Assembly (NCBI GenBank): GCA_017442155.1
Contig: JAFSAU010000016.1
Location: forward strand, 1-64,000
Origin: Clostridia bacterium
GTDB lineage: Bacteria > Bacillota > Clostridia > UMGS1883 > UMGS1540
Direction: 5' to 3'
DNA: 64,000 nt
In this document: piece by piece, positions 1 through 64,000 of the stretch
How the letters are laid out: each line of letters starts with the position of its first letter
How positions within the stretch are numbered: the first letter of the stretch is position 1
Notes under the pieces: model-generated
Databases searched by the model: none
Seen by the model: only the letters and a program-made list of their open reading frames with translations
What the model was told of the DNA's origin: nothing
Translations under genes and position numbers: made by a program

Positions 1-9
1 ACCCGCGGG

Positions 10-132
10 ACCCATTTATGGGTAACAAGTAACAATTGCGTGGCTGGCAGGCCAATAAAAAGACGCACTTGTGCGTTGCCAGTAATATTAGGGCTTTGCC
101 CGAAAATGAAATACCCCCCGTTCCACGGGGGG
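10..132. repeat. Cluster of four stem-loops at the left edge
   Basis: The non-coding left edge holds four perfect or near-perfect stems in about 120 bases: ACCCAT/ATGGGT at 10-23; CTGGCA (44-49) with TGCCAG (77-82), enclosing ACGCAC/GTGCGT at 63-76; GGGC/GCCC at 91-101; and CCCCCCGT/ACGGGGGG at 114-132. I see no gene here. The density of palindromes suggests a dispersed intergenic repeat, but only one copy was noticed in this window, so that is inference. Confidence 0.35.
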
Positions 133-140
133 ATATTTAT
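110..140 (-). terminator. Probable terminator after mltG
   Basis: An 8-bp G/C-only stem (114-121 with 125-132, 3-base loop) lies just beyond the mltG stop on the minus strand. On that strand it is followed by TATTTCATTTTC, a weak U-tract, so it probably ends the nine-gene minus-strand operon. Confidence 0.5.
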
Positions 141-165
141 TGTGTATATTCCATTGAAACCCATA

Positions 166-1131
166 CTATCGGGCTATCGCCTCTAAATGTTCTGTATACG
201 TTTCAGAAAACGTATGACCGCCGGTGCCGTCCGCAACGAAAAACAGGTAGTCCGTTTCAGCCGGAAACAAAGCCGCTGAAAGGCTTTCCTCACCTGGAGA
301 AGCAATGGGTGCCGGGGGAAGACCCATATGTAGATATGTGTTGTAAGGCGATTCAATTTTTGTATCTGCAATTGACAGCACATCCTTGCGCTCCTGCAGA
401 ATGTATTGCACCGTAGCACAAGATTCCAGCCGCATACCCGCGGATAGCCGATTATGAAACACGGAGGCCACCATATTACGTTCTGTATCCAGTGCCGCCT
501 CCCGCTCCACAATAGAAGCCAGTGTCAAAGCCTCATGGAAGGTCATCCCCAGTGCTTCGACCCGGTCTGTATTTTCCTTCGTCATCATTTTTTGGGAAAA
601 AGCAGTCACCATTGCAGCGACTATGCTGTCAGCATCTGCACCCGCCTGAAAGGTATAAGTAGCAGGAAAGAGGTATCCTTCAATATTCCCGTTCTCCGGT
701 AAAAAATCAAACTTTCCACAGGCCTCTTTACAAGCGGTTGAAAATCCTTCAGCTGTGACAACACCGGCCTCCTCTAACAGAAGACCGATTTCTCGTGCTT
801 CATATCCTTCCGGCACAGTCACGGTGACAGAATTTTCCAGTGGAACATCGCGCCGCAGTTCCTGGAGGGCTTTTTCATAGCCCATGTACCGGGTGAAAGT
901 ATGCACACCGGCCCGAAGATGCTCCGCGTCATCCTTTGCGTATTGAAGAAAAAGCTTTGGAAAAAAGACAACCCGGTTTTCCTTTAAAAGCTGTGCAATT
1001 TCTGCAGCACCGGTGCCTTGCGGAATGGAGATTGTCACTGTTTTTCCTCCGATACCGTATCTGTCCAGAAAGACGAAAGCAGATGTAAGGATAAGTATAC
1101 CGATTAAAACAAAACAAAGTCTTTTTTTCAT
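166..1131 (-). CDS. mltG: Endolytic murein transglycosylase MltG (YceG-like)
   Basis: The 321-residue protein cleaves nascent peptidoglycan strands at the outer face of the membrane and is thought to set glycan strand length. Residues 4-22 form a single N-terminal membrane anchor. The YceG/MltG domain follows, with the catalytic glutamate in LASIVEREA and the conserved ESPYNTY and GLPPAPIASPG segments near the C-terminus. It is the last gene of a nine-gene minus-strand run, and its ATG overlaps the TGA of the upstream cyclo-ligase gene (ATGA). Length and motifs are normal for a Gram-positive MltG. Confidence 0.95.
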   Translation of the reverse strand: MKKRLCFVLIGILILTSAFVFLDRYGIGGKTVTISIPQGTGAAEIAQLLKENRVVFFPKLFLQYAKDDAEHLRAGVHTFTRYMGYEKALQELRRDVPLENSVTVTVPEGYEAREIGLLLEEAGVVTAEGFSTACKEACGKFDFLPENGNIEGYLFPATYTFQAGADADSIVAAMVTAFSQKMMTKENTDRVEALGMTFHEALTLASIVEREAALDTERNMVASVFHNRLSAGMRLESCATVQYILQERKDVLSIADTKIESPYNTYLHMGLPPAPIASPGEESLSAALFPAETDYLFFVADGTGGHTFSETYTEHLEAIAR

Positions 1132-1655
1132 ACATACGCGCCTTCTTCTGTTAGAATTATATCAAGCGACCGGTCGTGCGCCTGTGTCGGAATCTCCGGC
1201 ACAATTTGGCAGGAAAACGCCAGTCCGACAGTCACTGCACGGTATTTTGCCAGGAAACGGTCGTAATACCCTTTTCCGTACCCAATCCGATTTTTCTTTT
1301 TGTCAAACACCACACCCGGAACAAAAATCAGGTCCACATTTTCTGTCTTTGCGCCTACCGGCTCCCATATGCCGAAAGCACCACGCACAAGCCCGTCTGC
1401 TCCCAGCCATGCCGCCTCCATCTCGGTACCGCTTAGCACACGCGGGGCGGCAATTTTTTTGCCGGACCGATGACAGAGAGCCAAAAGCCGGGAAGTATCC
1501 ACTTCGCTACCGGTCGATAAATATACCATGACAGAGGAAGCGGCTGTAAAGACTTCCAGTTCCGCGGCGCGTTCGCAGATTTCTGCCGAAAGGGAAGTGG
1601 AGAAAGCCATGCGCCGTCGGCTGAGAATTTTCTTCCGAAGTGCCTCTTTACACAT
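1128..1655 (-). CDS. 5-formyltetrahydrofolate cyclo-ligase
   Basis: This enzyme (YgfA/Fau, YqgN in Bacillus) converts 5-formyl-THF to 5,10-methenyl-THF with ATP, recycling a folate by-product in the cytosol. The C-terminal family signature GYGKGYYDRFL is intact. I chose the ATG at 1655, giving 175 residues beginning MCKEALRKK, because an upstream start at 1733 would lie deep inside the DJ-1 gene. The chosen start overlaps the DJ-1 stop by 8 bases and the stop overlaps mltG as ATGA, so translation is probably coupled. Confidence 0.93.
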   Translation of the reverse strand: MCKEALRKKILSRRRMAFSTSLSAEICERAAELEVFTAASSVMVYLSTGSEVDTSRLLALCHRSGKKIAAPRVLSGTEMEAAWLGADGLVRGAFGIWEPVGAKTENVDLIFVPGVVFDKKKNRIGYGKGYYDRFLAKYRAVTVGLAFSCQIVPEIPTQAHDRSLDIILTEEGAYV

Positions 1656-2178
1656 ATAGCATCGACTCTCTGACGGCTTTTGCATCTTTGCCCGCACTTT
1701 CGATAATTGCAAATGCAAAGTCAGCCGCAACACCTGCAGCCTGTCCCGTGATGATGTTGCCGTCTACGCATATCTTGTCGCCTAAAACAGCACCTGCAAG
1801 GTATTTCTCAAAACCGGGATAACAAGTGGCTTTCTTACCTGAAAGCAGCCCCTTCTTGCCTAAAATGGAGGGGGCGGCACAGATTGCCGCAATCAAAAGC
1901 CCGTTTTCGGCGGCGAAATCAAGAAGCTGCATTACACCGTCGCTTGCTTCCAGATTCGGTGTTCCCGGAATTCCACCCGGTAAAATCATGCCCCGCATTT
2001 TATCCGGCTCCACATTCTCCAGCGGAATGTCAGCTTCTACCTGTATGCCGTGTGCGCCGGACACGGTTTGCCCGGTTACAGCGACAGTCAGCACCGGGAT
2101 GTCTGCCCGACGTAGAATATCAACCGTCGCCAGTGCTTCAATTTCTTCAAATCCGTCAGCTAAAAAGAGATAAAACAT
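1648..2178 (-). CDS. DJ-1/PfpI family protein
   Basis: The 176-residue protein belongs to the DJ-1/ThiJ/PfpI class of flavodoxin-like proteins, which includes glyoxalases, deglycases and chaperones. The nucleophile-elbow cysteine is visible in AAICAAPSILG, and the N-terminal DGFEEIEA motif carries the glutamate that contacts that cysteine. The ATG at 2178 gives the usual short N-terminus (MFYLFLADGFEE), sits about 6 bases after AGGGTGG, and overlaps the GNAT stop as TAATG. A GTG start at 2187 is possible but less typical. The substrate cannot be told from sequence. Confidence 0.9.
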   Translation of the reverse strand: MFYLFLADGFEEIEALATVDILRRADIPVLTVAVTGQTVSGAHGIQVEADIPLENVEPDKMRGMILPGGIPGTPNLEASDGVMQLLDFAAENGLLIAAICAAPSILGKKGLLSGKKATCYPGFEKYLAGAVLGDKICVDGNIITGQAAGVAADFAFAIIESAGKDAKAVRESMLYV

Positions 2179-3050
2179 TAAAACCACCCTACCATATTTA
2201 TATAATTTTCCATGCTATCTGTAAAATTTACCGGTCTTAGCTTTTTTGCCATCGCATGGAGACGGCGATTTTCAAAAACAGAGGTGTCACATAAAAGCTT
2301 CCGCGCGGTCCCGTCTGCCGGCAGACGGAGGCAAAAACTTTCCGCCTCCTTTTGTTTGAGAATAAATCCTAAAATACGGCGGAATGCCTCTTCGTTGCGC
2401 CAGGCACACTCATAGCCTTGCAAAACACCGTTTTTCAAAGAGAAAAGTATATACCCGGCATCGTTGTCGAGCACGTAGCATTCGGCGTCGCATAGCGGAA
2501 AAATTTCATCAGTGAATCTTTTTTCGTCCCTGGAAAGAAAAAGCGAAAACTGTTTTGTAAAACATGTATATGCTTTTACGGGAGGCTCTGCCGCTGGAAT
2601 GAGAGAGGTATCCGTCAGTGCGAAAGGGGAAAGAGCACTTGACGGACCTGAAATTTCGGAAAGCCAGCTAAGTCCGGAATAGCCCATACTGCGGTAAACT
2701 GCGGCTGTCACGGGTACAAGAAATGAAACGGCAATGCCTGTTTCGCACATGTGTTTTTCCGCAAATTCTATCATGCGCGAGGCTACGCCTCTTTTTCTGT
2801 ACTGTGGTGATACATCCACGCCGCCGATGTACATACCGGGAATTTCTTGCCCTTCCATACAAAACGTATGGGGGAAAAGCTGCAGACTTCCGATGATTTG
2901 CCCGTCGTATCGTGCTACCACTGTACTCTCCGGCTTATACAGATGGTCGAAAAAAACGTCCGTATATTCAGGCGGATCCCCAAAACAGATATCCCAAAGG
3001 GAACGCACAGCCGTCTTGTCTTTGTTTCCTGCAAAAGAAACTTCCATCAT
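2178..3050 (-). CDS. GNAT family N-acetyltransferase
   Basis: The 290-residue protein has an N-terminal GNAT fold with the acetyl-CoA pyrophosphate-binding signature VSPQYRKRGVASRM. A second degenerate half follows, as in Eis-like two-domain acetyltransferases. The acceptor is unknown. ATGs at 3050 and 3047 are both usable behind GGAGG; the second has the more typical spacing. The start overlaps the upstream DUF2156 gene by 4 bases, placing it firmly in the operon. Confidence 0.85.
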   Translation of the reverse strand: MMEVSFAGNKDKTAVRSLWDICFGDPPEYTDVFFDHLYKPESTVVARYDGQIIGSLQLFPHTFCMEGQEIPGMYIGGVDVSPQYRKRGVASRMIEFAEKHMCETGIAVSFLVPVTAAVYRSMGYSGLSWLSEISGPSSALSPFALTDTSLIPAAEPPVKAYTCFTKQFSLFLSRDEKRFTDEIFPLCDAECYVLDNDAGYILFSLKNGVLQGYECAWRNEEAFRRILGFILKQKEAESFCLRLPADGTARKLLCDTSVFENRRLHAMAKKLRPVNFTDSMENYINMVGWF

Positions 3051-3910
3051 ACAGCCTCCGTTACCGTGAATTTCTCCACAAGAAAAACCGGACGGTAGGA
3101 AAGCTTGGCGCGGCGCAGGCCTTCGATGCCCATGTCTTCCTCACGGTTAATATATTTTGTCTGTGCAAAATAATTTTCTACAAAAAGCTGATTAGTGGCC
3201 GCGTAGGCTCCGGTAAAGTCGGTGTCGGCCTTTTCCAGATGAATCAGGGCTGTATCGTCCCGAATCAGCTCTCCTGCGGTAACCCCTGCAAGGGATCCAC
3301 CGGCATATAAAAGCATACCGGTAAGACCTAAGTCAAAAAACGAATCAAAGAGTCGTTCCATCGCCAGCGTTTCTTCAGCGGAATTGCAGCGTGTAAGAAC
3401 AAAATGCCGTGCCCGGTCAATGTTTTCAGCTGTTATGTCCATAATTTCTGAAGTGTATGCGGCCTTGAAAGCATTTACATGGTTGCGTTTTCCATGCAGT
3501 TTTTTTCCGGACAAAGTGCGCAGAGATTCGGTTTCATACACATATTCTGCGCTGTTTCGGGATTCTTGTACTGTCAGTTTTCCCGGAAAAAGAGACTCCA
3601 TCACCTCAACATCCTCCCGTTGCAGCCAGTGCAGGGAAAAAGGGATGCCAAGGTCGTGACACCGCTCATATAGCTTTTTCAAAAATGCAGCTTTATCACC
3701 ACTGCCTACCGGCATCATATAGTAGGGAACACCCTCCCGGTTTTTTCCCTGCATACATAAAATGTCATTTTCTATACAAAGCTCTGTGTGAAAGCTTGGT
3801 GCCCAGACATAGGGCGTTGTGAAGCTTACGTCCGAGGACATGCGGCAGGCCACACGGTATTGTTTTGTGTATTCTTGCTTGTCTGAAAGCTCAATCGGAT
3901 GAAATTCCAT
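3047..3910 (-). CDS. DUF2156 (lysyltransferase-C-like) protein
   Basis: The 287-residue soluble protein resembles the DUF2156 family, the acyltransferase-fold catalytic part of MprF-type phosphatidylglycerol lysyltransferases, here without membrane segments. Recognisable parts are the N-terminal HPIELSD and SFTTPYVW segments, GKRNHVNAFKA in the middle, and EDMGIEGLRRAK near the end. Stand-alone members are common in Clostridia and their substrate is unknown. The gene overlaps tmk by 20 bases and the GNAT gene by 4; two adjacent acyltransferase-fold genes may act together, but that is inference. Confidence 0.8.
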   Translation of the reverse strand: MEFHPIELSDKQEYTKQYRVACRMSSDVSFTTPYVWAPSFHTELCIENDILCMQGKNREGVPYYMMPVGSGDKAAFLKKLYERCHDLGIPFSLHWLQREDVEVMESLFPGKLTVQESRNSAEYVYETESLRTLSGKKLHGKRNHVNAFKAAYTSEIMDITAENIDRARHFVLTRCNSAEETLAMERLFDSFFDLGLTGMLLYAGGSLAGVTAGELIRDDTALIHLEKADTDFTGAYAATNQLFVENYFAQTKYINREEDMGIEGLRRAKLSYRPVFLVEKFTVTEAV

Positions 3911-4571
3911 TTAACACACCTTCTGTAATCGTTGCAATTTCCCGGTGTATATCATCAATACTGCGGATTTCGCCGTTTTTAACACAGGAAATAAATTGCC
4001 AGTTATATTTTTTTGCCACATAAACGGCGTTGTCGTAGGCCTTCTGCAGATGCGAACGATCCCGTTCGTGGATGTCCTTTGTCTGCTCGCCGGAAAATTT
4101 ATTTGCCCGCTCTGCCATCAGCTTTTCTGCGTACTGCGGGGGCATATCAAGAAAGAAAACCAAATCCGGTACGGGAAGCCCCATTTTATTGTATTCCAAA
4201 TCAAAAATCCACTCTAAAAAAGCGTCCTTTTCAGCCGTCGTAGTGAGCTTTGCGGCCTGGTGCACCATGTTAGAGGTGGTGTAGCGGTCACAGATTACAG
4301 TGCCTCCTGCGTGCAGAAATGTACTCCATTTTGTTTTATAGGAAGCAAAACGGTCGGCGGCATAAAATGTGGAAGCCGCATAGGGCGAAACGGCATCGGC
4401 TGTTTCACCGAATGCACCGGATAAATACATCTTTACGAGAGCGGAGGATTCGCTTTTGTAATCCGGAAACGTAATCTGCTTTGTATCGGTTTTTTTTGAG
4501 AGGTAGTCGAAAAGCCGCGCGGTCTGCGTCTGCTTTCCGCTTGAATCCACACCTTCCAGTACAATCAGCAT
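3891..4571 (-). CDS. tmk: Thymidylate kinase
   Basis: The 226-residue protein phosphorylates dTMP to dTDP. The P-loop is GVDSSGKQT near the N-terminus, the DRY motif lies in [10 protein letters not shown], and a LID-like region follows [10 protein letters not shown]. Its P-loop carries DSSGKQ rather than the common EGSGKS/T, a variant I associate with a clostridial subgroup. It directly follows thyX with a 7-base overlap, so dTMP synthesis and its phosphorylation are coupled. Another deoxynucleoside monophosphate kinase is possible, but the neighbour supports tmk. Confidence 0.88.
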
Positions 4572-5335
4572 GTTTCTGCCCCCTTGTACGCGGCCCGCTT
4601 CTCTTTTACCTTCCCGCAGGACATTTTACCCTCGGGACAGCTTCCGTATACACACGGCGGGGCACAGCGGCCAAAAAGCGTGGGTGCAACTTCTTTTACA
4701 AGACGAAGCATTTCTTCTGCCATGGCCCGGATTTCCCATTGTGCACGCTCACAGAGCCGATGAGCAAAGAAGTTGTGCAGACTTCTGGCATTAAATGTAG
4801 CCATCAGCTTTGTTTCGCAGGCATTGGGCAGGACGTAGCGGGCGTCCTCAATGGCTTTTTTCTGCGCCTTTGTTTTGGCAGATTTTTCATCGTCGCCGTT
4901 TTTCAGCATATCTGCAAAATGTTTGTTGAACAAAATTTCTGTCAGTGCATCGTAATCCTCCTGGTCCCGCTGCATTGCCGCCAGATAAATTTCCTTTGCC
5001 TGTTCATTCTTCTCGATTTCCGGTGGAATTACAAAGGTAAACGCACCTTCCGTAACATATCTCTGGCTTTTTACGCTGTAGCTTGCAATGCGGTGGCGTG
5101 TCAGCTGTGCCAGAAGAGAGCGGCTCACCCCCTCAATCCCGAAGGTGAAGCTGACGTGTTCAATGGGACTTTCATGACCGATAGAAGAAAGCATCTGCAA
5201 AAATTTTTCCGTTTTCTCTGCATCCAGTTTGTCCATAACCTCCGTGATGCCGGCACTGGAATAACAGAGCTTTGCCGCCGCGGCAACAAGCTGCTCGGCG
5301 TTCGGGGTGTACTGTAATAATTGTACTTTTAACAT
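4565..5335 (-). CDS. thyX: FAD-dependent thymidylate synthase ThyX
   Basis: ThyX makes dTMP from dUMP with methylene-THF and flavin, replacing ThyA. The family signature RHR-x7-S is present as R80-H81-R82 through S90, followed by QRY. The C-terminal [12 protein letters not shown] segment is also typical. The start at 5335 (MLKVQLLQ) is favoured by AAAGGATG just upstream and gives 256 residues; the longer reading frame would run into the upstream gene. The protein ends in a Cys-containing tail ([18 protein letters not shown]) often seen in clostridial ThyX. Confidence 0.96.
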
Positions 5336-5340
5336 GGAAA

Positions 5341-6081
5341 TCATCCTTTCTGCATTTTTCCGTGGAACAGAATTGTAATTACGAAACGGGGGAGGTCCAT
5401 CATCCTTCCCAGACGTGAGGGTTGTTTCAGAAGTCGGTAAAACCATTCTAAATTCAATTTGCGGAAAAAGGCAGGTGCGCGCTTGACAGTCCCGGCAAAC
5501 ACGTCCAGGCTCCCGCCTGCACCGATAAGGACCTTTGCACCCGTTTTATCTTTGTTCTGATCAATCCAGATTTCCTGCTTGGGCGCACCAAGACAAACAA
5601 GAACAATGTCCGCACCGCTTGCCGCGATTTCTCCGGCAACATGGTCCGTATTCTGATGATAGCCGTGGGTTGTACCTGCAATCACAATACCGGGATAGAG
5701 CTCCTGTATTTTTTCAGCCGCCGTCTCTGCCACGCCCGGCTTTCCGCCGAAAAGGTAAAGCTTTTTCCCGGTTTCCCCCGCATAGGCAAGAAGGGCACAG
5801 GAAAGGTCGTACCCGGCTACGCGCTCCGCTACGGGCTTGCCCACGATTCTGGAGCCGTACACCACACCGATTCCGTCCGGTACAACCATGTCGGCCCGGT
5901 TTAAAACGGCAGTGTATTCTGCACTGCGATATGCTTTCATGATAATTTCAGGGTTCGGTGTATAGATGGCGTGTGCCCGGTCTGTCCCCAGAAAATCCCT
6001 CGCTGTTTCCAGCGCGTCCGGGAAGCTTGCCCGGTCAACCATAACGCCTAAAATATCAACCGTATCACGCTTTCTTTCCAT
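5341..6081 (-). CDS. WecG/TagA/CpsF family glycosyltransferase
   Basis: The 246-residue GT26-family enzyme probably transfers N-acetylmannosamine or a related sugar to a polyprenyl-linked acceptor for wall polymer or capsule synthesis at the inner membrane face. Typical motifs are [31 protein letters not shown] and the C-terminal [20 protein letters not shown] placed before the ATG at 6081 supports that start, overlapping mtaB by 17 bases. Its polymer product is unknown, since no other wall-teichoic-acid genes are in view. Confidence 0.9.
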
Positions 6082-7354
6082 ACAGTATCTCTCCTTTACA
6101 ATCATATATTAAAACGGGTAAAATTTTACCTGCAAGATTTTCCTTTTCGGTCGCTTCGGGAACTTCTACGCGAAGGAAATGCGGTGTAAAGCCCGAAGGC
6201 TTGTCTGTACCGTGCTCGAACAAAACGGGCTGCTTGCTTCCCACAAAACGGGCGGCAAAAGAATGTCTGAGTGCCGCGGCTTTTTGTATTAGTTCTCTTG
6301 CGCGTGCTTCTCGGATACCACGCGGCACCTGGTTTTCCATTTTGGCCGCCGCCGTTCCCTTCCGTACAGAGTAGGGGAATACGTGTATGCCACAAAGCCC
6401 TGCGGTTTCTGTAAAGGCCATCGTCTCCGCAAATTCTTCCTCTGTCTCACCGGGGAAACCCGTAATAATGTCTGTTGTTATGGAGGTGTCGGGACGAATA
6501 TCCCGTAGCTTTTGGGTAACGGCTGCATATTCCTCCGGTGTATACCGTCTGTTCATCCGGCGGAGAACGGAGGAAGAGCCGCTTTGCAGGGAAATATGAA
6601 AGTGCGGACAAAGCTTATCCGTTTCCCGGTAGGTTTTCAGAAGTGATTCGTCGAAAGCGATGGGGTCGATAGAACTGAGACGAATTCGCTCAATACCGTC
6701 AATTTCAGCAACACGGCGGATGATTTCACTCAAAGTTGTGTCCGTACCCCGTCCAAAGGATGCGACATGAATCCCGGTCAGAACAACCTCGCGGAACCCT
6801 TTTTCGCCAAGCAAACGTATTTCAGTTAAAATATCTTCAGGCGCACGGCTTCGCACCCGTCCCCGAACATAGGGGATGATGCAGTAACTGCAAAACCGGT
6901 CGCATCCATCCTGGATTTTTACAAAAGCACGGTCCCGGTCCTCGAACGTATTCACCTTCATTTCGCGGTACTCCGTAATCCGGGAGATATCGTCTACAAG
7001 TATGGGCATACGGGATGCGTTTTTTACGGCCTCTACAATTTCCTGCTTCCGGCTTACGCCAAGAACTAAATCCACCTCGGGCATTGCCGAAAGAACATCC
7101 GCAGAGGACTGCGCCATGCAACCTACCGCGGCTACGGTGGCCTTCGGGTTTTTACCCTTGGCCCGCCGCAGAATCTGACGGCATTTCCGTTCGCTTTCTG
7201 CAGTGACCGTGCAGGTATTTATCACATATACGTCTGCCGCCGTGTCAAAGGGGACAATTTTGTAGTTTTCTTTTTCAAAAAGTGCCTCCATCGCCGCCGT
7301 TTCGTACTGATTCACCCGACAGCCTAATGTGTAAAAAGCAACTGTTTTTTCCAT
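6065..7354 (-). CDS. mtaB: tRNA t6A37 methylthiotransferase MtaB
   Basis: This radical-SAM enzyme converts t6A37 to ms2t6A37 in tRNAs reading ANN codons. The N-terminal UPF0004 domain supplies cluster ligands C12, C48 and C79. The radical-SAM CxxxCxxC is C151, C155 and C158 (CDRFCSYC), and a C-terminal TRAM-like segment closes the 429-residue protein. AAGGAAACACC precedes the ATG. It is the first gene of the minus-strand operon and lies just downstream of a good sigma-A promoter at 7385-7413. Confidence 0.96.
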   Translation of the reverse strand: MEKTVAFYTLGCRVNQYETAAMEALFEKENYKIVPFDTAADVYVINTCTVTAESERKCRQILRRAKGKNPKATVAAVGCMAQSSADVLSAMPEVDLVLGVSRKQEIVEAVKNASRMPILVDDISRITEYREMKVNTFEDRDRAFVKIQDGCDRFCSYCIIPYVRGRVRSRAPEDILTEIRLLGEKGFREVVLTGIHVASFGRGTDTTLSEIIRRVAEIDGIERIRLSSIDPIAFDESLLKTYRETDKLCPHFHISLQSGSSSVLRRMNRRYTPEEYAAVTQKLRDIRPDTSITTDIITGFPGETEEEFAETMAFTETAGLCGIHVFPYSVRKGTAAAKMENQVPRGIREARARELIQKAAALRHSFAARFVGSKQPVLFEHGTDKPSGFTPHFLRVEVPEATEKENLAGKILPVLIYDCKGEILYGKKA

Positions 7355-7384
7355 GGTGTTTCCTTAATTTTCAAATTTTATATT

Positions 7385-7413
7385 ATTGTATCATATTCCC
7401 TGCATAAAGTCAA
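7385..7413 (-). promoter_or_regulatory. Sigma-A promoter for the mtaB-mltG operon
   Basis: On the minus strand TTGACT (7408-7413) and TACAAT (7385-7390) are separated by 17 bases, about 30 bases upstream of the mtaB ATG. No further promoter or internal terminator of this quality was seen within the nine overlapping genes. Confidence 0.7.
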
Positions 7414-7503
7414 ACCCAAAAAGCGGATATTTGGAAAGTTTACGAATTTGAGCGTTTTCTGATAGGAAAAAGGCTTTTTTTGCTAACACCTTGAAACGGA
7501 ACA

Positions 7504-7512
7504 TGCTATAAT
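7504..7512 (+). promoter_or_regulatory. Extended -10 promoter for the oxidoreductase gene
   Basis: TGCTATAAT is a perfect extended -10 element, 45 bases before the ATG at 7558. No matching -35 hexamer is seen at 16-18 bases, which fits extended -10 promoters. Confidence 0.55.
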
Positions 7513-7557
7513 ATATGTAAAAGCATCTTTGAAAAAAGCGAAAGGAAGAAAACGAAA

Positions 7558-8607
7558 ATGGAAAATAAGATAAGACTGGGAATTATCGGATGCGGCGCAA
7601 TGACCCGTACACATTCCAAAGGATTCGGGTCAGAGGAATTAAACGAAAAAATGGTGATCACGGCGGTGTGCGATGTGGACGAAGAACGTCTGCAAACGGC
7701 CAAGGAGGTATCGGGTGCGGCGTTTGCCACAACAGATTACCGGAAGATGGTGGACTATGTTGATGCGGTACTGGTTTCACTTCCCCACGATTTACATTAC
7801 AGTGTCGGTGTATTTTTTGCCAGAAACAAAAAACATATTTTAATGGAAAAGCCGCTTTGCAACACAGAAGCAGAATGTGAAAACCTGATTCGGATTTGCG
7901 AAGAAGAAAAGGTAGTGCTGATGTGTGCATATCCGGTTCGTCATTGGCCTGAAATCGTGAAAATGAAGGAAATAGCAGATAGCAAAAAGTACGGTGAAAT
8001 TCTGCAGATGTCCATCTGGACGGAACAGTATACAAAATATGCCGAGGATTCCTGGGGTGCGTCAGCCCGGCTCGGTGGCGGTCAGTTTTTCAGCCATGGA
8101 TGTCATTATGTAGATCTTCTGCTGTGGTTTTTGGGTGAGCCGGATTATGGTACACATATCGGTAGCCGTAAATTCTGTCCCTGGCTGCTGGAAGAAGGAA
8201 CAAGTAACGTGGTTATCGCGTTCAAAAACGGTGCGATGGGGTATCATTTTGGTACCTGGGTGGCAAAGGGAACAAAAATGGGATATGATTTCCAGATTCA
8301 TTTTGAGAATGCACTGGTCAGCTACAGCCGCATAACCGGAAAGCTGGAGATTCGGGAAGGCATGGATAAGGGAGCAGAAGAGGTGTTCAGTTCGCAGAAG
8401 ATTACGGAAATCTCCCAGAACGAAAATCCGTACGATAAGAAAACGCATCTGGAGATTCTGCACTTCATTGAGTGTATTACGGAAAATAAGGAACCGGTAA
8501 CAAATGCTCGTGATGCTCTGCAGGGACTTCGTGTCGTCTGGAAACTCTATGATGCAGAAAAGCATAGAACGATGGCGGATTTATCCGGTCTCGGCCTTTC
8601 AAAGTAA
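7558..8607 (+). CDS. Gfo/Idh/MocA family oxidoreductase
   Basis: The 349-residue NAD(P)-dependent sugar or cyclitol dehydrogenase has an N-terminal Rossmann fold (LGIIGCGAMTRTHSKGF), the EKPLCNTEAE segment carrying the conserved lysine, and a C-terminal alpha/beta domain with GGGQFFSHGCHYVDLLLW, where the catalytic histidine is expected. It is a monocistronic plus-strand gene bounded by its own promoter and a terminator. The AraC-type regulator facing it may respond to its substrate. The substrate itself cannot be read from sequence. Confidence 0.9.
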   Translation: MENKIRLGIIGCGAMTRTHSKGFGSEELNEKMVITAVCDVDEERLQTAKEVSGAAFATTDYRKMVDYVDAVLVSLPHDLHYSVGVFFARNKKHILMEKPLCNTEAECENLIRICEEEKVVLMCAYPVRHWPEIVKMKEIADSKKYGEILQMSIWTEQYTKYAEDSWGASARLGGGQFFSHGCHYVDLLLWFLGEPDYGTHIGSRKFCPWLLEEGTSNVVIAFKNGAMGYHFGTWVAKGTKMGYDFQIHFENALVSYSRITGKLEIREGMDKGAEEVFSSQKITEISQNENPYDKKTHLEILHFIECITENKEPVTNARDALQGLRVVWKLYDAEKHRTMADLSGLGLSK

Positions 8608-8621
8608 AAGAACATAAAATT

Positions 8622-8656
8622 ATGGAGTGTAAAACCCGGTTTTACACTCCATTTTT
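8622..8656. terminator. Bidirectional terminator between convergent genes
   Basis: A 15-bp perfect stem (ATGGAGTGTAAAACC and its complement) with a one-base loop is followed by TTTTTG on the plus strand and by an A/T-rich tract on the minus strand. It can serve both the oxidoreductase and the AraC gene. Confidence 0.85.
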
Positions 8657-8667
8657 GTCATCCCTAT

Positions 8668-9540
8668 CTATTTTTGCAGCTTACTGAAATCAGAGGGCGT
8701 ATACCCGGTTCGCTGCTTGAATACCTGGGAAAAGTACCCATGGCTGTCAAAGCCGAGCATATCCGCAATTTCGGAAAAAGTATAATCCGTATTCTGTATA
8801 AGCTCCATAGCACGGTTGATTTTAAGCGTCTGGAAATGATGCTTTACACCGTGCCCGGTTACGGATTTAAAGATACGTTTAATCTTTGAAACACTACACA
8901 GCATATGCTTTGCAATGTCCTCAATATAAAGTTGTTCGCCAAGATGCTCCGTCATATAAGCTTCAATTTCACAAACGAATTTGATATCACGGTTTAAAGT
9001 GTTACTCCTTGCTTCGTTTCTCTCAGAATGATTTATGTCCAGATGTCCGTAAAGGGATAAAAGAAGAGCTTCAATAGAATTTTTCATGCGTTGCAGTACG
9101 ACCGGTGAGGACGTACTTTTGGGACGAAGACCGCGGAAGATATCACTGTCGGGTATAATTTCAAAATTATCAAGAGCAAGAAGCTGGATGCTGTTAAAAA
9201 GCTCTTTTTCCTCCGGCTTTGCCTGAAGCAGGGTGTCGGAAATCTGCTCCAGTGCCGCAGAATTACTGAGAAAGCTTATGATTCCGAATTCAACGCCTGC
9301 GGGGATGCCCTCTGTGAATTCCCGCAGACATCCGGGCGGGAAGAGAAACATCTCATTTTTGCATAGCGTTACGGGTTTGTCATGCGCTGTACAGTGCAGC
9401 GTGCCCTTGAAAATATAGTAAAGCTGCCAGCAAGGTGTAACGTCCGATATAGGGTCGAGCGGTGTGTTTACCCGGTATGAACCGTAAAACTCCGAAACAT
9501 GGATATGTTCTATAAATGTGGTACGAAAATTTTCCTTCAT
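8668..9540 (-). CDS. AraC family transcriptional regulator
   Basis: The 290-residue protein has an N-terminal cupin-like effector domain (roughly residues 20-120, with GTLHCTAHDKPV and FPPGCLREF) and a C-terminal pair of helix-turn-helix motifs (roughly 190-290). The AraC signature is IADMLGFDSHGYFSQVFKQRTGYTPSDF. AAAGGAGATG precedes the ATG. It is divergent from the secreted-protein gene at 9727 and convergent with the oxidoreductase gene, so it is a good candidate regulator of the first surface cluster. The inducer is unknown but in this class is usually a sugar or glycan fragment. Confidence 0.9.
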   Translation of the reverse strand: MKENFRTTFIEHIHVSEFYGSYRVNTPLDPISDVTPCWQLYYIFKGTLHCTAHDKPVTLCKNEMFLFPPGCLREFTEGIPAGVEFGIISFLSNSAALEQISDTLLQAKPEEKELFNSIQLLALDNFEIIPDSDIFRGLRPKSTSSPVVLQRMKNSIEALLLSLYGHLDINHSERNEARSNTLNRDIKFVCEIEAYMTEHLGEQLYIEDIAKHMLCSVSKIKRIFKSVTGHGVKHHFQTLKINRAMELIQNTDYTFSEIADMLGFDSHGYFSQVFKQRTGYTPSDFSKLQK

Positions 9541-9726
9541 ATGAACATCTCCTTTTCCTTTAAAATCTTTGTTTTATTTTATCCCTTTGTTTGAAAAAAG
9601 TCAATATATAATCCGATTTTTTTATGCGTTTGAGCTTTTTTTAACAACATTAAGCCCGAAGCTTGTAGAAATGGGCAGAAAAAAATGATAAAATTACAGT
9701 AAATCAAAATTAAGGAGGATTTGTTT

Positions 9727-10752
9727 ATGCGAAAAATCATTAAAAAGGTTGTAGGCTTAGGGTGTGTGTTGGTCATGCTGGGGTCTGGTGCGGTGTCTGC
9801 CCGAACGTCGTATGATATTACAATTGATGGCAGCATAACACTACTGTCCAATACTCGGTCTACTTTTACAGGGGCGAGTGTAGATGACTGGCCGTTATCG
9901 AAGAATGCTGATAAAACAGCAATTGAAGGTGCATCTACTGAAATAGTTTCAAATGGAGGTGCACCGCAACCGGGTGGTGGTGCCTGTCTGAAAATGACAT
10001 CTACGGGAAATGCATGTTATGTGCAAAGAGACGTGTCGGAACAATTAGAAACTACTGGAGAACCTAAAAGTAATAGTAAGATTCTTTACGGATATCAAAA
10101 TAGCAAGACATTTACAGGTCGGTCAACCGACACGCTTAGAGTCAGTGCTCTGGTGAAAACCGAGGAACTGGGAGACGGTGTCTTGCCCTATCTTGAAGTT
10201 TACTATGCAAACAGTGTGTACAGGAAGGCGTCATATGGGGCAAAAAGCAAACCATTCAATACGCAGGGGGAGTGGACAGAAATTGACTGTATGTTCAAAA
10301 TCCCCGAAGTCATGCAAGATAGCGGAGCTTATAAGGCCAGAAGCTACTATATTCGACTGCATTTGCCGGGAGCGGGCACAGTGTACATGGACCATGTGAG
10401 AATCTGGACGGATGACTTTAATTACTACAATGATGACCAGAACGCCGCTTCCACACTTACAAAGCTTACTGCGGGAACGATTAACGCACTGTATGAACCG
10501 ATTGATTCGGCCCATAAGGTAGGCGACACAGTGAAAATGGTAACCTGTCTGTACGAAACTGTGAACGGAGCCAAAAGACTTGTATCGGTTTCTCCGATTG
10601 CCACGACTACGAAAGTAGCAGAGACGCCCATTCAGCTGAAAACCACCACCGTAGTAACGGCGGAACAGGCGAAAGCGGGGGCATCGCTGGAAACCTTTTT
10701 CCTGAACACTGGCATAGGCCCGGTCGCGGGGTGTGAAAAAATATCTTACTAA
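9727..10752 (+). CDS. Secreted module protein, paralogous to the tail of a downstream giant
   Basis: The 341-residue protein begins with a signal peptide (basic start, hydrophobic residues to about 22, VSA cleavage). A beta-rich carbohydrate-binding-like domain follows (about 25-225, ending in PGAGTVYMDHVRIWTDDFNY), then a short C-terminal domain with SLETFFLN. The same two domains, clearly similar, form the C-terminus of the giant protein encoded at 14534-17974. The start at 9727 is preferred because AAGGAGG lies 8 bases upstream. The next gene starts 16 bases after the stop, so they are probably co-transcribed. No catalytic motif is recognised; a binding or accessory role is inferred. Confidence 0.75.
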   Translation: MRKIIKKVVGLGCVLVMLGSGAVSARTSYDITIDGSITLLSNTRSTFTGASVDDWPLSKNADKTAIEGASTEIVSNGGAPQPGGGACLKMTSTGNACYVQRDVSEQLETTGEPKSNSKILYGYQNSKTFTGRSTDTLRVSALVKTEELGDGVLPYLEVYYANSVYRKASYGAKSKPFNTQGEWTEIDCMFKIPEVMQDSGAYKARSYYIRLHLPGAGTVYMDHVRIWTDDFNYYNDDQNAASTLTKLTAGTINALYEPIDSAHKVGDTVKMVTCLYETVNGAKRLVSVSPIATTTKVAETPIQLKTTTVVTAEQAKAGASLETFFLNTGIGPVAGCEKISY

Positions 10753-10767
10753 AAAAGGAGACATCAT

Positions 10768-13700
10768 ATGAAAAAAGCATTGACAAAATTTTTCTCTCTT
10801 TTTCTGGTGCTCACTATGCTTATAGGGCTGGGAGTAACAGCGGCTGAGACCGAACACGTAAAAAACGGAAGCTTTGAAGAGGTGAAGGATGACGGGAGCC
10901 CTTCGGGCTGGACGTTTTCCGGCGGTAAATTCGGCACCGACTTTTTTCTGGATGAAGATGCAAAAGAGGGAAGTAAAGCACTTAAGATAAAAACCGAAGC
11001 GGACTCTGTGTTTGCCTCACAGTCCATCGGAACGCTTGTAGAAGGAAAAAAATACAAGGTTTCCTTCTGGGTGAAGGTGATGGAGCAGTACGGAAACGGT
11101 GTTGCGATAAAGCTGGAGCTCAGGGATGATGACTCCATGCTCCAGAATGGACAGCTGCAGCAGGATTATCCGAGTATGGCAAAAAAACGCTGGTTGAATT
11201 ATACGTTTGATTTTACTGCACCTCAGGGTATAAAAAAGGCAATTTTGCTCGTGCGGTTTTATGGCGGCGGCGAAGTGTTCTATGATGCTGTATCCTTAAT
11301 TGGTGAAGGCAGCAGTGCGGTCGTAGAGGCTGAGCCGCAGAAGCCGGCGGAGAATACAGAAAAGAAAGAGGAAACGGTGACTGCTCCGGTACAGCAACCG
11401 GCGCAGGGAAAAGAAAACGTTAAAAACGGAAGCTTTGAAAGTCTGAAGGAAGATGGGTCGCCCAAAAATTGGACTTTCTCCGGTGGAGCTTTCGGAACGG
11501 ATTTTCATATTTCAAAAGAAAATACAAAAGATGGGGAAAATGGACTTAAAATAAAAACCTCGGCATCCTCGGTTTTTGCTTCACAGGCAGCGTCGGTTGT
11601 TGGTGGAGTAAAATACACGCTTTCCTTCTGGACCAAGGTTTTGGAGCAGGGCGGAAAAGGTGCGGCACTGAAAGTGGAATTTTTGTCCACTGACGGGGGA
11701 ACGAAAAATCTGGGGGCAGCTGTCGCAATTCAGAAAGAGTATACGGATATTAAAAAGAAGGAATGGGTGCAGGAGGCCTTTGAATTCACAGCACCCGAGG
11801 GAGCCTCAAGAGCAGTGATTCTCCTGCGGTTCTACGGCGGAGGAGAAGCGTATTACGATGCTGTATCTCTGATTGGCGGCGAAGCGGATGTCCCCGCAGA
11901 TGCCAAGCCGGTCATTACAGAGGCAAAGCCTCCTGTAGACGGGCAGTCAAATCTGGTGAAAAACAGTAACCTTGAAACACTGCTTTCGGATGGCAGGGTT
12001 GAAAACTGGAGCGAAGTTTTCAATAATGATACTAAAATTGTAGGAACATCAACGGATGCATACAGCGGGAATAACAGTATCCGCATTCAGAATGACGACT
12101 CCAAGCAGCCCTGGGCCAGACAGACAATCACCGAAGGCATTGTGGAGGATGCGGAATATACCACAACGGCATGGGTGAAAACCTCCGGTGCGGAAACCAT
12201 TAAATTCAAATGGGAATTCAGAAGAAGAAACGACAGAATCGGCGATGATTATTTCATCTCCGGCGAGCATACAGATGCACTGAAGACAACGCCCGGCGTA
12301 TGGACGAAGGTAGTCGCAACAACACGTATTCCTGCGGAATGTAAGGTGGTTGACCTGTATGTACGGCTTTTTGGTGAGGGAGACGTACTTTGGGATGATG
12401 TTGAGTTCTACATGACGGAACAGCCGCCCATAATGTATTCTGACAGTGATGTGTATTATTATACGGAGTGGGTGCTCGGCAAAGCTTCTGTCGAAATCAA
12501 TGACTATTACCCCATTGCGGCAGACAGCCGTGTGGAATTTGTGCTCCGGGACGGCGAAACCGTTTTGAATAGTGCAACCACTGCACTCACGGGGACAAAA
12601 GCAGAGTACGAATTCAAGCTTTCCTATCTTGCGGAAATCGGTAAGGAATATTTCATTGACGTTATATATAAGGACGCGGCCGGAGCCGTAATCGATAAAA
12701 AGACAGAGTCTGTTTACAGATATAACAGACCGACAAGGCTGAATGAGGATGGTCTCATCATTGAAAACGGGGAAGTGTTCACACCTGTTATAGGCTATCA
12801 TGTTCCGTTTGAAGCACTTTCCAAAGTCGCCGCGGCAGGTATTAATACTGTACAGAGCTATGCCTCCAGAAATGCGGAAGGGCGTGTCGCAAACTCCACG
12901 GATATTCCGTACCTTTTAGAGTATCTGGATGAAGCGCATAAATACAACATTAAGGTTCTTGTAGTACTGTATCCGAATATGCTTCCTGCGGGACATCCCA
13001 ATAATGCAGAGAAAACGAAGGCTTGCGTCGCAGCGGTAAAAGACCATCCGGCCACGCTCGGATATATGGTAATGGATGAGCCGTATAACCATGTCGGCAC
13101 AAACGGGGCTACCTACGAAGACTTTGACAACTGGCTGCAGGCCTCTTATAAGGTGATTCGTGACATAGACCCGAATAATGTTGTATTCGCTTGCCTTACC
13201 GGCTACAGACAGGAGGTTGCGATAAAGTTTGTGGATATTATGGGCCGTGACCCGTATCCGCCTTCCAATCGCCAGATGAGCATCTATGTTTCCGATAACG
13301 TAGCTTCGGCGACAGATGTGGCAGCATGCAGAAAGCCTGTCTGGGTTATCAACTGTGCTACGACGATAGCAGGTGGGTATACCCCCAATAATAACGATGT
13401 ACGTCACATGTCCTATCAGGCTCTTTTTGAAGGAGCAAACGCACTCGGCTGGTACAATGTTGCTGCCGGAAAAGAGGGAACTATCAATATTCCCAAGCCT
13501 ATCTGGGACAGAGAGGGAATTTGGGAAGGCGTTGAATCCTTTGCCGCAAATGAACAGGAAGATGCTTTTAAGCACTTTATAACCGGAGAGTATCCGTTAT
13601 TTGCCGGCTCACAGCAACCGGATGCTACATACTGGTACAGAGCCTTTGTGAAAAACGGAGAGCTGTATGTAATTGCGCTGAGCCGTTCGACGGGAGAAAT

Positions 13701-14439
13701 TCAGGTTGAAATACCGCTTGTAAGCTATGACGGAAGCATTAAGATTGATGGCTTTAAAGCGACCCCTGATTCCTTCAGCGGTTTGGCAGAGCTGTCTGAC
13801 ACCGGCGCGCTTCGATTTACAATGGAACCGGAACAGGTGATTCGGTTTAAGGTTGTACCGACGTCCGCAGTAGATTTCAGTGCACTGACTACAGATGCAT
13901 ACCGCGACCTGGCAAATTATCCCTGGGCTGTAAATCAAATCAAACAGATAGCAGAAAAAGGTATTGCAAATCATAAGGGCTACAGAAGCTTTGTACCCGG
14001 CGAAAAAATCACCAGAGCTGATTTTGCGTATTTCTTAATCAGAACGCTGGGTCTCTCGTCTGATGCAACGGAAATTTTTGCAGATGTAGACCCGGATGCC
14101 TACTACGCAAAGGAAATGGCAATCGGCAAGGCTTTGGGAATTTTGAAGGGTGTCGGCGACGATAAGTATAATCCGTATGCTGAAATATCAAGACAGGATA
14201 TGATGGTAATCTGCGCACGGGGTATGCGGTATGCCTCAAAGCTCGGAGAGGGTGGTACGCTTGATACGGTTTCGGCCTTCACCGATAAGGACCTGATTGC
14301 ATCCTATGCAGTGGAAGACATAGCCGCAATGGTAAGAGAACAGATTGTAATCGGCAATGCCGACGGAACAATCAATCCTCTCGGAAATGCAACGCGTGCG
14401 GAAGCTGCTGTAATCATGTCAAGAATTTTAAACAAATAA
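10768..14439 (+). CDS. SLH-anchored multi-CBM protein with glycosidase-like barrel (giant A)
   Basis: The 1223-residue surface protein starts with a signal peptide (about 1-26). Three jelly-roll carbohydrate-binding-like domains follow (about 28-178, 215-372, 395-550), the first two close duplicates sharing VKNGSFE, SVFASQ and LLRFYGGGE. After an Ig-like segment (about 555-660), a TIM-barrel-like domain spans about 665-1000 with a probable acid/base glutamate E771 in GYMVMDEPYNH and a later DPYP motif. Three SLH repeats (about 1035-1223, ending ATRAEAAVIMSRIL) should tether it to wall polymer. A clan GH-A-like fold is inferred; I do not recognise a named family, and binding without catalysis remains possible. 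Confidence 0.8.
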   Translation: MKKALTKFFSLFLVLTMLIGLGVTAAETEHVKNGSFEEVKDDGSPSGWTFSGGKFGTDFFLDEDAKEGSKALKIKTEADSVFASQSIGTLVEGKKYKVSFWVKVMEQYGNGVAIKLELRDDDSMLQNGQLQQDYPSMAKKRWLNYTFDFTAPQGIKKAILLVRFYGGGEVFYDAVSLIGEGSSAVVEAEPQKPAENTEKKEETVTAPVQQPAQGKENVKNGSFESLKEDGSPKNWTFSGGAFGTDFHISKENTKDGENGLKIKTSASSVFASQAASVVGGVKYTLSFWTKVLEQGGKGAALKVEFLSTDGGTKNLGAAVAIQKEYTDIKKKEWVQEAFEFTAPEGASRAVILLRFYGGGEAYYDAVSLIGGEADVPADAKPVITEAKPPVDGQSNLVKNSNLETLLSDGRVENWSEVFNNDTKIVGTSTDAYSGNNSIRIQNDDSKQPWARQTITEGIVEDAEYTTTAWVKTSGAETIKFKWEFRRRNDRIGDDYFISGEHTDALKTTPGVWTKVVATTRIPAECKVVDLYVRLFGEGDVLWDDVEFYMTEQPPIMYSDSDVYYYTEWVLGKASVEINDYYPIAADSRVEFVLRDGETVLNSATTALTGTKAEYEFKLSYLAEIGKEYFIDVIYKDAAGAVIDKKTESVYRYNRPTRLNEDGLIIENGEVFTPVIGYHVPFEALSKVAAAGINTVQSYASRNAEGRVANSTDIPYLLEYLDEAHKYNIKVLVVLYPNMLPAGHPNNAEKTKACVAAVKDHPATLGYMVMDEPYNHVGTNGATYEDFDNWLQASYKVIRDIDPNNVVFACLTGYRQEVAIKFVDIMGRDPYPPSNRQMSIYVSDNVASATDVAACRKPVWVINCATTIAGGYTPNNNDVRHMSYQALFEGANALGWYNVAAGKEGTINIPKPIWDREGIWEGVESFAANEQEDAFKHFITGEYPLFAGSQQPDATYWYRAFVKNGELYVIALSRSTGEIQVEIPLVSYDGSIKIDGFKATPDSFSGLAELSDTGALRFTMEPEQVIRFKVVPTSAVDFSALTTDAYRDLANYPWAVNQIKQIAEKGIANHKGYRSFVPGEKITRADFAYFLIRTLGLSSDATEIFADVDPDAYYAKEMAIGKALGILKGVGDDKYNPYAEISRQDMMVICARGMRYASKLGEGGTLDTVSAFTDKDLIASYAVEDIAAMVREQIVIGNADGTINPLGNATRAEAAVIMSRILNK

Positions 14440-14447
14440 TTCTTTTG

Positions 14448-14517
14448 ACGGTCGGGTAGCCCTGGGTGTGTCGAAAAAATGGGATAGAGAGACACACCCG
14501 GCCCGGCCGTTTTTTTC
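14448..14517 (+). terminator. Strong terminator after giant A
   Basis: A long hairpin with GGGTGTGTC (14464-14472) paired to GACACACCC (14491-14499), plus outer ACGG/CCGT pairing, is followed by seven T residues. It ends transcription 17 bases before the next gene's start, so giant B needs readthrough or its own promoter. Confidence 0.85.
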
Positions 14518-14533
14518 AGAAAGGATAATAACA

Positions 14534-17500
14534 ATGAAAAAAATAGCAGCAATATTCATTTTTCTTTTTTTACTGCTGCCGATAGGACAGGGATTTATCT
14601 TTGCAGAAGAGACGGGGACATCATATATTGAGGCTGAGCACGTGAACAATTCCGGCTTTGAACGGTTAAGCGGCGGCGTGCCGAATAACTGGTCTTTTTC
14701 CGGAGATACCTTCGGCAACGGCTTCTCTATAGACAGTACCGATGCCTATGGTGGGTCTAATTCGCTGAAAATCAATACCACAGCTTCTTCGGTTTACGCC
14801 TCGCAAAGTGTTAAAACCCTTATAGGCGGCGAAACCTACAGAATGCGCTTTGGGGTTAAGGTTGTCCGGCAAAATGGAAAAGGGGCGGAAATCAAGCTTG
14901 AATTCAAAGCAAAAGATTCTCTTGGAAATATAACCTCAAGCGAGGTCAGAAAAACCTATACGGATATAACAAAAGGCTCCTGGCAGAATCTGCAGTTTGA
15001 TTTTACAGCACCGGAAGGCATTACGCAGGCCTCTCTTCTCGTCAGATATTATGGAGGCGGAGAGGTGTTCTATGATGATGTTTCCATCATAGGCGCATCC
15101 GTGGGACCGGTATTTAAGGAGGCCGCAGACGGTGTGAGCAATATTGTTCCGAACAGCAACATGGAACAAGTGAAGAACAATATGCCGTATCACTGGTATG
15201 GGTCAAATGCATCCATGGTTTCTATGGCGACAGATAACCCACACAGCGGCACAAACAGTATTAAAATAAGTACAGAGAGCTCCTCGGCCGATCCCTCCGC
15301 AAGGGTGACAGTTGACGGAATGATTGAGAATGCTGAATATCAGACAACTGCATGGATAAAAACATCTTCTGCGGATGATGTTATAAAGTTCAAGTGGGAA
15401 TTTCGGAGAAACACCGTGAGTGTGGGCGATTATTTTATAGTTGGCTATCATTCCGAAGAAATGAAAGCATTGCCCGGTGTCTGGCAAAAGGTGGTTATGC
15501 GGACGGTTGCGCCACCCGAAACCACATGTATGTATCTGCATGTGAGACTGATAGGCAGCGGCGAAGTATATTTTGACGATGTGGAAGTCTGTATGACGGA
15601 ATTGCCTCCTAAAATGGATGTCGAAAGTGATGTTTTCCACTATTCTGATTGGGAAACGGGAACAGTGAAAGCTTCTTTGAATCCGTATTATGCTGTACCG
15701 GCAGGGGCAACGGTAGACTTTGTTTTAAAAGACGGAGATACAGTTTTAAGTCAGCAACCCGGCACGGCTGTTTCGGCAGATGCAGAGTTCAATTTTGATT
15801 TGGATTTGCTTTCGGTATTAGGCAAAGAGTATACAGTAGACGTAATCTATAAAGACGCAGAAGGAAATTTGTTAGATCAAAAGACCCATGCAGTTTATAA
15901 ATATAATCGGCCGTCCATTCTGGATGAAGATGGAAATATTATAAAGAATAATAAAATATTCACCCCCGTCATAGGATATCATGTGCCGGTGAGCTTATTG
16001 CCGGAAGTTTCACGTGCGGGTGTAAATACAGTGCAGAGTGATAATGCCGGCGGCGCAACCTCAACCAATATTCCCGTGCTTCTTGACTATCTGGATGCCG
16101 CATATGAAAATAATATAATGGTCATGGTGGTGCTGTATCCCGGCATGGTGCCGGCGGGACATCCTGATAATATACAGAAAACAAAGGATTGTGTTGCAGC
16201 CGTTAAAGACCACCCCGCGCTTCTTGGATATATGGTTATGGATGAGCCGTATAACCATTTAGGCGTAAACGGAACAACGATAAATGAAATTGAAGAATGG
16301 CTGAAGGTTTCCTACAAGATTATCCGCGATATTGACCCTGTGCACGTGGTTTACGCAACGCACACGGAGTACAGGCAGGAACGTTCCGTCAATTATGTGG
16401 ATGTTTTGGGACGTGACCCTTATCCCACTGGAAACAATTTGGAGTATGTTCATACCTATGTGGCTGACAAAACAAAATCCGCATGCCTGGCGGCCGGAGG
16501 GAAAAAGCCGGTTTGGGTTATAAACGCTGCCACATCCGTCGCGGGTGGATACACCCCCAACGCAAACGAAGTCCGGCATATGGCATACCAGGCACTGTTT
16601 GCCGGTGCAAAGGGTCTTGGGTGGTATAATATAAAAGCAGGAACGGGCGTCAATATTCCGCTTCCGATATGGCAGAGAACGGGAATCTGGGAAGGCGTTG
16701 AATGCTTTGCGCAAAGGGAGCAGGAGGATGCGTTTAAACACTTTATAACCGGAGAATATCCACTCTTCAATAGCCAGCAGGGGGAGAATGATTCTGTCTG
16801 GTGGAGAAGCTTTAAGAAGGAGAATGAGTATTACTTCGTCATTTTAAACCGGGAAAACGAGGAGAATACAATCAGCATCCCCCTTATAAGCGATGATGGG
16901 GAAGAGGAAATAAATTCTTTCCGTGCCGAAGCGGCGGATATAACCGACTCCCCGGATATTTCCGGCTTCGGAACGCTCAGTGTTACACTTTCGCCCGGCC
17001 AGGTTGTAAGATATAAGGTAACACCGACTCCATATATCAGGTCGTCGTATGACATTACGTCCCCATCCGGGGGAGCAACATTGCTGGCCGCAAAGCGTTC
17101 TGATTTTGAGAATGCAGTGATAGGCACTGACTGGGTTATCTCTGATTCCTCGATTACAGGTGTAAATGCAGAAATTATTACAGGGGATGCACCGGCACCG
17201 GGTGGCAGTAACTGTCTTGAAATGACTTCCCAGGGGAATGCATTCTACGTGCATAGAATCATGCAGGAAAACCAGAATACGGCAAAAGATGCTCCTGTAA
17301 GCGGAAAGATTTTGGATGCATTCTCAAACAGTACACTTTTAACCGGTCGGGCAACCGATACCCTCAGAGTCAGTGCCCTGGTGAAAACAGAGGACTTGGA
17401 AGAAGGTGTTCTGCCGTATATTGAGGTGTCCTTCTCAGCTGCAAGCGCATTGTATAACACGTATGACTTTCAAAGTAAACCAATTGATACGAATGGTGAA

Positions 17501-17974
17501 TGGAAAGAAATTGACTGTGTTTATAAGGTTCCTGATTATGTAGCAGGCAGACCCAGAAACTATCAGATCCGACTGCATTTGCCGGGAGAGGGAACAGTGT
17601 ACTGGGACCATGTAAGAATCTGGACAGATGATTTTAATTATTATGGACCGCAGAATGCCGCGTCAACCCTAACGGAACTTACTGCGGGAACAGTTTATGC
17701 TTCCTATGAGCCGATTGATTCTGCCCACGCTGTAGGTGACACAGTGCAAATGCTGACCTGTTTATATGAAACAATTGGAAATACGAAAGAACTCGTATCC
17801 GTGTCGGTTGATTCCACAACGAAAACAGCGGGAGAAGCAATACAGCTTGTAACAATGATAGAGGTGCCTGAAAGCAGTGTCAGAAAAGGGACTTCCATTG
17901 AAACCTTTTTGCTGGATTCTGTAACAGGAATGAAGCCGATGGCAAGAAAAGAAATATTAAAAAAGAGCAATTAA
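14534..17974 (+). CDS. Secreted multi-CBM protein with glycosidase-like barrel, no SLH (giant B)
   Basis: The 1146-residue paralogue of giant A begins at the ATG at 14534 (AAAGGATAATAACA upstream) with a signal peptide. It has two carbohydrate-binding-like domains (about 25-185 and 195-355), an Ig-like segment, and the same barrel (about 465-800) with E571 in GYMVMDEPYNH. Unlike its three relatives it lacks SLH repeats. Instead it ends with a domain pair (about 835-1146) nearly the same as the small secreted protein at 9727. The tail ends SIETFLLDSVTGMKPMARK, resembling a short C-terminal module I associate with clostridial exoproteins. It may be released or held through glycan binding. Confidence 0.8.
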   Translation: MKKIAAIFIFLFLLLPIGQGFIFAEETGTSYIEAEHVNNSGFERLSGGVPNNWSFSGDTFGNGFSIDSTDAYGGSNSLKINTTASSVYASQSVKTLIGGETYRMRFGVKVVRQNGKGAEIKLEFKAKDSLGNITSSEVRKTYTDITKGSWQNLQFDFTAPEGITQASLLVRYYGGGEVFYDDVSIIGASVGPVFKEAADGVSNIVPNSNMEQVKNNMPYHWYGSNASMVSMATDNPHSGTNSIKISTESSSADPSARVTVDGMIENAEYQTTAWIKTSSADDVIKFKWEFRRNTVSVGDYFIVGYHSEEMKALPGVWQKVVMRTVAPPETTCMYLHVRLIGSGEVYFDDVEVCMTELPPKMDVESDVFHYSDWETGTVKASLNPYYAVPAGATVDFVLKDGDTVLSQQPGTAVSADAEFNFDLDLLSVLGKEYTVDVIYKDAEGNLLDQKTHAVYKYNRPSILDEDGNIIKNNKIFTPVIGYHVPVSLLPEVSRAGVNTVQSDNAGGATSTNIPVLLDYLDAAYENNIMVMVVLYPGMVPAGHPDNIQKTKDCVAAVKDHPALLGYMVMDEPYNHLGVNGTTINEIEEWLKVSYKIIRDIDPVHVVYATHTEYRQERSVNYVDVLGRDPYPTGNNLEYVHTYVADKTKSACLAAGGKKPVWVINAATSVAGGYTPNANEVRHMAYQALFAGAKGLGWYNIKAGTGVNIPLPIWQRTGIWEGVECFAQREQEDAFKHFITGEYPLFNSQQGENDSVWWRSFKKENEYYFVILNRENEENTISIPLISDDGEEEINSFRAEAADITDSPDISGFGTLSVTLSPGQVVRYKVTPTPYIRSSYDITSPSGGATLLAAKRSDFENAVIGTDWVISDSSITGVNAEIITGDAPAPGGSNCLEMTSQGNAFYVHRIMQENQNTAKDAPVSGKILDAFSNSTLLTGRATDTLRVSALVKTEDLEEGVLPYIEVSFSAASALYNTYDFQSKPIDTNGEWKEIDCVYKVPDYVAGRPRNYQIRLHLPGEGTVYWDHVRIWTDDFNYYGPQNAASTLTELTAGTVYASYEPIDSAHAVGDTVQMLTCLYETIGNTKELVSVSVDSTTKTAGEAIQLVTMIEVPESSVRKGTSIETFLLDSVTGMKPMARKEILKKSN

Positions 17975-18007
17975 ATATTTTTTAAATTGCATTCTTAATA
18001 GAATAAA

Positions 18008-18052
18008 AATACCATTCTGGGAAAAACTTTTCCTATAATGGTATTTTTTTTT
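18008..18052 (+). terminator. Terminator after giant B
   Basis: AATACCATT (18008-18016) pairs with AATGGTATT (18037-18045), with inner GGGAAAA/TTTTCC pairing, followed by a nine-T run. It overlaps the leader of the enolase gene, whose ATG follows 16 bases later. Confidence 0.85.
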
Positions 18053-18068
18053 GAAAAGAGGATGCAAA

Positions 18069-19304
18069 ATGAAAATTAAAAAAATCTCAGCACTTGAAAT
18101 TCTGGATTCCCGCGGGAATCCCACAGTTTCAGCGCATGTTACTACGGAAAGCGGACATCACGGCTATGGGATGGTCCCATCGGGCGCATCAACCGGAAGC
18201 TATGAAGCGGTAGAACTGCGGGATGGTGGAGAACGATTTGGCGGAAACGGCGTCCGGCTTGCGGTAGAAAAGATTGAAAAACAAATTTCCGGTGCGCTTT
18301 GTGGTATAGACGTGCGTAAACAGGATGAAATAGACAGGAAAATGCTTTCTTTGGATGGGACAACGAATAAGGAAAAGCTTGGAGCAAATGCAATGCTCGC
18401 TGTTTCTATTGCCTGTGTTCGTGCAGCTTCCAAAAGTCTGGGTGTGGAGCCTTTTCAATATCTTGGCGGATTCACTGCTGATTTATTACCGCTTCCCATG
18501 ATGAATATAATAAACGGCGGTGCTCATGCGGCGAACAATCTGGACATTCAGGAGTTTATGATTGTTCCGGTGGGCGCAGAGAGCTTTTCGGAGGGGCTTC
18601 GGATGTGTGCGGAAATATACCAGACCCTCCGAAAACAATTAAAAAAGCATCATCTTTCTGTTTCTGTCGGAGATGAGGGGGGCTTTGCACCGGACCTTGG
18701 CAGTCACGAAGCGGCTATTGAGCACATCCTGGATGCGGTCGAAAAGAGCGGATACAGATGCGGAGAAGACATTAAGCTTGCACTGGATGCCGCAAGCAGT
18801 GAATGGTTCGACGGTGAGGTGTACTATATGCCAAAATCGAAAAAAACATTTTCCAGTGAAGAATTGATAACGTACTGGGAAGATTTGGCGGCGGCATATC
18901 CCATTATATCCATCGAAGACCCGGCGGCAGAAAATGATTGGGAAACATGGACGCGTATTTTGAAGCGTACAAAAATGCAAGTTGTCGGTGACGATTTATT
19001 TGTAACGCAAACCGGACGTCTTTCTGAAGGAATTGAAAAGAAGGCGGCAAATGCAATCCTGATAAAGCCCAATCAGGTGGGGACTGTGACCGAAACAATA
19101 GAAGCAGTAAAGCTTGCAAAATCCGTGGGCTTCGGCACAATTGTGTCCCATCGTTCCGGCGATACAGAGGATTCCTTTATTGCGGATCTTGCCGTAGGAC
19201 TTGGCGCAGGACAAATCAAAACCGGTGCGCCCTGCAGAAGCGAAAGAACGGCAAAATATAATCGGCTGCTGTATATAGAAAAAATGCTTAGATTCGGAAT
19301 CTGA
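18069..19304 (+). CDS. eno: Enolase
   Basis: The 411-residue enzyme interconverts 2-phosphoglycerate and phosphoenolpyruvate. Family marks are SGASTGSYEAVELRDG, the acid/base region VGDEGGFAPD, metal ligands in IEDPAAEND and VVGDDLF, the catalytic lysine in ILIKPNQVGT, and SHRSGDTED near the active site. I chose the ATG at 18069 (MKIKKISALEILDSRGNPT). It is slightly shorter than common bacterial enolases. It stands alone between a terminator and a tRNA gene, not with other glycolytic genes. Confidence 0.96.
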   Translation: MKIKKISALEILDSRGNPTVSAHVTTESGHHGYGMVPSGASTGSYEAVELRDGGERFGGNGVRLAVEKIEKQISGALCGIDVRKQDEIDRKMLSLDGTTNKEKLGANAMLAVSIACVRAASKSLGVEPFQYLGGFTADLLPLPMMNIINGGAHAANNLDIQEFMIVPVGAESFSEGLRMCAEIYQTLRKQLKKHHLSVSVGDEGGFAPDLGSHEAAIEHILDAVEKSGYRCGEDIKLALDAASSEWFDGEVYYMPKSKKTFSSEELITYWEDLAAAYPIISIEDPAAENDWETWTRILKRTKMQVVGDDLFVTQTGRLSEGIEKKAANAILIKPNQVGTVTETIEAVKLAKSVGFGTIVSHRSGDTEDSFIADLAVGLGAGQIKTGAPCRSERTAKYNRLLYIEKMLRFGI

Positions 19305-19389
19305 GCACCTTTTGAATACGTTTGTTTCCACAAGGAATTCTGTGAAAATTTAAAAGTAATGAAACCGCTGAATAAAATAATATAAAAAG

Positions 19390-19437
19390 CACAACGGATT
19401 TCAGTATGCTAAGCACACGGAAATCCGTTGTGGGTGA
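19390..19437 (-). terminator. Terminator of tRNA-fMet
   Basis: A perfect 13-bp stem (19390-19402 with 19420-19432) directly follows the 3' end of the tRNA on the minus strand and continues into CTTTTTATATTATTTT. Confidence 0.85.
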
Positions 19438-19440
19438 ACT

Positions 19441-19517
<77 letters not shown>

Positions 19518-19546
19518 ATATATATGTTCTTTGCCGAACAATATAT

Positions 19547-19575
19547 AGTATACTACTTTTTTTTTGTTTTGTCAA
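19547..19575 (-). promoter_or_regulatory. Consensus sigma-A promoter of tRNA-fMet
   Basis: On the minus strand TTGACA (19570-19575) and TATACT (19547-19552) are 17 bases apart, about 30 bases before the tRNA 5' end. Confidence 0.85.
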
Positions 19576-19615
19576 CCTTTTTTTAAAAAATTTTTTTATC
19601 AAAACGACAGTGAGG

Positions 19616-20380
19616 CTATTTTCCCACAATTTCAAGCAATTCATTTTGAATTTTTCCGTTGGATGCCACTATATCATCGGGTTTTTCAAAAGAAATGGCA
19701 CCGCCTTTATAATTTGTGATAATGCCGCCGGCTTCTTTTAAAATCGCTGCGCCGCCGGCATAATCCCAGGGCTTGAGATTCCGCTCAAAAAAACCGTCAG
19801 TTCGTCCTGCTGCAAGATTACAGAGTTCAATTGCTGCAGCACCAAACCGTCGTAAGTCTTCACAACGGCCGTAAATTTCATATGCCGTTTCAAACGTTTC
19901 CCGGCCCAATTCCTTGTTATATGGTGCCGTACCAAGAGAAATGAGACTTTCATGAAGTGTCGGGGCATCGGATACGGAGATTCTGACACCATTAAGATAC
20001 GAGCCTTGGCCCGCTTCGGCATAAAATAGTTCTTCTGCAAAAGGGTTGTAGACCACTCCGAGTATTGGAACACGGTTTTTCACAAGCCCCAGAGAAACAG
20101 CACTTTGATTCAGGCCGCGAACCAGATTGCACGTACCGTCAATGGGGTCAAGGATCCAGACAAGGCCGTCGAAATCAATAACTTCCCGATCGCCCTCTTC
20201 GCCCATAAACTGGATTTCAGGATAGAGCCTTCGCAGGTTTTCTTTTAGAAAATTCTGCACGGCATAATCAACCTGTGTTACATAGTTTCCGTACCCTTTC
20301 ACCTCGACAGATGCTTTTTTTCGCGCATCGAAAATAATATTCTTAGTTTCCTGTATAAGATTGGCTACTTTCATTAGCAT
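19616..20380 (-). CDS. Inositol monophosphatase family protein
   Basis: The 254-residue Mg-dependent phosphatase (SuhB/IMPase class) shows GEEGDRE, the WILDPIDGTCN metal-binding motif and the C-terminal PWDYAGGAAILKEAGG. It probably hydrolyses inositol-1-phosphate or a similar sugar phosphate. The frame is open further upstream into the tRNA-Pro gene, so the start was set at 20380, where GGGGGATT precedes the ATG; a second ATG at 20374 is also possible. It lies between two tRNA genes, with terminators on both sides. Confidence 0.92.
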   Translation of the reverse strand: MLMKVANLIQETKNIIFDARKKASVEVKGYGNYVTQVDYAVQNFLKENLRRLYPEIQFMGEEGDREVIDFDGLVWILDPIDGTCNLVRGLNQSAVSLGLVKNRVPILGVVYNPFAEELFYAEAGQGSYLNGVRISVSDAPTLHESLISLGTAPYNKELGRETFETAYEIYGRCEDLRRFGAAAIELCNLAAGRTDGFFERNLKPWDYAGGAAILKEAGGIITNYKGGAISFEKPDDIVASNGKIQNELLEIVGK

Positions 20381-20410
20381 ATATAATCCCCCATTTCGCA
20401 CATAGTATGG

Positions 20411-20449
20411 TTTTATAAAAAATCGAAGCAAAGCGAACTTTGCTTCGAT
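20411..20449 (-). terminator. Terminator of tRNA-Pro
   Basis: ATCGAAGCAAAG (20422-20433) pairs perfectly with CTTTGCTTCGAT (20438-20449) around a 4-base loop. On the minus strand the stem is followed by TTTTTTATAAAA. It sits at the 3' end of tRNA-Pro and upstream of the phosphatase gene. Confidence 0.88.
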
Positions 20450-20450
20450 G

Positions 20451-20527
20451 TGGTCGGGATGACAGGATTTGAACCTGCGGCCCTCTGGTCCCAAACCAGA
20501 TGCGCTACCAAACTGCGCTACATCCCG
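20451..20527 (-). tRNA. tRNA-Pro (TGG)
   Basis: The 77-base minus-strand cloverleaf has acceptor CGGGATG/CATCCCG, anticodon loop TTTGGGA (anticodon TGG), T arm AGGTTCAAATCCT and an encoded CCA. Confidence 0.95.
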
Positions 20528-20548
20528 CTATTTTTCTTTACTTGATCT

Positions 20549-20577
20549 ATTATAGTAAATTTTTCAGAAAAAGTCAA
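20549..20577 (-). promoter_or_regulatory. Sigma-A promoter of tRNA-Pro
   Basis: On the minus strand TTGACT (20572-20577) and a perfect TATAAT (20549-20554) are spaced by 17 bases. Confidence 0.85.
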
Positions 20578-20637
20578 GCTTTTTTCAAAAAAATAGAAAC
20601 ATATGTGTTTGAATTGGCATATTCTGTATACGACACA

Positions 20638-20643
20638 TAATAT
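20638..20643 (+). promoter_or_regulatory. Possible -10 box of the three-gene small-protein operon
   Basis: TAATAT lies 18 bases after TTGGCA (20614-20619), upstream of the gene at 20665. The same stretch also reads GCATATT then CATAATATA, reminiscent of mother-cell sigma-E/K promoters, although the 12-base spacing is short. Both readings are tentative. Confidence 0.3.
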
Positions 20644-20664
20644 ATAAAAAAGGAGGCAGACGGT

Positions 20665-20877
20665 ATGGATGAGTTAAAAAACATGTTAAAGGATGTAGAC
20701 AAGAAAACTCTTGAAAAGGGTATGGCACAAGCGACGGCTTTTGCAAAAACAGCCGAGGGTAAGGCTATGATTGACAAACTGAAGAACAATATGCCGGCAG
20801 ATAGGAATGCTTTAATGAAAATGCTGTCGGAGAATCCGGATATTATTAAAACAATGGAGTCGTTTTTTAAAAACTGA
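20665..20877 (+). CDS. Small helical protein of unknown function (first of three)
   Basis: The 70-residue acidic/basic helical protein (MDELKNMLKDVDKKTLEKG) has no signal peptide or membrane segment. AAAAAAGGAGG precedes its ATG. It starts a compact trio, with the next gene 24 bases downstream. Its ending, SENPDIIKTMESFFKN, resembles in style the N-terminal NILGNPAAMEQIMGLMQSF of the next gene, hinting at a shared short helical motif. I do not recognise a named family. Confidence 0.7.
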   Translation: MDELKNMLKDVDKKTLEKGMAQATAFAKTAEGKAMIDKLKNNMPADRNALMKMLSENPDIIKTMESFFKN

Positions 20878-20901
20878 TACAGAAAGAGGGGGAGAGAGCA
20901 G

Positions 20902-21255
20902 ATGGCGAATGCACCGGAAGACATGCTTAAAAACATTCTGGGAAATCCTGCGGCGATGGAACAGATTATGGGGCTCATGCAGTCGTTTAAATCGGGTGAA
21001 ACGACAGAAAATGAGCCGGAGGCAAAAAAACCATCGCCGCCCGCGCTCCCCTTTGGGCTGGACAACCCGGAAACGCTGATGAAGCTGGGAAGTGCCTTCG
21101 GTAAAATTGCAAATGATGATGACCCCCGTATCAATCTTCTTATGGCTATCCGACCCTATTTAAACGAGAAACGCCTGAAAAGTGCGGACCAGGCCATGCA
21201 GATTTTGAAGCTCAGTAAAATGTCCTCATTATTTGAAGAATTGAAAATTTTGTAG
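20902..21255 (+). CDS. Conserved clostridial hypothetical protein (second of three)
   Basis: The 117-residue protein has two helical parts joined by a Glu/Pro/Lys-rich linker (about 35-48). The C-terminal DPRINLLMAIRPYLNEKRLKS segment resembles a hypothetical protein I recall as widespread in Clostridia; no function is known to me. AGAGGGGGAGA precedes the ATG. The spacing on both sides (24 and 15 bases) supports co-transcription with its neighbours. Confidence 0.75.
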   Translation: MANAPEDMLKNILGNPAAMEQIMGLMQSFKSGETTENEPEAKKPSPPALPFGLDNPETLMKLGSAFGKIANDDDPRINLLMAIRPYLNEKRLKSADQAMQILKLSKMSSLFEELKIL

Positions 21256-21270
21256 AAGGAGGCGGAGCGT

Positions 21271-21570
21271 TTGTATAAACAATATTGGAATGACTATGAA
21301 AAAAGAGCGGAGCAAATTCGTAAAGCCGCCCGCGCCGTGGAAAGCGGAGCTGCCCCTTCATCACCACCTTCTCCTCGGCAGGGGACTTTGGTAAAGGAAG
21401 AAAAGAAGGCGTATTCGCCGCAGAGACAGGTCGGTCTTTCCACTTTCCTTGAGCGGTTTACAGAGGACGATGTTCTTCTGCTGGCTCTTCTTTTCCTGCT
21501 TATAACCTGCGAAGAAAAGGATACAACTATGATAATTATTCTTGGATATCTTCTTCTTTCAGGCTTCTGA
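21271..21570 (+). CDS. Small membrane-tail protein of unknown function (third of three)
   Basis: The 99-residue protein starts at a TTG with AAGGAGGCG nine bases upstream. The N-terminal half is charged and Pro/Ser-rich. The last third, after ERFTEDDVLLLALL, forms one or two short hydrophobic stretches (LLFLLITCEEKD and MIIILGYLLLSGF), so it may be a tail-anchored membrane protein. It ends the trio. A sporulation link is possible from the lineage but nothing in the sequence proves it. Confidence 0.65.
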   Translation: MYKQYWNDYEKRAEQIRKAARAVESGAAPSSPPSPRQGTLVKEEKKAYSPQRQVGLSTFLERFTEDDVLLLALLFLLITCEEKDTTMIIILGYLLLSGF

Positions 21571-21587
21571 TTTTGCCAAAATAATCC

Positions 21588-21616
21588 TTTACAAATATAG
21601 ACTTATGTGATATACT
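21588..21616 (+). promoter_or_regulatory. Sigma-A promoter of the deacetylase gene
   Basis: TTTACA (21588-21593) and TATACT (21611-21616) are 17 bases apart and 31 bases before the ATG at 21648. Confidence 0.8.
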
Positions 21617-21647
21617 GAATGTATTACAAAAGAAAAAGGTGAACAAA

Positions 21648-22820
21648 ATGAAAAAATGGGTTGCGGGAGGTCTGGTGTTTCTTCTTTTGGTGTTAGCCGT
21701 TCCTGCTTTTGGGGCTGCTGTAACAATTTATGCACCGGACGGGCGTACCGCGATAGTGCCGGAAGAGGAAGTTTCTGCGTATCTGGCGGCAGGCTGGTAT
21801 GCAACATTTGAAGAAACAATAAAAACAATTTACGCTCCGGATGGACGGTTTGCGTCGGTATTCCTGGCGGACGTGCAGGGCTACATGGATGCAGGGTGGT
21901 ACGGGTCGTATGAAGAAACGATACAAACAATATATGCTCCTGACGGCCGGACAGCTACTGTTTTTCTGGCAGAGGTGCCGGAATATCTTGCGGCGGGATG
22001 GTATGGCAGTTACGAAGAAACGATAAAAATGCTGTATGCACCAGACGGTCGTCAGATATCCGTATATCTGACTGAAGTGAATTCCTATCTGGCCGTTGGC
22101 TGGTTTGAAAACCGCGATGATACCATACAAACGTTGTATGCTCCCGGCGACAGAACTGTAACGGTTTACAAAAGTCAGGTTCCTTCCTTTGTGGCTGCAG
22201 GCTGGAGTGAAACACCTGCACTTGGTCCTGCAGTGGCACTGACATTCGATGACGGTCCCAGCGGGATACATACTTATTCAATTCTGGACACGCTGTCCGC
22301 CTATGGAGCGAAAGCGACGTTTTTTACGTTAGGAAGTCAGGTGAATGCCTATCCGGGTGTGGTACGGCGTGCTAAGGAGCTGGGTTGTGAAATTGGAAGC
22401 CATACATATTCTCATCCGAATCTGAACACCTGCTCCACTTCTAAAATTCAAACTGAAATTCAATCTGCTGCACAGGCAATCCGGAATGCAACCGGTGCAG
22501 GACCGACTGTGTTTCGTCCGCCGTACGGGAACCACAATGCTACAGTGCGCTCGTCCGTCGGCGTACCGCTGATTCTCTGGAACGTTGACACGCTGGACTG
22601 GAAAAGCAGAAATGCACAGTCGGTTGCCGCGCATGTTTTATCCCATGCCTCTGACGGTGATATCATTCTGATGCACGATATTTATGGTTCTACAGCAGAA
22701 GCGGTGAAAATTATCGTTCCGGCTCTCGTTCAGCGTGGCTTTCGTCTGGTTACAGTCAGCGAGCTTGCAACAGAAAAGGGATATGCCATGAACGCCGGAA
22801 AGGTGTACTACGGTTTTTAA
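21648..22820 (+). CDS. Secreted polysaccharide deacetylase with five N-terminal repeats
   Basis: The 390-residue protein has a signal peptide or anchor (1-22). Five consecutive ~34-residue repeats follow (about 25-190), each built on YAPDGR, an acidic-V position and YLAAGW ending in EETI. The C-terminal NodB-type domain (about 195-375) has all catalytic motifs: TFDDGP, HTYSHPN, RPPYG, WNVDTLDW and LMHDIY. It probably removes acetyl groups from peptidoglycan or another wall polymer outside the cell; the repeats may bind that polymer. AAAGGTGA before the ATG at 21648 fixes the start. The fifth repeat is the most diverged (APGDR). Confidence 0.92.
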   Translation: MKKWVAGGLVFLLLVLAVPAFGAAVTIYAPDGRTAIVPEEEVSAYLAAGWYATFEETIKTIYAPDGRFASVFLADVQGYMDAGWYGSYEETIQTIYAPDGRTATVFLAEVPEYLAAGWYGSYEETIKMLYAPDGRQISVYLTEVNSYLAVGWFENRDDTIQTLYAPGDRTVTVYKSQVPSFVAAGWSETPALGPAVALTFDDGPSGIHTYSILDTLSAYGAKATFFTLGSQVNAYPGVVRRAKELGCEIGSHTYSHPNLNTCSTSKIQTEIQSAAQAIRNATGAGPTVFRPPYGNHNATVRSSVGVPLILWNVDTLDWKSRNAQSVAAHVLSHASDGDIILMHDIYGSTAEAVKIIVPALVQRGFRLVTVSELATEKGYAMNAGKVYYGF

Positions 22821-22830
22821 TGAATTACAG

Positions 22831-22860
22831 CCCTGAGACAGAGTTTTTCAGGGTTTTTTT
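22831..22860 (+). terminator. Terminator after the deacetylase gene
   Basis: CCCTGA (22831-22836) pairs with TCAGGG (22848-22853) and is followed by seven T residues. Confidence 0.85.
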
Positions 22861-22933
22861 GTAGTATGAACATCGAAAAAATACGCTTGTGTACAGCGTG
22901 GCTTGAAAAAAATAAAAGAGTTTTCTAAAACAA

Positions 22934-22962
22934 TTGAATTTTCTGCTTTTGTATGGTATACT
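22934..22962 (+). promoter_or_regulatory. Sigma-A promoter of the zinc-ribbon gene
   Basis: TTGAAT (22934-22939) and TATACT (22957-22962) are separated by 17 bases, 30 bases before the ATG at 22992. The serine hydrolase gene downstream probably shares this promoter. Confidence 0.8.
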
Positions 22963-22991
22963 GGAAAAAATAAAAAAACGGAGGAAAAAGA

Positions 22992-24053
22992 ATGTTTTGT
23001 AAAAATTGCGGAAATCAAATTCCGGACGAAGCAAAATTCTGTAAGCATTGTGGGGGAAGCCTGCAGGGGGTGAGTGCACCTTCTGTCAATACTTGTTCAG
23101 CTTGTGGTGCACAGAATACGGAAGGAGCACAGTTTTGTCGTGCGTGCGGCAAACAGATGGGAGGTAGTGCGCCTGTACAACCGTCTGCTCCTATGGGACA
23201 GCCCGTGCCCCCGAAAAAGAAGAACACAGGCCTGATTGTGGGTATAATCGCAGCTGCAGTGATATTGCTGGTCGCTGTGGCCTTGGGCGTGGTATACGCA
23301 TTCGGGTTTTTAGACGGAGAAAAAGAAGAGAGTGGAAAAAAACCTTTGCCGACTGCTTCGCCTCAAATCACAGTCGCTCCCACGGCAACACCGTCTGTTG
23401 ATGTGGCAAAGAACATTGACGCATATCTGGCAGGAAAGGGCCAGTCGTATAATGTGAGTGTTGCGGTGTACGATAATACAACAAAAAAGATGTACTGCAG
23501 TTCCACCAGTGAACTGTCCTATCCGGCATGGGGATTCTATTTGCCCATTTATTTAGCGGCAGACGATGCAGGCGTCGACGCTATCACCCAGGAGGGGGTA
23601 ATGAGTAGTGATATCGGCGTCTGTAACCAGGCTGGAAATGCTGTCATCACAGCCTTTGGCGGTCCGCACGGTGTAACACAGTATCTGGCCCGGAATTATA
23701 ACGCCAGTGTTACTTCCTATGGCAGACGATTTGCGGATGTTAACTCCACAGGTGAAAATTATACAAATGCAAAAGAAGCGGCACAGTTTCTGGCAGTATT
23801 AAATGGCCGCGGTGAATGTACAAAGCTTTCCTATAATCCCTCTTCGTTTGGAATTACCGCACCGTATGGAACGGGGTTTTACTGCCAGGTCGGGTCGGAA
23901 AACAAAGCGAAGTTGAATAACCTGAATCTGTTCGCTGTTGTAAAGGGACAGAAGTCAGATTACTGCATTGCTGTCTTGTCACAGAACGGTGCAGGCAAAC
24001 AGGTGATGAATGAGCTTCTGCAATTGATTCATAATGATATGGAAAGGGCATAA
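22992..24053 (+). CDS. Double zinc-ribbon membrane protein with degenerate beta-lactamase-like domain
   Basis: The 353-residue protein begins with two zinc ribbons (Cys 3, 6, 17, 20 and 35, 38, 49, 52), then a Pro-rich linker, a membrane segment (about 80-105), a Thr/Pro stalk (118-136) and an extracellular domain (about 138-353). The last domain aligns by eye with the intact serine hydrolase next door but lacks its catalytic motifs: SxxK becomes WGFY (about 180-183), SDN becomes VCN (210-212) and KTG becomes QVG (299-301). It is therefore probably a binding or sensing pseudoenzyme, with ribbons inside and the sensor outside. The downstream gene starts 2 bases after its stop. Confidence 0.8.
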   Translation: MFCKNCGNQIPDEAKFCKHCGGSLQGVSAPSVNTCSACGAQNTEGAQFCRACGKQMGGSAPVQPSAPMGQPVPPKKKNTGLIVGIIAAAVILLVAVALGVVYAFGFLDGEKEESGKKPLPTASPQITVAPTATPSVDVAKNIDAYLAGKGQSYNVSVAVYDNTTKKMYCSSTSELSYPAWGFYLPIYLAADDAGVDAITQEGVMSSDIGVCNQAGNAVITAFGGPHGVTQYLARNYNASVTSYGRRFADVNSTGENYTNAKEAAQFLAVLNGRGECTKLSYNPSSFGITAPYGTGFYCQVGSENKAKLNNLNLFAVVKGQKSDYCIAVLSQNGAGKQVMNELLQLIHNDMERA

Positions 24054-24054
24054 G

Positions 24055-24954
24055 ATGAAAAAGTTTTTGCTGTTTACAGGGGGACTTGCTGTCCTGGTAC
24101 TTATTTTTTCTCTGGTTGTATTTTTTAATGAAAGAGAGGAGAAACCGAGAAAAACGACTGAGAACATAGTCGCAGTTTCGCCTGTACCGACCGAGCTTGT
24201 GCCTGAACATACTGAAATGCCGGAAGAAACTCCCTCAGAAGCAGAAAGGGAAATCAAAGCATTGATGGATGATGCCTTTTCCGGTGTGAGCGGCACCTGT
24301 CACTGGGGGGTGTACACCTTCGGTGATGTCATGTACTGCCGTAATGATACCGCATCCGTGCCATCGGCAAGTGTTATTAAACTGTTTATTATGGAGTATG
24401 TTTTCGATCGCATGAATGTCGGCGAACTCGAATACGATAGCACGATTGCCGGCACACGTGTAAAAACGCTTCTGGAAAACATGATCACCGTCAGTGACAA
24501 CAGTGCCACGAATGCCTTCATTGACTATTTCGGAATGGATACACTGAACGCCTATTTTGCGGCAGAGGGATATGCCGACACACGGTTGGAACGGCGGATG
24601 CTTGATTATGATGCTATGGCGGCAGGAAAAGAAAATTATACCTCTGTGTGGGATGTTACGCAGTTTTTGAAAAAAGTATATAATAACCAATCCGAGTGGA
24701 CGTGCGCGGATATGCTGGGAATTTTAAAGCGTCAGCAGGTGAAAACCAAGATCCCGCGAAAGCTTCCGGGGGGCGTTACTGTAGCCCACAAAACCGGAGA
24801 GCTTAGCACTGTGGAGAATGATGTCGGAATCATCTTTACGGAGAAAATGGATTTTGCTGTGGTTTTCTTATGCAGTGATTTATCCTCCACAAATGGTGCA
24901 CGCGAAGCCATCAGTTCCGCTTCCCGCGAATTATACGATTATCTTACAAAATAA
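24055..24954 (+). CDS. Membrane-anchored serine hydrolase, class A beta-lactamase-like
   Basis: The 299-residue protein has an N-terminal anchor (4-24), a Pro/Glu-rich stalk (40-62) and a penicillin-recognising domain. All three serine-hydrolase motifs are intact: S106-x-x-K109 (SVIK), S147-D-N149 and K246-T-G248. L178-E179 may be the omega-loop glutamate. It could hydrolyse beta-lactams or act on peptidoglycan peptides; resistance cannot be concluded from sequence. Its start two bases after the zinc-ribbon pseudoenzyme implies coupled expression, and a strong terminator follows. Confidence 0.88.
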   Translation: MKKFLLFTGGLAVLVLIFSLVVFFNEREEKPRKTTENIVAVSPVPTELVPEHTEMPEETPSEAEREIKALMDDAFSGVSGTCHWGVYTFGDVMYCRNDTASVPSASVIKLFIMEYVFDRMNVGELEYDSTIAGTRVKTLLENMITVSDNSATNAFIDYFGMDTLNAYFAAEGYADTRLERRMLDYDAMAAGKENYTSVWDVTQFLKKVYNNQSEWTCADMLGILKRQQVKTKIPRKLPGGVTVAHKTGELSTVENDVGIIFTEKMDFAVVFLCSDLSSTNGAREAISSASRELYDYLTK

Positions 24955-24973
24955 TACAGAAGATTTCATAAAG

Positions 24974-25006
24974 AACCGTCTCCACGCTTCGGAGGCGGTT
25001 TTTTTT
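24974..25006 (+). terminator. Terminator after the serine hydrolase gene
   Basis: AACCGTCTCC pairs with GGAGGCGGTT (one G-U) across a short loop, followed by a T run. Confidence 0.88.
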
Positions 25007-25016
25007 GAAAAAACTA

Positions 25017-25045
25017 TTGCTTTTTTCTTCCAGAAGTTGTAAAAT
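25017..25045 (+). promoter_or_regulatory. Sigma-A promoter of glmS
   Basis: TTGCTT (25017-25022) and TAAAAT (25040-25045), spacing 17, lie 45 bases before the glmS start. The 5' leader is too short to hold the glmS ribozyme. Confidence 0.65.
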
Positions 25046-25089
25046 ATTTGTTGCGGATTACAATTTAATAAAGAACAGGAGTGATGAAA

Positions 25090-26913
25090 ATGTGCGGTAT
25101 AGTTGGATATACCGGCTATCGTCAGTGTACCCCGATTTTGCTTGAGGGACTGAAAAGTCTTGAGTATCGCGGGTACGATTCTTCAGGAATTGCGGTGCTG
25201 GAGAACGACAGTTTGCATGTGGAAAAGGCGGAAGGACGCCTTGCGGTCTTAGCGGATAGGCTGCAGGAAGGCGTACTTTTGCCTGGGAAAACAGGGATTG
25301 GGCATACCCGCTGGGCTACGCACGGAAAGCCTTCGGATGAAAATGCCCATCCGCATGTCAGCGAAAACGGGAAAATTGCGGTTGTACATAATGGCATCAT
25401 TGAAAACTACAGGAAGCTGAAGGAAGAGCTTATAGGAAAAGGGTATCATTTCGTTTCGGATACGGATACGGAAATTTTCGCCCATCTTCTTGACTATTAT
25501 TTCCGTGGGAACATTCTGGAAGCCATTTATAAAATGATGCGGAAAGTGAATGGGGCCTACGCTCTCGGAATTTTATGTGACGAGATGCCGGGGACGGTTA
25601 TCGCCGTCAAAAAGGACAGCCCGCTTGTGGTAGGACTTGGAAAGGATGAAAATTTTATTGCCTCTGACGTCCCGGCGATTCTGAAACACACACGGACGGT
25701 TTTCTATCCGGAGGACGGCGAGATTGTAATACTTCGACCGGACAGTGTTGAAGTGTACGGAAAGGACGGAGAACGCATCGAAAAAGAAGTGGAGGCAGTG
25801 GCCTGGGATGCGTCTGCGGCAGAAAAGGGTGGATATCCGCATTTTATGATGAAAGAAATGATGGAGCAGCCACGCGCAATGGCAGATACTATTTTACCGC
25901 GTCTTGCAGGCAGTGTTGCGCAACCGGAGATTTCCGGCCTTTCTGAAGCTTTTTTACGAAATGTGGATAAAATCTATATTGTGGCCTGCGGTTCTGCGTA
26001 TCATGTGGGCGTTGCGGCTAAATATATTTTAGAAGAAATGACCGGCAAAAACGTAGAGCCTGATCTGGCCTCTGAATTCCGGTATCGTGTGCCCATTCTT
26101 ACAGAGCATAGTCTGGTTATTATCATCAGTCAGTCCGGCGAGACGGCAGATAGTATTGCGGCTATGCGGGAAGCGAAACGCCGTGGTGCACATGTTCTTT
26201 CTATTGTAAATGTACTGGGCAGTACTATCGCCAAGGAATCGGACGATGTGCTGTACACATGGGCCGGCCCGGAAATTGCCGTGGCCACAACAAAGGCTTA
26301 TTCTGCCCAGCTTTGTGCGGTGTATGTGTTAGCCTTGTATATAGCGGAAATTCTGGGAACAATAAACCTTGAGGAAGCAGAACGTTTTGCTGCCGCTTTG
26401 CGCGCTTTGCCGGAAAAAGCAGAGGAACTGCTTTCAGAACATTCAAAAATTCAGTACGCAGCTTCCAGGTTGTCCTCCAGCCATAACATCTTTTTTATCG
26501 GCCGTAATCTTGAATTTGCGGCAGCAATGGAGGGGTCGCTAAAGTTAAAGGAGATTTCCTATATTCATTCTGAAGCCTATGCTGCCGGAGAATTGAAGCA
26601 TGGCACAATTTCTCTGATTGAGGAAGGTACACCTGTTGTGGCACTGATGACAAGTGGTGCTTTAACGGATAAAATGCGCAGTAATATACGGGAGGTAAAG
26701 GCGAGGGGCGCATTTGTTCTTGCGCTTGCAGATGTAGATGTGGAGATTGGAGAGGAGGCAGATGTCGTCCTTCGGATTCCGAAAACACACCATCTTCTTC
26801 GTACCTCTCTTGCAGTTCTCCCGCTCCAGCTTCTGGCCTATTATGTAGCCCTTGTGCGGGGATGCGATATAGATAAGCCGAGAAATTTAGCGAAATCTGT
26901 CACTGTTGAGTAA
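25090..26913 (+). CDS. glmS: Glucosamine-6-phosphate synthase (isomerizing)
   Basis: GlmS makes glucosamine-6-phosphate from fructose-6-phosphate and glutamine, the first step toward UDP-GlcNAc. The ATG at 25090 places the N-terminal nucleophile Cys2 in MCGIVGY, with AGGAGTG upstream; nearer ATG/GTG codons would block it. The glutaminase domain fills about 1-240 (GHTRWATHGKPS, HNGIIENY). Two SIS isomerase domains follow (ACGSAYHVG, SQSGETADS, EAYAAGELKHGTISLIE), ending with KPRNLAKSVTVE. Length 607 is standard. Confidence 0.97.
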   Translation: MCGIVGYTGYRQCTPILLEGLKSLEYRGYDSSGIAVLENDSLHVEKAEGRLAVLADRLQEGVLLPGKTGIGHTRWATHGKPSDENAHPHVSENGKIAVVHNGIIENYRKLKEELIGKGYHFVSDTDTEIFAHLLDYYFRGNILEAIYKMMRKVNGAYALGILCDEMPGTVIAVKKDSPLVVGLGKDENFIASDVPAILKHTRTVFYPEDGEIVILRPDSVEVYGKDGERIEKEVEAVAWDASAAEKGGYPHFMMKEMMEQPRAMADTILPRLAGSVAQPEISGLSEAFLRNVDKIYIVACGSAYHVGVAAKYILEEMTGKNVEPDLASEFRYRVPILTEHSLVIIISQSGETADSIAAMREAKRRGAHVLSIVNVLGSTIAKESDDVLYTWAGPEIAVATTKAYSAQLCAVYVLALYIAEILGTINLEEAERFAAALRALPEKAEELLSEHSKIQYAASRLSSSHNIFFIGRNLEFAAAMEGSLKLKEISYIHSEAYAAGELKHGTISLIEEGTPVVALMTSGALTDKMRSNIREVKARGAFVLALADVDVEIGEEADVVLRIPKTHHLLRTSLAVLPLQLLAYYVALVRGCDIDKPRNLAKSVTVE

Positions 26914-26920
26914 GAAAGCA

Positions 26921-26949
26921 TTGACTTTTTCCGGCTGATTTGATATACT
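26921..26949 (+). promoter_or_regulatory. Sigma-A promoter of the rluB-murT genes
   Basis: TTGACT (26921-26926) and TATACT (26944-26949) are 17 bases apart and 29 bases before the ATG at 26979. Confidence 0.82.
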
Positions 26950-26978
26950 AATTTCTAATTTGAATATGGAGAGAAAAA

Positions 26979-27686
26979 ATGCGAATTAACAAATTTATAG
27001 CTGCCGCCGGTGTTTGTTCCCGCAGAAAGGCTGACGAACTTATTGCACAGGGACGTGTTTTTGTCAATGGTGCACGGGTTACGGAGCCGGGCCTGGACAT
27101 AGCGGAAAATGATACTGTCGCGGTAGACGGGGAGAAGATTGGCGCAGCAGAGAAAAAACAGTATATCGTTTTGCATAAGCCGGATGGCTTTGTCACTACT
27201 ATGGATGACCCGTTCGGACGGCCAACAGTGATGGATCTTGTAACGGATGTTCCGGCCCGTGTTTTCCCGGTGGGACGGCTGGATTACCATACGGAGGGAC
27301 TTTTGATTCTCACGAATGACGGGGATTTTGCCAATCATCTGATGCATCCGAGAAACGCTATTTATAAAACATACATTGCACATGTGCCGGGTTTTCCCAC
27401 GCTGGGAAAGCTTGCGGCACTTCGGCGGGGCATTCAGCTTGAGGATGGGAAAACTGCACCTTGCAAGGTGACTGTAATCCGACAGTATCCCGACGGGGTG
27501 GATATCTCCATTTCAATCCGCGAGGGGAAGAACCGCCAGGTGCGGCGTATGATTGAAGCAATCGGACATAAGGTGACGCGGCTTGTCCGTGTTTCTGTAG
27601 GGAATGTACAGCTGGGACATTTGCCGAAGGGGAAATGGCGGCATATGACACCACGAGAAATTGAAGAAATCGTAAAGGGACGGTAA
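26979..27686 (+). CDS. rluB: 23S rRNA pseudouridine synthase, RsuA/RluB family
   Basis: The 235-residue enzyme has an N-terminal S4 RNA-binding domain (MRINKFIAAAGVCSRRKADELI) and a pseudouridine synthase domain with catalytic Asp in VGRLDYHTEGLLILTNDGD. The closing signature is EGKNRQVRRMIEAIGHKV. RluB modifies a uridine in helix 80 of 23S rRNA; RsuA or RluE-type specificity cannot be excluded. The murT gene starts 2 bases after its stop. Confidence 0.9.
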   Translation: MRINKFIAAAGVCSRRKADELIAQGRVFVNGARVTEPGLDIAENDTVAVDGEKIGAAEKKQYIVLHKPDGFVTTMDDPFGRPTVMDLVTDVPARVFPVGRLDYHTEGLLILTNDGDFANHLMHPRNAIYKTYIAHVPGFPTLGKLAALRRGIQLEDGKTAPCKVTVIRQYPDGVDISISIREGKNRQVRRMIEAIGHKVTRLVRVSVGNVQLGHLPKGKWRHMTPREIEEIVKGR

Positions 27687-27688
27687 AG

Positions 27689-29011
27689 GTGGATTTATTA
27701 GTAATACTTCTTGCAAAAGTAATAGGATTTTTAAGCGGACTATTTGGTGGAGGAACGAATCTGCCGGGCCAGGTTGCGCTGAAATTACGGCCCAATATTC
27801 TGAAACGTCTTGTCCGGGGGTATCGTGTAATCCTGGTCACCGGCACAAACGGAAAAACTACTACCACGTCTATTTTGCAGAATATTCTGCGGCAAACGGG
27901 GAAGAGAGCAGTGAACAGTACCAGCGGTGCCAACATGAAGGGCGGCGTGGTATCTTGTTTAATCCGCAATTTTCCTTTGTTTGGGAAGGTAGATGGCGAT
28001 TATGCGGTGCTGGAAGTAGATGAAGCCTATATGCGCCATATTACAGCGGAAATCAGCCCCGAGGTCATTGCGGTAACCAACATTTTCCGGGATCAGCTGG
28101 ACCGCTACGGGGAGACAGAAAAAACCCTTGCGCTTATTGAGGAAGCGTGTAAAAACGCACCCGACGCCATGCTCGTACTGAATGCAGATGAAGCACTTTT
28201 AGGCGATTTTGTGCCGGAAGGAAGGCATTTTTACTATGGATTTTCCGTACCGCTTCGGAAAGATGCAGAAAAGACGGAAGAGATATATTGTAAAAAATGC
28301 CGTGCTCCGCTGGAATTGTCTTATGTGACCTTCAATCATCTGGGGAATTATTCCTGTCCCGTTTGTGGCTTTCATCGCCCAAGGCTGGACCTGGCTGTTG
28401 ACCACATAAACTCTGTATCGGCAGACAGCTCGGATATCACAATGTGTGGGGTTTCTGTTGCGATACCTCAAGCCGGTGCCTATAATATTTATAATGCACT
28501 TTGCGCCGCTGCCTGCGCCCGTGTGCTTGGTGTCTCCGATTCGGAGATTTGTGCCGGAATTGCCGGGCAGAAAAGTAAGTTCGGCAGACAGGAGACCGTG
28601 CAGGTAGAAAAGGCAAGTGTGCGCATTATTCTGATAAAAAATCCAGCCGGTGCGGCAGAGGCCATTGCCTCCGTTCTGCCGGACAAAAACAACGTATCCC
28701 TTGGTGTTCTTCTTAACGATAACGTGGGAGATGGGACGGATGTTTCCTGGATTTATGATGTGGATTTCGAGTGTCTGAATCAAATGGAATGCAAAAGATT
28801 TTTCGTTGGAGGAACCCGTGCCTGGGATATGGCTGTTCGTCTGAAAACGGCGGGGTTTGAGCACTTGTCCGTTTGCGAAAGTTATGAAGAGTTGCTATCT
28901 GCGCTGCAGGAAACCGAAGGCAGGGTGTATCTGTTTGTGACATACTCGGCCATGACAGGCTTCCGTAAGTTTCTTCATCGTAAGAAATATATCCGGAAGT
29001 TATGGTTTTAG
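27689..29011 (+). CDS. murT: Lipid II isoglutaminyl synthase subunit MurT
   Basis: MurT with its amidotransferase partner GatD amidates the D-Glu of lipid II. The 440-residue protein has a Mur-ligase ATP site (VTGTNGKTTTTS), the inserted four-Cys zinc ribbon (CKKC and CPVC), and the C-terminal DUF1727 region with DGTDVSWIYDVDFE and SAMTGFR. It begins at a GTG behind AAAGGGACGG. Unusually, no gatD follows; the next gene is a YdcZ-type transporter, so the partner must be elsewhere or absent. Confidence 0.93.
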   Translation: MDLLVILLAKVIGFLSGLFGGGTNLPGQVALKLRPNILKRLVRGYRVILVTGTNGKTTTTSILQNILRQTGKRAVNSTSGANMKGGVVSCLIRNFPLFGKVDGDYAVLEVDEAYMRHITAEISPEVIAVTNIFRDQLDRYGETEKTLALIEEACKNAPDAMLVLNADEALLGDFVPEGRHFYYGFSVPLRKDAEKTEEIYCKKCRAPLELSYVTFNHLGNYSCPVCGFHRPRLDLAVDHINSVSADSSDITMCGVSVAIPQAGAYNIYNALCAAACARVLGVSDSEICAGIAGQKSKFGRQETVQVEKASVRIILIKNPAGAAEAIASVLPDKNNVSLGVLLNDNVGDGTDVSWIYDVDFECLNQMECKRFFVGGTRAWDMAVRLKTAGFEHLSVCESYEELLSALQETEGRVYLFVTYSAMTGFRKFLHRKKYIRKLWF

Positions 29012-29036
29012 GATAAAAAACAGAATAAAAGAACAG

Positions 29037-29080
29037 AATAACACCGAGGTGATTATTATATGCTCGGTGTTATTTTTTCG
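29037..29080 (+). promoter_or_regulatory. 12-bp inverted repeat spanning a ribosome binding site and start codon
   Basis: AATAACACCGAG (29037-29048) is perfectly complementary to CTCGGTGTTATT (29063-29074); the 14-base loop holds the ATG at 29060-29062, and six T residues follow. It could terminate murT transcription, mask the translation start of the next gene, or both. Confidence 0.65.
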
Positions 29081-29488
29081 GCTATTGCCGGAGCCGCTAT
29101 GAGCTTGCAGGGGGTTATTAACACACGTCTTGGTGAAAAAGCAGGACTTTTTGAGGCCAACACTTTTGTGCAGGGGACGGCGTTTATTCTCTCGCTTATT
29201 ACGATGCTGATTTTTGGATCAGGAAGCTTCAAAGCAGTGTTTGAGGCGGATAAAATTTATCTGACCGGAGGAATACTTGGTCTTGTGATTACGGTGACGG
29301 TTATGCTTTCCATCCGGGATCTGAGCCCTACGGTGGCCGTTTCCGTCATTCTGATTGTGCAGCTCCTGGTAGCGGCAATGATAGACGCATTTGGCCTGTT
29401 CGGAAGTGAAAAAGTTGTTTTTACCTGGGGTAAATATGCTGGGCTTGGTGCTATGCTGGGCGGTGTACTTCTTTTTAAGTTTTTTTAG
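29060..29488 (+). CDS. YdcZ/DMT-type small multidrug/metabolite transporter
   Basis: The 142-residue membrane protein is a half-size member of the drug/metabolite transporter superfamily (DUF606/YdcZ). It has about five hydrophobic helices and the N-terminal GAAMSLQGVINTRLG typical of that family. It probably works as a dimer with unknown substrate. GAGGTG lies upstream of the ATG but is partly inside a 12-bp inverted repeat. It converges on spoIID with only a nine-base gap and no evident terminator. Confidence 0.85.
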   Translation: MLGVIFSAIAGAAMSLQGVINTRLGEKAGLFEANTFVQGTAFILSLITMLIFGSGSFKAVFEADKIYLTGGILGLVITVTVMLSIRDLSPTVAVSVILIVQLLVAAMIDAFGLFGSEKVVFTWGKYAGLGAMLGGVLLFKFF

Positions 29489-29497
29489 AAAAACGAG

Positions 29498-30430
29498 TTA
29501 CCAGGCTTTGGAAAGCAAAACATCGGTATAATAGGTGGTCAGAATTTCCGCATAACCACTGCCGCTTTCGGCCATAGCGTTGGCACCGTACTGGCTCAGG
29601 CCAACGCCGTGCCCGCTACCCTTTACATGAAAAACGAAATCTGTTTCCGTTACTTCAATTTCAAAATTCGCAGAGTTTAAGTGAAAATATGTACGGATGT
29701 CCGCACCGCGAAAGAGAAAACCACCTATATTCACGGTGAGAACGGCACCGCCTTCGCTTCGGGTGTAGTCGGCGACAGTGGCTTCTGTCACCCCCAAGGT
29801 TTCACAAATTTCCTTTTTTGACACAGTTACACTTGTGGAGAATTTAGGAGATTCTACATCGCCGGCACTTTCCACACTTTTCAGATAGGGAAGATCACCG
29901 CCCCAGACGTCGGCAGAATTTTCCGTCCGTCCACTGCCTGTGGAATGAAACACTGCTACAATCGGTTCGTTATTATAAGTGACAATTTCACCTTTCGTAC
30001 TTTTTACTGCGGTCGCTATTTTATCATAATAGACTTCATACCAGCTTTCGCCCATTTTAGTGTGAAGTGCGTCATCGGAAAGCCAGGCCTTGCAGTGGCT
30101 GCTGTCGGTACATACGTCGGCCTCGGGGTGGTCGTCGTCTTGCTCGTCCGATGTTATGCGATTATAAATATAGGTCCGCGCGGCCACGGCTTGCGCTTTG
30201 AGTGCTTCGAGATGAAAAGAAGCAGGCATTTCTGCCGCCACAACACCGACTAAATAGGGTTCCACGCGTTCCTCTGTCACCTGACCGGTATCAGCGTGAA
30301 GTACTCTGGCTACGGGACCGCCCGACTCTGTTTTTTCAGTTTTTTGTTTAGGAAAACAAAGCACCAGAAAAGTAGGAAGAAGAATAATGATGCAAAATAA
30401 TGTTATTAAAAAAAGTAAAATCTTTTTCAA
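29498..30430 (-). CDS. spoIID: SpoIID/LytB-domain lytic transglycosylase
   Basis: SpoIID degrades peptidoglycan during engulfment of the forespore. The 310-residue protein has an N-terminal membrane anchor (4-27), the catalytic glutamate in VVAAEMPASFHLEALKAQAV, and the conserved GSGHGVGLSQYGANAMA near the end. Paired cysteines lie in DVCTDSSHCKAW. It uses a TTG start at 30430 preceded by GGAGG. That ribosome binding site is buried in a 15-bp inverted repeat. It could be another SpoIID/LytB-domain protein, but the sporulation context fits. Confidence 0.88.
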   Translation of the reverse strand: MKKILLFLITLFCIIILLPTFLVLCFPKQKTEKTESGGPVARVLHADTGQVTEERVEPYLVGVVAAEMPASFHLEALKAQAVAARTYIYNRITSDEQDDDHPEADVCTDSSHCKAWLSDDALHTKMGESWYEVYYDKIATAVKSTKGEIVTYNNEPIVAVFHSTGSGRTENSADVWGGDLPYLKSVESAGDVESPKFSTSVTVSKKEICETLGVTEATVADYTRSEGGAVLTVNIGGFLFRGADIRTYFHLNSANFEIEVTETDFVFHVKGSGHGVGLSQYGANAMAESGSGYAEILTTYYTDVLLSKAW

Positions 30431-30480
30431 AAGCTCGTCCTCCGATTCGTTTATTAAAACGTATGCGGAGAACGAGCTTT
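30430..30480 (-). promoter_or_regulatory. 15-bp inverted repeat covering the spoIID ribosome binding site
   Basis: Positions 30466-30480 and 30430-30444 are complementary over 15 bp with one G-U pair in the minus-strand RNA. The downstream arm contains GGAGG and reaches the first base of the TTG start. Only TTTTG follows, so it is a poor terminator for the PBP gene but a plausible translational mask for spoIID. Confidence 0.6.
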
Positions 30481-30503
30481 CTATACCAAATTCTTTATTA
30501 TAT

Positions 30504-32864
30504 TCAGGCAGCTAAGTCCGGAGGCAGAGGTCTATCCGGAATTGTAACATCCGGCGTGGGCTTCGGCAGATTGTTTTCTTCTGTCACACCCAAAGGCTCG
30601 TCTGCTGTTCCTCCGTCCGGAGCCTGCATGGTGGTGTGCAGGTCACAGGAATCAGAGGTGATGTAGCCATCAATTTCCGATGAAGAAGTACCAAGTGCCC
30701 CGACTTTCTTGGTGTCAGGACAGACAGCCGTTGCCAGCTTGTTCGTCTCCTTACAGATCGTGTAGGATTTATGTACCGTACAGCTTCCTAAAGGAATCCG
30801 GTCTGCGTCCAGATAGGAGTATGTAACCTTACTGCCGCGAATGTCATTCAGGCAGGCCGCAGTGGCAATTTTTCCGCTTACAGAGCAGATTGCCGTGGAT
30901 TTGATATTGCTGGGCATATAGAAGTTTTTCGCTTCTTTGTCCTTGTGAATATCGTTCATAATCGTGCGCCAGATAGGAATGGATGGATTGTAGCCAATAG
31001 AGCCAAGGGACTTCGGCTGATCATATCCGAACCACACCGCCGTGACATAATAGGGCGTGTACCCCACAAACCAACGGTCGTTGTCATTTGATGTGGTTCC
31101 GGTTTTTCCGGCTGCGGGAATATTAGGGTTACTAAGCTGCGCGGCCGTACCGGTTCCGTGGCGGATGACCCCACGGAGCATTTGTGTCATATGATACGCC
31201 GTTTGCTCACTCATCGCGATTGAGATGTCGTCACTGTTATTTTCCAGAATTGTTTCCCCTTTATGGTTTACAACCTTTGTATATGTGGTAGGTGCTACAT
31301 ACAGTCCTTTACCTGCGAAGGGAACATAGGCGGCACAAAGCTCTGCCACGGAAACGCCGTCAGTGAGTCCTCCCAGTGCAAGGGCAGGGTAGGCTTTGTC
31401 GGTATATACCTTTCCATCACGGGTTTCATTGTCAACAAGGCTTGTAATTCCTACATTTTTCGTCAGAAAATCATAGGAGGTATCCAGTGTGATTTTATCC
31501 AGCACTTTAACCGCTACTGTATTGAGAGAGCGAGCTACAGCATAACTGATTGGAACAGTGCCGGAATAACCGCCGCCGGAGTTTCGCGGAGACCAGTTGT
31601 TAATTGTAATCGGTCCGTCCACAATGGTAGACTCTGGCGTAATATACCCGTATTCAATTGCAGGAGCATACACGGCGATGGGCTTTATGGTAGATCCCGG
31701 CTGCCGTAGCGTTCCGGTGGCCCGGTTCAGGGTGCGGCTTGCTGTTTTTTCGCCCCGGCCACCTACAAGACCGACAATAAATCCTGTTTCTGCGTCCATG
31801 ACTACCGCGGAACTTTCCGGTTGCACATCACCGGAGGTCTTAGGAAAGCTTTCTTCGCCGGTATAAATTTCCTCCAGCTTCTTCTGCACATTTATATCTA
31901 CCGAAGAATAGATTTTCAAGCCGCCGGAATAGAGCATTTTTAAAGCCACCTGACGGGTATATCCTTTTTCGGTCTGCAGGTCTGCCAGCACGTCCTCAAT
32001 TACAGCATCAACAAAATACGAATTACTGTAAATCATAGTATCAGAACTGTTTTGGGTAAAAACAAGCTTTTCTGCTACAGCGGCATCATGTTCCGCTTGC
32101 GAAATTTTTCCAAGCTCAAGCATTTTCGACAAAACGATTTCTTGCTTTTCTTTGTTCTTATCCGGGTTTACAATCGGGTCATAGAGGGAAGGATACTGCG
32201 TGATGCCGGCGATGGAAGCGCACTCTGCAAGCGTTAGTTCACTGACGTCTTTTCCAAAATAAACGTTTGCCGCCGCCTGCACACCGTTACAGCGTTGACT
32301 AAGGTAAATTGTGTTCAGATAAAGCTCCAGAATTTCATCTTTGGAGTAGTCTTTTTCAATTTTGATAGCCCGGTAGATTTCCTGCACTTTCCGCTCTATT
32401 GTAACTTCATCGTCGCCGGAGAGGTTTTTAACAAGCTGTTGGGTTATTGTGCTGGCACCATAGCTGTAGTTCCCTTTTTTTACCATACTGATTGCAGCAC
32501 CAAAAATACGCTTTAGGTCATAGCCGTTATGGGAATAAAAACGCTCGTCCTCAATAGAAACGAAAGCATCCTTCATATACTGCGGAATCCGGTCGTATTC
32601 CGCCCAGATGCGGTTTTCGTCATCATACAGCCGCTCCAGCTCCTTGATTTCACCGGTTTCCGGATCGGTGTAATAGATTATGGAAGTGAAGTTCATGCTC
32701 AGGTTTTCCATGTCCAGTGGCTCGGTTTTCGCGATACAGCCGGCCAGAGCACCCGCACCGGCAGCCATTAAGGCAAGAATCAATATACCCAGCGCAAGGA
32801 AAAACCATTTAAAGAAAAGCTGTACAGGTTTCTTTTTAGTCGTTGTTTTTTCTGTTTTTTTCAA
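30504..32864 (-). CDS. Class A penicillin-binding protein (PBP1A-type)
   Basis: The 786-residue bifunctional peptidoglycan synthase has a membrane anchor (about 22-45), a GT51 transglycosylase domain with E105 in EDERFYSHNG and GASTITQQLVKN, and a transpeptidase domain with GSTIK (SxxK) and KTGTT. A C-terminal tail rich in Pro and Asp carries several cysteines. A TTG start at 32864 with AAGGAGGTG upstream is preferred over the ATG at 32900. It is followed by spoIID on the same strand. Confidence 0.95.
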   Translation of the reverse strand: MKKTEKTTTKKKPVQLFFKWFFLALGILILALMAAGAGALAGCIAKTEPLDMENLSMNFTSIIYYTDPETGEIKELERLYDDENRIWAEYDRIPQYMKDAFVSIEDERFYSHNGYDLKRIFGAAISMVKKGNYSYGASTITQQLVKNLSGDDEVTIERKVQEIYRAIKIEKDYSKDEILELYLNTIYLSQRCNGVQAAANVYFGKDVSELTLAECASIAGITQYPSLYDPIVNPDKNKEKQEIVLSKMLELGKISQAEHDAAVAEKLVFTQNSSDTMIYSNSYFVDAVIEDVLADLQTEKGYTRQVALKMLYSGGLKIYSSVDINVQKKLEEIYTGEESFPKTSGDVQPESSAVVMDAETGFIVGLVGGRGEKTASRTLNRATGTLRQPGSTIKPIAVYAPAIEYGYITPESTIVDGPITINNWSPRNSGGGYSGTVPISYAVARSLNTVAVKVLDKITLDTSYDFLTKNVGITSLVDNETRDGKVYTDKAYPALALGGLTDGVSVAELCAAYVPFAGKGLYVAPTTYTKVVNHKGETILENNSDDISIAMSEQTAYHMTQMLRGVIRHGTGTAAQLSNPNIPAAGKTGTTSNDNDRWFVGYTPYYVTAVWFGYDQPKSLGSIGYNPSIPIWRTIMNDIHKDKEAKNFYMPSNIKSTAICSVSGKIATAACLNDIRGSKVTYSYLDADRIPLGSCTVHKSYTICKETNKLATAVCPDTKKVGALGTSSSEIDGYITSDSCDLHTTMQAPDGGTADEPLGVTEENNLPKPTPDVTIPDRPLPPDLAA

Positions 32865-32990
32865 GGCAAACACCTCCTTGCATATATTCAGTATAAACAA
32901 AAAGTTTTAAAAAAATATTACAAAATAAATGTTTTTTGGAATAAAAAGCAGGCAAAAGAGGCAAACTGCAGACAGAAGGAGACGATTTGT

Positions 32991-33401
32991 ATGCGTTTGA
33001 GAGCTACCATTTTATGTCTTTCCGTTGCGGCATTTTCGTTCTGCGGAGGGTTTTGGATTGGTACAGACCTTGGCAAAGAACCATCGGAGGTAACACTGGC
33101 CGCACCGCAGGAAAGCGATGTGCCATCTGTCCTGACCGCTGCCTCTCCGGCACCGACGCTTCCGCCGGAGACACCGTTATCGACTGCTCCCCCGGTGAAG
33201 AAGGAAGAATATCTTCTTACATTATCGGGAGAATCCATTTGTATTTATGCACTTATGGAGGATGGGAAAACAGAACTCGTACAGAAAACAGAGATAGACA
33301 CGGGTCAGCTCCGGCAGGAGGATTATGAAAGTCTATGTCGTGGTCTTACGGTGGAAGGACTTGAAAAAGCAAAAAGTTTATGCGAAGATTTCGGAGGATA
33401 G
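32991..33401 (+). CDS. Secreted BofC-like protein
   Basis: The 136-residue protein has a signal peptide or anchor (1-20), a Ser/Pro/Thr-rich linker (about 35-68) and a C-terminal domain (about 72-136) beginning YLLTLSGESICIYALMEDG. That resembles the BofC C-terminal domain, in Bacillus an inhibitor of sigma-K checkpoint proteolysis. AAGGAGACG precedes the ATG. Its TAG stop is also the first base of a repeat element, so the C-terminus may have been altered by insertion. Divergent from the PBP gene. Confidence 0.7.
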   Translation: MRLRATILCLSVAAFSFCGGFWIGTDLGKEPSEVTLAAPQESDVPSVLTAASPAPTLPPETPLSTAPPVKKEEYLLTLSGESICIYALMEDGKTELVQKTEIDTGQLRQEDYESLCRGLTVEGLEKAKSLCEDFGG

Positions 33402-33591
33402 TGCAGTAAGACTTGAATACATTATGCCATAGTGCAGTAAGACTCGAACACAATATGCCATAAACTTGCCAAATTTCAATCCTTTTGATTTGTCGGTTTT
33501 GCAGGGCTGATGCCCTGCAAAATCTCCGCATCAAAACTATTATAAATTTTTCTGTGTTTTTAAACTATATCGGGTTCAAGTCTCGCTGCAC
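33398..33591. repeat. MITE-like element with inverted ends and tandem repeat
   Basis: GTGCAGTAAGACTTGAA (33401-33417) recurs as an inverted copy at 33575-33591 with 15 of 17 matches. The left end is duplicated as two 31-base tandem units (33398-33428 and 33429-33459, four differences). Inside lies a perfect 11-bp palindrome (33497-33507 with 33512-33522, loop TGAT), flanked by TTTTGAT/ATCAAAA. There is no transposase, so this looks like a non-autonomous repeat. It fills most of the 401-base gap before the aminotransferase gene. Confidence 0.5.
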
Positions 33592-33599
33592 GAAACAAA

Positions 33600-33640
33600 A
33601 ACAGCACAGTTCACTTTGCAAAACTGTGCTGTTTCTGCTT
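33600..33640. terminator. Hairpin terminator beside the repeat element
   Basis: ACAGCACAGTT (33601-33611) pairs with AACTGTGCTGT (33622-33632). A-rich and T-rich flanks on both sides allow termination in either direction; it probably serves the BofC-like gene. Confidence 0.65.
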
Positions 33641-33741
33641 TGTTTTGTACTGTCCGCGGTGTACAGACGTTTGTTTTTGTGCACAACACAAGGACTTTTG
33701 CAAAAAAAGAAGAAAAAAACCGAAAAACATTAAAAAATGTG

Positions 33742-33770
33742 TTGCATTTTCCGAAAAAATATAGTATTAT
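33742..33770 (+). promoter_or_regulatory. Sigma-A promoter of the aminotransferase operon
   Basis: TTGCAT (33742-33747) and TATTAT (33765-33770) are 17 bases apart, 32 bases before the ATG at 33803. Confidence 0.72.
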
Positions 33771-33802
33771 ATATGGAAACATTATTTTATAGGAGTGTAC
33801 AT

Positions 33803-34993
33803 ATGCAGTTATCGAAAAAATATTCTGCCATCAGTCCGTCGCCCACACTGACGATTGACGCAAAATTCAAAGCTATGAAAGCAGACGGGGTTGACGTAGT
33901 CGGTTTCGGTGCAGGAGAACCGGATTTTGACACGCCTGACCATATTAAAGCTGCTGCCATTCGTGCAATTGAGAACGGTGAAACAAAATATACACCGGCC
34001 TCCGGGACCCTGCAGCTCAAAAAAGCAATTTGTAAAAAGCTGCAGAAGGAGAACGGCCTTACATACGAACCTGGTCAGATTGTGATTTCCAACGGTGCAA
34101 AGCATTCTCTTACGAATGTTTTCGGTGCAATTCTGAATCCCGGCGATGAGGTGATTATTCCTGCACCGTACTGGGTCAGCTATCCGGAAATGGTAAAACT
34201 CAACGATGGTGTGCCTTGCGTTCTTGAAACAAAGGAAGAAAACGGGTTTAAGTTTACGGCAGATGAGTTGGATGCCGCTATTACGCCGAAGACACGTGCG
34301 TTGGTTTTGAACAGCCCGTCTAACCCAACAGGTATGGTTTACACACGTGAGGAACTTTCAGCAATTGCTGACATTGTTGTAAAGCGAGATATTTTTGTTG
34401 TTTCCGATGAGATTTACGAGCATCTTATCTATGAGGGAGAAAGGATATCTATTGCCTCCTTCAGTGATGAAATCAAAAAACGGACCATCATTGTAAACGG
34501 TCTTTCCAAAACCTTTGCCATGACGGGCTGGAGAATCGGATATACAGCTTCTGAACCGGAGATTGCAAAACTGATGTCCAGCGTACAGAGTCATGCAACG
34601 TCAAACCCCAATTCTATTGCGCAGGCGGCTTCGGTTGCGGCACTTGAGGGAGGGCTTGATTTTGTTTGCGAAATGAAAGCAGAATACAAACGCCGCCGTG
34701 ATTTTATGGTTTCCCGCATTAACTCTATTCCCGGTCTTTCCTGCAAAAAGCCGGCGGGTGCATTTTATGTTATGATGAATATGAAGGAGTTGATTGGGAA
34801 AAAATGCGATGGAGAAGTAATAGACTCTGCTTCAAAATTTGCTGATCTGTTTTTGGATCGGGCTCTTGTAGCTGTTGTTCCCGGCGAAGGCTTTATGGCT
34901 GACGGCTATGTCCGCTGGTCCTATGCTACAAATATGGAAAATATAAAAAAGGGTCTTGACAGATTGGAAGCATTTGTGAAAACCCTTATTTGA
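33803..34993 (+). CDS. Class I pyridoxal-phosphate aminotransferase, aspartate type
   Basis: The 396-residue aminotransferase probably converts aspartate and 2-oxoglutarate to oxaloacetate and glutamate. It shows GFGAGEPDFDTP, LNSPSNPTGMVY, VVSDEIYEHL, the PLP lysine in GLSKTFAMTGWRIGY, and an arginine-containing C-terminal YVRWSYA. The ATG at 33803 with AGGAGTG upstream is chosen; the longer frame covers the promoter. The CBS-domain gene follows after 10 bases, so the two form an operon. Confidence 0.93.
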   Translation: MQLSKKYSAISPSPTLTIDAKFKAMKADGVDVVGFGAGEPDFDTPDHIKAAAIRAIENGETKYTPASGTLQLKKAICKKLQKENGLTYEPGQIVISNGAKHSLTNVFGAILNPGDEVIIPAPYWVSYPEMVKLNDGVPCVLETKEENGFKFTADELDAAITPKTRALVLNSPSNPTGMVYTREELSAIADIVVKRDIFVVSDEIYEHLIYEGERISIASFSDEIKKRTIIVNGLSKTFAMTGWRIGYTASEPEIAKLMSSVQSHATSNPNSIAQAASVAALEGGLDFVCEMKAEYKRRRDFMVSRINSIPGLSCKKPAGAFYVMMNMKELIGKKCDGEVIDSASKFADLFLDRALVAVVPGEGFMADGYVRWSYATNMENIKKGLDRLEAFVKTLI

Positions 34994-35003
34994 GGTGATA
35001 CAA

Positions 35004-35402
35004 ATGAATGTTATTTCGCTCATTCGTGCTAAGAGTACGGTTGCCTATCTGGAAGAAAACTGTACTGTGCGCCAGGGACTTGAAAAACTTCGCGCACATG
35101 GATTTACGGCAATTCCTGTTATCAGGGAGGATGGAAGCTATGCCGGCAGCATTAGTGAAGGCGATTTCTTGTGGCATCTGCTAAAAACAGGCGGAGATAT
35201 GTACAAGCAGGAATCTTACAAAATTTCTGCCATAATTCGTCCGGATTGGAATCCTCCTGCACATATCAATGTAACTTTAGACCAGTTGTTGGATAGAATT
35301 TTATCACAAAATTTTATACCTATGGTTGATGATCGTAACCTTTTTATCGGTATTATCACCAGACAGGATGTAATTCGTTATTTTGCAACCAAAAAGGCAT
35401 AG
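35004..35402 (+). CDS. CBS-domain pair protein
   Basis: The 132-residue protein consists of two CBS motifs (about 5-60 and 70-130), seen in FTAIPVIREDGSYAGSISEGDFL and FIPMVDDRNLFIGIITRQDVIRYF. Such stand-alone pairs bind adenine nucleotides and act as energy or ligand sensors. It is a different protein from the CBS gene at 48959. GAGGTGAT before the ATG at 35004 fixes the start. It overlaps no neighbour, and the AraC gene follows after 28 bases. Confidence 0.88.
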   Translation: MNVISLIRAKSTVAYLEENCTVRQGLEKLRAHGFTAIPVIREDGSYAGSISEGDFLWHLLKTGGDMYKQESYKISAIIRPDWNPPAHINVTLDQLLDRILSQNFIPMVDDRNLFIGIITRQDVIRYFATKKA

Positions 35403-35430
35403 TTTATTGTCGGAAGGAGACGCAAAAGCG

Positions 35431-36282
35431 ATGAACAAACATGTTTTCGATAACGTTGACATTGATTTTTCATATCGTTATGCAGTAAACGGAGCCCATG
35501 CAAAAACAGTGCATGGGCATGACTTTTTTGAGTTTTTTCTTACGCTCAATGATGGTGTTTTACATCATATAAACGGAAGAGAACAGTTGTTGCATGACGA
35601 TATGCTTGTTTTTATCCGTCCACAGGATGAACATTATTTTTCTCCTGTTGATGGGTTTGAACCGCGACACATCAATCTGGCTTTCCGAAAAGAGATTGTA
35701 TATGCGTTGTTTTCGTATCTTGGAGATGCGGGAGAAGCCCTCCGTCGGCAACTGCTGGAACCTGATATGCCTCCGATTTGCGTTCTTACGGAGCGTGAAC
35801 GCCGACGTGTGATTGAAACAATGAATAGCTTTAATGTTATTGATGCAAAGGATAAAGAGGAAATGCGGCTGGCTCTTCGTTTTTTTGTTGCGGATACATT
35901 TTCTATGTTTGCCAAGAAAATATCTTTGGAGTCTGAGAAAGAGGATAATGTACCGCACTGGCTTGAGGCACTCTGCGAAAAAATGTGTGCACATGAAAAT
36001 TTTACCGAAGGAATCCCCAGAATGGTTGAGCTGAGCGGTAAAACAAGAGAGCATCTGGCGCGCAGTATGCAAAAATATAAAAATATCACAGTAAGCGCAT
36101 TTATAAACAATCTTCGATTAGAGTATGTAGCGAATATGCTTGTGAATAGTGACCTGAACATAGTCGATCTATGCTTTGAAAGCGGGTTTACGAGCCTGGA
36201 TTACTTTGGAAAACAATTTAAGAAGAAATATGGTATGGCACCGTCTAAATTCAGGGATATTATGAAAAAGGAAACAATTTAA
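35431..36282 (+). CDS. AraC family transcriptional regulator (second)
   Basis: The 283-residue protein has an N-terminal cupin domain with a metal-like His pattern (HGHDFFEFFLTL, HHINGREQ) and two C-terminal helix-turn-helix motifs ending VDLCFESGFTSLDYFGKQFKKKYGMAPSKF. The ATG at 35431 follows GGAAGGAGACG. It ends at a terminator just before the second surface cluster, in the same direction, and is a natural candidate regulator of that cluster. Confidence 0.9.
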   Translation: MNKHVFDNVDIDFSYRYAVNGAHAKTVHGHDFFEFFLTLNDGVLHHINGREQLLHDDMLVFIRPQDEHYFSPVDGFEPRHINLAFRKEIVYALFSYLGDAGEALRRQLLEPDMPPICVLTERERRRVIETMNSFNVIDAKDKEEMRLALRFFVADTFSMFAKKISLESEKEDNVPHWLEALCEKMCAHENFTEGIPRMVELSGKTREHLARSMQKYKNITVSAFINNLRLEYVANMLVNSDLNIVDLCFESGFTSLDYFGKQFKKKYGMAPSKFRDIMKKETI

Positions 36283-36300
36283 ATTAGAAAATTTGCTTTG

Positions 36301-36335
36301 AATGCACAATTCTTGTTATAGAATTGTGCATTTTT
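36301..36335 (+). terminator. Terminator after the second AraC gene
   Basis: AATGCACAATTC (36301-36312) pairs perfectly with GAATTGTGCATT (36321-36332) and runs into TTTTT. Confidence 0.88.
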
Positions 36336-36454
36336 AAATATCACAATAAAATGAGTTTGGAATCATAAAAAACCGAGAACTTTTACTTTAACACTGTTAG
36401 AATAAAAATAATCGTACAAGAAGTGCGGAAAATAAGACAGAAAGAAGGAAGGGT

Positions 36455-39400
36455 ATGCGCACAAAAAGAAGTATTGGATGGCTTTTAATTTTTGCAATGT
36501 TGTTGTCTTCGATAACGGTATTTGCGGCAGAAGGACAAGAGGCGATTCAAAATGGTTCCATGGAGACAATCGGAGCAGATGGATTTCCCTCTGCCTGGTC
36601 AATGGTTCGTGCAACAATAGGAGAAAATTTTGAAGTCACTAAAGATGCAAAAACAGGGAATGCTGCAATCCGCTTTTATGCAGATAAAGATTCTTTGCAT
36701 GCTGTGCAGACGATTTCAAATCTTGTATCAGGAGAAAGCTATACTGTGACGGCGCAGCTGAAGCAGGCTAAAGGAACCGGTGCCGCGATAAAGATTGAAT
36801 TCGCCAATGCCGCCGGAGAATCCATTTCCGATAAGGCAGTGTATCAGGCCTTTCGTGATGCAGGTGATGCGTGGACAAAGGTATCTGTACCTTTTACGAT
36901 GCCTTCTGATGCGGTAAGTGCCGTACTTATGGTTCGTTTGGTCGGCGGTGGTGATGTAACCTGGGACGATGTCTCCATCGTTGGTAAGCTGGGCGGCGGC
37001 TCTGCGACAAGCAAGCCCGTTACTCCGGCGGCAACTCCGGCTCCGACGGCCACACCCGTGCCGACATCTACACCGGCTCCTGTAGAAACAGATAAGATTA
37101 TGATTGCACCGACAGTTGAGCTTCGTGACGGAACGGCTTATTCGGTGGCAGAGCGCGAAAGAATAGATTTTCCTTTTAACGGCGTAACAGGTACTGCAGC
37201 GACAAAAGCTGTCGGCGAGCACGGTGATACAGAAATCATCATGAATGGCAGCTTTGAATATAAAACAGGTGCCGCTTTTTCAAATTGGGGCGTTGTTTCT
37301 GGCACGCTTGATGAGAAAGGGGCCTTTGTTGAAACAGCAGACGTAAAAGACGGCAAACAGGCACTTCGCTTCACATCCGATGCAAATGTACATATTGTTC
37401 AGGGAACAACGAAATGTACTGCCGGTGAATACGAACTTAGTGCGTGGTGTAAGAGAGTCTCCGAAACAGGTACGCCCGTAATATCACTTATGGTGTACTA
37501 TAAGAATCCATCTGATGGATTTTCTCTTGAAGCTAAGTCACGTCCGACACTCACTTTTGCGGATGCCCCTGTAGGAGAATGGGTGTTCCGTACATTCAAA
37601 TTCACCATGCCTGCTGAGGTGACGCAGGTTTCTATTTTGACCCGCCTGATGGGTGCCGGTGATGTTATCTTTGATAAGATTTCCTTAATCGGTCCGGCCA
37701 GGGAAGAGGTACTTGATCCCATGCCGGAATACATCCCACCGGCAGAGGGCGTTGAAAATCTCATCTATGATCCCGGCTTTGAAATGAATTCCTTTGAATA
37801 CATAGCACAGGCCGAAGAACGACTGAATGTCTGGTTTTCACGTTCTAATACCTTTGGCGGCTTCTGGGGGATTTCCTCGGACGAAGCACACTCTGGCAAT
37901 TCCAGTATGCGCCTGAAGTTCGAGGCTTCCACCTCCATGCCCTGGGTCGGACAGATTGTACCCGTAACGCCCGGACAGGAATACCAGTTCTCTGCATGGG
38001 TGAAGGTGGGAGAGGGTTCTCAGAGCTGGATGCGTCTGCAGGCGGATGCTTACTCCGGCGTGCAACAGACTTCAGAAACTTACATTAAAGACGGCCAGGC
38101 GAAAAATGACCCGTTTGTGATTGATAAATTTAATACGGAGTGGCAGCATGTAACCACTCGTTTCACACCGTATCCCGGTACAACGCACTATGCACTTTTG
38201 TTGCGCGCCGGTTCGGAATACCCGTATGAGATGTATATTGATGACGTGGAGTTCTTCCCGATCAGTACCGCAAACGAGGTTATGCATATGCTGGAAACCG
38301 ACGAGGTGTTCTACTATTCCGACTGGACGGGCAACGGCCGCGCGAACGTTTCAACTTATGTTGACCGTAAGCCCGAGCTTGCCGGCGCACCCATGCGCTT
38401 CCGTCTTTTAGACGGGGAAAGCGTTCTGAAGGAAGAGGTGGTAACGCTTACGCCGGAAGGAACAGGGGAATTCTTCTATGATTTGGACCTTCTTGCAGAA
38501 AAGAAGAAGGAATATAAAGTTGAGGCAAGGCTTTTAAATTCTGACGGCACGCCGACGGAGAACTTCCTCGAACGTATCATTTATAAGTACGACCGTCCTA
38601 CACTTCTGGACGAAAACATGAAGTTTATGACAAACGGCGGTAAGGTTATCAATTACGTACTGGCTCAGGGCTCGGTAGAAGAAGTTATGTACCGCGTTGG
38701 TGAGACGGGTGCAACGGTTGGTCGTGCTATTGGATCGGGGCGCACCACACTTCTTGAGAAGCTAGATATCGCCCAGGCAAACGGCATGATGGCAACAGTA
38801 ACGCTTTTCAACCACGAGGACATTCGAGATCCTGCAGTCCGTGAAAAAGTGATTGAAACTATTAATATTGCGAAGGACCATCCGGCACTGTTCGGCTGGT
38901 ACCTCTGGGAAGAGCCTTCTTTCAGCGGTGACAACATAGATTTGGATGAAAATATCCGTATTGGTACAAAACTGATAAGGGATATGGATCCTGATCATCC
39001 TATTGGTTCTGTTATATCGGAAGATGATTATTACGGACGCCTTGTAACCTATAATGACTGGATGGACCTTGACTGCTATCCGGCACAGGCTTACGACGGC
39101 AGAACGCAGTACATTGCTGATAATATGGCACACGCCATGGAGGTTTCAAATTGGCAGAAGAATATGTCAATCATGATTCAGGCCTTTGAATGGTTTGAAT
39201 ATAAACCTACCTGGGATGAAATGCGAAGCTTTATTTACCAGTGCTTCTTTGAAGGGTCTTCAGGCTTTAGTTTCCATACCTTTGGAAAGGAAGGCACTAC
39301 GGCTGAGGATGGAACAGCTGTTTTGGTTGGGGATGAACACTGGAATGCTATGGTTGATTCCCAGTGGGAATACGACTTTATGTTTGACCACTTTGTAAAC

Positions 39401-40234
39401 GAAAAGTATCCTTTATTTAATGAAGCAAGAACACCGGGCGTAAGATGGCGGCTTGCAGTTGTAGACGATGCGCTTTATGCAATTGTTCTGAATATGAATG
39501 ACACCGAAACTAACCACATTGACATTAAACTGCAAAGCTATGATGGTAAGGTAACCGTAAACGGCTTTACGGCAGAGCTTCTGGCCGGTGGCGAAAAGAC
39601 TACCTTGACTGGTGATGGTGATACCCTTTCTCTGGATGTTCCGGGCTTTGGCGCACTGCTTTATAAGATTACACCAAATACTCCCACGGATTTCTCGGGC
39701 GTCAAGGGTAGCCGTTTCCGTGACCTGTACAACCATGTCTGGGCAAGAGAAGCTATCATCAATTTGGATGAAGCCGGCATTGTAAACGATAAAAGTGCCA
39801 TTGCCTTTGGTGCAAAGGATAACATTACCCGTGGTGACTATGCTATGTTCCTTGTCCGCACTCTGGGACTGGCGAGTGATTCTACCGAAAACTTTGCCGA
39901 TGTAAAGCCTCATGCCGAGTATGCAAAGGAACTGGCAATCGGAAAAGCAACCGGTATTCTGCAAGGCGTAGGAGACAACAAGTTTAATCCTACGGCACAA
40001 ATTACCCGTCAGGATATGATGACAATGACTTCACGTGCCATGCAGCTTTCAGGGACTGCCGACCTTGCCCGATTTTCCGACAGCGGAAGTATCGCAGACT
40101 ATGCCGCCGCACATGTGGCCGCCATGGTTGCAGAGGGCCTCATTCAGGGAAATGCCGACGGCACCATTAACCCTCTCGGTAACACCACGAGAGCCGAAGC
40201 TGCTGTGATTATGTACCGAATTTTAGGAAGATAA
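36455..40234 (+). CDS. SLH-anchored multi-CBM protein with glycosidase-like barrel (giant C)
   Basis: The 1259-residue protein has a signal peptide (1-24), a carbohydrate-binding-like domain (about 28-180), a long Thr/Pro/Ala linker (about 185-220), two more binding-like domains (about 250-415 and 425-600), an Ig-like segment and the barrel (about 710-1010). The acidic pair E819-E820 lies in GWYLWEEPSFSG, so the paralogues' DEP is EEP here. The later barrel strand reads IMIQAFEWFEYKPTW. Three SLH repeats (about 1075-1259) close the protein. The linker suggests an O-glycosylated, flexible display. The next gene begins 18 bases downstream. Confidence 0.8.
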   Translation: MRTKRSIGWLLIFAMLLSSITVFAAEGQEAIQNGSMETIGADGFPSAWSMVRATIGENFEVTKDAKTGNAAIRFYADKDSLHAVQTISNLVSGESYTVTAQLKQAKGTGAAIKIEFANAAGESISDKAVYQAFRDAGDAWTKVSVPFTMPSDAVSAVLMVRLVGGGDVTWDDVSIVGKLGGGSATSKPVTPAATPAPTATPVPTSTPAPVETDKIMIAPTVELRDGTAYSVAERERIDFPFNGVTGTAATKAVGEHGDTEIIMNGSFEYKTGAAFSNWGVVSGTLDEKGAFVETADVKDGKQALRFTSDANVHIVQGTTKCTAGEYELSAWCKRVSETGTPVISLMVYYKNPSDGFSLEAKSRPTLTFADAPVGEWVFRTFKFTMPAEVTQVSILTRLMGAGDVIFDKISLIGPAREEVLDPMPEYIPPAEGVENLIYDPGFEMNSFEYIAQAEERLNVWFSRSNTFGGFWGISSDEAHSGNSSMRLKFEASTSMPWVGQIVPVTPGQEYQFSAWVKVGEGSQSWMRLQADAYSGVQQTSETYIKDGQAKNDPFVIDKFNTEWQHVTTRFTPYPGTTHYALLLRAGSEYPYEMYIDDVEFFPISTANEVMHMLETDEVFYYSDWTGNGRANVSTYVDRKPELAGAPMRFRLLDGESVLKEEVVTLTPEGTGEFFYDLDLLAEKKKEYKVEARLLNSDGTPTENFLERIIYKYDRPTLLDENMKFMTNGGKVINYVLAQGSVEEVMYRVGETGATVGRAIGSGRTTLLEKLDIAQANGMMATVTLFNHEDIRDPAVREKVIETINIAKDHPALFGWYLWEEPSFSGDNIDLDENIRIGTKLIRDMDPDHPIGSVISEDDYYGRLVTYNDWMDLDCYPAQAYDGRTQYIADNMAHAMEVSNWQKNMSIMIQAFEWFEYKPTWDEMRSFIYQCFFEGSSGFSFHTFGKEGTTAEDGTAVLVGDEHWNAMVDSQWEYDFMFDHFVNEKYPLFNEARTPGVRWRLAVVDDALYAIVLNMNDTETNHIDIKLQSYDGKVTVNGFTAELLAGGEKTTLTGDGDTLSLDVPGFGALLYKITPNTPTDFSGVKGSRFRDLYNHVWAREAIINLDEAGIVNDKSAIAFGAKDNITRGDYAMFLVRTLGLASDSTENFADVKPHAEYAKELAIGKATGILQGVGDNKFNPTAQITRQDMMTMTSRAMQLSGTADLARFSDSGSIADYAAAHVAAMVAEGLIQGNADGTINPLGNTTRAEAAVIMYRILGR

Positions 40235-40252
40235 AACAGAAAGGGGAAGAAA

Positions 40253-42928
40253 ATGCTTAAAAAATTACTCGCGCTTTGTCTTGCGCTTCTTATGCTCAGC
40301 CTGCCCGCTTCAGCCATGCTGGTTGATATCGGGGGCGAGGCGTACGAAGAAGAAATTGCCCTCCTGTATGATCTGGGCATTGTTGAAGGGAAAGAGGCCG
40401 ACCTCTTTATGCCGAACGACAACCTGACCCGTGCAGAGATGGCCACAATTGTTCTTCGTCTTCTTGGCACGACGGGCAATGTCCCGGCCGCCTTTACAGA
40501 TGTTCCGGCAGAGCATTGGGCAAGTCTGATTATCGGCACAGCCGCGCAGATGCAGATTGTAAACGGTGTTTCCGAAACGGAATTTGCACCGGAGGAAGCA
40601 GTTACCTATCCACAGGCGGTGAAAATGCTCGTATGTGCTTTAGGGTACGACGTGCAGGCCCAGAGCATGGGCGGGTATCCGACGGGGCACCTTTCCAAAG
40701 CTTCTCAGCTTGGTGTTCTGGACGGTACCGCTGATAGCGGTAGTGCTATCTCCCGGGGCACCATGGCAAAGCTTGTGGCAAATGCACTGGAAGTAAGTGT
40801 TTTCGTCCGCACGGCTTATGGTGACGCCTATACTTTTGCAGAAAAAGAGGGAGCCACCCTTTTGAACTCCTACATGGACATAGAGGTTATTAAAGGAAAG
40901 GTTACAGCAAATTCTATGCTTAATCTTGGCGGTGCGTCCGCCCGCGCAGGGCAGTTTTCCATCGGTGATATTACGATTGAGGAAGGCACAACCTTTGGCG
41001 GGAAATACATAGGCCGTACCGTTACAGCGTATGTCCGGGAAGAAAATGATGTGTATACGGCACTGCATGTAGCTTCTAAATATAAGGACGGTTATAAAGA
41101 GGTGGATGCTTCTGATATTTTGCCCGCTTCCACGCTGACTCTTTTGCAATATGAAGAAGAGAATAAAGCGATAAAAGCAGAAATTTCAAGCTCTGCCACC
41201 TGGATATACAATGGTGTCGTAAAAAGGGATATGACACCTGCGGAACTGATTTTTGATATCGGTAATGTAGCTCTTATCTCCGAAAATGGAGAGGCAGCAG
41301 AAACAGTTTTTGTGTACAGCTATAAAAACCTGATTGTGGATACAGTCCGCACGGACCTTCATAAAGTCACCTTTAAAAACCCCAGTGAAGGTATGTCAGC
41401 TCTCGTGTTGGATCCCAATGACGCATCTGTGAAATATACCTTGATAAATAATAGAGGATCAGAAGTGAAACTCGAGGAGCTTGCCGAATGGGACGTTCTG
41501 TCCGTTGCAAAAAACGGGAATGTATATCGTATTATCCGTGAAAACCGTGTAGTCTCCGGTAAGGTAACAGAGCTTGGTGAGAAGGAGGCTGTGATTGGTG
41601 ACGAAAGGTATGAAATTGCTGCCAATGTAGACCGAAACAGCGAAATTACTGCTCCGGCCATTGATATGGAAGCCAATTTCTATCTGGACTTTACCGGGAA
41701 AATTGCCGCTGCCGATACAGAAAACTTCAAGGAATATAAATATGCGTATCTGGTTTCTGTTTTCAAAGAAAAGGGAATCAGCGGCATAGAAACCGTGAAG
41801 ATGTTCACGGAAGACAGCGAAATGAAGATATTTACGCTGTCTGATAACTTCAAGCTAAATAACATACCGGCCGACACCCTTGTAACAGAGGCGGGCAACG
41901 CCGTTTATACCGGTAGTGCCACAAAGAGACAACTGGTCCGTTTTAAGGCAAACGCCTCTGATGAACTGCTTATGCTGGAAACGGCGTTGGATATTAAGGA
42001 TAACCGGGATTCCTACACAACGGAACAACGCACAGCCCGCTTTACGGAAGAAAGATTCTATACGAGCGGCGGACTCTATGGTCCCCCGGCAAGAATGTAT
42101 GAATTTAAGTTCCTGGTCCGTGAGAAAACGAAGGTGTTCCGCGTTCCTGAAACCTATACCGGCAACGACACCCTCTTCTCCATGATTGATCCCATGAGTA
42201 TCGGTCATCTTTCCACATGGGGCACTCTGCCGAATCTGACATTGTTTGATGTGGATGAGGAAAGTGTTATTTCTGCCATGGTTACAGTGGACAGTGCCAG
42301 TGGCTCTGTAGAACAGATGGGTGTTATCGCGAATGTGTCTAAAACTTTAAATGGTGAAGGTGAAACCTTAAACAGCTTAAAGCTTTTGACCGACAATGGA
42401 GAGGTTTCCATTACAATCAGCGAAACAGCAGATATTTCACTCTGGACTTCCTTTAATTCGAGAGGACAGGTGCTGGACGGCGAGACAGCCAATGCGGCGC
42501 CGAGACTTACTTTTGCAGACCTCTCCGTAGGTGACGTAATCTGGTACAGTAGCCCCAACACAGTGGGCGAGACCGGCACCATTCACGTTGTACACCAGAT
42601 GGGCGTTACCCCGGCAAACCGTAAAACCTTCGATAGCGGTAACGACACTACGGCTACCGCAGGTCCATACCCCGGCTTTATTCTGACCTATGGACCGGTT
42701 GTGGAAACCTCACAGTACGGTGCTACCGTTCAGTATCCTTTAAATGTTGACGGAACAGGTGGAAACACTACTTCCATTCTTTCCTACGAATCTGTGAAGG
42801 GTGTGTATCTGTACGATACTGTGCGCAAAACCTTTAGTGAGATTACAACTGCGGAAATTTACGAGCAGGATATGATGTTCTCCTATCGTAACAATCTGCA
42901 GGAACGTCTGTTCGTGGTTTACAGATAA
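40253..42928 (+). CDS. N-terminal SLH-domain secreted protein
   Basis: The 891-residue protein has a signal peptide (1-20) followed directly by SLH repeats (about 22-195; LTRAEMATIVLRLL, AFTDVPAEHWA). The long remainder is made of beta-rich segments without recognised motifs. This order, SLH first and a long beta-rich tail after, is that of S-layer-type proteins and opposite to the giants, whose SLH repeats are C-terminal. AAAGGGGAAG precedes the ATG. It is probably co-transcribed with giant C and may share its anchoring polymer. No enzyme motif is visible. Confidence 0.78.
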   Translation: MLKKLLALCLALLMLSLPASAMLVDIGGEAYEEEIALLYDLGIVEGKEADLFMPNDNLTRAEMATIVLRLLGTTGNVPAAFTDVPAEHWASLIIGTAAQMQIVNGVSETEFAPEEAVTYPQAVKMLVCALGYDVQAQSMGGYPTGHLSKASQLGVLDGTADSGSAISRGTMAKLVANALEVSVFVRTAYGDAYTFAEKEGATLLNSYMDIEVIKGKVTANSMLNLGGASARAGQFSIGDITIEEGTTFGGKYIGRTVTAYVREENDVYTALHVASKYKDGYKEVDASDILPASTLTLLQYEEENKAIKAEISSSATWIYNGVVKRDMTPAELIFDIGNVALISENGEAAETVFVYSYKNLIVDTVRTDLHKVTFKNPSEGMSALVLDPNDASVKYTLINNRGSEVKLEELAEWDVLSVAKNGNVYRIIRENRVVSGKVTELGEKEAVIGDERYEIAANVDRNSEITAPAIDMEANFYLDFTGKIAAADTENFKEYKYAYLVSVFKEKGISGIETVKMFTEDSEMKIFTLSDNFKLNNIPADTLVTEAGNAVYTGSATKRQLVRFKANASDELLMLETALDIKDNRDSYTTEQRTARFTEERFYTSGGLYGPPARMYEFKFLVREKTKVFRVPETYTGNDTLFSMIDPMSIGHLSTWGTLPNLTLFDVDEESVISAMVTVDSASGSVEQMGVIANVSKTLNGEGETLNSLKLLTDNGEVSITISETADISLWTSFNSRGQVLDGETANAAPRLTFADLSVGDVIWYSSPNTVGETGTIHVVHQMGVTPANRKTFDSGNDTTATAGPYPGFILTYGPVVETSQYGATVQYPLNVDGTGGNTTSILSYESVKGVYLYDTVRKTFSEITTAEIYEQDMMFSYRNNLQERLFVVYR

Positions 42929-42955
42929 CAAATCGGGCAAATATTATATTTTAAC

Positions 42956-42984
42956 TTGACAGAAAGGAGTTTTTGTGCTATGAT
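42956..42984 (+). promoter_or_regulatory. Near-perfect sigma-A promoter of a structured RNA
   Basis: TTGACA (42956-42961) and TATGAT (42979-42984) are exactly 17 bases apart, placing the start of transcription near 42991. It lies 27 bases past the stop of the N-terminal-SLH gene, so the downstream RNA and giant D are not dependent on that gene's transcription. Confidence 0.85.
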
Positions 42985-42990
42985 TAGAGA

Positions 42991-43224
42991 AAAGAGTAAG
43001 CTTTCACTGTTCTCTACTCTGAAAGACGCGGTATCCGGCGTATGCTTCCGTTTACGTGGCTACTTTGCCTCGGCTTCCCCAATGGCCGGGGGGAGAAATG
43101 TTGCCATTGTAGAAAAAACGGTATATGCACCCTGGGTACCCGACGAGACAAAAGCTCCTTTTGAGAAAGAGAGCATTTTAATAGAAAGGGACACTTGTGC
43201 ACTTTTGCACAGGTGCCCCTTTTT
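42991..43224 (+). ncRNA. Structured RNA: 6S-like RNA or cis-regulatory leader
   Basis: The approximately 234-nt transcript can fold as follows. An outer helix joins 43009-43015 to 43168-43174. A long arm stacks five helices: 43030-36/43134-40, 43038-43/43123-28, 43048-53/43116-21, 43057-63/43100-06 and 43074-80/43089-95. A small hairpin (43149-54/43158-63) sits on the 3' side of the bubble between them. A terminator ends it. Closing helix, asymmetric bubble with a 3'-side hairpin and a long apical arm recall 6S RNA, but I cannot confirm conserved 6S sequence. The terminator only 21 bases before giant D's ATG equally suggests an attenuator. Confidence 0.6.
43185..43224 (+). terminator. Intrinsic terminator just upstream of giant D
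   Basis: A 17-bp stem with one mismatch (43185-43201 with 43206-43222) is followed by a T run, then GAAAGGAG and the ATG of giant D. CTTTC at 43001-43005 could pair with GAAAG at 43184-43188 and so compete with the stem base. Confidence 0.85.
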
Positions 43225-43244
43225 ATGCTTTTGAAAGGAGCAAG

Positions 43245-46200
43245 ATGTTGAAAAAAATTGCAGTGTTCTTGTGCGTGATGCTCTTGTTCAGCCTTTGCGT
43301 ACCCGCTCTTGCGGCGGAAGAATCCATTTTCAAGGAAGAAATTGTAACGGAGTCTCAGTTTACACCGGGCATTGATTCCATAGAGCTGGTGTCAAATGGC
43401 AGCTTTGAAACACTGGCTTCCGAGACAACCTTTGACAAGTGGGGGATTGTCTGTACAGCAAAAGATGAGGCAGGGAATAGTCTTGGATACATTGGAAGTC
43501 CCTATGTAACTTTAAGCAGCGATGCAAATTCAGGCAATCGTGCACTTGGGCTTTCCTGCGTAAAAGGAGAGTATGTGCATGGGCTTATTGGTGTGACCCT
43601 TACACCGGGTGTTACATATGAACTTTCCGGCTATGCGAAACACGCAGGAAATCCCGGCAATGCTTTTTTGAGCATTATTATTAACGGAAAAGAGAATGGC
43701 GCAACGAAAGAACTCGGTCGTGTTAATCTTTCTTTTGCCGATATTCCTGCCGGTCAATGGGTAAAAAAAATTCTGCGTTTTACAGTACCTGAAAATGCAA
43801 CAGGTGGATCTCTTATGACGAGGGTTATGAGCGAAGGTACGATACTATGGGACGATATTTCCCTTCTGATGGAAGCAGATGAAATTCCGGAGCCGGTAAT
43901 TGTGGAAAAAAAGCCGTCCCTTGAAGATATTGATATTTCAAACTACGATTTTGAGGAGTATACCCCCGGTGTTCGGCCGGGCTGGTATTGCTACGGAGGT
44001 CAAAACGGTGAGCCAAACGGAAAAGCCGTAACCTTCTCATCAGAGTATGCAAAAAACGGCCGGAAAAGTGCCCGTATATCCGTAGAGGACGGCGCAGTGG
44101 ACCCCTGGGTTTCGCACAACGTTTCCGGCATTGTGCCGGGTGCAACCTATCAGCTTTCCGCCTGGGTGCTGACGCCGGACATAAACCGCGTGAATTTCAG
44201 CATCAGCGTGGAATGGTACACTTCGGATAAGCCGGATTCAAACGCAGTACAGGGCGGCAGTGCTAAGGATCACTGGTGGCTGACGCAGGATATGGAATGG
44301 CGTGAAATGATTCTGGAATTTGAAGTACCGGACAATGCCAAATCTGCTATTATCCGCTTCCGGAATTTCTCTGAAATCGGCCTTTTCCATTTGGATACCG
44401 TAACCATGTATATGGTAAAGCAACCGGATTACGCCTATGTGGAATCCGACGAAACCTTCTACTATACAGAATGGCCGACGGGTACGGTTACGGCCCTTGC
44501 GAATCCCCATTACGGCAACGAGCTTGACGGCGGACGTGCCGAATTTGCATTCGTGGATGCAAATGGAACAGAGAAATATCAGGAAACTGTACCTTTTGAA
44601 AATGGAGAAGCGGTATATACCCTACAGACAGCATGGCTGACGACAAAGGGAGAGGAATATAAGGTAAGAACCGAGATTTACAAGTCCGATAACTCCCTTG
44701 TGCAAGAGTCGGAAACATTGATTTACCGGTATGATCGTCCTACTTATTTGGGGGCAGACGGCATTTTCCGTAAAAACGGTAAGGAATATAACATTATTCT
44801 CGGGAACGGCGTAAATCAGGAACGTCTTTCCTGGGGTCCGGAGGAGGGCGGCGTTACAATTGTCCAGCTGGTTGCTGACTCGAATATCCCCATGCTGGAG
44901 AAAATGGACGCAGCCCATGCGCGCGGCTTGCTCGTTCTGGTTTCCCTGTATAACGGTGATATCTGCGCCGGCAGTGCGGAGCACGTGGAGTCCACAAAAG
45001 CGATGGTGGAAATGGTGAAGGATCACCCGGCCCTCTTTGGTTATAAGGTGCAGGATGAGCCGAATCAGAAGAATAATACGGACGAAGAGTTAGGTCGTGC
45101 GTATAGAATCATTCATGATCTTGACCCGAATCATCCGGTATACCTGGATGACTCCGGCTATGCCGGCTATGGACGCCTTTACCGCTTTGCTGATATTATT
45201 GATATTGATTATTACGGTGGCAGTGGTGCAGACTCCGGTCGGGTATTTACCACCATGATGGATCACGCTGCCGCAGCAACAAAGGGAAGAAAGCCCTTCA
45301 CACTCCTGCAGCAGGCATTTGTTTATAGGAATTATCTCCCCACCTTTAATGAACTGCGGCATTTTGCCTATCAGGCACTGTTTTCGGGTGCATCAGGGTT
45401 TGGATATCATTCCTTGGGCTCTGATGATGGCGTACAGGAAGTCTTTATGTCCCGTCCTGTCTGGGATGATATATGCGAAAAGTGGGTACCATGGGAACAG
45501 GACTTCCTGCTCGACGCCTTTGTAAACCATAAATACCCGCAGATAAATGCTTTTAAAGATTCTAATGCGATGTGGCGTACCTTTGCCGACGGAAACGACA
45601 TTTATGCTGTTGTCTTTAACCGCAATAAAACGGCCGTACACAATGTCTCCATTCCACTTATAGACGGCGAGGGCAAGGAAGTTGCAGGAGAATTTTCAGC
45701 CGTTCGTGTGGCCGGCGGCAGTGCGAAAACGGCCACGGGCGATGGGACACTTTCGGTTGAGCTTGGTGCACTCTCTGCTGAAATCTGGAAGATTACGCCT
45801 ACCCGGCCGATTGACCTTTCGTATTTGAAAACTACGTCCTATCGGGATTTGTCCGGTTACCCTTGGGCAAACAATGCAATAGCCTGTTTAGAAGAGGCGG
45901 GAATTACAAACAAAGTTTCTGACACCTGGTACGGTCCCGGCGAAAATATCACCCGTGGTGATTTCGCAATGTTTTTGGTGAGAACATTGGACCTGACGGC
46001 AGAAACAACGGAGAATTTCGATGATGTGGATGCAGATGCCGAATATGCCGAGGCGGTTGCTATCGGAAAGAAATTAGGGGTTTTAAACGGCACTGGTGAC
46101 GGTAACTTCAACCCGGAGGGCGAAATTACAAGGCAGGAACTTATGGCAATTACAGCCCGCGGCATGCGCCTTAAAAAGGGCATAGAGGAAGGAGCCAATG

Positions 46201-46388
46201 AAGACCTATCCGGTTTTTCTGACGCGTCCTCCGTGGCAGATTGGGCGGTACTGGATGTAGCCAGTATGGTGCGTCTCGGCGTGGTTCGTGGAAATGCGGA
46301 CGGTACTGTAAATCCGCTTGGAAATACGACAAGAGCCGAGGCTGCCGTCATCATGAACCGAGTGCTTTCCTGGGCCGGAGAGCCCTGA
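43245..46388 (+). CDS. SLH-anchored CBM protein with glycosidase-like barrel (giant D)
   Basis: The 1047-residue protein has a signal peptide (1-22), two carbohydrate-binding-like domains (about 35-210 and 225-405), an Ig-like segment (about 410-500), the barrel (about 505-805) with E605 in GYKVQDEPNQKN and LLQQAFVYRNYLPTF later, and three SLH repeats (about 850-1047). GAAAGGAG before the ATG at 43245 sets the start, just after a strong terminator. Compared with giants A and C it has a few extra C-terminal residues (SWAGEP). The reading frame continues open beyond the TGA into a 168-codon open frame. Confidence 0.8.
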   Translation: MLKKIAVFLCVMLLFSLCVPALAAEESIFKEEIVTESQFTPGIDSIELVSNGSFETLASETTFDKWGIVCTAKDEAGNSLGYIGSPYVTLSSDANSGNRALGLSCVKGEYVHGLIGVTLTPGVTYELSGYAKHAGNPGNAFLSIIINGKENGATKELGRVNLSFADIPAGQWVKKILRFTVPENATGGSLMTRVMSEGTILWDDISLLMEADEIPEPVIVEKKPSLEDIDISNYDFEEYTPGVRPGWYCYGGQNGEPNGKAVTFSSEYAKNGRKSARISVEDGAVDPWVSHNVSGIVPGATYQLSAWVLTPDINRVNFSISVEWYTSDKPDSNAVQGGSAKDHWWLTQDMEWREMILEFEVPDNAKSAIIRFRNFSEIGLFHLDTVTMYMVKQPDYAYVESDETFYYTEWPTGTVTALANPHYGNELDGGRAEFAFVDANGTEKYQETVPFENGEAVYTLQTAWLTTKGEEYKVRTEIYKSDNSLVQESETLIYRYDRPTYLGADGIFRKNGKEYNIILGNGVNQERLSWGPEEGGVTIVQLVADSNIPMLEKMDAAHARGLLVLVSLYNGDICAGSAEHVESTKAMVEMVKDHPALFGYKVQDEPNQKNNTDEELGRAYRIIHDLDPNHPVYLDDSGYAGYGRLYRFADIIDIDYYGGSGADSGRVFTTMMDHAAAATKGRKPFTLLQQAFVYRNYLPTFNELRHFAYQALFSGASGFGYHSLGSDDGVQEVFMSRPVWDDICEKWVPWEQDFLLDAFVNHKYPQINAFKDSNAMWRTFADGNDIYAVVFNRNKTAVHNVSIPLIDGEGKEVAGEFSAVRVAGGSAKTATGDGTLSVELGALSAEIWKITPTRPIDLSYLKTTSYRDLSGYPWANNAIACLEEAGITNKVSDTWYGPGENITRGDFAMFLVRTLDLTAETTENFDDVDADAEYAEAVAIGKKLGVLNGTGDGNFNPEGEITRQELMAITARGMRLKKGIEEGANEDLSGFSDASSVADWAVLDVASMVRLGVVRGNADGTVNPLGNTTRAEAAVIMNRVLSWAGEP

Positions 46389-46430
46389 AAGCCCGGCGAA
46401 CTTCTTTCCTGTGCCGGAGCACTTTCGGCA

Positions 46431-46937
46431 GTGGATAGAGAGGCGCTTTATGAAGGATTTACGGAAGCTTTTGGTACGTACGGAGGACGTACGTGGAAGC
46501 ATGTATATGCGGTAGCTGGTGAAACGTATATGCTCTTTGTAAACGGAGAAGGAGAGGCAGTCACTTTTTCAGAAACGCTGTCCGAACCTGCGGTTGTCAC
46601 AATGGTGCTTTCACCGGACGCTGATGCGACGTATAAAAACGGGGGGTTTCAGCTTTTTCTTCCGTCGGGCGGCATTGCTTTTTTCAAAAGCTGTAATACA
46701 CCTTTTTCCGGTCTTTTCCGGGATGATTTAGTACTGCATCGACTTGCAGACGGAGCCGTATGGAGGGGAGAAACAGCCGTTCTATATGGATTATATAACG
46801 GAGTACCGGAGATTTTAGAGTATGTAGAGAATGGTGAAACGGTTGAATTGGGTGACGGAACCTACGCATTGAAGGCCTTTTCCTGGAGTACACCGCTAAA
46901 TCCGGAAGCGGCTGTAATAACATATAAAACACCGTAA
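46431..46937 (+). CDS. Small protein in frame behind giant D's stop, function unknown
   Basis: The 168-residue frame begins at a GTG 14 codons after giant D's TGA and in the same frame. GGAG lies about 10 bases upstream, a weak match. The protein has no signal peptide; it is predicted beta-rich with GETYMLFVNGEGEAV and ends in LKAFSWSTPLNP, close in style to the C-terminal motif of the secreted module proteins. It may be a separate intracellular protein, a readthrough extension of giant D, or a fragment split by a stop. I do not recognise the family. Confidence 0.55.
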   Translation: MDREALYEGFTEAFGTYGGRTWKHVYAVAGETYMLFVNGEGEAVTFSETLSEPAVVTMVLSPDADATYKNGGFQLFLPSGGIAFFKSCNTPFSGLFRDDLVLHRLADGAVWRGETAVLYGLYNGVPEILEYVENGETVELGDGTYALKAFSWSTPLNPEAAVITYKTP

Positions 46938-46947
46938 TACAAACGTT

Positions 46948-46974
46948 CTCTCTTTTTGGGGAAGAAAAAGAGAG
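46948..46974 (+). terminator. Hairpin after the small in-frame gene
   Basis: CTCTCTTTTT pairs perfectly with AAAAAGAGAG around a GGGGAAG loop. No T run follows, so termination is uncertain. A second, imperfect hairpin with GCCC/GGGC lies around 47010-47034, close to the next ribosome binding site. Confidence 0.4.
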
Positions 46975-47062
46975 CAGTGTAATCCAAAACCTTCCCTTAC
47001 AATATTGTGAAACCTGCCCCACGCGGGCGTTTCAAATAAAATTTATTTTGGAGGAAAAAATT

Positions 47063-48727
47063 ATGAAAAGAAAACTTTTCGCAACACTACTATGCCTTCT
47101 TATGATGGCAACACTTCTGCCGGTTGGCAGTATGGCAGCTGTTGAGTACACAGGCGAAAATCTGCTGAAAAACGGGGGCTTTGAAACAACGCAAGCAAAA
47201 GATGCAGCACAACCATCTGATTGGAATACGCTTGTTATTGATGGTCAAGCGGAAAAGGGCACTGATTATATGTTGATTTCCGGCGAAGAGGATGGAGAAA
47301 CTGTTCAGCCTTATTCCGGGGATTATGCCTATAAAATGATCGGCAAAAATTCCTATGATGTTGAAACTTCAAAGTATAGCAGAATTTATATTTACCAGAC
47401 ACTTCCCGAACTGGAAGTCGGTAAACACTATGTTTTATCCGGTTATATCAATATTACCGAAGCATCCGGTGCTCGTGTTTTCATTGGTCAGGGTACCGGA
47501 TACGGTGGTACTGCTACAGGAGGGGCCATGGCATACACAGGAGAAGACCTGACAACCAATGGCTGGAAAAAATTCAGTTTCTTGTTATCGCCTACAGAAG
47601 AAACAGGTGTCCAGTTTACTGTTAGTTGCGTATTGAACAATAAAGGTACCGTATACCTTGATGATTTATCTTTTTATGAGAAGAAAAACGATACAATTTT
47701 AGCAGAGTCTGGCGAGCTTGAAGCACTGCATAATGACGGTGCTTTCAGTGCGCCTGCAGCAGCATATTTTGATAGTTATACAAAAGAGGGAACACATTAC
47801 GATTATGTTGCTGAAAATGGACAGATTATGATAAAAATGCGTGGATTAGCTTCTTCGAGCGGCATTAAAGCAATGTATCCTTATTATAATAAAAGATTAT
47901 TTGTTAAGGAAAATGGGAATTATGTTTCCACTCCGGTTTCGGTGGGTGATATCGTTAAACTGAAGTTTGATGCAAAACTCGTAAGCGAAAACACAGATTT
48001 GGCCGGTAGTTATACGTGTACCGTAGTACATAATGCAGGTCAGATGTACGGTAGTATATCGATTCCGTCTGATGCGTTAAACAAGTGGGTGACAGTTGAA
48101 TATTGGTTTGAGATAAGCCAGTACGAACAGGATGGTTCAACCAAAATGTTCACAAATTTGTCCGAAAGCGGATTTAGTGTTGGTGTCCGGCAGCCCGTCC
48201 CGGGTGAAGCCGGAAAAGCTACAGCAGATTTACTGATTGATAATTTTGAACTTTATGTAGATGACGGTTCTTATATTGGAGCTGGAAAAACAATTAGTAC
48301 GGCGAGCGGAATAAAAGAAGTAAAGGATACAACTGACACCAGCTTAGTGATTGCATCCGCTAGCTGGAACTCCCGCGTCAGCATTAATGAGGCTTATAGC
48401 AGTGACGAGTCTATTCAGCCTTTTGTTTATTATACGAATGCATCAGAAGCCGAAACTGCTGTAAACGCTTTTTCTGCGATTTATGAAAAGCCGGAAAATG
48501 GTCCCAAGCGTCTTGTGGCAATGGCAAATGTTCCGAAGACAGTAGCAACCGGCGCATCAACCAGCACAACTATTCCGCTTTCTTTAGAAAATTTGGAATT
48601 GGATGCGGATAAAACGTATTGTGTTGAAACGTTCTTGTGGAATGGTTCTTCTATAAAGCCTATCGTAGGGAAAACGGAGGTTTCTCTTACGGTTGCAGAT
48701 GCAATCCAGGAAACCCCTGAAAATTAA
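47063..48727 (+). CDS. Secreted CBM-like protein with exoprotein C-terminal motif
   Basis: The 554-residue protein starts at the ATG at 47063 (GGAGGAAAAAATT upstream) with a signal peptide (1-26). A carbohydrate-binding-like domain (about 30-215) has LLKNGGFETTQ at its start and GTVYLDDLSFYEK at its end. A second beta-rich domain (about 240-410) follows, then a C-terminal module with KPENGPKRLVAMA and CVETFLWNGSSIKPI. That module is related to the tails of the proteins at 9727 and 14534. No barrel or SLH repeats are present, so it is probably released or held by binding. Confidence 0.75.
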   Translation: MKRKLFATLLCLLMMATLLPVGSMAAVEYTGENLLKNGGFETTQAKDAAQPSDWNTLVIDGQAEKGTDYMLISGEEDGETVQPYSGDYAYKMIGKNSYDVETSKYSRIYIYQTLPELEVGKHYVLSGYINITEASGARVFIGQGTGYGGTATGGAMAYTGEDLTTNGWKKFSFLLSPTEETGVQFTVSCVLNNKGTVYLDDLSFYEKKNDTILAESGELEALHNDGAFSAPAAAYFDSYTKEGTHYDYVAENGQIMIKMRGLASSSGIKAMYPYYNKRLFVKENGNYVSTPVSVGDIVKLKFDAKLVSENTDLAGSYTCTVVHNAGQMYGSISIPSDALNKWVTVEYWFEISQYEQDGSTKMFTNLSESGFSVGVRQPVPGEAGKATADLLIDNFELYVDDGSYIGAGKTISTASGIKEVKDTTDTSLVIASASWNSRVSINEAYSSDESIQPFVYYTNASEAETAVNAFSAIYEKPENGPKRLVAMANVPKTVATGASTSTTIPLSLENLELDADKTYCVETFLWNGSSIKPIVGKTEVSLTVADAIQETPEN

Positions 48728-48758
48728 AACTAAACTCCATCCATAGCGGCCTGGCCGC

Positions 48759-48795
48759 AAAAGACCGCCGACAAAGTAAAAGTCGGCGGTCTTTT
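48759..48795. terminator. Bidirectional terminator at the end of the second surface cluster
   Basis: A perfect 14-bp stem (48759-48772 with 48782-48795) with A-rich and T-rich outer ends follows the plus-strand gene and can also stop leftward transcription. Confidence 0.88.
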
Positions 48796-48842
48796 ATATA
48801 CTCTGCAGATATATACAAAACGAAAATTAAACGTTTATGTAA

Positions 48843-48867
48843 CGGGAGGCGATTTTTTCGCCTCCCG
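48843..48867 (-). terminator. Probable terminator after the minus-strand CBS gene
   Basis: CGGGAGGCGA and its complement form a 10-bp stem 92 bases downstream of the CBS gene's stop. The minus-strand continuation TTACATAAACGTTTAATTTT is a weak U-tract. The sequence between the stem and the stop shows nothing else recognisable. Confidence 0.5.
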
Positions 48868-48958
48868 GACGTGTATTGCCTTTCTGCCACCAGAGCAAAA
48901 GGCATAAAATACAGTCCCAATTCTGCTGCCGTGCTGCAGCGTTCCCTGCAATACTGAC

Positions 48959-49408
48959 TTATTTGTCATTATACATCGGATGTTTTTTGTGACATCCCTC
49001 GGAAATTTCGCACAGTGCTTCACCGGTTTCAAACGTATAATCTTTACAAGCAGAAATATCACCTAAAGCAACAAATCCCACCACACGCTCATCCTCCACA
49101 ACCGGGAGACGGCGTACCTTATCGCTTGCCATAACCTGTGCTGCATCATCAATTTCCGTCTCGGGCGTCACGCACGAAACATCGCGCGTCATTATTTCTT
49201 CAACAGAATGTGACTTCGGATCCAGCCCTCTTGCCATATTCCGTATCACAATGTCGCGGTCCGTTACAATGCCGACAATATTGTTATCACCACTGACAAC
49301 GGGTACCGAGCCAATATTATGCTGACGCATTAGTTTCGCCGCTTCTACGATTGAAGCATCCTCCGTAATTACAATTGCAGGGTCTGTCATGATGTCTTTA
49401 ACTGTCAT
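48959..49408 (-). CDS. CBS-domain pair protein (second)
   Basis: The 149-residue protein is a CBS pair with MTVKDIMTDPAIVITEDASI, NNIVGIVTDRDIVIRN, a second DVSCVTPETEIDDAAQVM and VVGFVALGDISA. Members of this group often act as nucleotide-binding sensors and are common in Clostridia. A short His/Lys C-terminal tail (HKKHPMYNDK) is unusual. A 20-bp perfect palindrome lies about 40 bases upstream of its ATG. Confidence 0.9.
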   Translation of the reverse strand: MTVKDIMTDPAIVITEDASIVEAAKLMRQHNIGSVPVVSGDNNIVGIVTDRDIVIRNMARGLDPKSHSVEEIMTRDVSCVTPETEIDDAAQVMASDKVRRLPVVEDERVVGFVALGDISACKDYTFETGEALCEISEGCHKKHPMYNDK

Positions 49409-49449
49409 CGCTTGATCTGCTCCTCGGAGAGAATATGCAAGACTCGTAA

Positions 49450-49469
49450 ATTTCCGTCCGGACGGAAAT
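49450..49469. promoter_or_regulatory. 20-bp perfect palindrome, possible operator
   Basis: ATTTCCGTCCGGACGGAAAT has no central loop, so it is more like a dimeric repressor site than a terminator. It lies between the QueG-like gene's stop and the CBS gene's start. No copy was noticed elsewhere in the window. Confidence 0.45.
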
Positions 49470-49483
49470 GTCCGCGCCTTACG

Positions 49484-50293
49484 CTACATAGTATGACCGT
49501 TTATTTCGGTATCATGCGAGGAAAGTATTTCCAGATTTCTTTGTAAAACAGCTTTTCCGCGCCATGAAAAAGCACGGTCACCGAAAGAAGAGGAAAACGT
49601 CTTGTTTGACATGGTAAGCTGCGGAAGCGAAAAAAGCAACTCCTCATAAAAGACAGAGAGGGGAGACAGTGCGGCTTTTTCATTATGCGGACAGACCGTC
49701 TGGCAGATGTCACAGCCCCAGACAAAGCCACTTTTTTTCAAAATATCTGTCTCTTCGGCAGAAAGAATACCGCGCTTCTGGGAGATTGCGGAAGCGCATT
49801 TTTCAATATGGATTTTTCCATTTTCGATGGCACCGCCGGGACAAGCGGCCGCGCATCTGCCACAGCCTGTGCAAGTTCGGGTAAGTGGTGTGTCCGGTGG
49901 TAAAATCAAGTCTGTCTCCACATACCCGATAAACACAAAGCTGCCATACGTTTCATTTATCAGAAGACTGTTCTGACCGAAAAAACCAAGTCCGGCATTG
50001 TAGGCAGAAAGCTTGTCATCGCCGTCGCCCTTATCCACATGAATTTTCGTTTTCGCTTCCGGAGATAGTGTGCGTAAAAAATCAGAAATTTTGATAAGAT
50101 ATTTTTCACAAATCACATGATAATCTTTTCCGTATGCGTACATGGAAAGCGTTCCCTTATTTTTCCGGCCCGTATAATAAGGAAACAGGCAAACAATATT
50201 CGTATATGTAGCCCCGTCACCGGAAAAGCCGGCAACGGGTATTCCGATAGAACGGATAAAAGATAAAATTTCTTTTTTAAAGTTGTTCTTCAT
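49484..50293 (-). CDS. QueG-like 4Fe-4S reductase
   Basis: The 269-residue protein resembles epoxyqueuosine reductase, a cobalamin-dependent enzyme of tRNA queuosine synthesis. NAGLGFFGQNSLLI matches the QueG substrate region, and two ferredoxin-type clusters are bound by CTGCGRCAAACP and CDICQTVCP. It lacks the C-terminal HEAT-repeat part of full-length QueG and may act on a different substrate, so the name is provisional. The start overlaps the SASP gene by 17 bases. Confidence 0.75.
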   Translation of the reverse strand: MKNNFKKEILSFIRSIGIPVAGFSGDGATYTNIVCLFPYYTGRKNKGTLSMYAYGKDYHVICEKYLIKISDFLRTLSPEAKTKIHVDKGDGDDKLSAYNAGLGFFGQNSLLINETYGSFVFIGYVETDLILPPDTPLTRTCTGCGRCAAACPGGAIENGKIHIEKCASAISQKRGILSAEETDILKKSGFVWGCDICQTVCPHNEKAALSPLSVFYEELLFSLPQLTMSNKTFSSSFGDRAFSWRGKAVLQRNLEILSSHDTEINGHTM

Positions 50294-50504
50294 ACCGTTT
50301 AATCATGCGCCGTACCATTTCGCCGCCAATGGGACCGCCCTCGCTGCCGTTCTGACGCGCGGTCTGGTCTCCCTTGTAATGGTCATTATTTTCCTTGCAG
50401 AACTGGGAGAGGCCCATTTCCTCGGCAACCTCCAGCTTGAAGCGGTTAATGCCATCATAGGCTTCGGGTACAAGCAGTCTCGATTTTCTGTAATTTTTTG
50501 ACAT
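50277..50504 (-). CDS. Alpha/beta-type small acid-soluble spore protein
   Basis: The 75-residue SASP coats and protects spore DNA. It shows the family motifs FKLEVAEEMGL and NGSEGGPIGGEMVRRMI. It is strong evidence that the organism sporulates. AGGTGATTC lies before the ATG but inside a small hairpin. The neighbouring QueG-like gene overlaps the 3' end. Confidence 0.95.
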   Translation of the reverse strand: MSKNYRKSRLLVPEAYDGINRFKLEVAEEMGLSQFCKENNDHYKGDQTARQNGSEGGPIGGEMVRRMIKRYEEQL

Positions 50505-50511
50505 AATGAAT

Positions 50512-50542
50512 CACCTCAGTGGTAGTTTTCCCACCATAGGTG
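50512..50542 (-). promoter_or_regulatory. Small hairpin over the SASP ribosome binding site
   Basis: In the minus-strand RNA CACCT (50538-50542) can pair with AGGTG (50512-50516), and GTGG with CCAC inside. The AGGTG is the Shine-Dalgarno of the SASP gene. The stem is short and interrupted, so its function is uncertain. Confidence 0.35.
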
Positions 50543-50558
50543 TTTTTATGTGTTTTAA

Positions 50559-50602
50559 AGAACAGAAACAGGGCACAAAGGCCCTGCATCTGTGTTCATA
50601 TG
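50559..50602 (-). terminator. Terminator of hpf
   Basis: CAGGGC/GCCCTG with outer ACAG/CTGT pairs is followed on the minus strand by TTCTTTAAAA, just after the hpf stop. Confidence 0.7.
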
Positions 50603-50609
50603 TTTTCTT

Positions 50610-51131
50610 TTACGCTTCGGCTTCAATCAGGCCATAGTTGCCGTCTTTTCTTTTGTATACAATGTCAATTTTATCGGTTTCATCATTGTGAAAGACAAAA
50701 AATTCATGTCCGAGAAGATTCATCTGTAGAATGGCTTCTTCCGGGCTCATAGGCTTTAAGGCGTGCTTTTTGCTCTTCACAATTTTAAACTCTTTTTCCT
50801 CTGTATCTGACATTTCCGGTGCTGCAGTAAAGGCACCATCACGCAGTTTTTTCTCCAGACGTGTTTTGTTCTTGCGGATTTGACGTTCAATCAAATCAAT
50901 TGCACGGTCGATGGAAGCGTACATGTCTTCAGAGGTATCTTCTGCACGATACACAAACCCACCATAGTAGATTGTAAGCTCCGCCGTCTGTCTTTCTTTT
51001 TCTACTGACAGCGTTACCTGAGCGTCAGCGGCATCGTCGAAGAATTTGTCAAGCTTCAAAAGTTTTTTCTCCGTAAAACTCCGAATACCTGCACTAATGT
51101 CAATCTTTCTCCCCGTAATGTTAACCTTCAT
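50610..51131 (-). CDS. hpf: Long-form ribosome hibernation promoting factor
   Basis: The 173-residue protein dimerises 70S ribosomes into inactive 100S particles. The S30AE-type N-terminal domain (about 1-95, starting MKVNITGRKIDISAGIRSF) binds the decoding region. The C-terminal domain (about 115-173), with SPEEAILQMNLLGHEFFVFHN, makes the dimer contact. AAGGAGTG precedes the ATG. The gene has a terminator and stands alone. Confidence 0.96.
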   Translation of the reverse strand: MKVNITGRKIDISAGIRSFTEKKLLKLDKFFDDAADAQVTLSVEKERQTAELTIYYGGFVYRAEDTSEDMYASIDRAIDLIERQIRKNKTRLEKKLRDGAFTAAPEMSDTEEKEFKIVKSKKHALKPMSPEEAILQMNLLGHEFFVFHNDETDKIDIVYKRKDGNYGLIEAEA

Positions 51132-51197
51132 AAAATCACTCCTTAAATAAGTATTTAAAGCGGGAACACCCGCAGGGGAACAAATTTTTGAGAAATG

Positions 51198-52127
51198 TTA
51201 CCTATCCTCAAAGCCGATTTCTTCCTGCACAATATATAATGGACGGCCCTTGGCTTCTTCGTAAATTCGTCCGATATAAGAGCCGATAATACCCAGCATA
51301 ATCAGCATAACACCGTTAAAGAAAAGCTGAACGGCCAATATGGAGGCCCAGCCTCTGACCATGGCAAATCCACAGAGCTTTTGAATTAGCACGATTAAAA
51401 GATAAAGAAAGCTGAGTCCGGAAAGCACAAAGCCCACCAAGGTAGCAAGCTTCAGAGGCTTATACGAAAAGGAGGAAATACCGTCCATTGCCAACTTCAG
51501 CATCTTTTTCAGGGGATACTTGGTTTCCCCTGCAAACCGTTCGTCACGGACATATTCCAGTGCGTACTGTTTAAAACCAACCCAGCTGACCAGTCCCCGG
51601 ACATACCGGTTGCGTTCACCCAGCTTCTTCATGGCATCGCATACTTTGCGGTCTATCAGACGAAAGTCGCCGGTGTCGGTGGGGATATCCACCTGGGTCA
51701 TGCGTTTGAGAAAACGGTAGAAAAGTTTTGCTGTTACCTTTTTAAAAATTGTTTCACCTTGTCGCCGTGTGCGCTTACCGTACACGACATGATAGCCTTC
51801 TCTCCATTTCTCCACCATTTTGGGAATGAGTTCGGGCGGGTCCTGCAAATCTGCGTCAATAATCACCACCGCATCCCCTGCGGCATAATCCATTCCTGCC
51901 GTAATAGCAATCTGATGGCCGAAATTCCGGGAGAAACAGATGAGACGAACATGGCGGTCTTTCTCACACAGTGCCGCTGCAAGACTGGCAGTACGGTCGC
52001 GGCTTCCATCGTTAATCAGGATTAGCTCATAGTCCTCGTTCAAGCTCTGCATGACGGCTGTGAGACGTCTATAGCTTTCTTCAATTACTTCTTCCTCATT
52101 ATAAAGCGGAACGATAACAGAAATCAT
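51198..52127 (-). CDS. GT2 polyprenyl-phosphate sugar synthase
   Basis: The 309-residue DPM1/GtrB-type enzyme should make a polyprenyl-phosphate-linked hexose from a nucleotide sugar. The GT-A domain shows VPLYNEEEVIEE, INDGSRDRT, DADLQDPPE and TGDFRLIDRKV. Two C-terminal helices (about 225-285) anchor it in the membrane. AAAGGGGATTTACA lies before the ATG. It is 17 bases downstream of the PMT-type gene, so the pair probably supplies donor sugar and transferase. Confidence 0.92.
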   Translation of the reverse strand: MISVIVPLYNEEEVIEESYRRLTAVMQSLNEDYELILINDGSRDRTASLAAALCEKDRHVRLICFSRNFGHQIAITAGMDYAAGDAVVIIDADLQDPPELIPKMVEKWREGYHVVYGKRTRRQGETIFKKVTAKLFYRFLKRMTQVDIPTDTGDFRLIDRKVCDAMKKLGERNRYVRGLVSWVGFKQYALEYVRDERFAGETKYPLKKMLKLAMDGISSFSYKPLKLATLVGFVLSGLSFLYLLIVLIQKLCGFAMVRGWASILAVQLFFNGVMLIMLGIIGSYIGRIYEEAKGRPLYIVQEEIGFEDR

Positions 52128-52144
52128 TGTAAATCCCCTTTCAT

Positions 52145-55138
52145 TTATTGATATCCTAATACCCAGCTGTCAAACCAGCGAAGTCCGGAAAGCATATAGC
52201 CAAGCGGTATTTCTGTGCCGGATAAAACCGGATAAAAAGCCAGGAACAAAATGGCGGAGACGCCAAGGAAAATACAGACAGCCCGTTTGCCCCAGACGTA
52301 CTTTTCACAAAGCAGCTTGAATCCGTAAACAAGTGCCAGCATAGCAAAAGGAAGACTGGCAAAATAGTGATATATAAAGACCACACGGGAAACGAGAATC
52401 CAGGGTGCAAGCTGAGAAAGATAACCGATAGAGAGAAAGAACGGCCTGCTTTCTTTGTCCTTACGGTGAATATGCAACACAGCGAGACAAATACATCCGA
52501 TAATTGCTATAAAGCTTACCCACCAGATGGCAGGATTGCCCATACTCACAATGCTGGACACTTGTCCCGTGCCGGACAACGCCTTGTTTCCGTAATACCA
52601 GATAGGACGAATCACCAGCGGCCAGGTGAACCATTTAGAGGAAAAAGGGTGGTCTGCTTTCAGGTCGCTGTGGTAATCGAACATATGCCTTTGGTATCGC
52701 CAGAAATTTGTCCACCGACTTTCTGCACCGTCTGCTACGTGAATAGGGAAATAACTGGCGTAGTAAATCAGGAAAGGTACCAGAATAAAGAATATAACAC
52801 ATAGTGCACAAAGCCAAAGCTCCCGTCGTCCCAGAGCTTTTATGCGGCGGTAAAGCGCGGTGAAAAACAGTATCGCAAGTCCGGCTCCACCGTAAAAGCC
52901 AATCCATTTGGAGGCAATAGCCAACCCGAAGCATACGCCGGAAAGTGCAAGGTACATGCATGTCTTTTTGAACGAAAGCGTTTCGGCTTTTTCAAAAAAG
53001 AGGTACATGAAGAGGTACATCAGTAAAATAAAGAACACCGGATAGGAATCAATGGTAGAAATGCGGGTCTGCGCCAGATGCATGAAATCAAAGGTCATCA
53101 GAAGCATGGCGCAGGAGGCAAAAAAGGTACTTTTGAAAATCTTTTTGCCAAGCACATACATGAGTGGAAGCATAAGAACACCACAAAGTGTGCCCATAAA
53201 CCGCCAGCCAAAGGGATTCATCCCGAAAAGACGGATGCCGATGCCAATGATGTGCTTTCCAAGGGGAGGGTGCGTGTTTTCGTAATGATTTGGTATGTTT
53301 TCAATATGCTCAAAAGCCGTTCGCGCATGGTAAATTTCATCGAAATAGGTGCTGTTTAAATACGTCTGTTCTGCTTGTGCATAGGACTGCTCGTCAAACA
53401 GAAAGCTGTCAGAGGTAAGTGGAAGCTGGGTTCCGGTTTCGTCAAAGAAGGCGGCTTCATACACGTTTCCTTCACCACCGCTGAAACGCACACGGGCATA
53501 CCGGCCGACAGGGGTTTCGCCATGCTGCATTAGAGAATAGCGTGTCCATTTAAAGCAATCGGAGCCTTCAAAGGAAAAGGGCTTACTCCAGGATATACCG
53601 TCATCAGAAAATTCAAAATAAATGGTGCAGTCGCCAATGCCCTTGTAGACGGTTGCTGCACTGACCGGGACGGATGTTCCGAAATCTGCGATATTATCTG
53701 CTCCTGCCGGTGTTTGTGGAGCAAAGGCATTGCCGAGGTTAAAAAAAGCCAGAACTGTGTACGCAATCGTAACTGTAGCTACGATAATAAAATCGCGTTT
53801 CGTAAAGCGACCCGTTTTTTCTTCGCGCAAAAAGGCAGGAGAAGGAAGAGCAGTATACAGCGAAAGGGCGAGATAAACCATATATAAGTACAGAATCACC
53901 GTCAGAAGGGATACGATACTGGCTGTCGCATCCGGTGCCATAATGTGGTAGACTCCCTGCTGGTGCTGAATATATACATATATTACATTTGTAAAATGAA
54001 GTAAGGAAACAAGCCCCGCTGACACTAAAATACGCTTATCATTTCTTTGCATATAGGCAAGAAAAAATAGAATGATTGCGGGAAAAAGGTATCGCTCATG
54101 CATTTTGCTTCCCAAAACGAAAACCCCGAAAATCAAGAGACCTGCTGCGTAAAAGTACCGGGAACGGTCTTTCCCTTTTACAAAAATAAAACTACTGATT
54201 CCGATGGCGGCAATAATTCCAAGCGTTCCCCATGCGACATAGGAGAGACCTGCAAACAAGTTGTTTATAGGCACCCAGTTTGCGCCAAGTAATGTCGAAA
54301 GATTAAAGGCGTTTACGGAAGCATAAGGGTAGGAAGCCAAAGTTTTCAGGTACAGTGCCGGAATAAAAACCGGCGATTTTCCTGCCGCGAAAGGCAGAAC
54401 GAGAAGCAGGGCGGTCAGCAGGAAACCGATAAGTGAAAGAAAAAGCTGTTTCCAAAAATTCTCGATTTTTCTCTTTTCCCATATTGTAAGAAGATAGAGG
54501 GGGAAAACCAGAAGAGCCTGAGGCTTAATTACGACAGCTACAGCCCATAAAATTGCGCTGCGTAAATAGCTTTCCTCCAAAAGACTCAGGAGCGAGAGTA
54601 TGAGGAAAAGCGTATAAACAGCATCCACCTGCCCCCATACAGAGGAATTTACCCAGATGGCCGGATTTGTGGCATACAGTACAGTCAAAAGGACCGGAAG
54701 CCGATTGTCTTTCGTTTCCTTAAAAGTTTTTTTGTACAAAACACCACACATTATACTGTCGCATAGGATGGCGGGCAGCTTGAGAAGCAGGGTGTCAAAT
54801 CCGGTGGGCATTCCACTGAATATCTTGCGGACTACGCCGATAAAATAAAGGAAATAAATATATCCGGGTGGATAGTCACAGAAAACCTCATCGGAATAAA
54901 AACTGCCGATTCCCACATTTGCGGCCCGGTCAGCCCAGCCGCGCCAGCAGCCCATGTCTGTGTGCAGGCCTTCTGTCAGCATTCCGAGCGCAAGCCGAAA
55001 GAAGAGGCTGAAAATAAGTATATATCTCCACTCTTTTTTAGGTAACTCTGTTAAAGCTTTATTTTGAGCGCGAAGGCACCCGAGCCCAACAAAAAGCAGT
55101 ATAAGGTATACAGCAGAAATGAGCAATGTCAAGGCCAT
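52145..55138 (-). CDS. GT39/PMT-type protein glycosyltransferase with N-terminal GT-C half
   Basis: The 997-residue membrane protein has two GT-C halves. The first (about 1-450) carries many transmembrane helices and a TDMGCWRGW/DYPPGY motif. A soluble extracellular segment (about 485-590, IADFGTSVPVS through VYEAAFFDETG) looks discoidin-like. The second half (about 600-997) is PMT/GT39-like with YLNSTYFDEIYHARTAFEH, ENTHPPLGKH and WRFMGTLCG. It probably moves a polyprenyl-phosphate sugar onto Ser/Thr of secreted proteins. The long length suggests a fusion of two transferases; the N-terminal half may use another acceptor. Confidence 0.85.
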   Translation of the reverse strand: MALTLLISAVYLILLFVGLGCLRAQNKALTELPKKEWRYILIFSLFFRLALGMLTEGLHTDMGCWRGWADRAANVGIGSFYSDEVFCDYPPGYIYFLYFIGVVRKIFSGMPTGFDTLLLKLPAILCDSIMCGVLYKKTFKETKDNRLPVLLTVLYATNPAIWVNSSVWGQVDAVYTLFLILSLLSLLEESYLRSAILWAVAVVIKPQALLVFPLYLLTIWEKRKIENFWKQLFLSLIGFLLTALLLVLPFAAGKSPVFIPALYLKTLASYPYASVNAFNLSTLLGANWVPINNLFAGLSYVAWGTLGIIAAIGISSFIFVKGKDRSRYFYAAGLLIFGVFVLGSKMHERYLFPAIILFFLAYMQRNDKRILVSAGLVSLLHFTNVIYVYIQHQQGVYHIMAPDATASIVSLLTVILYLYMVYLALSLYTALPSPAFLREEKTGRFTKRDFIIVATVTIAYTVLAFFNLGNAFAPQTPAGADNIADFGTSVPVSAATVYKGIGDCTIYFEFSDDGISWSKPFSFEGSDCFKWTRYSLMQHGETPVGRYARVRFSGGEGNVYEAAFFDETGTQLPLTSDSFLFDEQSYAQAEQTYLNSTYFDEIYHARTAFEHIENIPNHYENTHPPLGKHIIGIGIRLFGMNPFGWRFMGTLCGVLMLPLMYVLGKKIFKSTFFASCAMLLMTFDFMHLAQTRISTIDSYPVFFILLMYLFMYLFFEKAETLSFKKTCMYLALSGVCFGLAIASKWIGFYGGAGLAILFFTALYRRIKALGRRELWLCALCVIFFILVPFLIYYASYFPIHVADGAESRWTNFWRYQRHMFDYHSDLKADHPFSSKWFTWPLVIRPIWYYGNKALSGTGQVSSIVSMGNPAIWWVSFIAIIGCICLAVLHIHRKDKESRPFFLSIGYLSQLAPWILVSRVVFIYHYFASLPFAMLALVYGFKLLCEKYVWGKRAVCIFLGVSAILFLAFYPVLSGTEIPLGYMLSGLRWFDSWVLGYQ

Positions 55139-55155
55139 ATTTCTTTCCTCCTATA

Positions 55156-55167
55156 CATAGTATACCA
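55156..55167 (-). promoter_or_regulatory. Extended -10 promoter of the glycosyltransferase pair
   Basis: On the minus strand TGGTATACT (-10 at 55159-55164, preceded by TG) lies 21 bases before the start of the PMT-type gene; a weak TTTTCA fills the -35 position at 17 bases. Confidence 0.5.
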
Positions 55168-55290
55168 CAAAATATGGAAAATGAAAAGTGTTTTTTCAGA
55201 AAAGAAATATATTTTTTTGAATATATTTTATATACTTTCATATCACGGGAATGAGCAGGGAGGTGTTCCTTGAAAAAATGCAATTTAAGG

Positions 55291-55319
55291 TTGACAGTAT
55301 GAAGAATTTTTGTTATTAT
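55291..55319 (+). promoter_or_regulatory. Sigma-A promoter of the first sugar isomerase gene
   Basis: TTGACA (55291-55296) and TATTAT (55314-55319), spacing 17, lie 31 bases before the ATG. Confidence 0.8.
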
Positions 55320-55350
55320 CTATGTAGGTTCGATTGGAGGGAAGTTTTGT

Positions 55351-56148
55351 ATGAAGCTGGCAATTTTTTATCACCATATTTGTAAAGCGGCGGAGGAAAC
55401 AGGGAGGTCTATTCCCGAAATTCTGCATGAAATGAAAGAAGAGGGGATAGAGGGGATAGAATTTAACATTCTGGACGCCAGGGAGCCCGTTCTTTCGTTT
55501 TTGAAAAATGAAGGTCTTGCCGTTTCCTCGATTTATGCGTATGTTCCGGTGTATAATGGAGACGCGGAGGAGGGCTTTGCACTGGTGGATAGAGCCTGTG
55601 CAGTCGGGTGTAAAACCGTTATGGTTGTGCCGGGTAAAATACCGGAGGATATGGAAAAAGCAGAAGCTTTGAAGCATAGCATGGAGCCTCTTCGCAGGAT
55701 TGCAGAATACGGTGCACAAAGAGGGGTTACGGTTACGGTGGAAGACTATGACGGGAAACGTCCGCTTTTCAGCACGAGCGAAGATATGCTATTTTTCGGA
55801 AATGAACTACCGGAATTGTTTTATACATATGATTCCGGCAACTTCTACACAGTGGAAGATCCACTTTCTGCTTTTGAAGCCCTGAAGCAAAAAATCCGTC
55901 ATGTACATTTGAAGGATATTTCGCATACTGCAATTGAAGGTTGTGCTGATGCAAGACAGCTCAGAAGCGGAGACATGGTCTACGACGTCCCTTTTGGATA
56001 CGGCGAACTTCCTTGTGCGGAAATTCTGAAGCGGCTTCGGGAGATTGGGTATAAGGGGTATATTTGCCTGGAACATAATGCTATTGCGATGATGAATGCC
56101 AATCTTTTGGCTGTCCGCTGGACAAAAAACATTGACCAAAACCTATAG
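55351..56148 (+). CDS. Sugar phosphate isomerase/epimerase (first)
   Basis: The 265-residue TIM-barrel protein belongs to the xylose-isomerase-like/AP-endonuclease-2 family (EGIEGIEFNILDAREP, VTVEDYDGK, DSGNFYTVED, VHLKDIS, EHNAI). Such enzymes isomerise or epimerise sugars or inosose-type cyclitols using a metal. GGAGGGAAG precedes the ATG. A second paralogue and an oxidoreductase follow. The substrate is not identifiable. Confidence 0.88.
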   Translation: MKLAIFYHHICKAAEETGRSIPEILHEMKEEGIEGIEFNILDAREPVLSFLKNEGLAVSSIYAYVPVYNGDAEEGFALVDRACAVGCKTVMVVPGKIPEDMEKAEALKHSMEPLRRIAEYGAQRGVTVTVEDYDGKRPLFSTSEDMLFFGNELPELFYTYDSGNFYTVEDPLSAFEALKQKIRHVHLKDISHTAIEGCADARQLRSGDMVYDVPFGYGELPCAEILKRLREIGYKGYICLEHNAIAMMNANLLAVRWTKNIDQNL

Positions 56149-56167
56149 AAATTTGACCGAATACCAC

Positions 56168-56201
56168 TTGACAGCAACTCTTGGAGTATTATATAATACT
56201 C
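56168..56201 (+). promoter_or_regulatory. Promoter overlapping an 18-bp palindromic operator
   Basis: TTGACA (56168-56173) and TATAAT (56192-56197), spacing 18, drive the second isomerase gene. The -10 box sits inside the perfect palindrome GAGTATTATATAATACTC (56184-56201), a likely repressor site for the isomerase-oxidoreductase operon. Confidence 0.7.
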
Positions 56202-56229
56202 TATAATAAAATACGGAGGTATAGAAATA

Positions 56230-57063
56230 ATGTATAATAACAGAATCGGTGTGATTTTTTCCATGAAGCGACTTTTGGAGGAAGGACCGGACGTGCTTTT
56301 TGATCTGGGGATTTCCTGCATTCAGCTGAATGGAAATGTCACAATGGGGTTTACAGAGGAAAATGCTGAAAAAATTCTGTCTATGCTGGATGGGAAAATT
56401 GCGATTTCTTCCTTCTGGTGCGGCTGGACTCCACCTACGATGTGGAACTTTGAGGATGGGCCGTATGTGCTTGGTCTTGTGCCTGATGCGTACCGTGCAG
56501 AGCGACTTGTCCAGCTGAAATCCGGTGCGGATTTTGCTAAGCGTCTGGGGTCTCCGAACCTTGTAACGCATGTGGGCTTTCTGCCTGAGCAAGCTGAAAC
56601 CGTAGAATACCGTGGTGTACTGGGGGCTGTTCGTGAGCTTGCAGGATACTGCCGTAAAATCGGCATTGATTTTAATTTTGAAACCGGGCAGGAAACGCCT
56701 GTAACGCTCATGCGTACGATTCATGATATCGGGTATGAAAATATGGGAGTTAATCTTGATCCCGCAAACCTGATTATGTATGGGAAGGGAAATCCCGTGG
56801 ATGCTCTGGATATTTTCGGAGACAGAATCCGGGGCGTACATATTAAGGACGGCGATTATCCGACGCCGCCGTTCCGTGCGCTTGGGAAAGAGCGTGTGGT
56901 TGGTGAGGGTACTGTAAATTATCCCGTTTTCCTTCCTAAGCTTCTTAAAAATGGTTACAAGGGAGACCTTTATATTGAACGGGAGATTTCAGGAGAACAG
57001 CAGCTTGCTGATATCAGAAAGACCATTTCCTATATCAACGCATTGATGGAAACTGCAGAATAA
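56230..57063 (+). CDS. Sugar phosphate isomerase/epimerase (second)
   Basis: The 277-residue paralogue of the preceding gene shows TIM-barrel metal-site segments DFNFETGQETP, NLDPANLIMYG, VHIKDGDYPTPPF and LYIEREI. The metal ligands visible in the other members are retained. ACGGAGGTAT precedes the ATG, and the oxidoreductase gene starts 10 bases later. The two proteins may act in one cyclitol or rare sugar pathway, with different steps. Confidence 0.88.
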   Translation: MYNNRIGVIFSMKRLLEEGPDVLFDLGISCIQLNGNVTMGFTEENAEKILSMLDGKIAISSFWCGWTPPTMWNFEDGPYVLGLVPDAYRAERLVQLKSGADFAKRLGSPNLVTHVGFLPEQAETVEYRGVLGAVRELAGYCRKIGIDFNFETGQETPVTLMRTIHDIGYENMGVNLDPANLIMYGKGNPVDALDIFGDRIRGVHIKDGDYPTPPFRALGKERVVGEGTVNYPVFLPKLLKNGYKGDLYIEREISGEQQLADIRKTISYINALMETAE

Positions 57064-57073
57064 GGAGAACGAT

Positions 57074-58072
57074 ATGCTTACTGTTGCACTTATCGGACTG
57101 GGCGGCATGGGGCTTATGCACTACTGCTGTTATCTGGAAATGAAGGATAAAGTGAAAATTGTTGCCATAGCGGAAGGAAATACGGAAAAAGCTGCACCTT
57201 TTGCAGAAAAGGTCGGGGCAAAGCTGTATGCGGATGCGGAGGAACTTTTTAAAGAGGAAAAGCCGGATATCATTGATATCTGTCTGCCGACATTTCTTCA
57301 TGCACGCTTTGCGGCAAAGGCTATGGAAAACGGAGCGGCTGTATTTGTTGAAAAGCCGGTGGCTCTCACAGCGGAAGAAGCTGAAATGCTTCTGGACGTA
57401 CAGAAAAAAACGGGTGCAAAGGTTCAGGTGGGTCAGGTGGTCCGCTTTATGCGGGCATATCGCTATCTGAAAAACCTGGTGAAAGAAAAAACGTATGGCC
57501 GTGTTCTTTCCGGCACGTTCCGCCGTCTCTCTTTCCGTCCCCGATGGGCGGGCGGTAATCTCTGCGACTACAGAAAAAGCGGTACGGTAGCCCTTGATAT
57601 GCACATTCATGATATTGATTATATCCGATATCTTATGGAAGGCGATCCGGACAAGATTGAAGCCGCCGCTGTCCGGGATAAGGAGGGTGTTATTCAGCAG
57701 ATTTTTGCTACATATTCTTACGGGGATGCGGTGATTACAGCAGAAGGCGGATGGGATTATCCGGATTGCTTCCCCTTTGAGGCCGGATACAGGGTAAAGC
57801 TGGAGGATGCCACGGTTGTGTTTGATGGTGAAGTCAGGGTTTATCCTGAAGAAGGTACGATGTTTATTCCTGAACTTCCTCCGGAGTTCCAGGGAAAAGC
57901 GGATGTCGGTATTAATATCAGCGATATGGGTGCCTACTATGAAGAACTGAAGTATTTTGTAGATGAAATTGTCGACGGAAACGGGGAGGAAATTGCACCC
58001 CTTTCTGAGGCTGTAAAATCCGCGCAGATCGCGTGGCGACAGATTGATATGGTCGGCGGCATGAAAATTTAA
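57074..58072 (+). CDS. Gfo/Idh/MocA family oxidoreductase (second)
   Basis: The 332-residue enzyme has a Rossmann fold (LIGLGGMGLMHYCCYLE), EKPVALTAEEAE with the catalytic lysine and DMHIHDIDYIRYLMEG with the expected histidine. It is probably an inositol- or sugar-dehydrogenase like those in IolG-type pathways. AAGGAGAACGAT lies before the ATG; it is co-transcribed with the second isomerase. Confidence 0.9.
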   Translation: MLTVALIGLGGMGLMHYCCYLEMKDKVKIVAIAEGNTEKAAPFAEKVGAKLYADAEELFKEEKPDIIDICLPTFLHARFAAKAMENGAAVFVEKPVALTAEEAEMLLDVQKKTGAKVQVGQVVRFMRAYRYLKNLVKEKTYGRVLSGTFRRLSFRPRWAGGNLCDYRKSGTVALDMHIHDIDYIRYLMEGDPDKIEAAAVRDKEGVIQQIFATYSYGDAVITAEGGWDYPDCFPFEAGYRVKLEDATVVFDGEVRVYPEEGTMFIPELPPEFQGKADVGINISDMGAYYEELKYFVDEIVDGNGEEIAPLSEAVKSAQIAWRQIDMVGGMKI

Positions 58073-58082
58073 ATTACAGTTG

Positions 58083-58107
58083 AAACCCACCTGAAAACGG
58101 TGGGTTT
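58083..58107 (+). terminator. Hairpin after the isomerase-oxidoreductase operon
   Basis: AAACCCACC pairs with GGTGGGTTT around a 7-base loop. A true U-tract is absent, so termination is weak or assisted. Confidence 0.5.
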
Positions 58108-58131
58108 ATCTGGAGCAGAAAAGGAATTAGT

Positions 58132-58752
58132 ATGGACGAAATACAGAGACTTACAGAAATGCGAAAATACGAGGACGCACTCATGGCAAACGGATATCCG
58201 GTCATTGCAGGCGTGGACGAAGCGGGACGCGGTCCGCTGGCGGGAGACGTATTTGCAGCCGCGGTGATTCTGCCGCCGGATTTTCTGCCCGAGGGGCTTA
58301 ACGATTCAAAAAAAATTTCGGAGAAAAAAAGAGAAAAACTGTTTGATTTGATTACGGAAAATGCGGTAGCATATGCTATCGGACGCGCTTCTGCAGAAGA
58401 AATTGACGATATCAATATACTGCAGGCCACCTATGAAGCCATGCGCCGCGCAGTGTCAGGGCTTTCCGTAGTGCCCGACTATGTGCTGATTGACGGCAAC
58501 CCTGTCCGGGATATGCCTTTTCTGCACGCCTCCATCGTAAAGGGGGACAGTCTGTCTCTCTCTATTGCTGCGGCTTCTGTTATTGCAAAGGTTTCCAGGG
58601 ACAGATATATGCTGGAAATGGACGAACAATATCCGGGCTACGGCTTTGCGGTACATAAAGGCTACGGCACAAAGGCGCACAAGGAAGCTGTCTGGGAGAA
58701 AGGTCCGTGTCCCATTCACCGGCAAAGCTTTTTGAAGAAGTGGTACAAATGA
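58132..58752 (+). CDS. rnhB: Ribonuclease HII
   Basis: The 206-residue enzyme removes RNA primers and misincorporated ribonucleotides from DNA hybrids. Catalytic acidics lie in [15 protein letters not shown] (DE), IDGN and the C-terminal region with [19 protein letters not shown]. It is followed by yraN with an ATGA overlap, the usual pair. Confidence 0.96.
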
Positions 58753-59102
58753 GAGAACGGGGCTTTAAGGCAGAGGATTTCGCCGTAAGACATCTCAAAA
58801 AGATGGGATACAAAATTATAACGCGGAATTTTTCGTGCCGCTGGGGTGAAATTGACATTATCGCCCAAAAGGGTGAATATACTGTTTTTGCCGAGGTTAA
58901 GCTTCGGAAAAACGATTCCTTTGGTGGAGGAGCAGCCGCAGTAGACCGCAGAAAGCAGGAACGTATCAAAAAAACAGCTTCCTTGTATCTTTCTACGCTT
59001 GAAACGGAGCCGCCCGTGCGTTTTGATGTTGTTATCATTACTGCAGAGGGAGAAAAATTCAAAAAAGAAAATGTGGAGATAATTGAAAATGCATTTTACT
59101 GA
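58749..59102 (+). CDS. YraN family (UPF0102) endonuclease-like protein
   Basis: The 117-residue protein has the restriction-nuclease-like motifs GEIDIIAQ and EVKLRK. YraN/UPF0102 members are predicted nucleases, often next to rnhB. The ATG at 58749 overlaps the rnhB stop as ATGA; a GTG start at 58707 is possible but lies within rnhB. It overlaps the M19 gene by 14 bases. Confidence 0.92.
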
Positions 59103-60012
59103 TTTAGAAATTTTTGATGCACATTGCGATCTGCCGGGGAGACTCTATGACGGTGCGGACCCCAAAGACCCCGGACTTCACTTTTCACTCGTATCCGCAA
59201 AGAAATACGCACGCTACATACAAAGTATGGCCTTTTGCATTATTGACAAACGCAGAGAACACCCGTTTTCTGTGACTTTGCAGGGAATTGAATCGCTTAG
59301 GATGTCTTTTCCTGATTTGCCCCTTATTACGTCAAAAAGCTCTCTTTTGGAGCATCGGCAGGGCACAGCCCTTCTTCTTGCGGTTGAGGGTGGAGAAGCC
59401 ATTGAGGGCTCACTGGATTTTCTTCGCGTTTTATTTCAGAAAGGCGTTCGTCTGATGACTCTTACATGGAATAACATAAATGAGATTGCAGATGCAGCAG
59501 CGGAACGAAAAATACCGGGCGGTCTCACCTCGTTCGGTCGTGAGGTAGTGAAGGAAATGGAGCGTTTGGGGATGGCTGTCGATGTTTCTCATATTTCCGA
59601 AAAAGGTTTCTGGGACGTACTGGATGTGGCAGAGAAACCCGTAATAGCTTCCCATTCCTGCGCGATGCAGCTTTGTACGCATCCCCGAAATCTGACAGAC
59701 AGCCAGTTTGAGGCACTTTGTAAAAACGGCGGCATCGTAGGGGTGAATTTTTACCCGGTGTTTCTCGGTGATACAACAATTGATTCTATTTTACGCCATT
59801 TTTGTCACTTCTTATCGCTTGGTGGCGAGAATCATATCGGATTCGGCAGTGATTTTGACGGGATTAGTCAGTTGCCGCAAGGTATTAGCGGAGCTTCCGA
59901 TTTTGATAAAATCATAAATGCACTTTTGCGGGAAAATATTTCCGAGGAAATAGTCCGAAAAATCGCATATAAAAATTTGGAAAATTATTTTCTGAAAGTT
60001 CTCCCGGGTTAG
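59089..60012 (+). CDS. Membrane dipeptidase family (M19) hydrolase
   Basis: The 307-residue zinc metallopeptidase-like protein has metal-site histidines in DAHCDL, an acidic residue in AVEGGEAI, and VDVSHISEKGF, IASHSCAM and GFGSDFDGI. It probably cleaves dipeptides, including D-amino-acid ones, or acts in peptide recycling. The ATG at 59089 (TTG at 59083 also possible) overlaps yraN by 14 bases. Confidence 0.92.
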   Translation: MHFTDLEIFDAHCDLPGRLYDGADPKDPGLHFSLVSAKKYARYIQSMAFCIIDKRREHPFSVTLQGIESLRMSFPDLPLITSKSSLLEHRQGTALLLAVEGGEAIEGSLDFLRVLFQKGVRLMTLTWNNINEIADAAAERKIPGGLTSFGREVVKEMERLGMAVDVSHISEKGFWDVLDVAEKPVIASHSCAMQLCTHPRNLTDSQFEALCKNGGIVGVNFYPVFLGDTTIDSILRHFCHFLSLGGENHIGFGSDFDGISQLPQGISGASDFDKIINALLRENISEEIVRKIAYKNLENYFLKVLPG

Positions 60013-60029
60013 AATTATCTCTCTTATGC

Positions 60030-60058
60030 AAAAAGCCCTTCTTGCGAAAGGCTTTTTT
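60030..60058. terminator. Bidirectional terminator between M19 and GH4 genes
   Basis: AAAAAGCC (60030-60037) and GGCTTTTT (60050-60057) form a stem with A/T runs on both sides, serving both converging genes. Confidence 0.75.
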
Positions 60059-60063
60059 ATCAT

Positions 60064-61425
60064 TTAACGAAAATATTCTGACAGATACGGTTTTGTGTTT
60101 TCCACCATTTTGTCAAACAGCTTCCGGGCATCGGAGGTGGGAATGGTTACAAGCGCATCCTTGCAGAACGCAAGGAAAGCAAGCTCTAAATCACGATTTT
60201 GCGCCGCATCACCAATTATTTGTTGTTCTGCCACAATGGGTGCAATCAAAGCGTAGAGGGAAGCGGGAAGCGCACCGGTCTGCAAAGGTGTCACCGTATT
60301 TGCACAAAAATGTGCGTTGGTTTCTACCACAGCCCCAAGCGGAAGATTTGGAATCTGCCCATAGTTAGGCAGATTTACATTGGTCACGATATCCCCAAGA
60401 CCAAGAAGTGCTTTCATCTGAAGAACCCCTTCTTCGCCGGAAGGCGTCATTTCAAAGGGAAGTGTTCCGTCCAGTAAATCCTGGCTTTTTTTAAGTCGTT
60501 CCGCAAGGTCTTTCTTGCGGTTTGATACCAGCTTCAGATAAATATTGAATCCTTTACGTGTAGCATCGCTGTTCAGATACCAATCCCCCGGGCAAAACTC
60601 CACAAGATGGCTGTCGCCGGCGGCAGCAATATAGCCGTAGCGTCGGTAAAGGTCCAGCTTTATACTTGCATCGGCCGTGTTCCAGATGGGCTTTCCGTCC
60701 CCCAAAGGTTCAAAAAGCTTTGGATAAAGAGGGAAGAGGTCAATGTTTTTGTACTGGGCACGTGTAACCCAGGTGAAATGGTTAATGCCGGTAATATGTA
60801 ATTTTATATCGCTTCTTTTTATGTCTGTAATACCCTCTGCTTTTTTCAGGTAGTTCATAAAAGCCGTCTGCGTTGTAAATACCTCATGACAGCAACCGAA
60901 TGCCTTGATGCGGGGGAATGCACGGTAGAGGGCGTCGGTACAAAGCGTCATGGGGTTTGTGTAACTGATAACCCAGGCATCAGGGCAGAAGTCCCGGATG
61001 GCGTGAGCAATTTTTTCATACATGGGAATTGTGCGGAGTGCGCGAAGAATACCGCCGGGTCCCACTGTGTCACCCACGGACTGATAAATGCCGTAAGACT
61101 CCGGTGTATGCACATCGGATTGCATTTCGTCAAAGGTTCCAGGCAAAATGGAAATAACAACAAAATCAGCACCCGTCAGCGCATCCGAAAGTTTTTCATG
61201 CGCTTTATATTTCCAGGGGCTGGCATCGGGGAAATCCCGACAGATTCTGTTTCCGATTTCTGCGTTATTTTCCGCTGCATCCATGCAGGTGTCATAGAGA
61301 GCCACTGTGCCGCAGAAGCTTTTTTCCAGTGCCAGATCGCTCATCAGCTTCCAGGCCCAGCCGCGTGAGCCGCCGCCTATATAGGCAATTTTCACATCAA
61401 GTGCCTTGTTTTCATCGTAATACAT
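60064..61425 (-). CDS. GH4 family NAD-dependent glycosidase
   Basis: The 453-residue enzyme uses an NAD+/metal mechanism: Rossmann motif IAYIGGGSRGW, metal-binding FGCCHEVF with the cysteine/histidine pair, GINHFTW, and CTDALYRAFPR. GH4 members act on alpha-glucosides, galactosides, galacturonides or phospho-sugars; sequence does not decide. The ATG at 61425 follows AAAGAGGTG. It lies next to the MFS gene on the same strand, separated by 90 bases, so it is likely their joint transport and cleavage unit. Confidence 0.9.
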   Translation of the reverse strand: MYYDENKALDVKIAYIGGGSRGWAWKLMSDLALEKSFCGTVALYDTCMDAAENNAEIGNRICRDFPDASPWKYKAHEKLSDALTGADFVVISILPGTFDEMQSDVHTPESYGIYQSVGDTVGPGGILRALRTIPMYEKIAHAIRDFCPDAWVISYTNPMTLCTDALYRAFPRIKAFGCCHEVFTTQTAFMNYLKKAEGITDIKRSDIKLHITGINHFTWVTRAQYKNIDLFPLYPKLFEPLGDGKPIWNTADASIKLDLYRRYGYIAAAGDSHLVEFCPGDWYLNSDATRKGFNIYLKLVSNRKKDLAERLKKSQDLLDGTLPFEMTPSGEEGVLQMKALLGLGDIVTNVNLPNYGQIPNLPLGAVVETNAHFCANTVTPLQTGALPASLYALIAPIVAEQQIIGDAAQNRDLELAFLAFCKDALVTIPTSDARKLFDKMVENTKPYLSEYFR

Positions 61426-61515
61426 ACATACACCTCTTTCGTATTCTAATGATACCACAAAAGAAACGTGAAATCTACCGAAACATTATCTAAATATTTT
61501 GAAATTACAGAAATT

Positions 61516-62760
61516 TTATTTTGTATGTAAAAAGCGTGTCCAGGGACGAACAGAGAAAACAGAAAGTACGGCACCGACAGTAGCGGCAACCATCCAGATA
61601 AGGAGGGAGGCGTTCCAGCCATACTGCTCTGAAAGTGCACCGACCCCGTATGTGGATATGGCACTGCCTGCATAGGTGAAGGCGTTGAGAACTCCGGTGA
61701 GAGTGGATGCTCTGCCATAACGGGAAAAATGTGCCGGAACGGCCGTGATCAGCATAAGGTTTGTACCGTACATAGCCGAGGTTATAATTGTCCCGAACAA
61801 AAGAGAAAGAAATGGGCTTCGTCCGCTGAAAATACGGATGCCAATGCTTCCTACTGCGGCAAAACCATATAAAACTGACGAAGTTGTCGCTTCATTTCTG
61901 AAAACCCGGTTATTTAAAAAAGAGGCAAAATACAGGCAGAGCATACTGAAAACCGGCATTATCACAGTGGAAAGAATGGATGCAGCACTCCCAAGATTAT
62001 AGGTGTCGCGTATCAGGGTAGGCATCCAGGTGGTAACACTGTCTTTGAGGATACCGTGCAGAAGAATTGCACCGGCCATAAAGAAGATTCCGGCGCGTGC
62101 CAGTGCTGTAATGGTGAGTGCTGGTTTTGTTTCGCTGTCTGAACAAGCCTCCTTCGCTTCCGGTATGCCGTAGGCTTCCCGGTGCTTTTCAATCCGGTCC
62201 ATACCGAAGAGCCAGGCGATAGCCGTCAGAAAGCCTAATGCGGAAGAAACATAAAAAACCGTTCTCCAGTCGGATACGGCAATGCAAAACGATGCAAGAA
62301 GATAAACGGCAATCGTTCCGGCGGTGTTCGAGGTGGAAACGCGTACATACATTTTGGAAAGATCGGCTTCTCTGTAATACTCTGTAAAAATGCGAAGCAT
62401 GGGCGGCCAAAGCATAGCCTGGGCAAAACCGTTTGCACACCAGACGAGAAGCTGCAGATGCGCGGAGGAGACGAAAGGCATCAGCAGATTACAGGCAGCT
62501 GTAGCGACAAGACCTGAAAACATCACATACCGGGGCGAAAACCGGTCCCCTAAAAAACCGCTGGCAATTTGTCCAAGCGCATATGTGAGCGAGGCACCGG
62601 TGCTGATGAGCCCCGTTAAAGAGCGGGAAACACCCTCGGAGTGAATAATTTCCACCATTACAGCCCCATAGTCCAGGCGCGCAATGTAGCCGACAAAATA
62701 AACAAGCCAGGAAAGAATAAGAAGGCTGTACATATACCTTGGTTCAGTAATTTTTTTCAA
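61516..62760 (-). CDS. MFS transporter
   Basis: The 414-residue protein has about 12 hydrophobic helices and the MFS motif GFLGDRFSPRYVM after helix 2. The overall layout (NGFAQAMLWPPMLRIFTEYY) recalls the organophosphate:Pi antiporter-like and OFA groups, which import phosphorylated sugars or other organic anions. Its promoter is perfectly spaced. Adjacent GH4 makes a sugar-phosphate or glycoside importer plausible. Confidence 0.85.
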   Translation of the reverse strand: MKKITEPRYMYSLLILSWLVYFVGYIARLDYGAVMVEIIHSEGVSRSLTGLISTGASLTYALGQIASGFLGDRFSPRYVMFSGLVATAACNLLMPFVSSAHLQLLVWCANGFAQAMLWPPMLRIFTEYYREADLSKMYVRVSTSNTAGTIAVYLLASFCIAVSDWRTVFYVSSALGFLTAIAWLFGMDRIEKHREAYGIPEAKEACSDSETKPALTITALARAGIFFMAGAILLHGILKDSVTTWMPTLIRDTYNLGSAASILSTVIMPVFSMLCLYFASFLNNRVFRNEATTSSVLYGFAAVGSIGIRIFSGRSPFLSLLFGTIITSAMYGTNLMLITAVPAHFSRYGRASTLTGVLNAFTYAGSAISTYGVGALSEQYGWNASLLIWMVAATVGAVLSVFSVRPWTRFLHTK

Positions 62761-62794
62761 AAGCGTACTCCTTTCAGGCTTTTAATGCGGAAAT

Positions 62795-62823
62795 AGTATA
62801 CCATAAACAGTGCAAGATGTCAA
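62795..62823 (-). promoter_or_regulatory. Consensus sigma-A promoter of the MFS-GH4 genes
   Basis: On the minus strand TTGACA (62818-62823) and TATACT (62795-62800) are 17 bases apart, 35 bases before the MFS start. Confidence 0.85.
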
Positions 62824-62879
62824 GAAAACAAAAAATGAAAATAATTCGCTCAAAATATATATAAAAATCAAAATTAGTG

Positions 62880-62908
62880 TTGTTTTTTTTTCAGGAATGT
62901 GGTAAAAT
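62880..62908 (+). promoter_or_regulatory. Sigma-A promoter of trkA
   Basis: TTGTTT (62880-62885) and TAAAAT (62903-62908), spacing 17, precede the trkA ATG by 27 bases. Confidence 0.65.
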
Positions 62909-62935
62909 TTACTGTATGACAAAGGAGATGCTTTT

Positions 62936-64000
62936 ATGAACATAATAATAATAGGCTGCGGCAAGGTGGGCAAAAAACTTGTAGAACAGCTTGGTGCAGA
63001 GGAAGAACATAATATTACCGTAGTGGATTCCCGTTATCCGCTCGTGCAGGAAATTACAGCAGAATTTGATGCAATGGGTGTTGTAGGCAATGCCATGACT
63101 GTGGATACGCTGACGGAGGCCGGTGTGCAGGAGGCAGATATTGTAATTGCTGTAACAGGGTCGGATGAACAGAATATGCTGGCCTGTCTTATGGCGAAAA
63201 AGCTGGGAAACTGCGGCGCGATTGCCCGCGTACGCGAACCGGAATATAACCGGGCAGCACACTTGTTGAAGGAGGACCTGGGAATTTCCATGGTGATAAA
63301 TCCCGAACTTGCCGCGGCAAGTGAGATTGCCCGTGTATTACGGTTCCCTTCGGCGATTAAAATTGATACTTTTGCAAAGGGAAGGGTAGAAATCCTGAAA
63401 TTCAGAATTTCTGAAAATTCTGTGCTGGATGGTATGCGTGTCAGCAATATTGTCGCAAGGCTGGAATGTGATGTCCTGGTCTGCGGTGTGGAACGGGAGA
63501 ATGAAGCATTTATTCCCGACGGTTCATTTGTTCTGCAAAGCGGGGACTTAATCAGCATTGTTTCCTCTATCCGTAATGCCGCCCTTTTTTTTAAGAAAAT
63601 TGGTTTTAAAACACATCGTGTAAAGGATACGATTATCGTAGGCGGCGGTAATATGGCCTATTATCTGGCCCATCAGCTTCTGGATACAGGGATTCATGTT
63701 AAGATTATTGAACAAAACCAGAAGCGATGCGATGAGCTTTGTCAGCTCTTGCCGAAAGCAACTATAGTCTGTGGTGACGGGACAGATAACCGTCTTCTTC
63801 TGGAGGAAGGGCTGGAAACGGCAGAGTCCATCGTTTCACTGATGAATATAGATGAAGAGAATATTCTTCTTTCCCTTTATGCCCAAAGTAAGACAAAGGG
63901 GAAAATCGTGACTAAAATCAACCGGATTGCCTACGGAGATGTAATTACACGCCTGGACCTGGATACCACTGTTTATCCCAAAAATATCACAGCAGATTAT
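62936..64000 (+). CDS. trkA: Trk potassium uptake regulatory protein TrkA (3' end missing)
   Basis: The first 355 codons are present and the frame runs off the window. The protein is the NAD(H)-binding gate of Trk/Ktr-type potassium channels. The first RCK_N domain starts MNIIIIGCGKVGKKL (about 1-130), a RCK_C domain follows, then a second RCK_N (DTIIVGGGNMAYYLA, about 230 onwards). AAAGGAGATG precedes the ATG at 62936. The membrane partner TrkH is expected just downstream but is out of view. Confidence 0.95.
   Translation, partial: MNIIIIGCGKVGKKLVEQLGAEEEHNITVVDSRYPLVQEITAEFDAMGVVGNAMTVDTLTEAGVQEADIVIAVTGSDEQNMLACLMAKKLGNCGAIARVREPEYNRAAHLLKEDLGISMVINPELAAASEIARVLRFPSAIKIDTFAKGRVEILKFRISENSVLDGMRVSNIVARLECDVLVCGVERENEAFIPDGSFVLQSGDLISIVSSIRNAALFFKKIGFKTHRVKDTIIVGGGNMAYYLAHQLLDTGIHVKIIEQNQKRCDELCQLLPKATIVCGDGTDNRLLLEEGLETAESIVSLMNIDEENILLSLYAQSKTKGKIVTKINRIAYGDVITRLDLDTTVYPKNITADY

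Follow-up and report, generated by a model that had tools for sequence, protein, structure and literature searches.

We asked what a catalytically dead relative of a beta-lactamase-like domain, carried outside the membrane by a zinc-ribbon protein, does beside a gene encoding an intact version of the same domain. The two genes, which we call gene 1 and gene 2, are in tandem on the + strand of a 64,000-nucleotide stretch of a Clostridia bacterium genome (contig JAFSAU010000016.1, assembly GCA_017442155.1), referred to here as the window (Table 1). A preliminary description had put their start codons 2 bases apart; instead, the gene 1 stop codon (24051-24053) and the gene 2 ATG at 24055 are separated by one base. 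A promoter-like site (TTGAAT-17-TATACT, with TG ahead of the second hexamer) precedes gene 1 and terminator-like hairpins flank the pair, which fits a two-gene operon as far as consensus matches go, promoter-like sites not being enriched in the region (4 found versus 4.3 expected from shuffles). The two genes may be co-transcribed.

Table 1. Positions in the window of the two genes, their sequence features and the flanking signals
Feature	Position	Strand	Basis or remark
Terminator-like hairpin past the upstream deacetylase gene, ahead of gene 1	22829..22855	+	Consensus scan only
Promoter-like site	22934..22962	+	Consensus match only
Gene 1: zinc ribbons, membrane span, inactive beta-lactamase-fold domain, 353 aa	22992..24053	+	
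Zinc ribbon 1: C3, C6, C17, C20	22998..23051	+	Pfam; invariant in 6/6 relatives
Zinc ribbon 2: C35, C38, C49, C52	23094..23147	+	Pfam; absent from the five relatives
Gene 1 membrane span, about residues 82-100	23235..23291	+	Best hydrophobic window
Gene 1 outer domain, predicted class A beta-lactamase fold	23394..24050	+	Profile comparison, AlphaFold, Foldseek, VIA
WGFY replacing SxxK (SVIK in gene 2)	23529..23540	+	Alignment to gene 2
VCN replacing SDN	23619..23627	+	Cys and Asn invariant in 6/6
QVG replacing KTG	23886..23894	+	Alignment to gene 2
Gene 2: membrane-anchored class A-like/PBP-A-like serine acyl-enzyme candidate, 299 aa	24055..24954	+	
Gene 2 N-terminal membrane span	24064..24120	+	Hydrophobic window
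SVIK (SxxK motif) in gene 2	24370..24381	+	Alignment
SDN motif in gene 2	24493..24501	+	Alignment
Met at the Glu166 position (PBP-A Leu158)	24598..24600	+	Alignment
KTG motif in gene 2	24790..24798	+	Alignment
Terminator-like hairpin and T run past gene 2	24985..24997	+	Consensus match only

The upstream neighbor encodes a polysaccharide deacetylase by Pfam (21639-22820), and the downstream neighbor is a glmS-type gene (25081-26913) whose product has SIS and GATase domains. The deacetylase contains at least four "YAPDGR...GWY" repeats, and similar repeats were seen at the N termini of solitary beta-lactamase-like proteins at six loci (L095, L096, L099, L106, L110, and L112; 6 of 36 open reading frames [ORFs] tested).

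Pfam identified two CxxC..CxxC ribbons in gene 1 (Zn_Ribbon_1, E = 1.4e-14; DZR, E = 4.9e-11), and the protein has one hydrophobic span, in agreement with the cytosolic zinc ribbons and single membrane span first described for it. The number of ribbons varies, with two in the window protein and one in each of five relatives. A Pfam search of gene 1 at E values up to 1 found no M56 protease, kinase, or PASTA domain.

Single-sequence Pfam searches left the gene 1 outer domain below the cutoff for Beta-lactamase2 (PF13354; E = 0.064) and gave a strong match for gene 2 (E = 3.7e-44). When profiles of six relatives each were compared, the two outer domains matched over 125 columns (probability 95.3, E = 2.2e-8). 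We built AlphaFold models from alignments of six sequences each, comprising the window protein and those of loci L016 to L020; mean pLDDT was 91.5 for gene 1 and 92.6 for gene 2. Against class A beta-lactamases, the gene 1 model gave a Foldseek E value of 2.4e-10 and a VIA Z score of 23.7 (rmsd 2.4, 206 residues aligned), and the gene 2 model gave 5e-19 and 31.9 (rmsd 1.7, 231 aligned). For both outer domains the prediction is a class A beta-lactamase fold. Their similarity had been proposed from the sequence, with agreement of the predicted folds as its test, and the models and the profile comparison both bear it out.

Alignment of the outer domains also upheld the reported loss of all three catalytic motifs in gene 1 (SVIK to WGFY, SDN to VCN, and KTG to QVG) and their retention in gene 2. 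The replacements are themselves conserved: AWGFYLP is invariant in all six gene 1 sequences, as are Cys-Asn at the second site and Gly at the third. The three motif blocks make up 31 of 219 positions and hold 18 of the 33 invariant residues of gene 1 (P = 7.8e-10); for comparison, 17 of 51 invariant residues of gene 2 fall in 29 of 230 positions (P = 4.8e-6). Conservation in gene 1 is highest in the altered cleft. From this pattern of residues, gene 1 appears to be dead as a beta-lactamase-type enzyme yet not decaying, its cleft having apparently been rebuilt and then kept.

We searched 391 genomes of the class for relatives of the gene 1 outer domain. Nine genomes matched at E values up to 0.01, and we dropped three as unrelated (G096:C368, G296, and G077; loci L009 to L011), which by eye held a long phosphatase-like secreted protein, a transporter, and an SLH/repeat-type protein. 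This left six genomes, the window's own included, and in all six (the window, L004, and L012 to L015) a gene 2 relative directly follows the gene 1 relative, so that the pairing proposed earlier is conserved. The six genomes belong to two families (f1 and f19), and the genes flanking the pair differ among them. The best six gene 2 relatives among the 391 genomes come from these same six genomes, and the gene 1 and gene 2 trees both group the window with L004 and L012 with L013 and L014, as would be expected of a pair that moves together. The distribution is patchy, with the pair in 2 of 6 genomes of the window's family and 6 of 391 of the class. The five relatives are metagenome-assembled genomes, three from goat gut, one from water deer gut, and one an Oscillospiraceae assembly. 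Viral contigs contained no relative of the gene 1 outer domain. A further search matched 10 genomes, nine of them other genomes with weak matches (E = 2.6e-5 to 7.5e-4), and the matches at L022, L023, L029, and L030, in four of these nine, proved to be ordinary hydrolases whose motifs are intact. The two genes are inherited as a pair, whose role is probably to sense or control the cell wall.

Gene 2 had been called an active beta-lactamase-like serine hydrolase. The intact SxxK, SDN, and KTG motifs agree with the likeness, but a beta-lactamase in the strict sense is not supported. We located the Glu166 column by aligning wild-type PBP-A and its L158E mutant to the gene 2 profile; Met occupies this column in all six gene 2 relatives, and none of the 95 aligned domains has Glu there. 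We considered gene 2 as a true class A beta-lactamase, which its motifs and fold would fit, and rejected this assignment on the Met at Glu166 and on an NCBIfam bla_class_A score of 64.9 bits against a cutoff of 200. Resistance surveys are likely to be misled where automatic annotation labels gene 2 a beta-lactamase.

Lacking an equivalent of Glu166, gene 2 resembles PBP-A, a DD-peptidase. Its closest solved structures are 4hes, 4ewf, and PBP-A. With PBP-A of Thermosynechococcus elongatus (tll2115) it shares the fold, the three motifs, and the absence of the omega-loop Glu, and with the Veillonella class A-like protein 4hes it shares the fold and the motifs. Unlike these two proteins, gene 2 is membrane anchored, has a shorter SxxK-to-SDN stretch, and is accompanied by a dead sister. 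A lipobox-like Cys was seen by eye in four of the six gene 2 relatives. The SxxK-to-SDN stretch spans 41 residues in gene 2 versus 59 to 65 in 33 of the 60 solitary relatives measured. PBP-A is described as a DD-carboxypeptidase and endopeptidase with specificity or preference for muropeptides carrying D-isoglutamine, the amidated form of D-isoglutamate (PMC11189452); its predicted D-isoglutamine selector, Glu96, has no assignable counterpart in the shortened stretch of gene 2. Amidated stem peptides are likely to be present in the window organism, since its genome encodes MurT (27689-29011 in the window; MurT_C, E = 3.2e-32) and, on another contig, a GatD-like amidotransferase of 237 aa (L179, 1492-2205; by eye). 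Three S11-type carboxypeptidase matches in the same genome make it unlikely that gene 2 is the sole DD-peptidase. Gene 2 would be a serine acyl-enzyme that resembles PBP-A, is anchored in the membrane, and most likely acts as a DD-peptidase on peptidoglycan stem peptides, and with such an activity it could also be acylated by beta-lactams.

A search of the same 391 genomes with the gene 2 profile matched 70, and we scanned the ORFs at the matching loci. We counted 15 dead domains, the window's included, a lower bound with weaker rows such as G171, G213, G270, G336, G143, and G092 left out. All 15 have lost Ser70, Lys73, and the Lys of KTG, and 14 of the 15 genes adjoin a beta-lactamase-like gene that keeps Ser70, Lys73, Ser130, and KTG. 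The carrier is a zinc-ribbon protein in ten cases and a kinase or kinase-like protein in five, and for three of these five the partner carries a PP2C-like part. Searching with a dead-domain profile matched 66 of the 391 genomes at 1e-8; we took only the eight with E values below 1e-40 as relatives, and seven of these were paired, a count that is not independent because the profile was built from seven of the same proteins.

In four further genomes (G043, G137, G096, and G104), a dead domain belongs to a zinc-ribbon membrane protein whose gene lies immediately before that of an intact-motif enzyme, which in G104 carries SHN instead of SDN. Both the ribbon and PF13354 are Pfam significant in these four zinc-ribbon proteins, and their motifs have changed from Ser to Ala, from Lys to Asn or Tyr, and from KTG to HNA, HNG, or HNV, with DN kept. 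At another locus (L098, 3451-5613), a zinc-ribbon membrane protein whose outer part is unrelated and repeated lies directly upstream of an enzyme that has SEN for SDN and is otherwise largely intact.

In three genomes (G292, G374, and G357), the dead domain forms the outer end of a kinase-like membrane protein whose kinase-like part has its best Protein Data Bank match to 4eqm, listed as a protein kinase (E = 4.5e-19); HRD and DFG are degenerate by eye in the two complete proteins. The product of the next gene has a PP2C-like part at its N terminus (2j82, a Ser/Thr phosphatase; E = 3.1e-7) together with an outer domain that is intact. Gene pairs in this order lie at L073 (57-4183), L076 (3508-7511), and L080 (2943-6349), and we found no description of this type of kinase/phosphatase pair in the open-access literature. 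The remaining two carriers have a zinc ribbon, a kinase, a span, and a dead domain in one protein. That of G237 (L172) has no adjacent enzyme gene, and a PP2C-like enzyme is encoded on another contig; that of G403 overlaps the gene for a membrane-anchored enzyme. G403 belongs to a draw made at phylum level instead of class level. Four genomes of that draw matched, of which we read G403 and G483, the latter an ordinary enzyme, and left out G518 and G753, which belong to the same genus as G483. The kinases of G237 and G403 have HRD and DFG; proteins of this layout, with an N-terminal zinc ribbon and a dead beta-lactamase-fold outer domain, lie at L172 (5815-7917) and L174 (1495-3687).

We made a quick tree of 86 of the 95 domains, leaving out fragments shorter than 200 residues and two odd rows, and a careful tree of 53 domains that held all paired rows and 22 solitary ones chosen by hand to spread over the quick tree. 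With the motif columns removed, the careful tree split 14 dead domains from the 39 other rows with support of 100/99. The G403 dead domain falls among the intact-motif enzymes, which means that activity was lost at least twice on that tree. An approximately unbiased (AU) test did not reject local duplication as the origin of the gene 1 and gene 2 domains (P = 0.116), and because branches in the dead-domain tree are long, inferences about origin carry little weight.

Several known systems share parts of this arrangement. BlaR1 and MecR1 have a domain of the penicillin-recognizing fold outside the cell and an output inside, BlaR1 being a class D-like sensor on an M56 protease. Their likeness to gene 1 is in working only, as gene 1 has no M56 domain and its site is dead. 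PASTA kinases combine a wall-facing outer part with a PP2C partner, a layout matched by the G292, G374, and G357 pairs, in which the outer domain is a dead beta-lactamase fold and not PASTA. The window pair, by contrast, has no kinase, and PASTA proteins are present elsewhere in the window genome. Gene 1 shares its cytosolic ribbon, one span, and large outer part with the single-span zinc-ribbon membrane proteins TcaA and Llmg_0524 and differs from TcaA in having a dead beta-lactamase fold as its outer domain; the NCBIfam TcaA model scored 16.8 bits on gene 1 against a cutoff of 550, with the match limited to the inner end and the span. TcaA is described as affecting cross-linking and wall teichoic acid (PMC10328498), Llmg_0524 of Lactococcus as affecting wall integrity (PMC4628341), and a two-gene system has been noted in which a lipocone enzyme lies downstream of a single-span zinc-ribbon protein (PMC12419801). 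An inactive class A-fold protein of Burkholderia ambifaria, 5IHV, lacks the nucleophile and the base (PMC12073871); it is like gene 1 in being a beta-lactamase fold without catalytic residues, and the available part of that source mentions no partner enzyme or inner domain for it. In the open-access literature we found no description of a dead/active pair with a zinc ribbon or kinase, and a text search of the accessible text of PMC6213207 returned no mention of lactamase or zinc ribbon. Envelope sensing as such is already known; this combination of parts in an envelope-sensing or enzyme-regulating pair appears to be new.

We propose, at about even confidence, that gene 1 and gene 2 make up an envelope module of two proteins, in which a membrane-bound DD-peptidase-like enzyme is connected to the cytosol by a dead sister serving as sensor or regulator. 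Gene 1 would be the dead sister, its fold kept, its cleft rebuilt and constrained, and its outer domain tied through one span to the cytosolic zinc ribbons. The dead domain would bind gene 2, or the same wall ligand (a stem peptide or product), without turnover, and gene 1 would pass the bound state across the membrane to a binding partner of the zinc ribbon. A signaling role is favored by the dead domains found on kinases and kinase-like proteins beside intact-motif enzymes, which strengthens the original suggestion that gene 1 is a sensor or regulator; dead enzymes often turn into regulators. Against this, zinc-ribbon proteins may be scaffolds with no signaling role, and zinc-ribbon neighbors of the L098 type, with other outer domains, mean that the association of ribbon and enzyme may be independent of the dead domain. 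Also against it are the small size and patchy spread of the family, the dead-domain kinase L172 that lacks a neighboring enzyme gene, and the origin of all five named relatives from metagenome assemblies. More tentatively, and with the balance somewhat against it, an ancient dead lineage of the PBP-A/beta-lactamase fold, placed on membrane proteins with a zinc ribbon or a Ser/Thr kinase and each time accompanied by an intact sister, could be an unrecognized class of wall receptor that reads stem-peptide (or beta-lactam) status and reports to the cytosol through zinc-ribbon contacts or a kinase/PP2C output. If true, Clostridia would have a way of sensing wall chemistry distinct from PASTA kinases and BlaR1, and the pair offers a small testable system of two soluble outer domains.

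Gene 1 could instead be a structural partner (an activator, inhibitor, chaperone, or anchor) that sets the place or rate of gene 2, with the ribbon docking the pair to a cytosolic scaffold and no inward signal. We consider this fairly unlikely. Dead/active sister pairs often work by forming heteromers, the two genes are tightly adjacent in all six close relatives, and TcaA, with the same inner layout, is reported to change cross-linking and teichoic acid retention (PMC10328498), all of which would suit such a role. However, signaling more easily explains the related dead domains on kinases and kinase-like proteins, of which two have HRD and DFG. The pair might also be a beta-lactam sensor in which gene 1 reads the acylation of gene 2, slow to reverse for want of Glu166, and reports it inside. 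The kept SxxK, SDN, and KTG motifs combined with a Met at Glu166, as in proteins that stay acylated, and the solved penicillin acyl-enzyme of PBP-A (2j8y) are consistent with this idea. It is improbable, however, as solitary intact-motif relatives also lack Glu166, so that the loss is not special to the pair, and in the stretches read we saw no resistance gene next to the pair, whose neighbors in the window are the deacetylase and the glmS-type protein.

Two readings concern the gene 1 outer domain by itself. The rebuilt cleft, as the most conserved part of the domain and with its Cys and Asn at the SDN site invariant in all six sequences, might have gained a different catalysis around the new invariant W, Y, C, and N; we regard this as quite improbable, since the A5 set of related dead domains lacks that Cys and Trp and we recognized no known catalytic arrangement. 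That the domain is a decaying duplicate without a role, only the zinc-ribbon part mattering, is compatible with the AU result on local duplication, but the open frames and invariant cleft over two families of the class, together with the kept pairing, make it scarcely credible. The envelope module with a dead sensor or regulator is the reading that we prefer.

Other gene arrangements were seen at the loci read. At L122 (1168-4184), a kinase-like gene without a beta-lactamase domain is followed by a gene for a PP2C-like/beta-lactamase-like protein that has itself degraded motifs. At L074 (76-5760) and L039 (6143-9338), several zinc-ribbon membrane proteins with varied outer parts cluster around the enzyme gene. 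Elsewhere in the window, 10768-14439 and 14468-17974 encode a tandem pair of large, similar secreted proteins, the first with apparent SLH repeats at its end.

Follow-up and report, generated by a model that had tools for sequence, protein, structure and literature searches.

UCCC loops serve as the seed of several small RNAs (sRNAs) in low-GC Gram-positive bacteria, and for one of them, LhrC, the site of action is the ribosome site of an mRNA encoding a surface protein (PMC4132741). The locus examined here was located between two surface-protein genes in a 64 kb stretch of DNA from a Clostridia bacterium; the whole of this stretch is called the window. The locus is interpreted as encoding a structured, free-standing small RNA of ~230 nt, which would act in trans and would belong to an undescribed, lineage-restricted family, and the probability of this interpretation is estimated at about 0.52. 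It is very probably a real RNA gene and probably encodes an ordinary kind of regulator. As judged by sequence comparison, the family has two known members and matches no known RNA family. The positions of all features are given in Table 1.

Table 1. Features of the small RNA locus and of the gene that follows it (window coordinates).
Feature	Position	Strand	Remark
Promoter, sigma-70-type, TTGACA-17-TATGAT, with TG before the -10 element	42956..42984	+	11/12 consensus match
Small RNA transcript including terminator, ~230 nt	42991..43224	+	Predicted from promoter and fold
Conserved 5' block AGCUUUCACUGUUCUCUACUCUGAAAGAYGCG; opens single-stranded, remainder is 5' strand of base helix	42999..43030	+	31/32 identical in G004:C61:7966-7997
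Long irregular arm	43027..43146	+	Stem in both members; sequence and length divergent
Apical loop UCCCCAAU (window; UCCCCCAAU in homologue), proposed seed	43076..43083	+	Unpaired probability ~1.0 in both
GCUCCUUU, exact complement of downstream Shine-Dalgarno	43154..43161	+	Window copy only, possible cis effect; 22/1000 shuffles as long
Conserved 3' block CUUUUGAGAAAGAGAGCAUUUUAAUA, 3' strand of base helix	43158..43183	+	Pairs with 5' block
Intrinsic terminator	43183..43224	+	Homologue has its own terminator, unlike in sequence
Downstream Shine-Dalgarno	43233..43240	+	Predicted paired in read-through RNA (unpaired probability of 43234-43241 <=0.06)
Gene for an SLH plus CBM_4_9 surface protein of 1047 aa	43245..46388	+	Not counted in the RNA gene

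A promoter-driven, terminated structured RNA had been proposed by a sequence-only reading of the locus, and this proposal is supported by the pairing kept in the homologue described below and by the lack of a conserved reading frame. The promoter it had named was confirmed. Across the 64 kb window, counting both strands, only six sites matched the consensus in at least 11 of 12 positions, and each of the two tRNA genes in the window was preceded by one of the other five. The strength of the RNA promoter was that of the tRNA-gene class. Transcription would start at approximately 42991, and the RNA from there to 43224 (234 nt) folded at −90.1 kcal/mol, compared with −64.2 kcal/mol (sd 5.0) for dinucleotide shuffles (z −5.2; 0/200 as good). 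Without the terminator, the z value was −3.3 against mononucleotide shuffles; the terminator stem amounted to −25 kcal/mol, with the U tract next to it. The closing helix, 3'-side hairpin, irregular arm and terminator described in the sequence-only reading were reproduced as the minimum-energy structure, and the ribosome binding site placed right after the terminator corresponds to the Shine-Dalgarno sequence of Table 1. The CTTTC/GAAAG switch put forward in the same reading was rejected: the complementarity is present, but it comprises only 5 bp, costs ~5 kcal/mol when forced and is absent from the homologue, and the switch is thus neither stable nor conserved.

When 60 related genomes were searched at the DNA level, one true relative was found, at G004:C61:7966-7997 (contig JAQXGO010000061.1), where the 5' block was matched in 31/32 nt (E 2.1e-8). 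The host is a Clostridia metagenome-assembled genome of the same family as that of the window but of a different genus. The homologue is flanked by a CobB/CobQ-like glutamine amidotransferase gene (Pfam GATase_3) and by argC, which was named from its translation; no surface-protein gene adjoins it, and the gene contexts of the two copies are different and non-syntenic. Taken alone, the homologue locus folded with a z value of −7.3 into a nearly continuous helix without a central bubble. It is followed by its own terminator, by a separate TATAAT promoter-like sequence and then by argC. The block of the homologue begins where the preceding gene has its stop codon, and no good promoter was found upstream of it; hence, this copy may be processed from that mRNA.

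The comparison of the two members shows, at the level of sequence and predicted fold, a family of structured RNAs in which the end blocks and the C-rich tip are constant and each copy has a terminator. When the 3' strand of the base helix was shuffled, pairing as good was obtained in 0/2000 cases for the window RNA and in 5/2000 for the homologue. The apical loop UCCCC(C)AAU is common to both RNAs and is predicted to be fully unpaired, and a loop shared this well occurred in 1/1000 shuffled arm pairs. Covarying base pairs, the search for which had been suggested by the sequence-only reading, were found in the alignable part of the arm, where no pair was broken and seven were kept through changes on both sides; with the partners slid by 1–3 columns, the number of both-sided changes was 0 or 1. 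In the alignment of the window RNA with the homologue, 97.9% of the cells paired. The covariation test was based on two sequences, a coarse shuffle control (8/500) and an alignment that leans towards the model, and the support for the pairing is therefore good, not overwhelming.

The distribution of the RNA was explored with covariance models and sequence patterns. The first covariance model (R1, with a short arm) missed the window copy, whose arm is longer. The model R2, built from the full window RNA alone and its predicted fold, picked out the homologue (E 5e-7 in the carrier genome) and no other locus among 28 genomes of the order. The RNA is single copy in each carrier genome; it was not found in the same-genus genomes, and a pattern search of the rest of the order gave no further copy. 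Only the two copies were recovered with a 25-mer allowing 3 mismatches in 391 genomes of the class, and only the homologue with an exact 19-mer in the GTDB species genomes (~85,000 species); with 3 mismatches, the 19-mer gave nine more matches in the order, all within long reading frames. No match to the RNA was obtained by BLAST against phages and plasmids, no copy by pattern searches of IMG/VR viral contigs, and no occurrence of the 5' block by a text search of papers. The amidotransferase loci orthologous to that of the homologue, in relatives including the window genome, were without the RNA. The unrelated positions of the two copies indicate that the RNA gene moved, or was gained and lost.

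Matches of the DNA search at G004:C90 and G020:C17 were rejected as homologues because only promoter or spacer sequence was shared. At G004:C90:6936-6985, what looks like a promoter precedes a T-box-like leader, with a trpB-like gene behind it, and only the promoter and the start are common to the window region. Within the window, the hairpin CTCTCTTTTTggggaagAAAAAGAGAG at 46945-46977, 3' of the next coding frame, is probably a terminator and matched the base-helix model by chance. Further along the window, a gene at 50610-51131 on the minus strand resembles a ribosome hibernation factor (HPF/RaiA), as judged by eye from its translation.

The relative lies beside unrelated genes and keeps the base helix and the exposed C-rich loop, so the locus most likely encodes a free-standing RNA regulator, as opposed to a switch of the surface-protein gene. 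Transcription would be driven by the strong promoter at 42956; in the RNA, the loop would be presented by the long arm, and the ends would be protected by the base helix and terminator. The UCCCC(C)AAU loop may then base-pair in trans with target mRNAs at G-rich ribosome-binding regions, the mode of action documented for LhrC and other UCCC-motif sRNAs (PMC4132741), and the pairing would lower the translation of the targets. The single-stranded start AGCUUUCAC could perhaps also pair with target mRNAs. The exact complement of the loop was present nowhere in the window except in the RNA itself, and GGGGGA before ATG occurred at chance level, with no target evident within the window.

Several other explanations were considered for the locus. 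The conserved sequence could belong to a small protein gene, namely an 85-codon frame with an ATG at 42980 after the ribosome-site-like AGAAAGGAG, which is open to 43234; read this way, the single nucleotide by which the two 5' blocks differ leaves the amino acid unchanged, and the block would translate as LSLFSTLKDA in both genomes. However, the corresponding frame of the homologue has a stop directly before the block (the TAG of the amidotransferase gene), has no start and closes soon after. The ATG overlaps the promoter -10 element and lies upstream of the predicted transcript start, no Pfam family was matched, and the arm alters length and frame while its pairs are kept. A coding frame, barely credible on these grounds, was rejected for want of a matching reading frame in the homologue; conservation of the amino-acid frame in place of the pairs had been named in the sequence-only reading as evidence against an RNA, and the homologue keeps the pairs and not the frame. 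The long irregular hairpin, free terminator and strong promoter would also suit an RNA-polymerase-binding 6S RNA, either a second one or a divergent one, a likeness noted in the sequence-only reading but not upheld. No Rfam family was found at gathering score in the window region or at the homologue locus, relaxed thresholds gave only chance matches in the window region, and the RF00013 covariance model had no match there at any E value up to 10. Moreover, each carrier already has one canonical 6S RNA and one only, at C26:82150-82345 in the window genome (80 bits) and at its own locus in the homologue's genome (81 bits). The missing central bubble in the homologue, together with exactly conserved end blocks and a C-rich tip that are not 6S features, makes this explanation very unlikely. 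A relic of a small mobile element, bounded by imperfect terminal inverted repeats and with the hairpin conserved at the DNA level, would account for the patchy, non-syntenic occurrence in two genera and the absence from same-genus genomes, and the end blocks are inverted repeats. It is nevertheless improbable given a single copy per genome and no transposase neighbour, and the terminator of each copy, the conserved unpaired tip and the compensatory stem changes point to RNA. It is somewhat less improbable, though still doubtful, that the RNA is a horizontally moving, portable regulator, in which the 5' block, the C-rich tip and the 3' block are contact surfaces kept near letter for letter while stem length is free, and which here also controls a member of the surface-protein family.

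The position of the RNA suggests a leader or attenuator of the surface-protein gene, in which most transcripts would end at the terminator and, in the read-through RNA, GCUCCUUU would cover the Shine-Dalgarno sequence. This explanation is possible but unlikely. In its favour, the start codon lies ~20 nt past the terminator with no promoter between, and the anti-Shine-Dalgarno is an exact match of 8 nt (22/1000 shuffles as long) whose site is predicted to be paired in the read-through RNA. Furthermore, the pairing of the 3' part of the window RNA with the 5' region of the downstream gene ranked 2 among 47 starts, which were chosen automatically and some of which are wrong. On the other hand, the context of the homologue differs and contains no anti-Shine-Dalgarno, and argC has its own promoter-like sequence after the homologue terminator. 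The closest paralogues of the downstream gene, within the same genus, have no such RNA upstream, and a scan of GTDB contigs for relatives of the downstream protein gave no confirmed loci. The best antiterminator partner was no better than shuffled sequence (fraction 0.55), and no Rfam riboswitch was matched. The attenuator or riboswitch suggested by the sequence-only reading is accordingly not retained as a conserved function, the homologue preceding argC with its own terminator and the paralogues lacking the RNA. The downstream gene can be reached only by read-through or from an unseen promoter, and hence an added local effect on it is possible in the window genome; since the homologue has no GCUCCUUU, such a cis effect would be particular to that genome. 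The SLH plus CBM_4_9 family is itself hugely expanded, with 78 matches in the 2.43 Mb genome (window members at 36455-40234 and 43245-46388), compared with 39 and 35 in two relatives and 1–2 in two other genera of the family.

The interpretation as a free-standing small RNA adds an undescribed small-RNA family, whose structure has comparative support, to what metagenome assemblies have revealed of a Clostridia lineage. It also illustrates that neither a 6S-like appearance nor a location immediately in front of a gene is a safe guide. If the loop controlled members of the expanded surface-protein family of this genome, it would provide a handle on the bacterial choice of surface enzymes.

The locus was finally compared with known systems. 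Like attenuators and riboswitch leaders, it consists of a promoter, a structured RNA and a terminator followed by the ribosome site of a gene; unlike them, it has no conserved downstream gene and no antiterminator above chance, and the homologue is insulated from argC by a terminator and a promoter-like sequence. The long irregular hairpin and similar length are shared with 6S RNA (RF00013), whereas the lack of an Rfam match, the homologue without a central bubble and the true 6S RNAs elsewhere in both genomes separate the two. Compared with LhrC of Listeria monocytogenes and the other UCCC-motif sRNAs RsaE, SprD, FsrA and RNAIII, the window RNA carries a single C-rich loop, placed at the end of a long arm, instead of three sites, no sequence relation was seen, and its two-member family lies outside the Bacilli; with all of these sRNAs it shares an exposed UCCC-containing loop and a terminator of its own.
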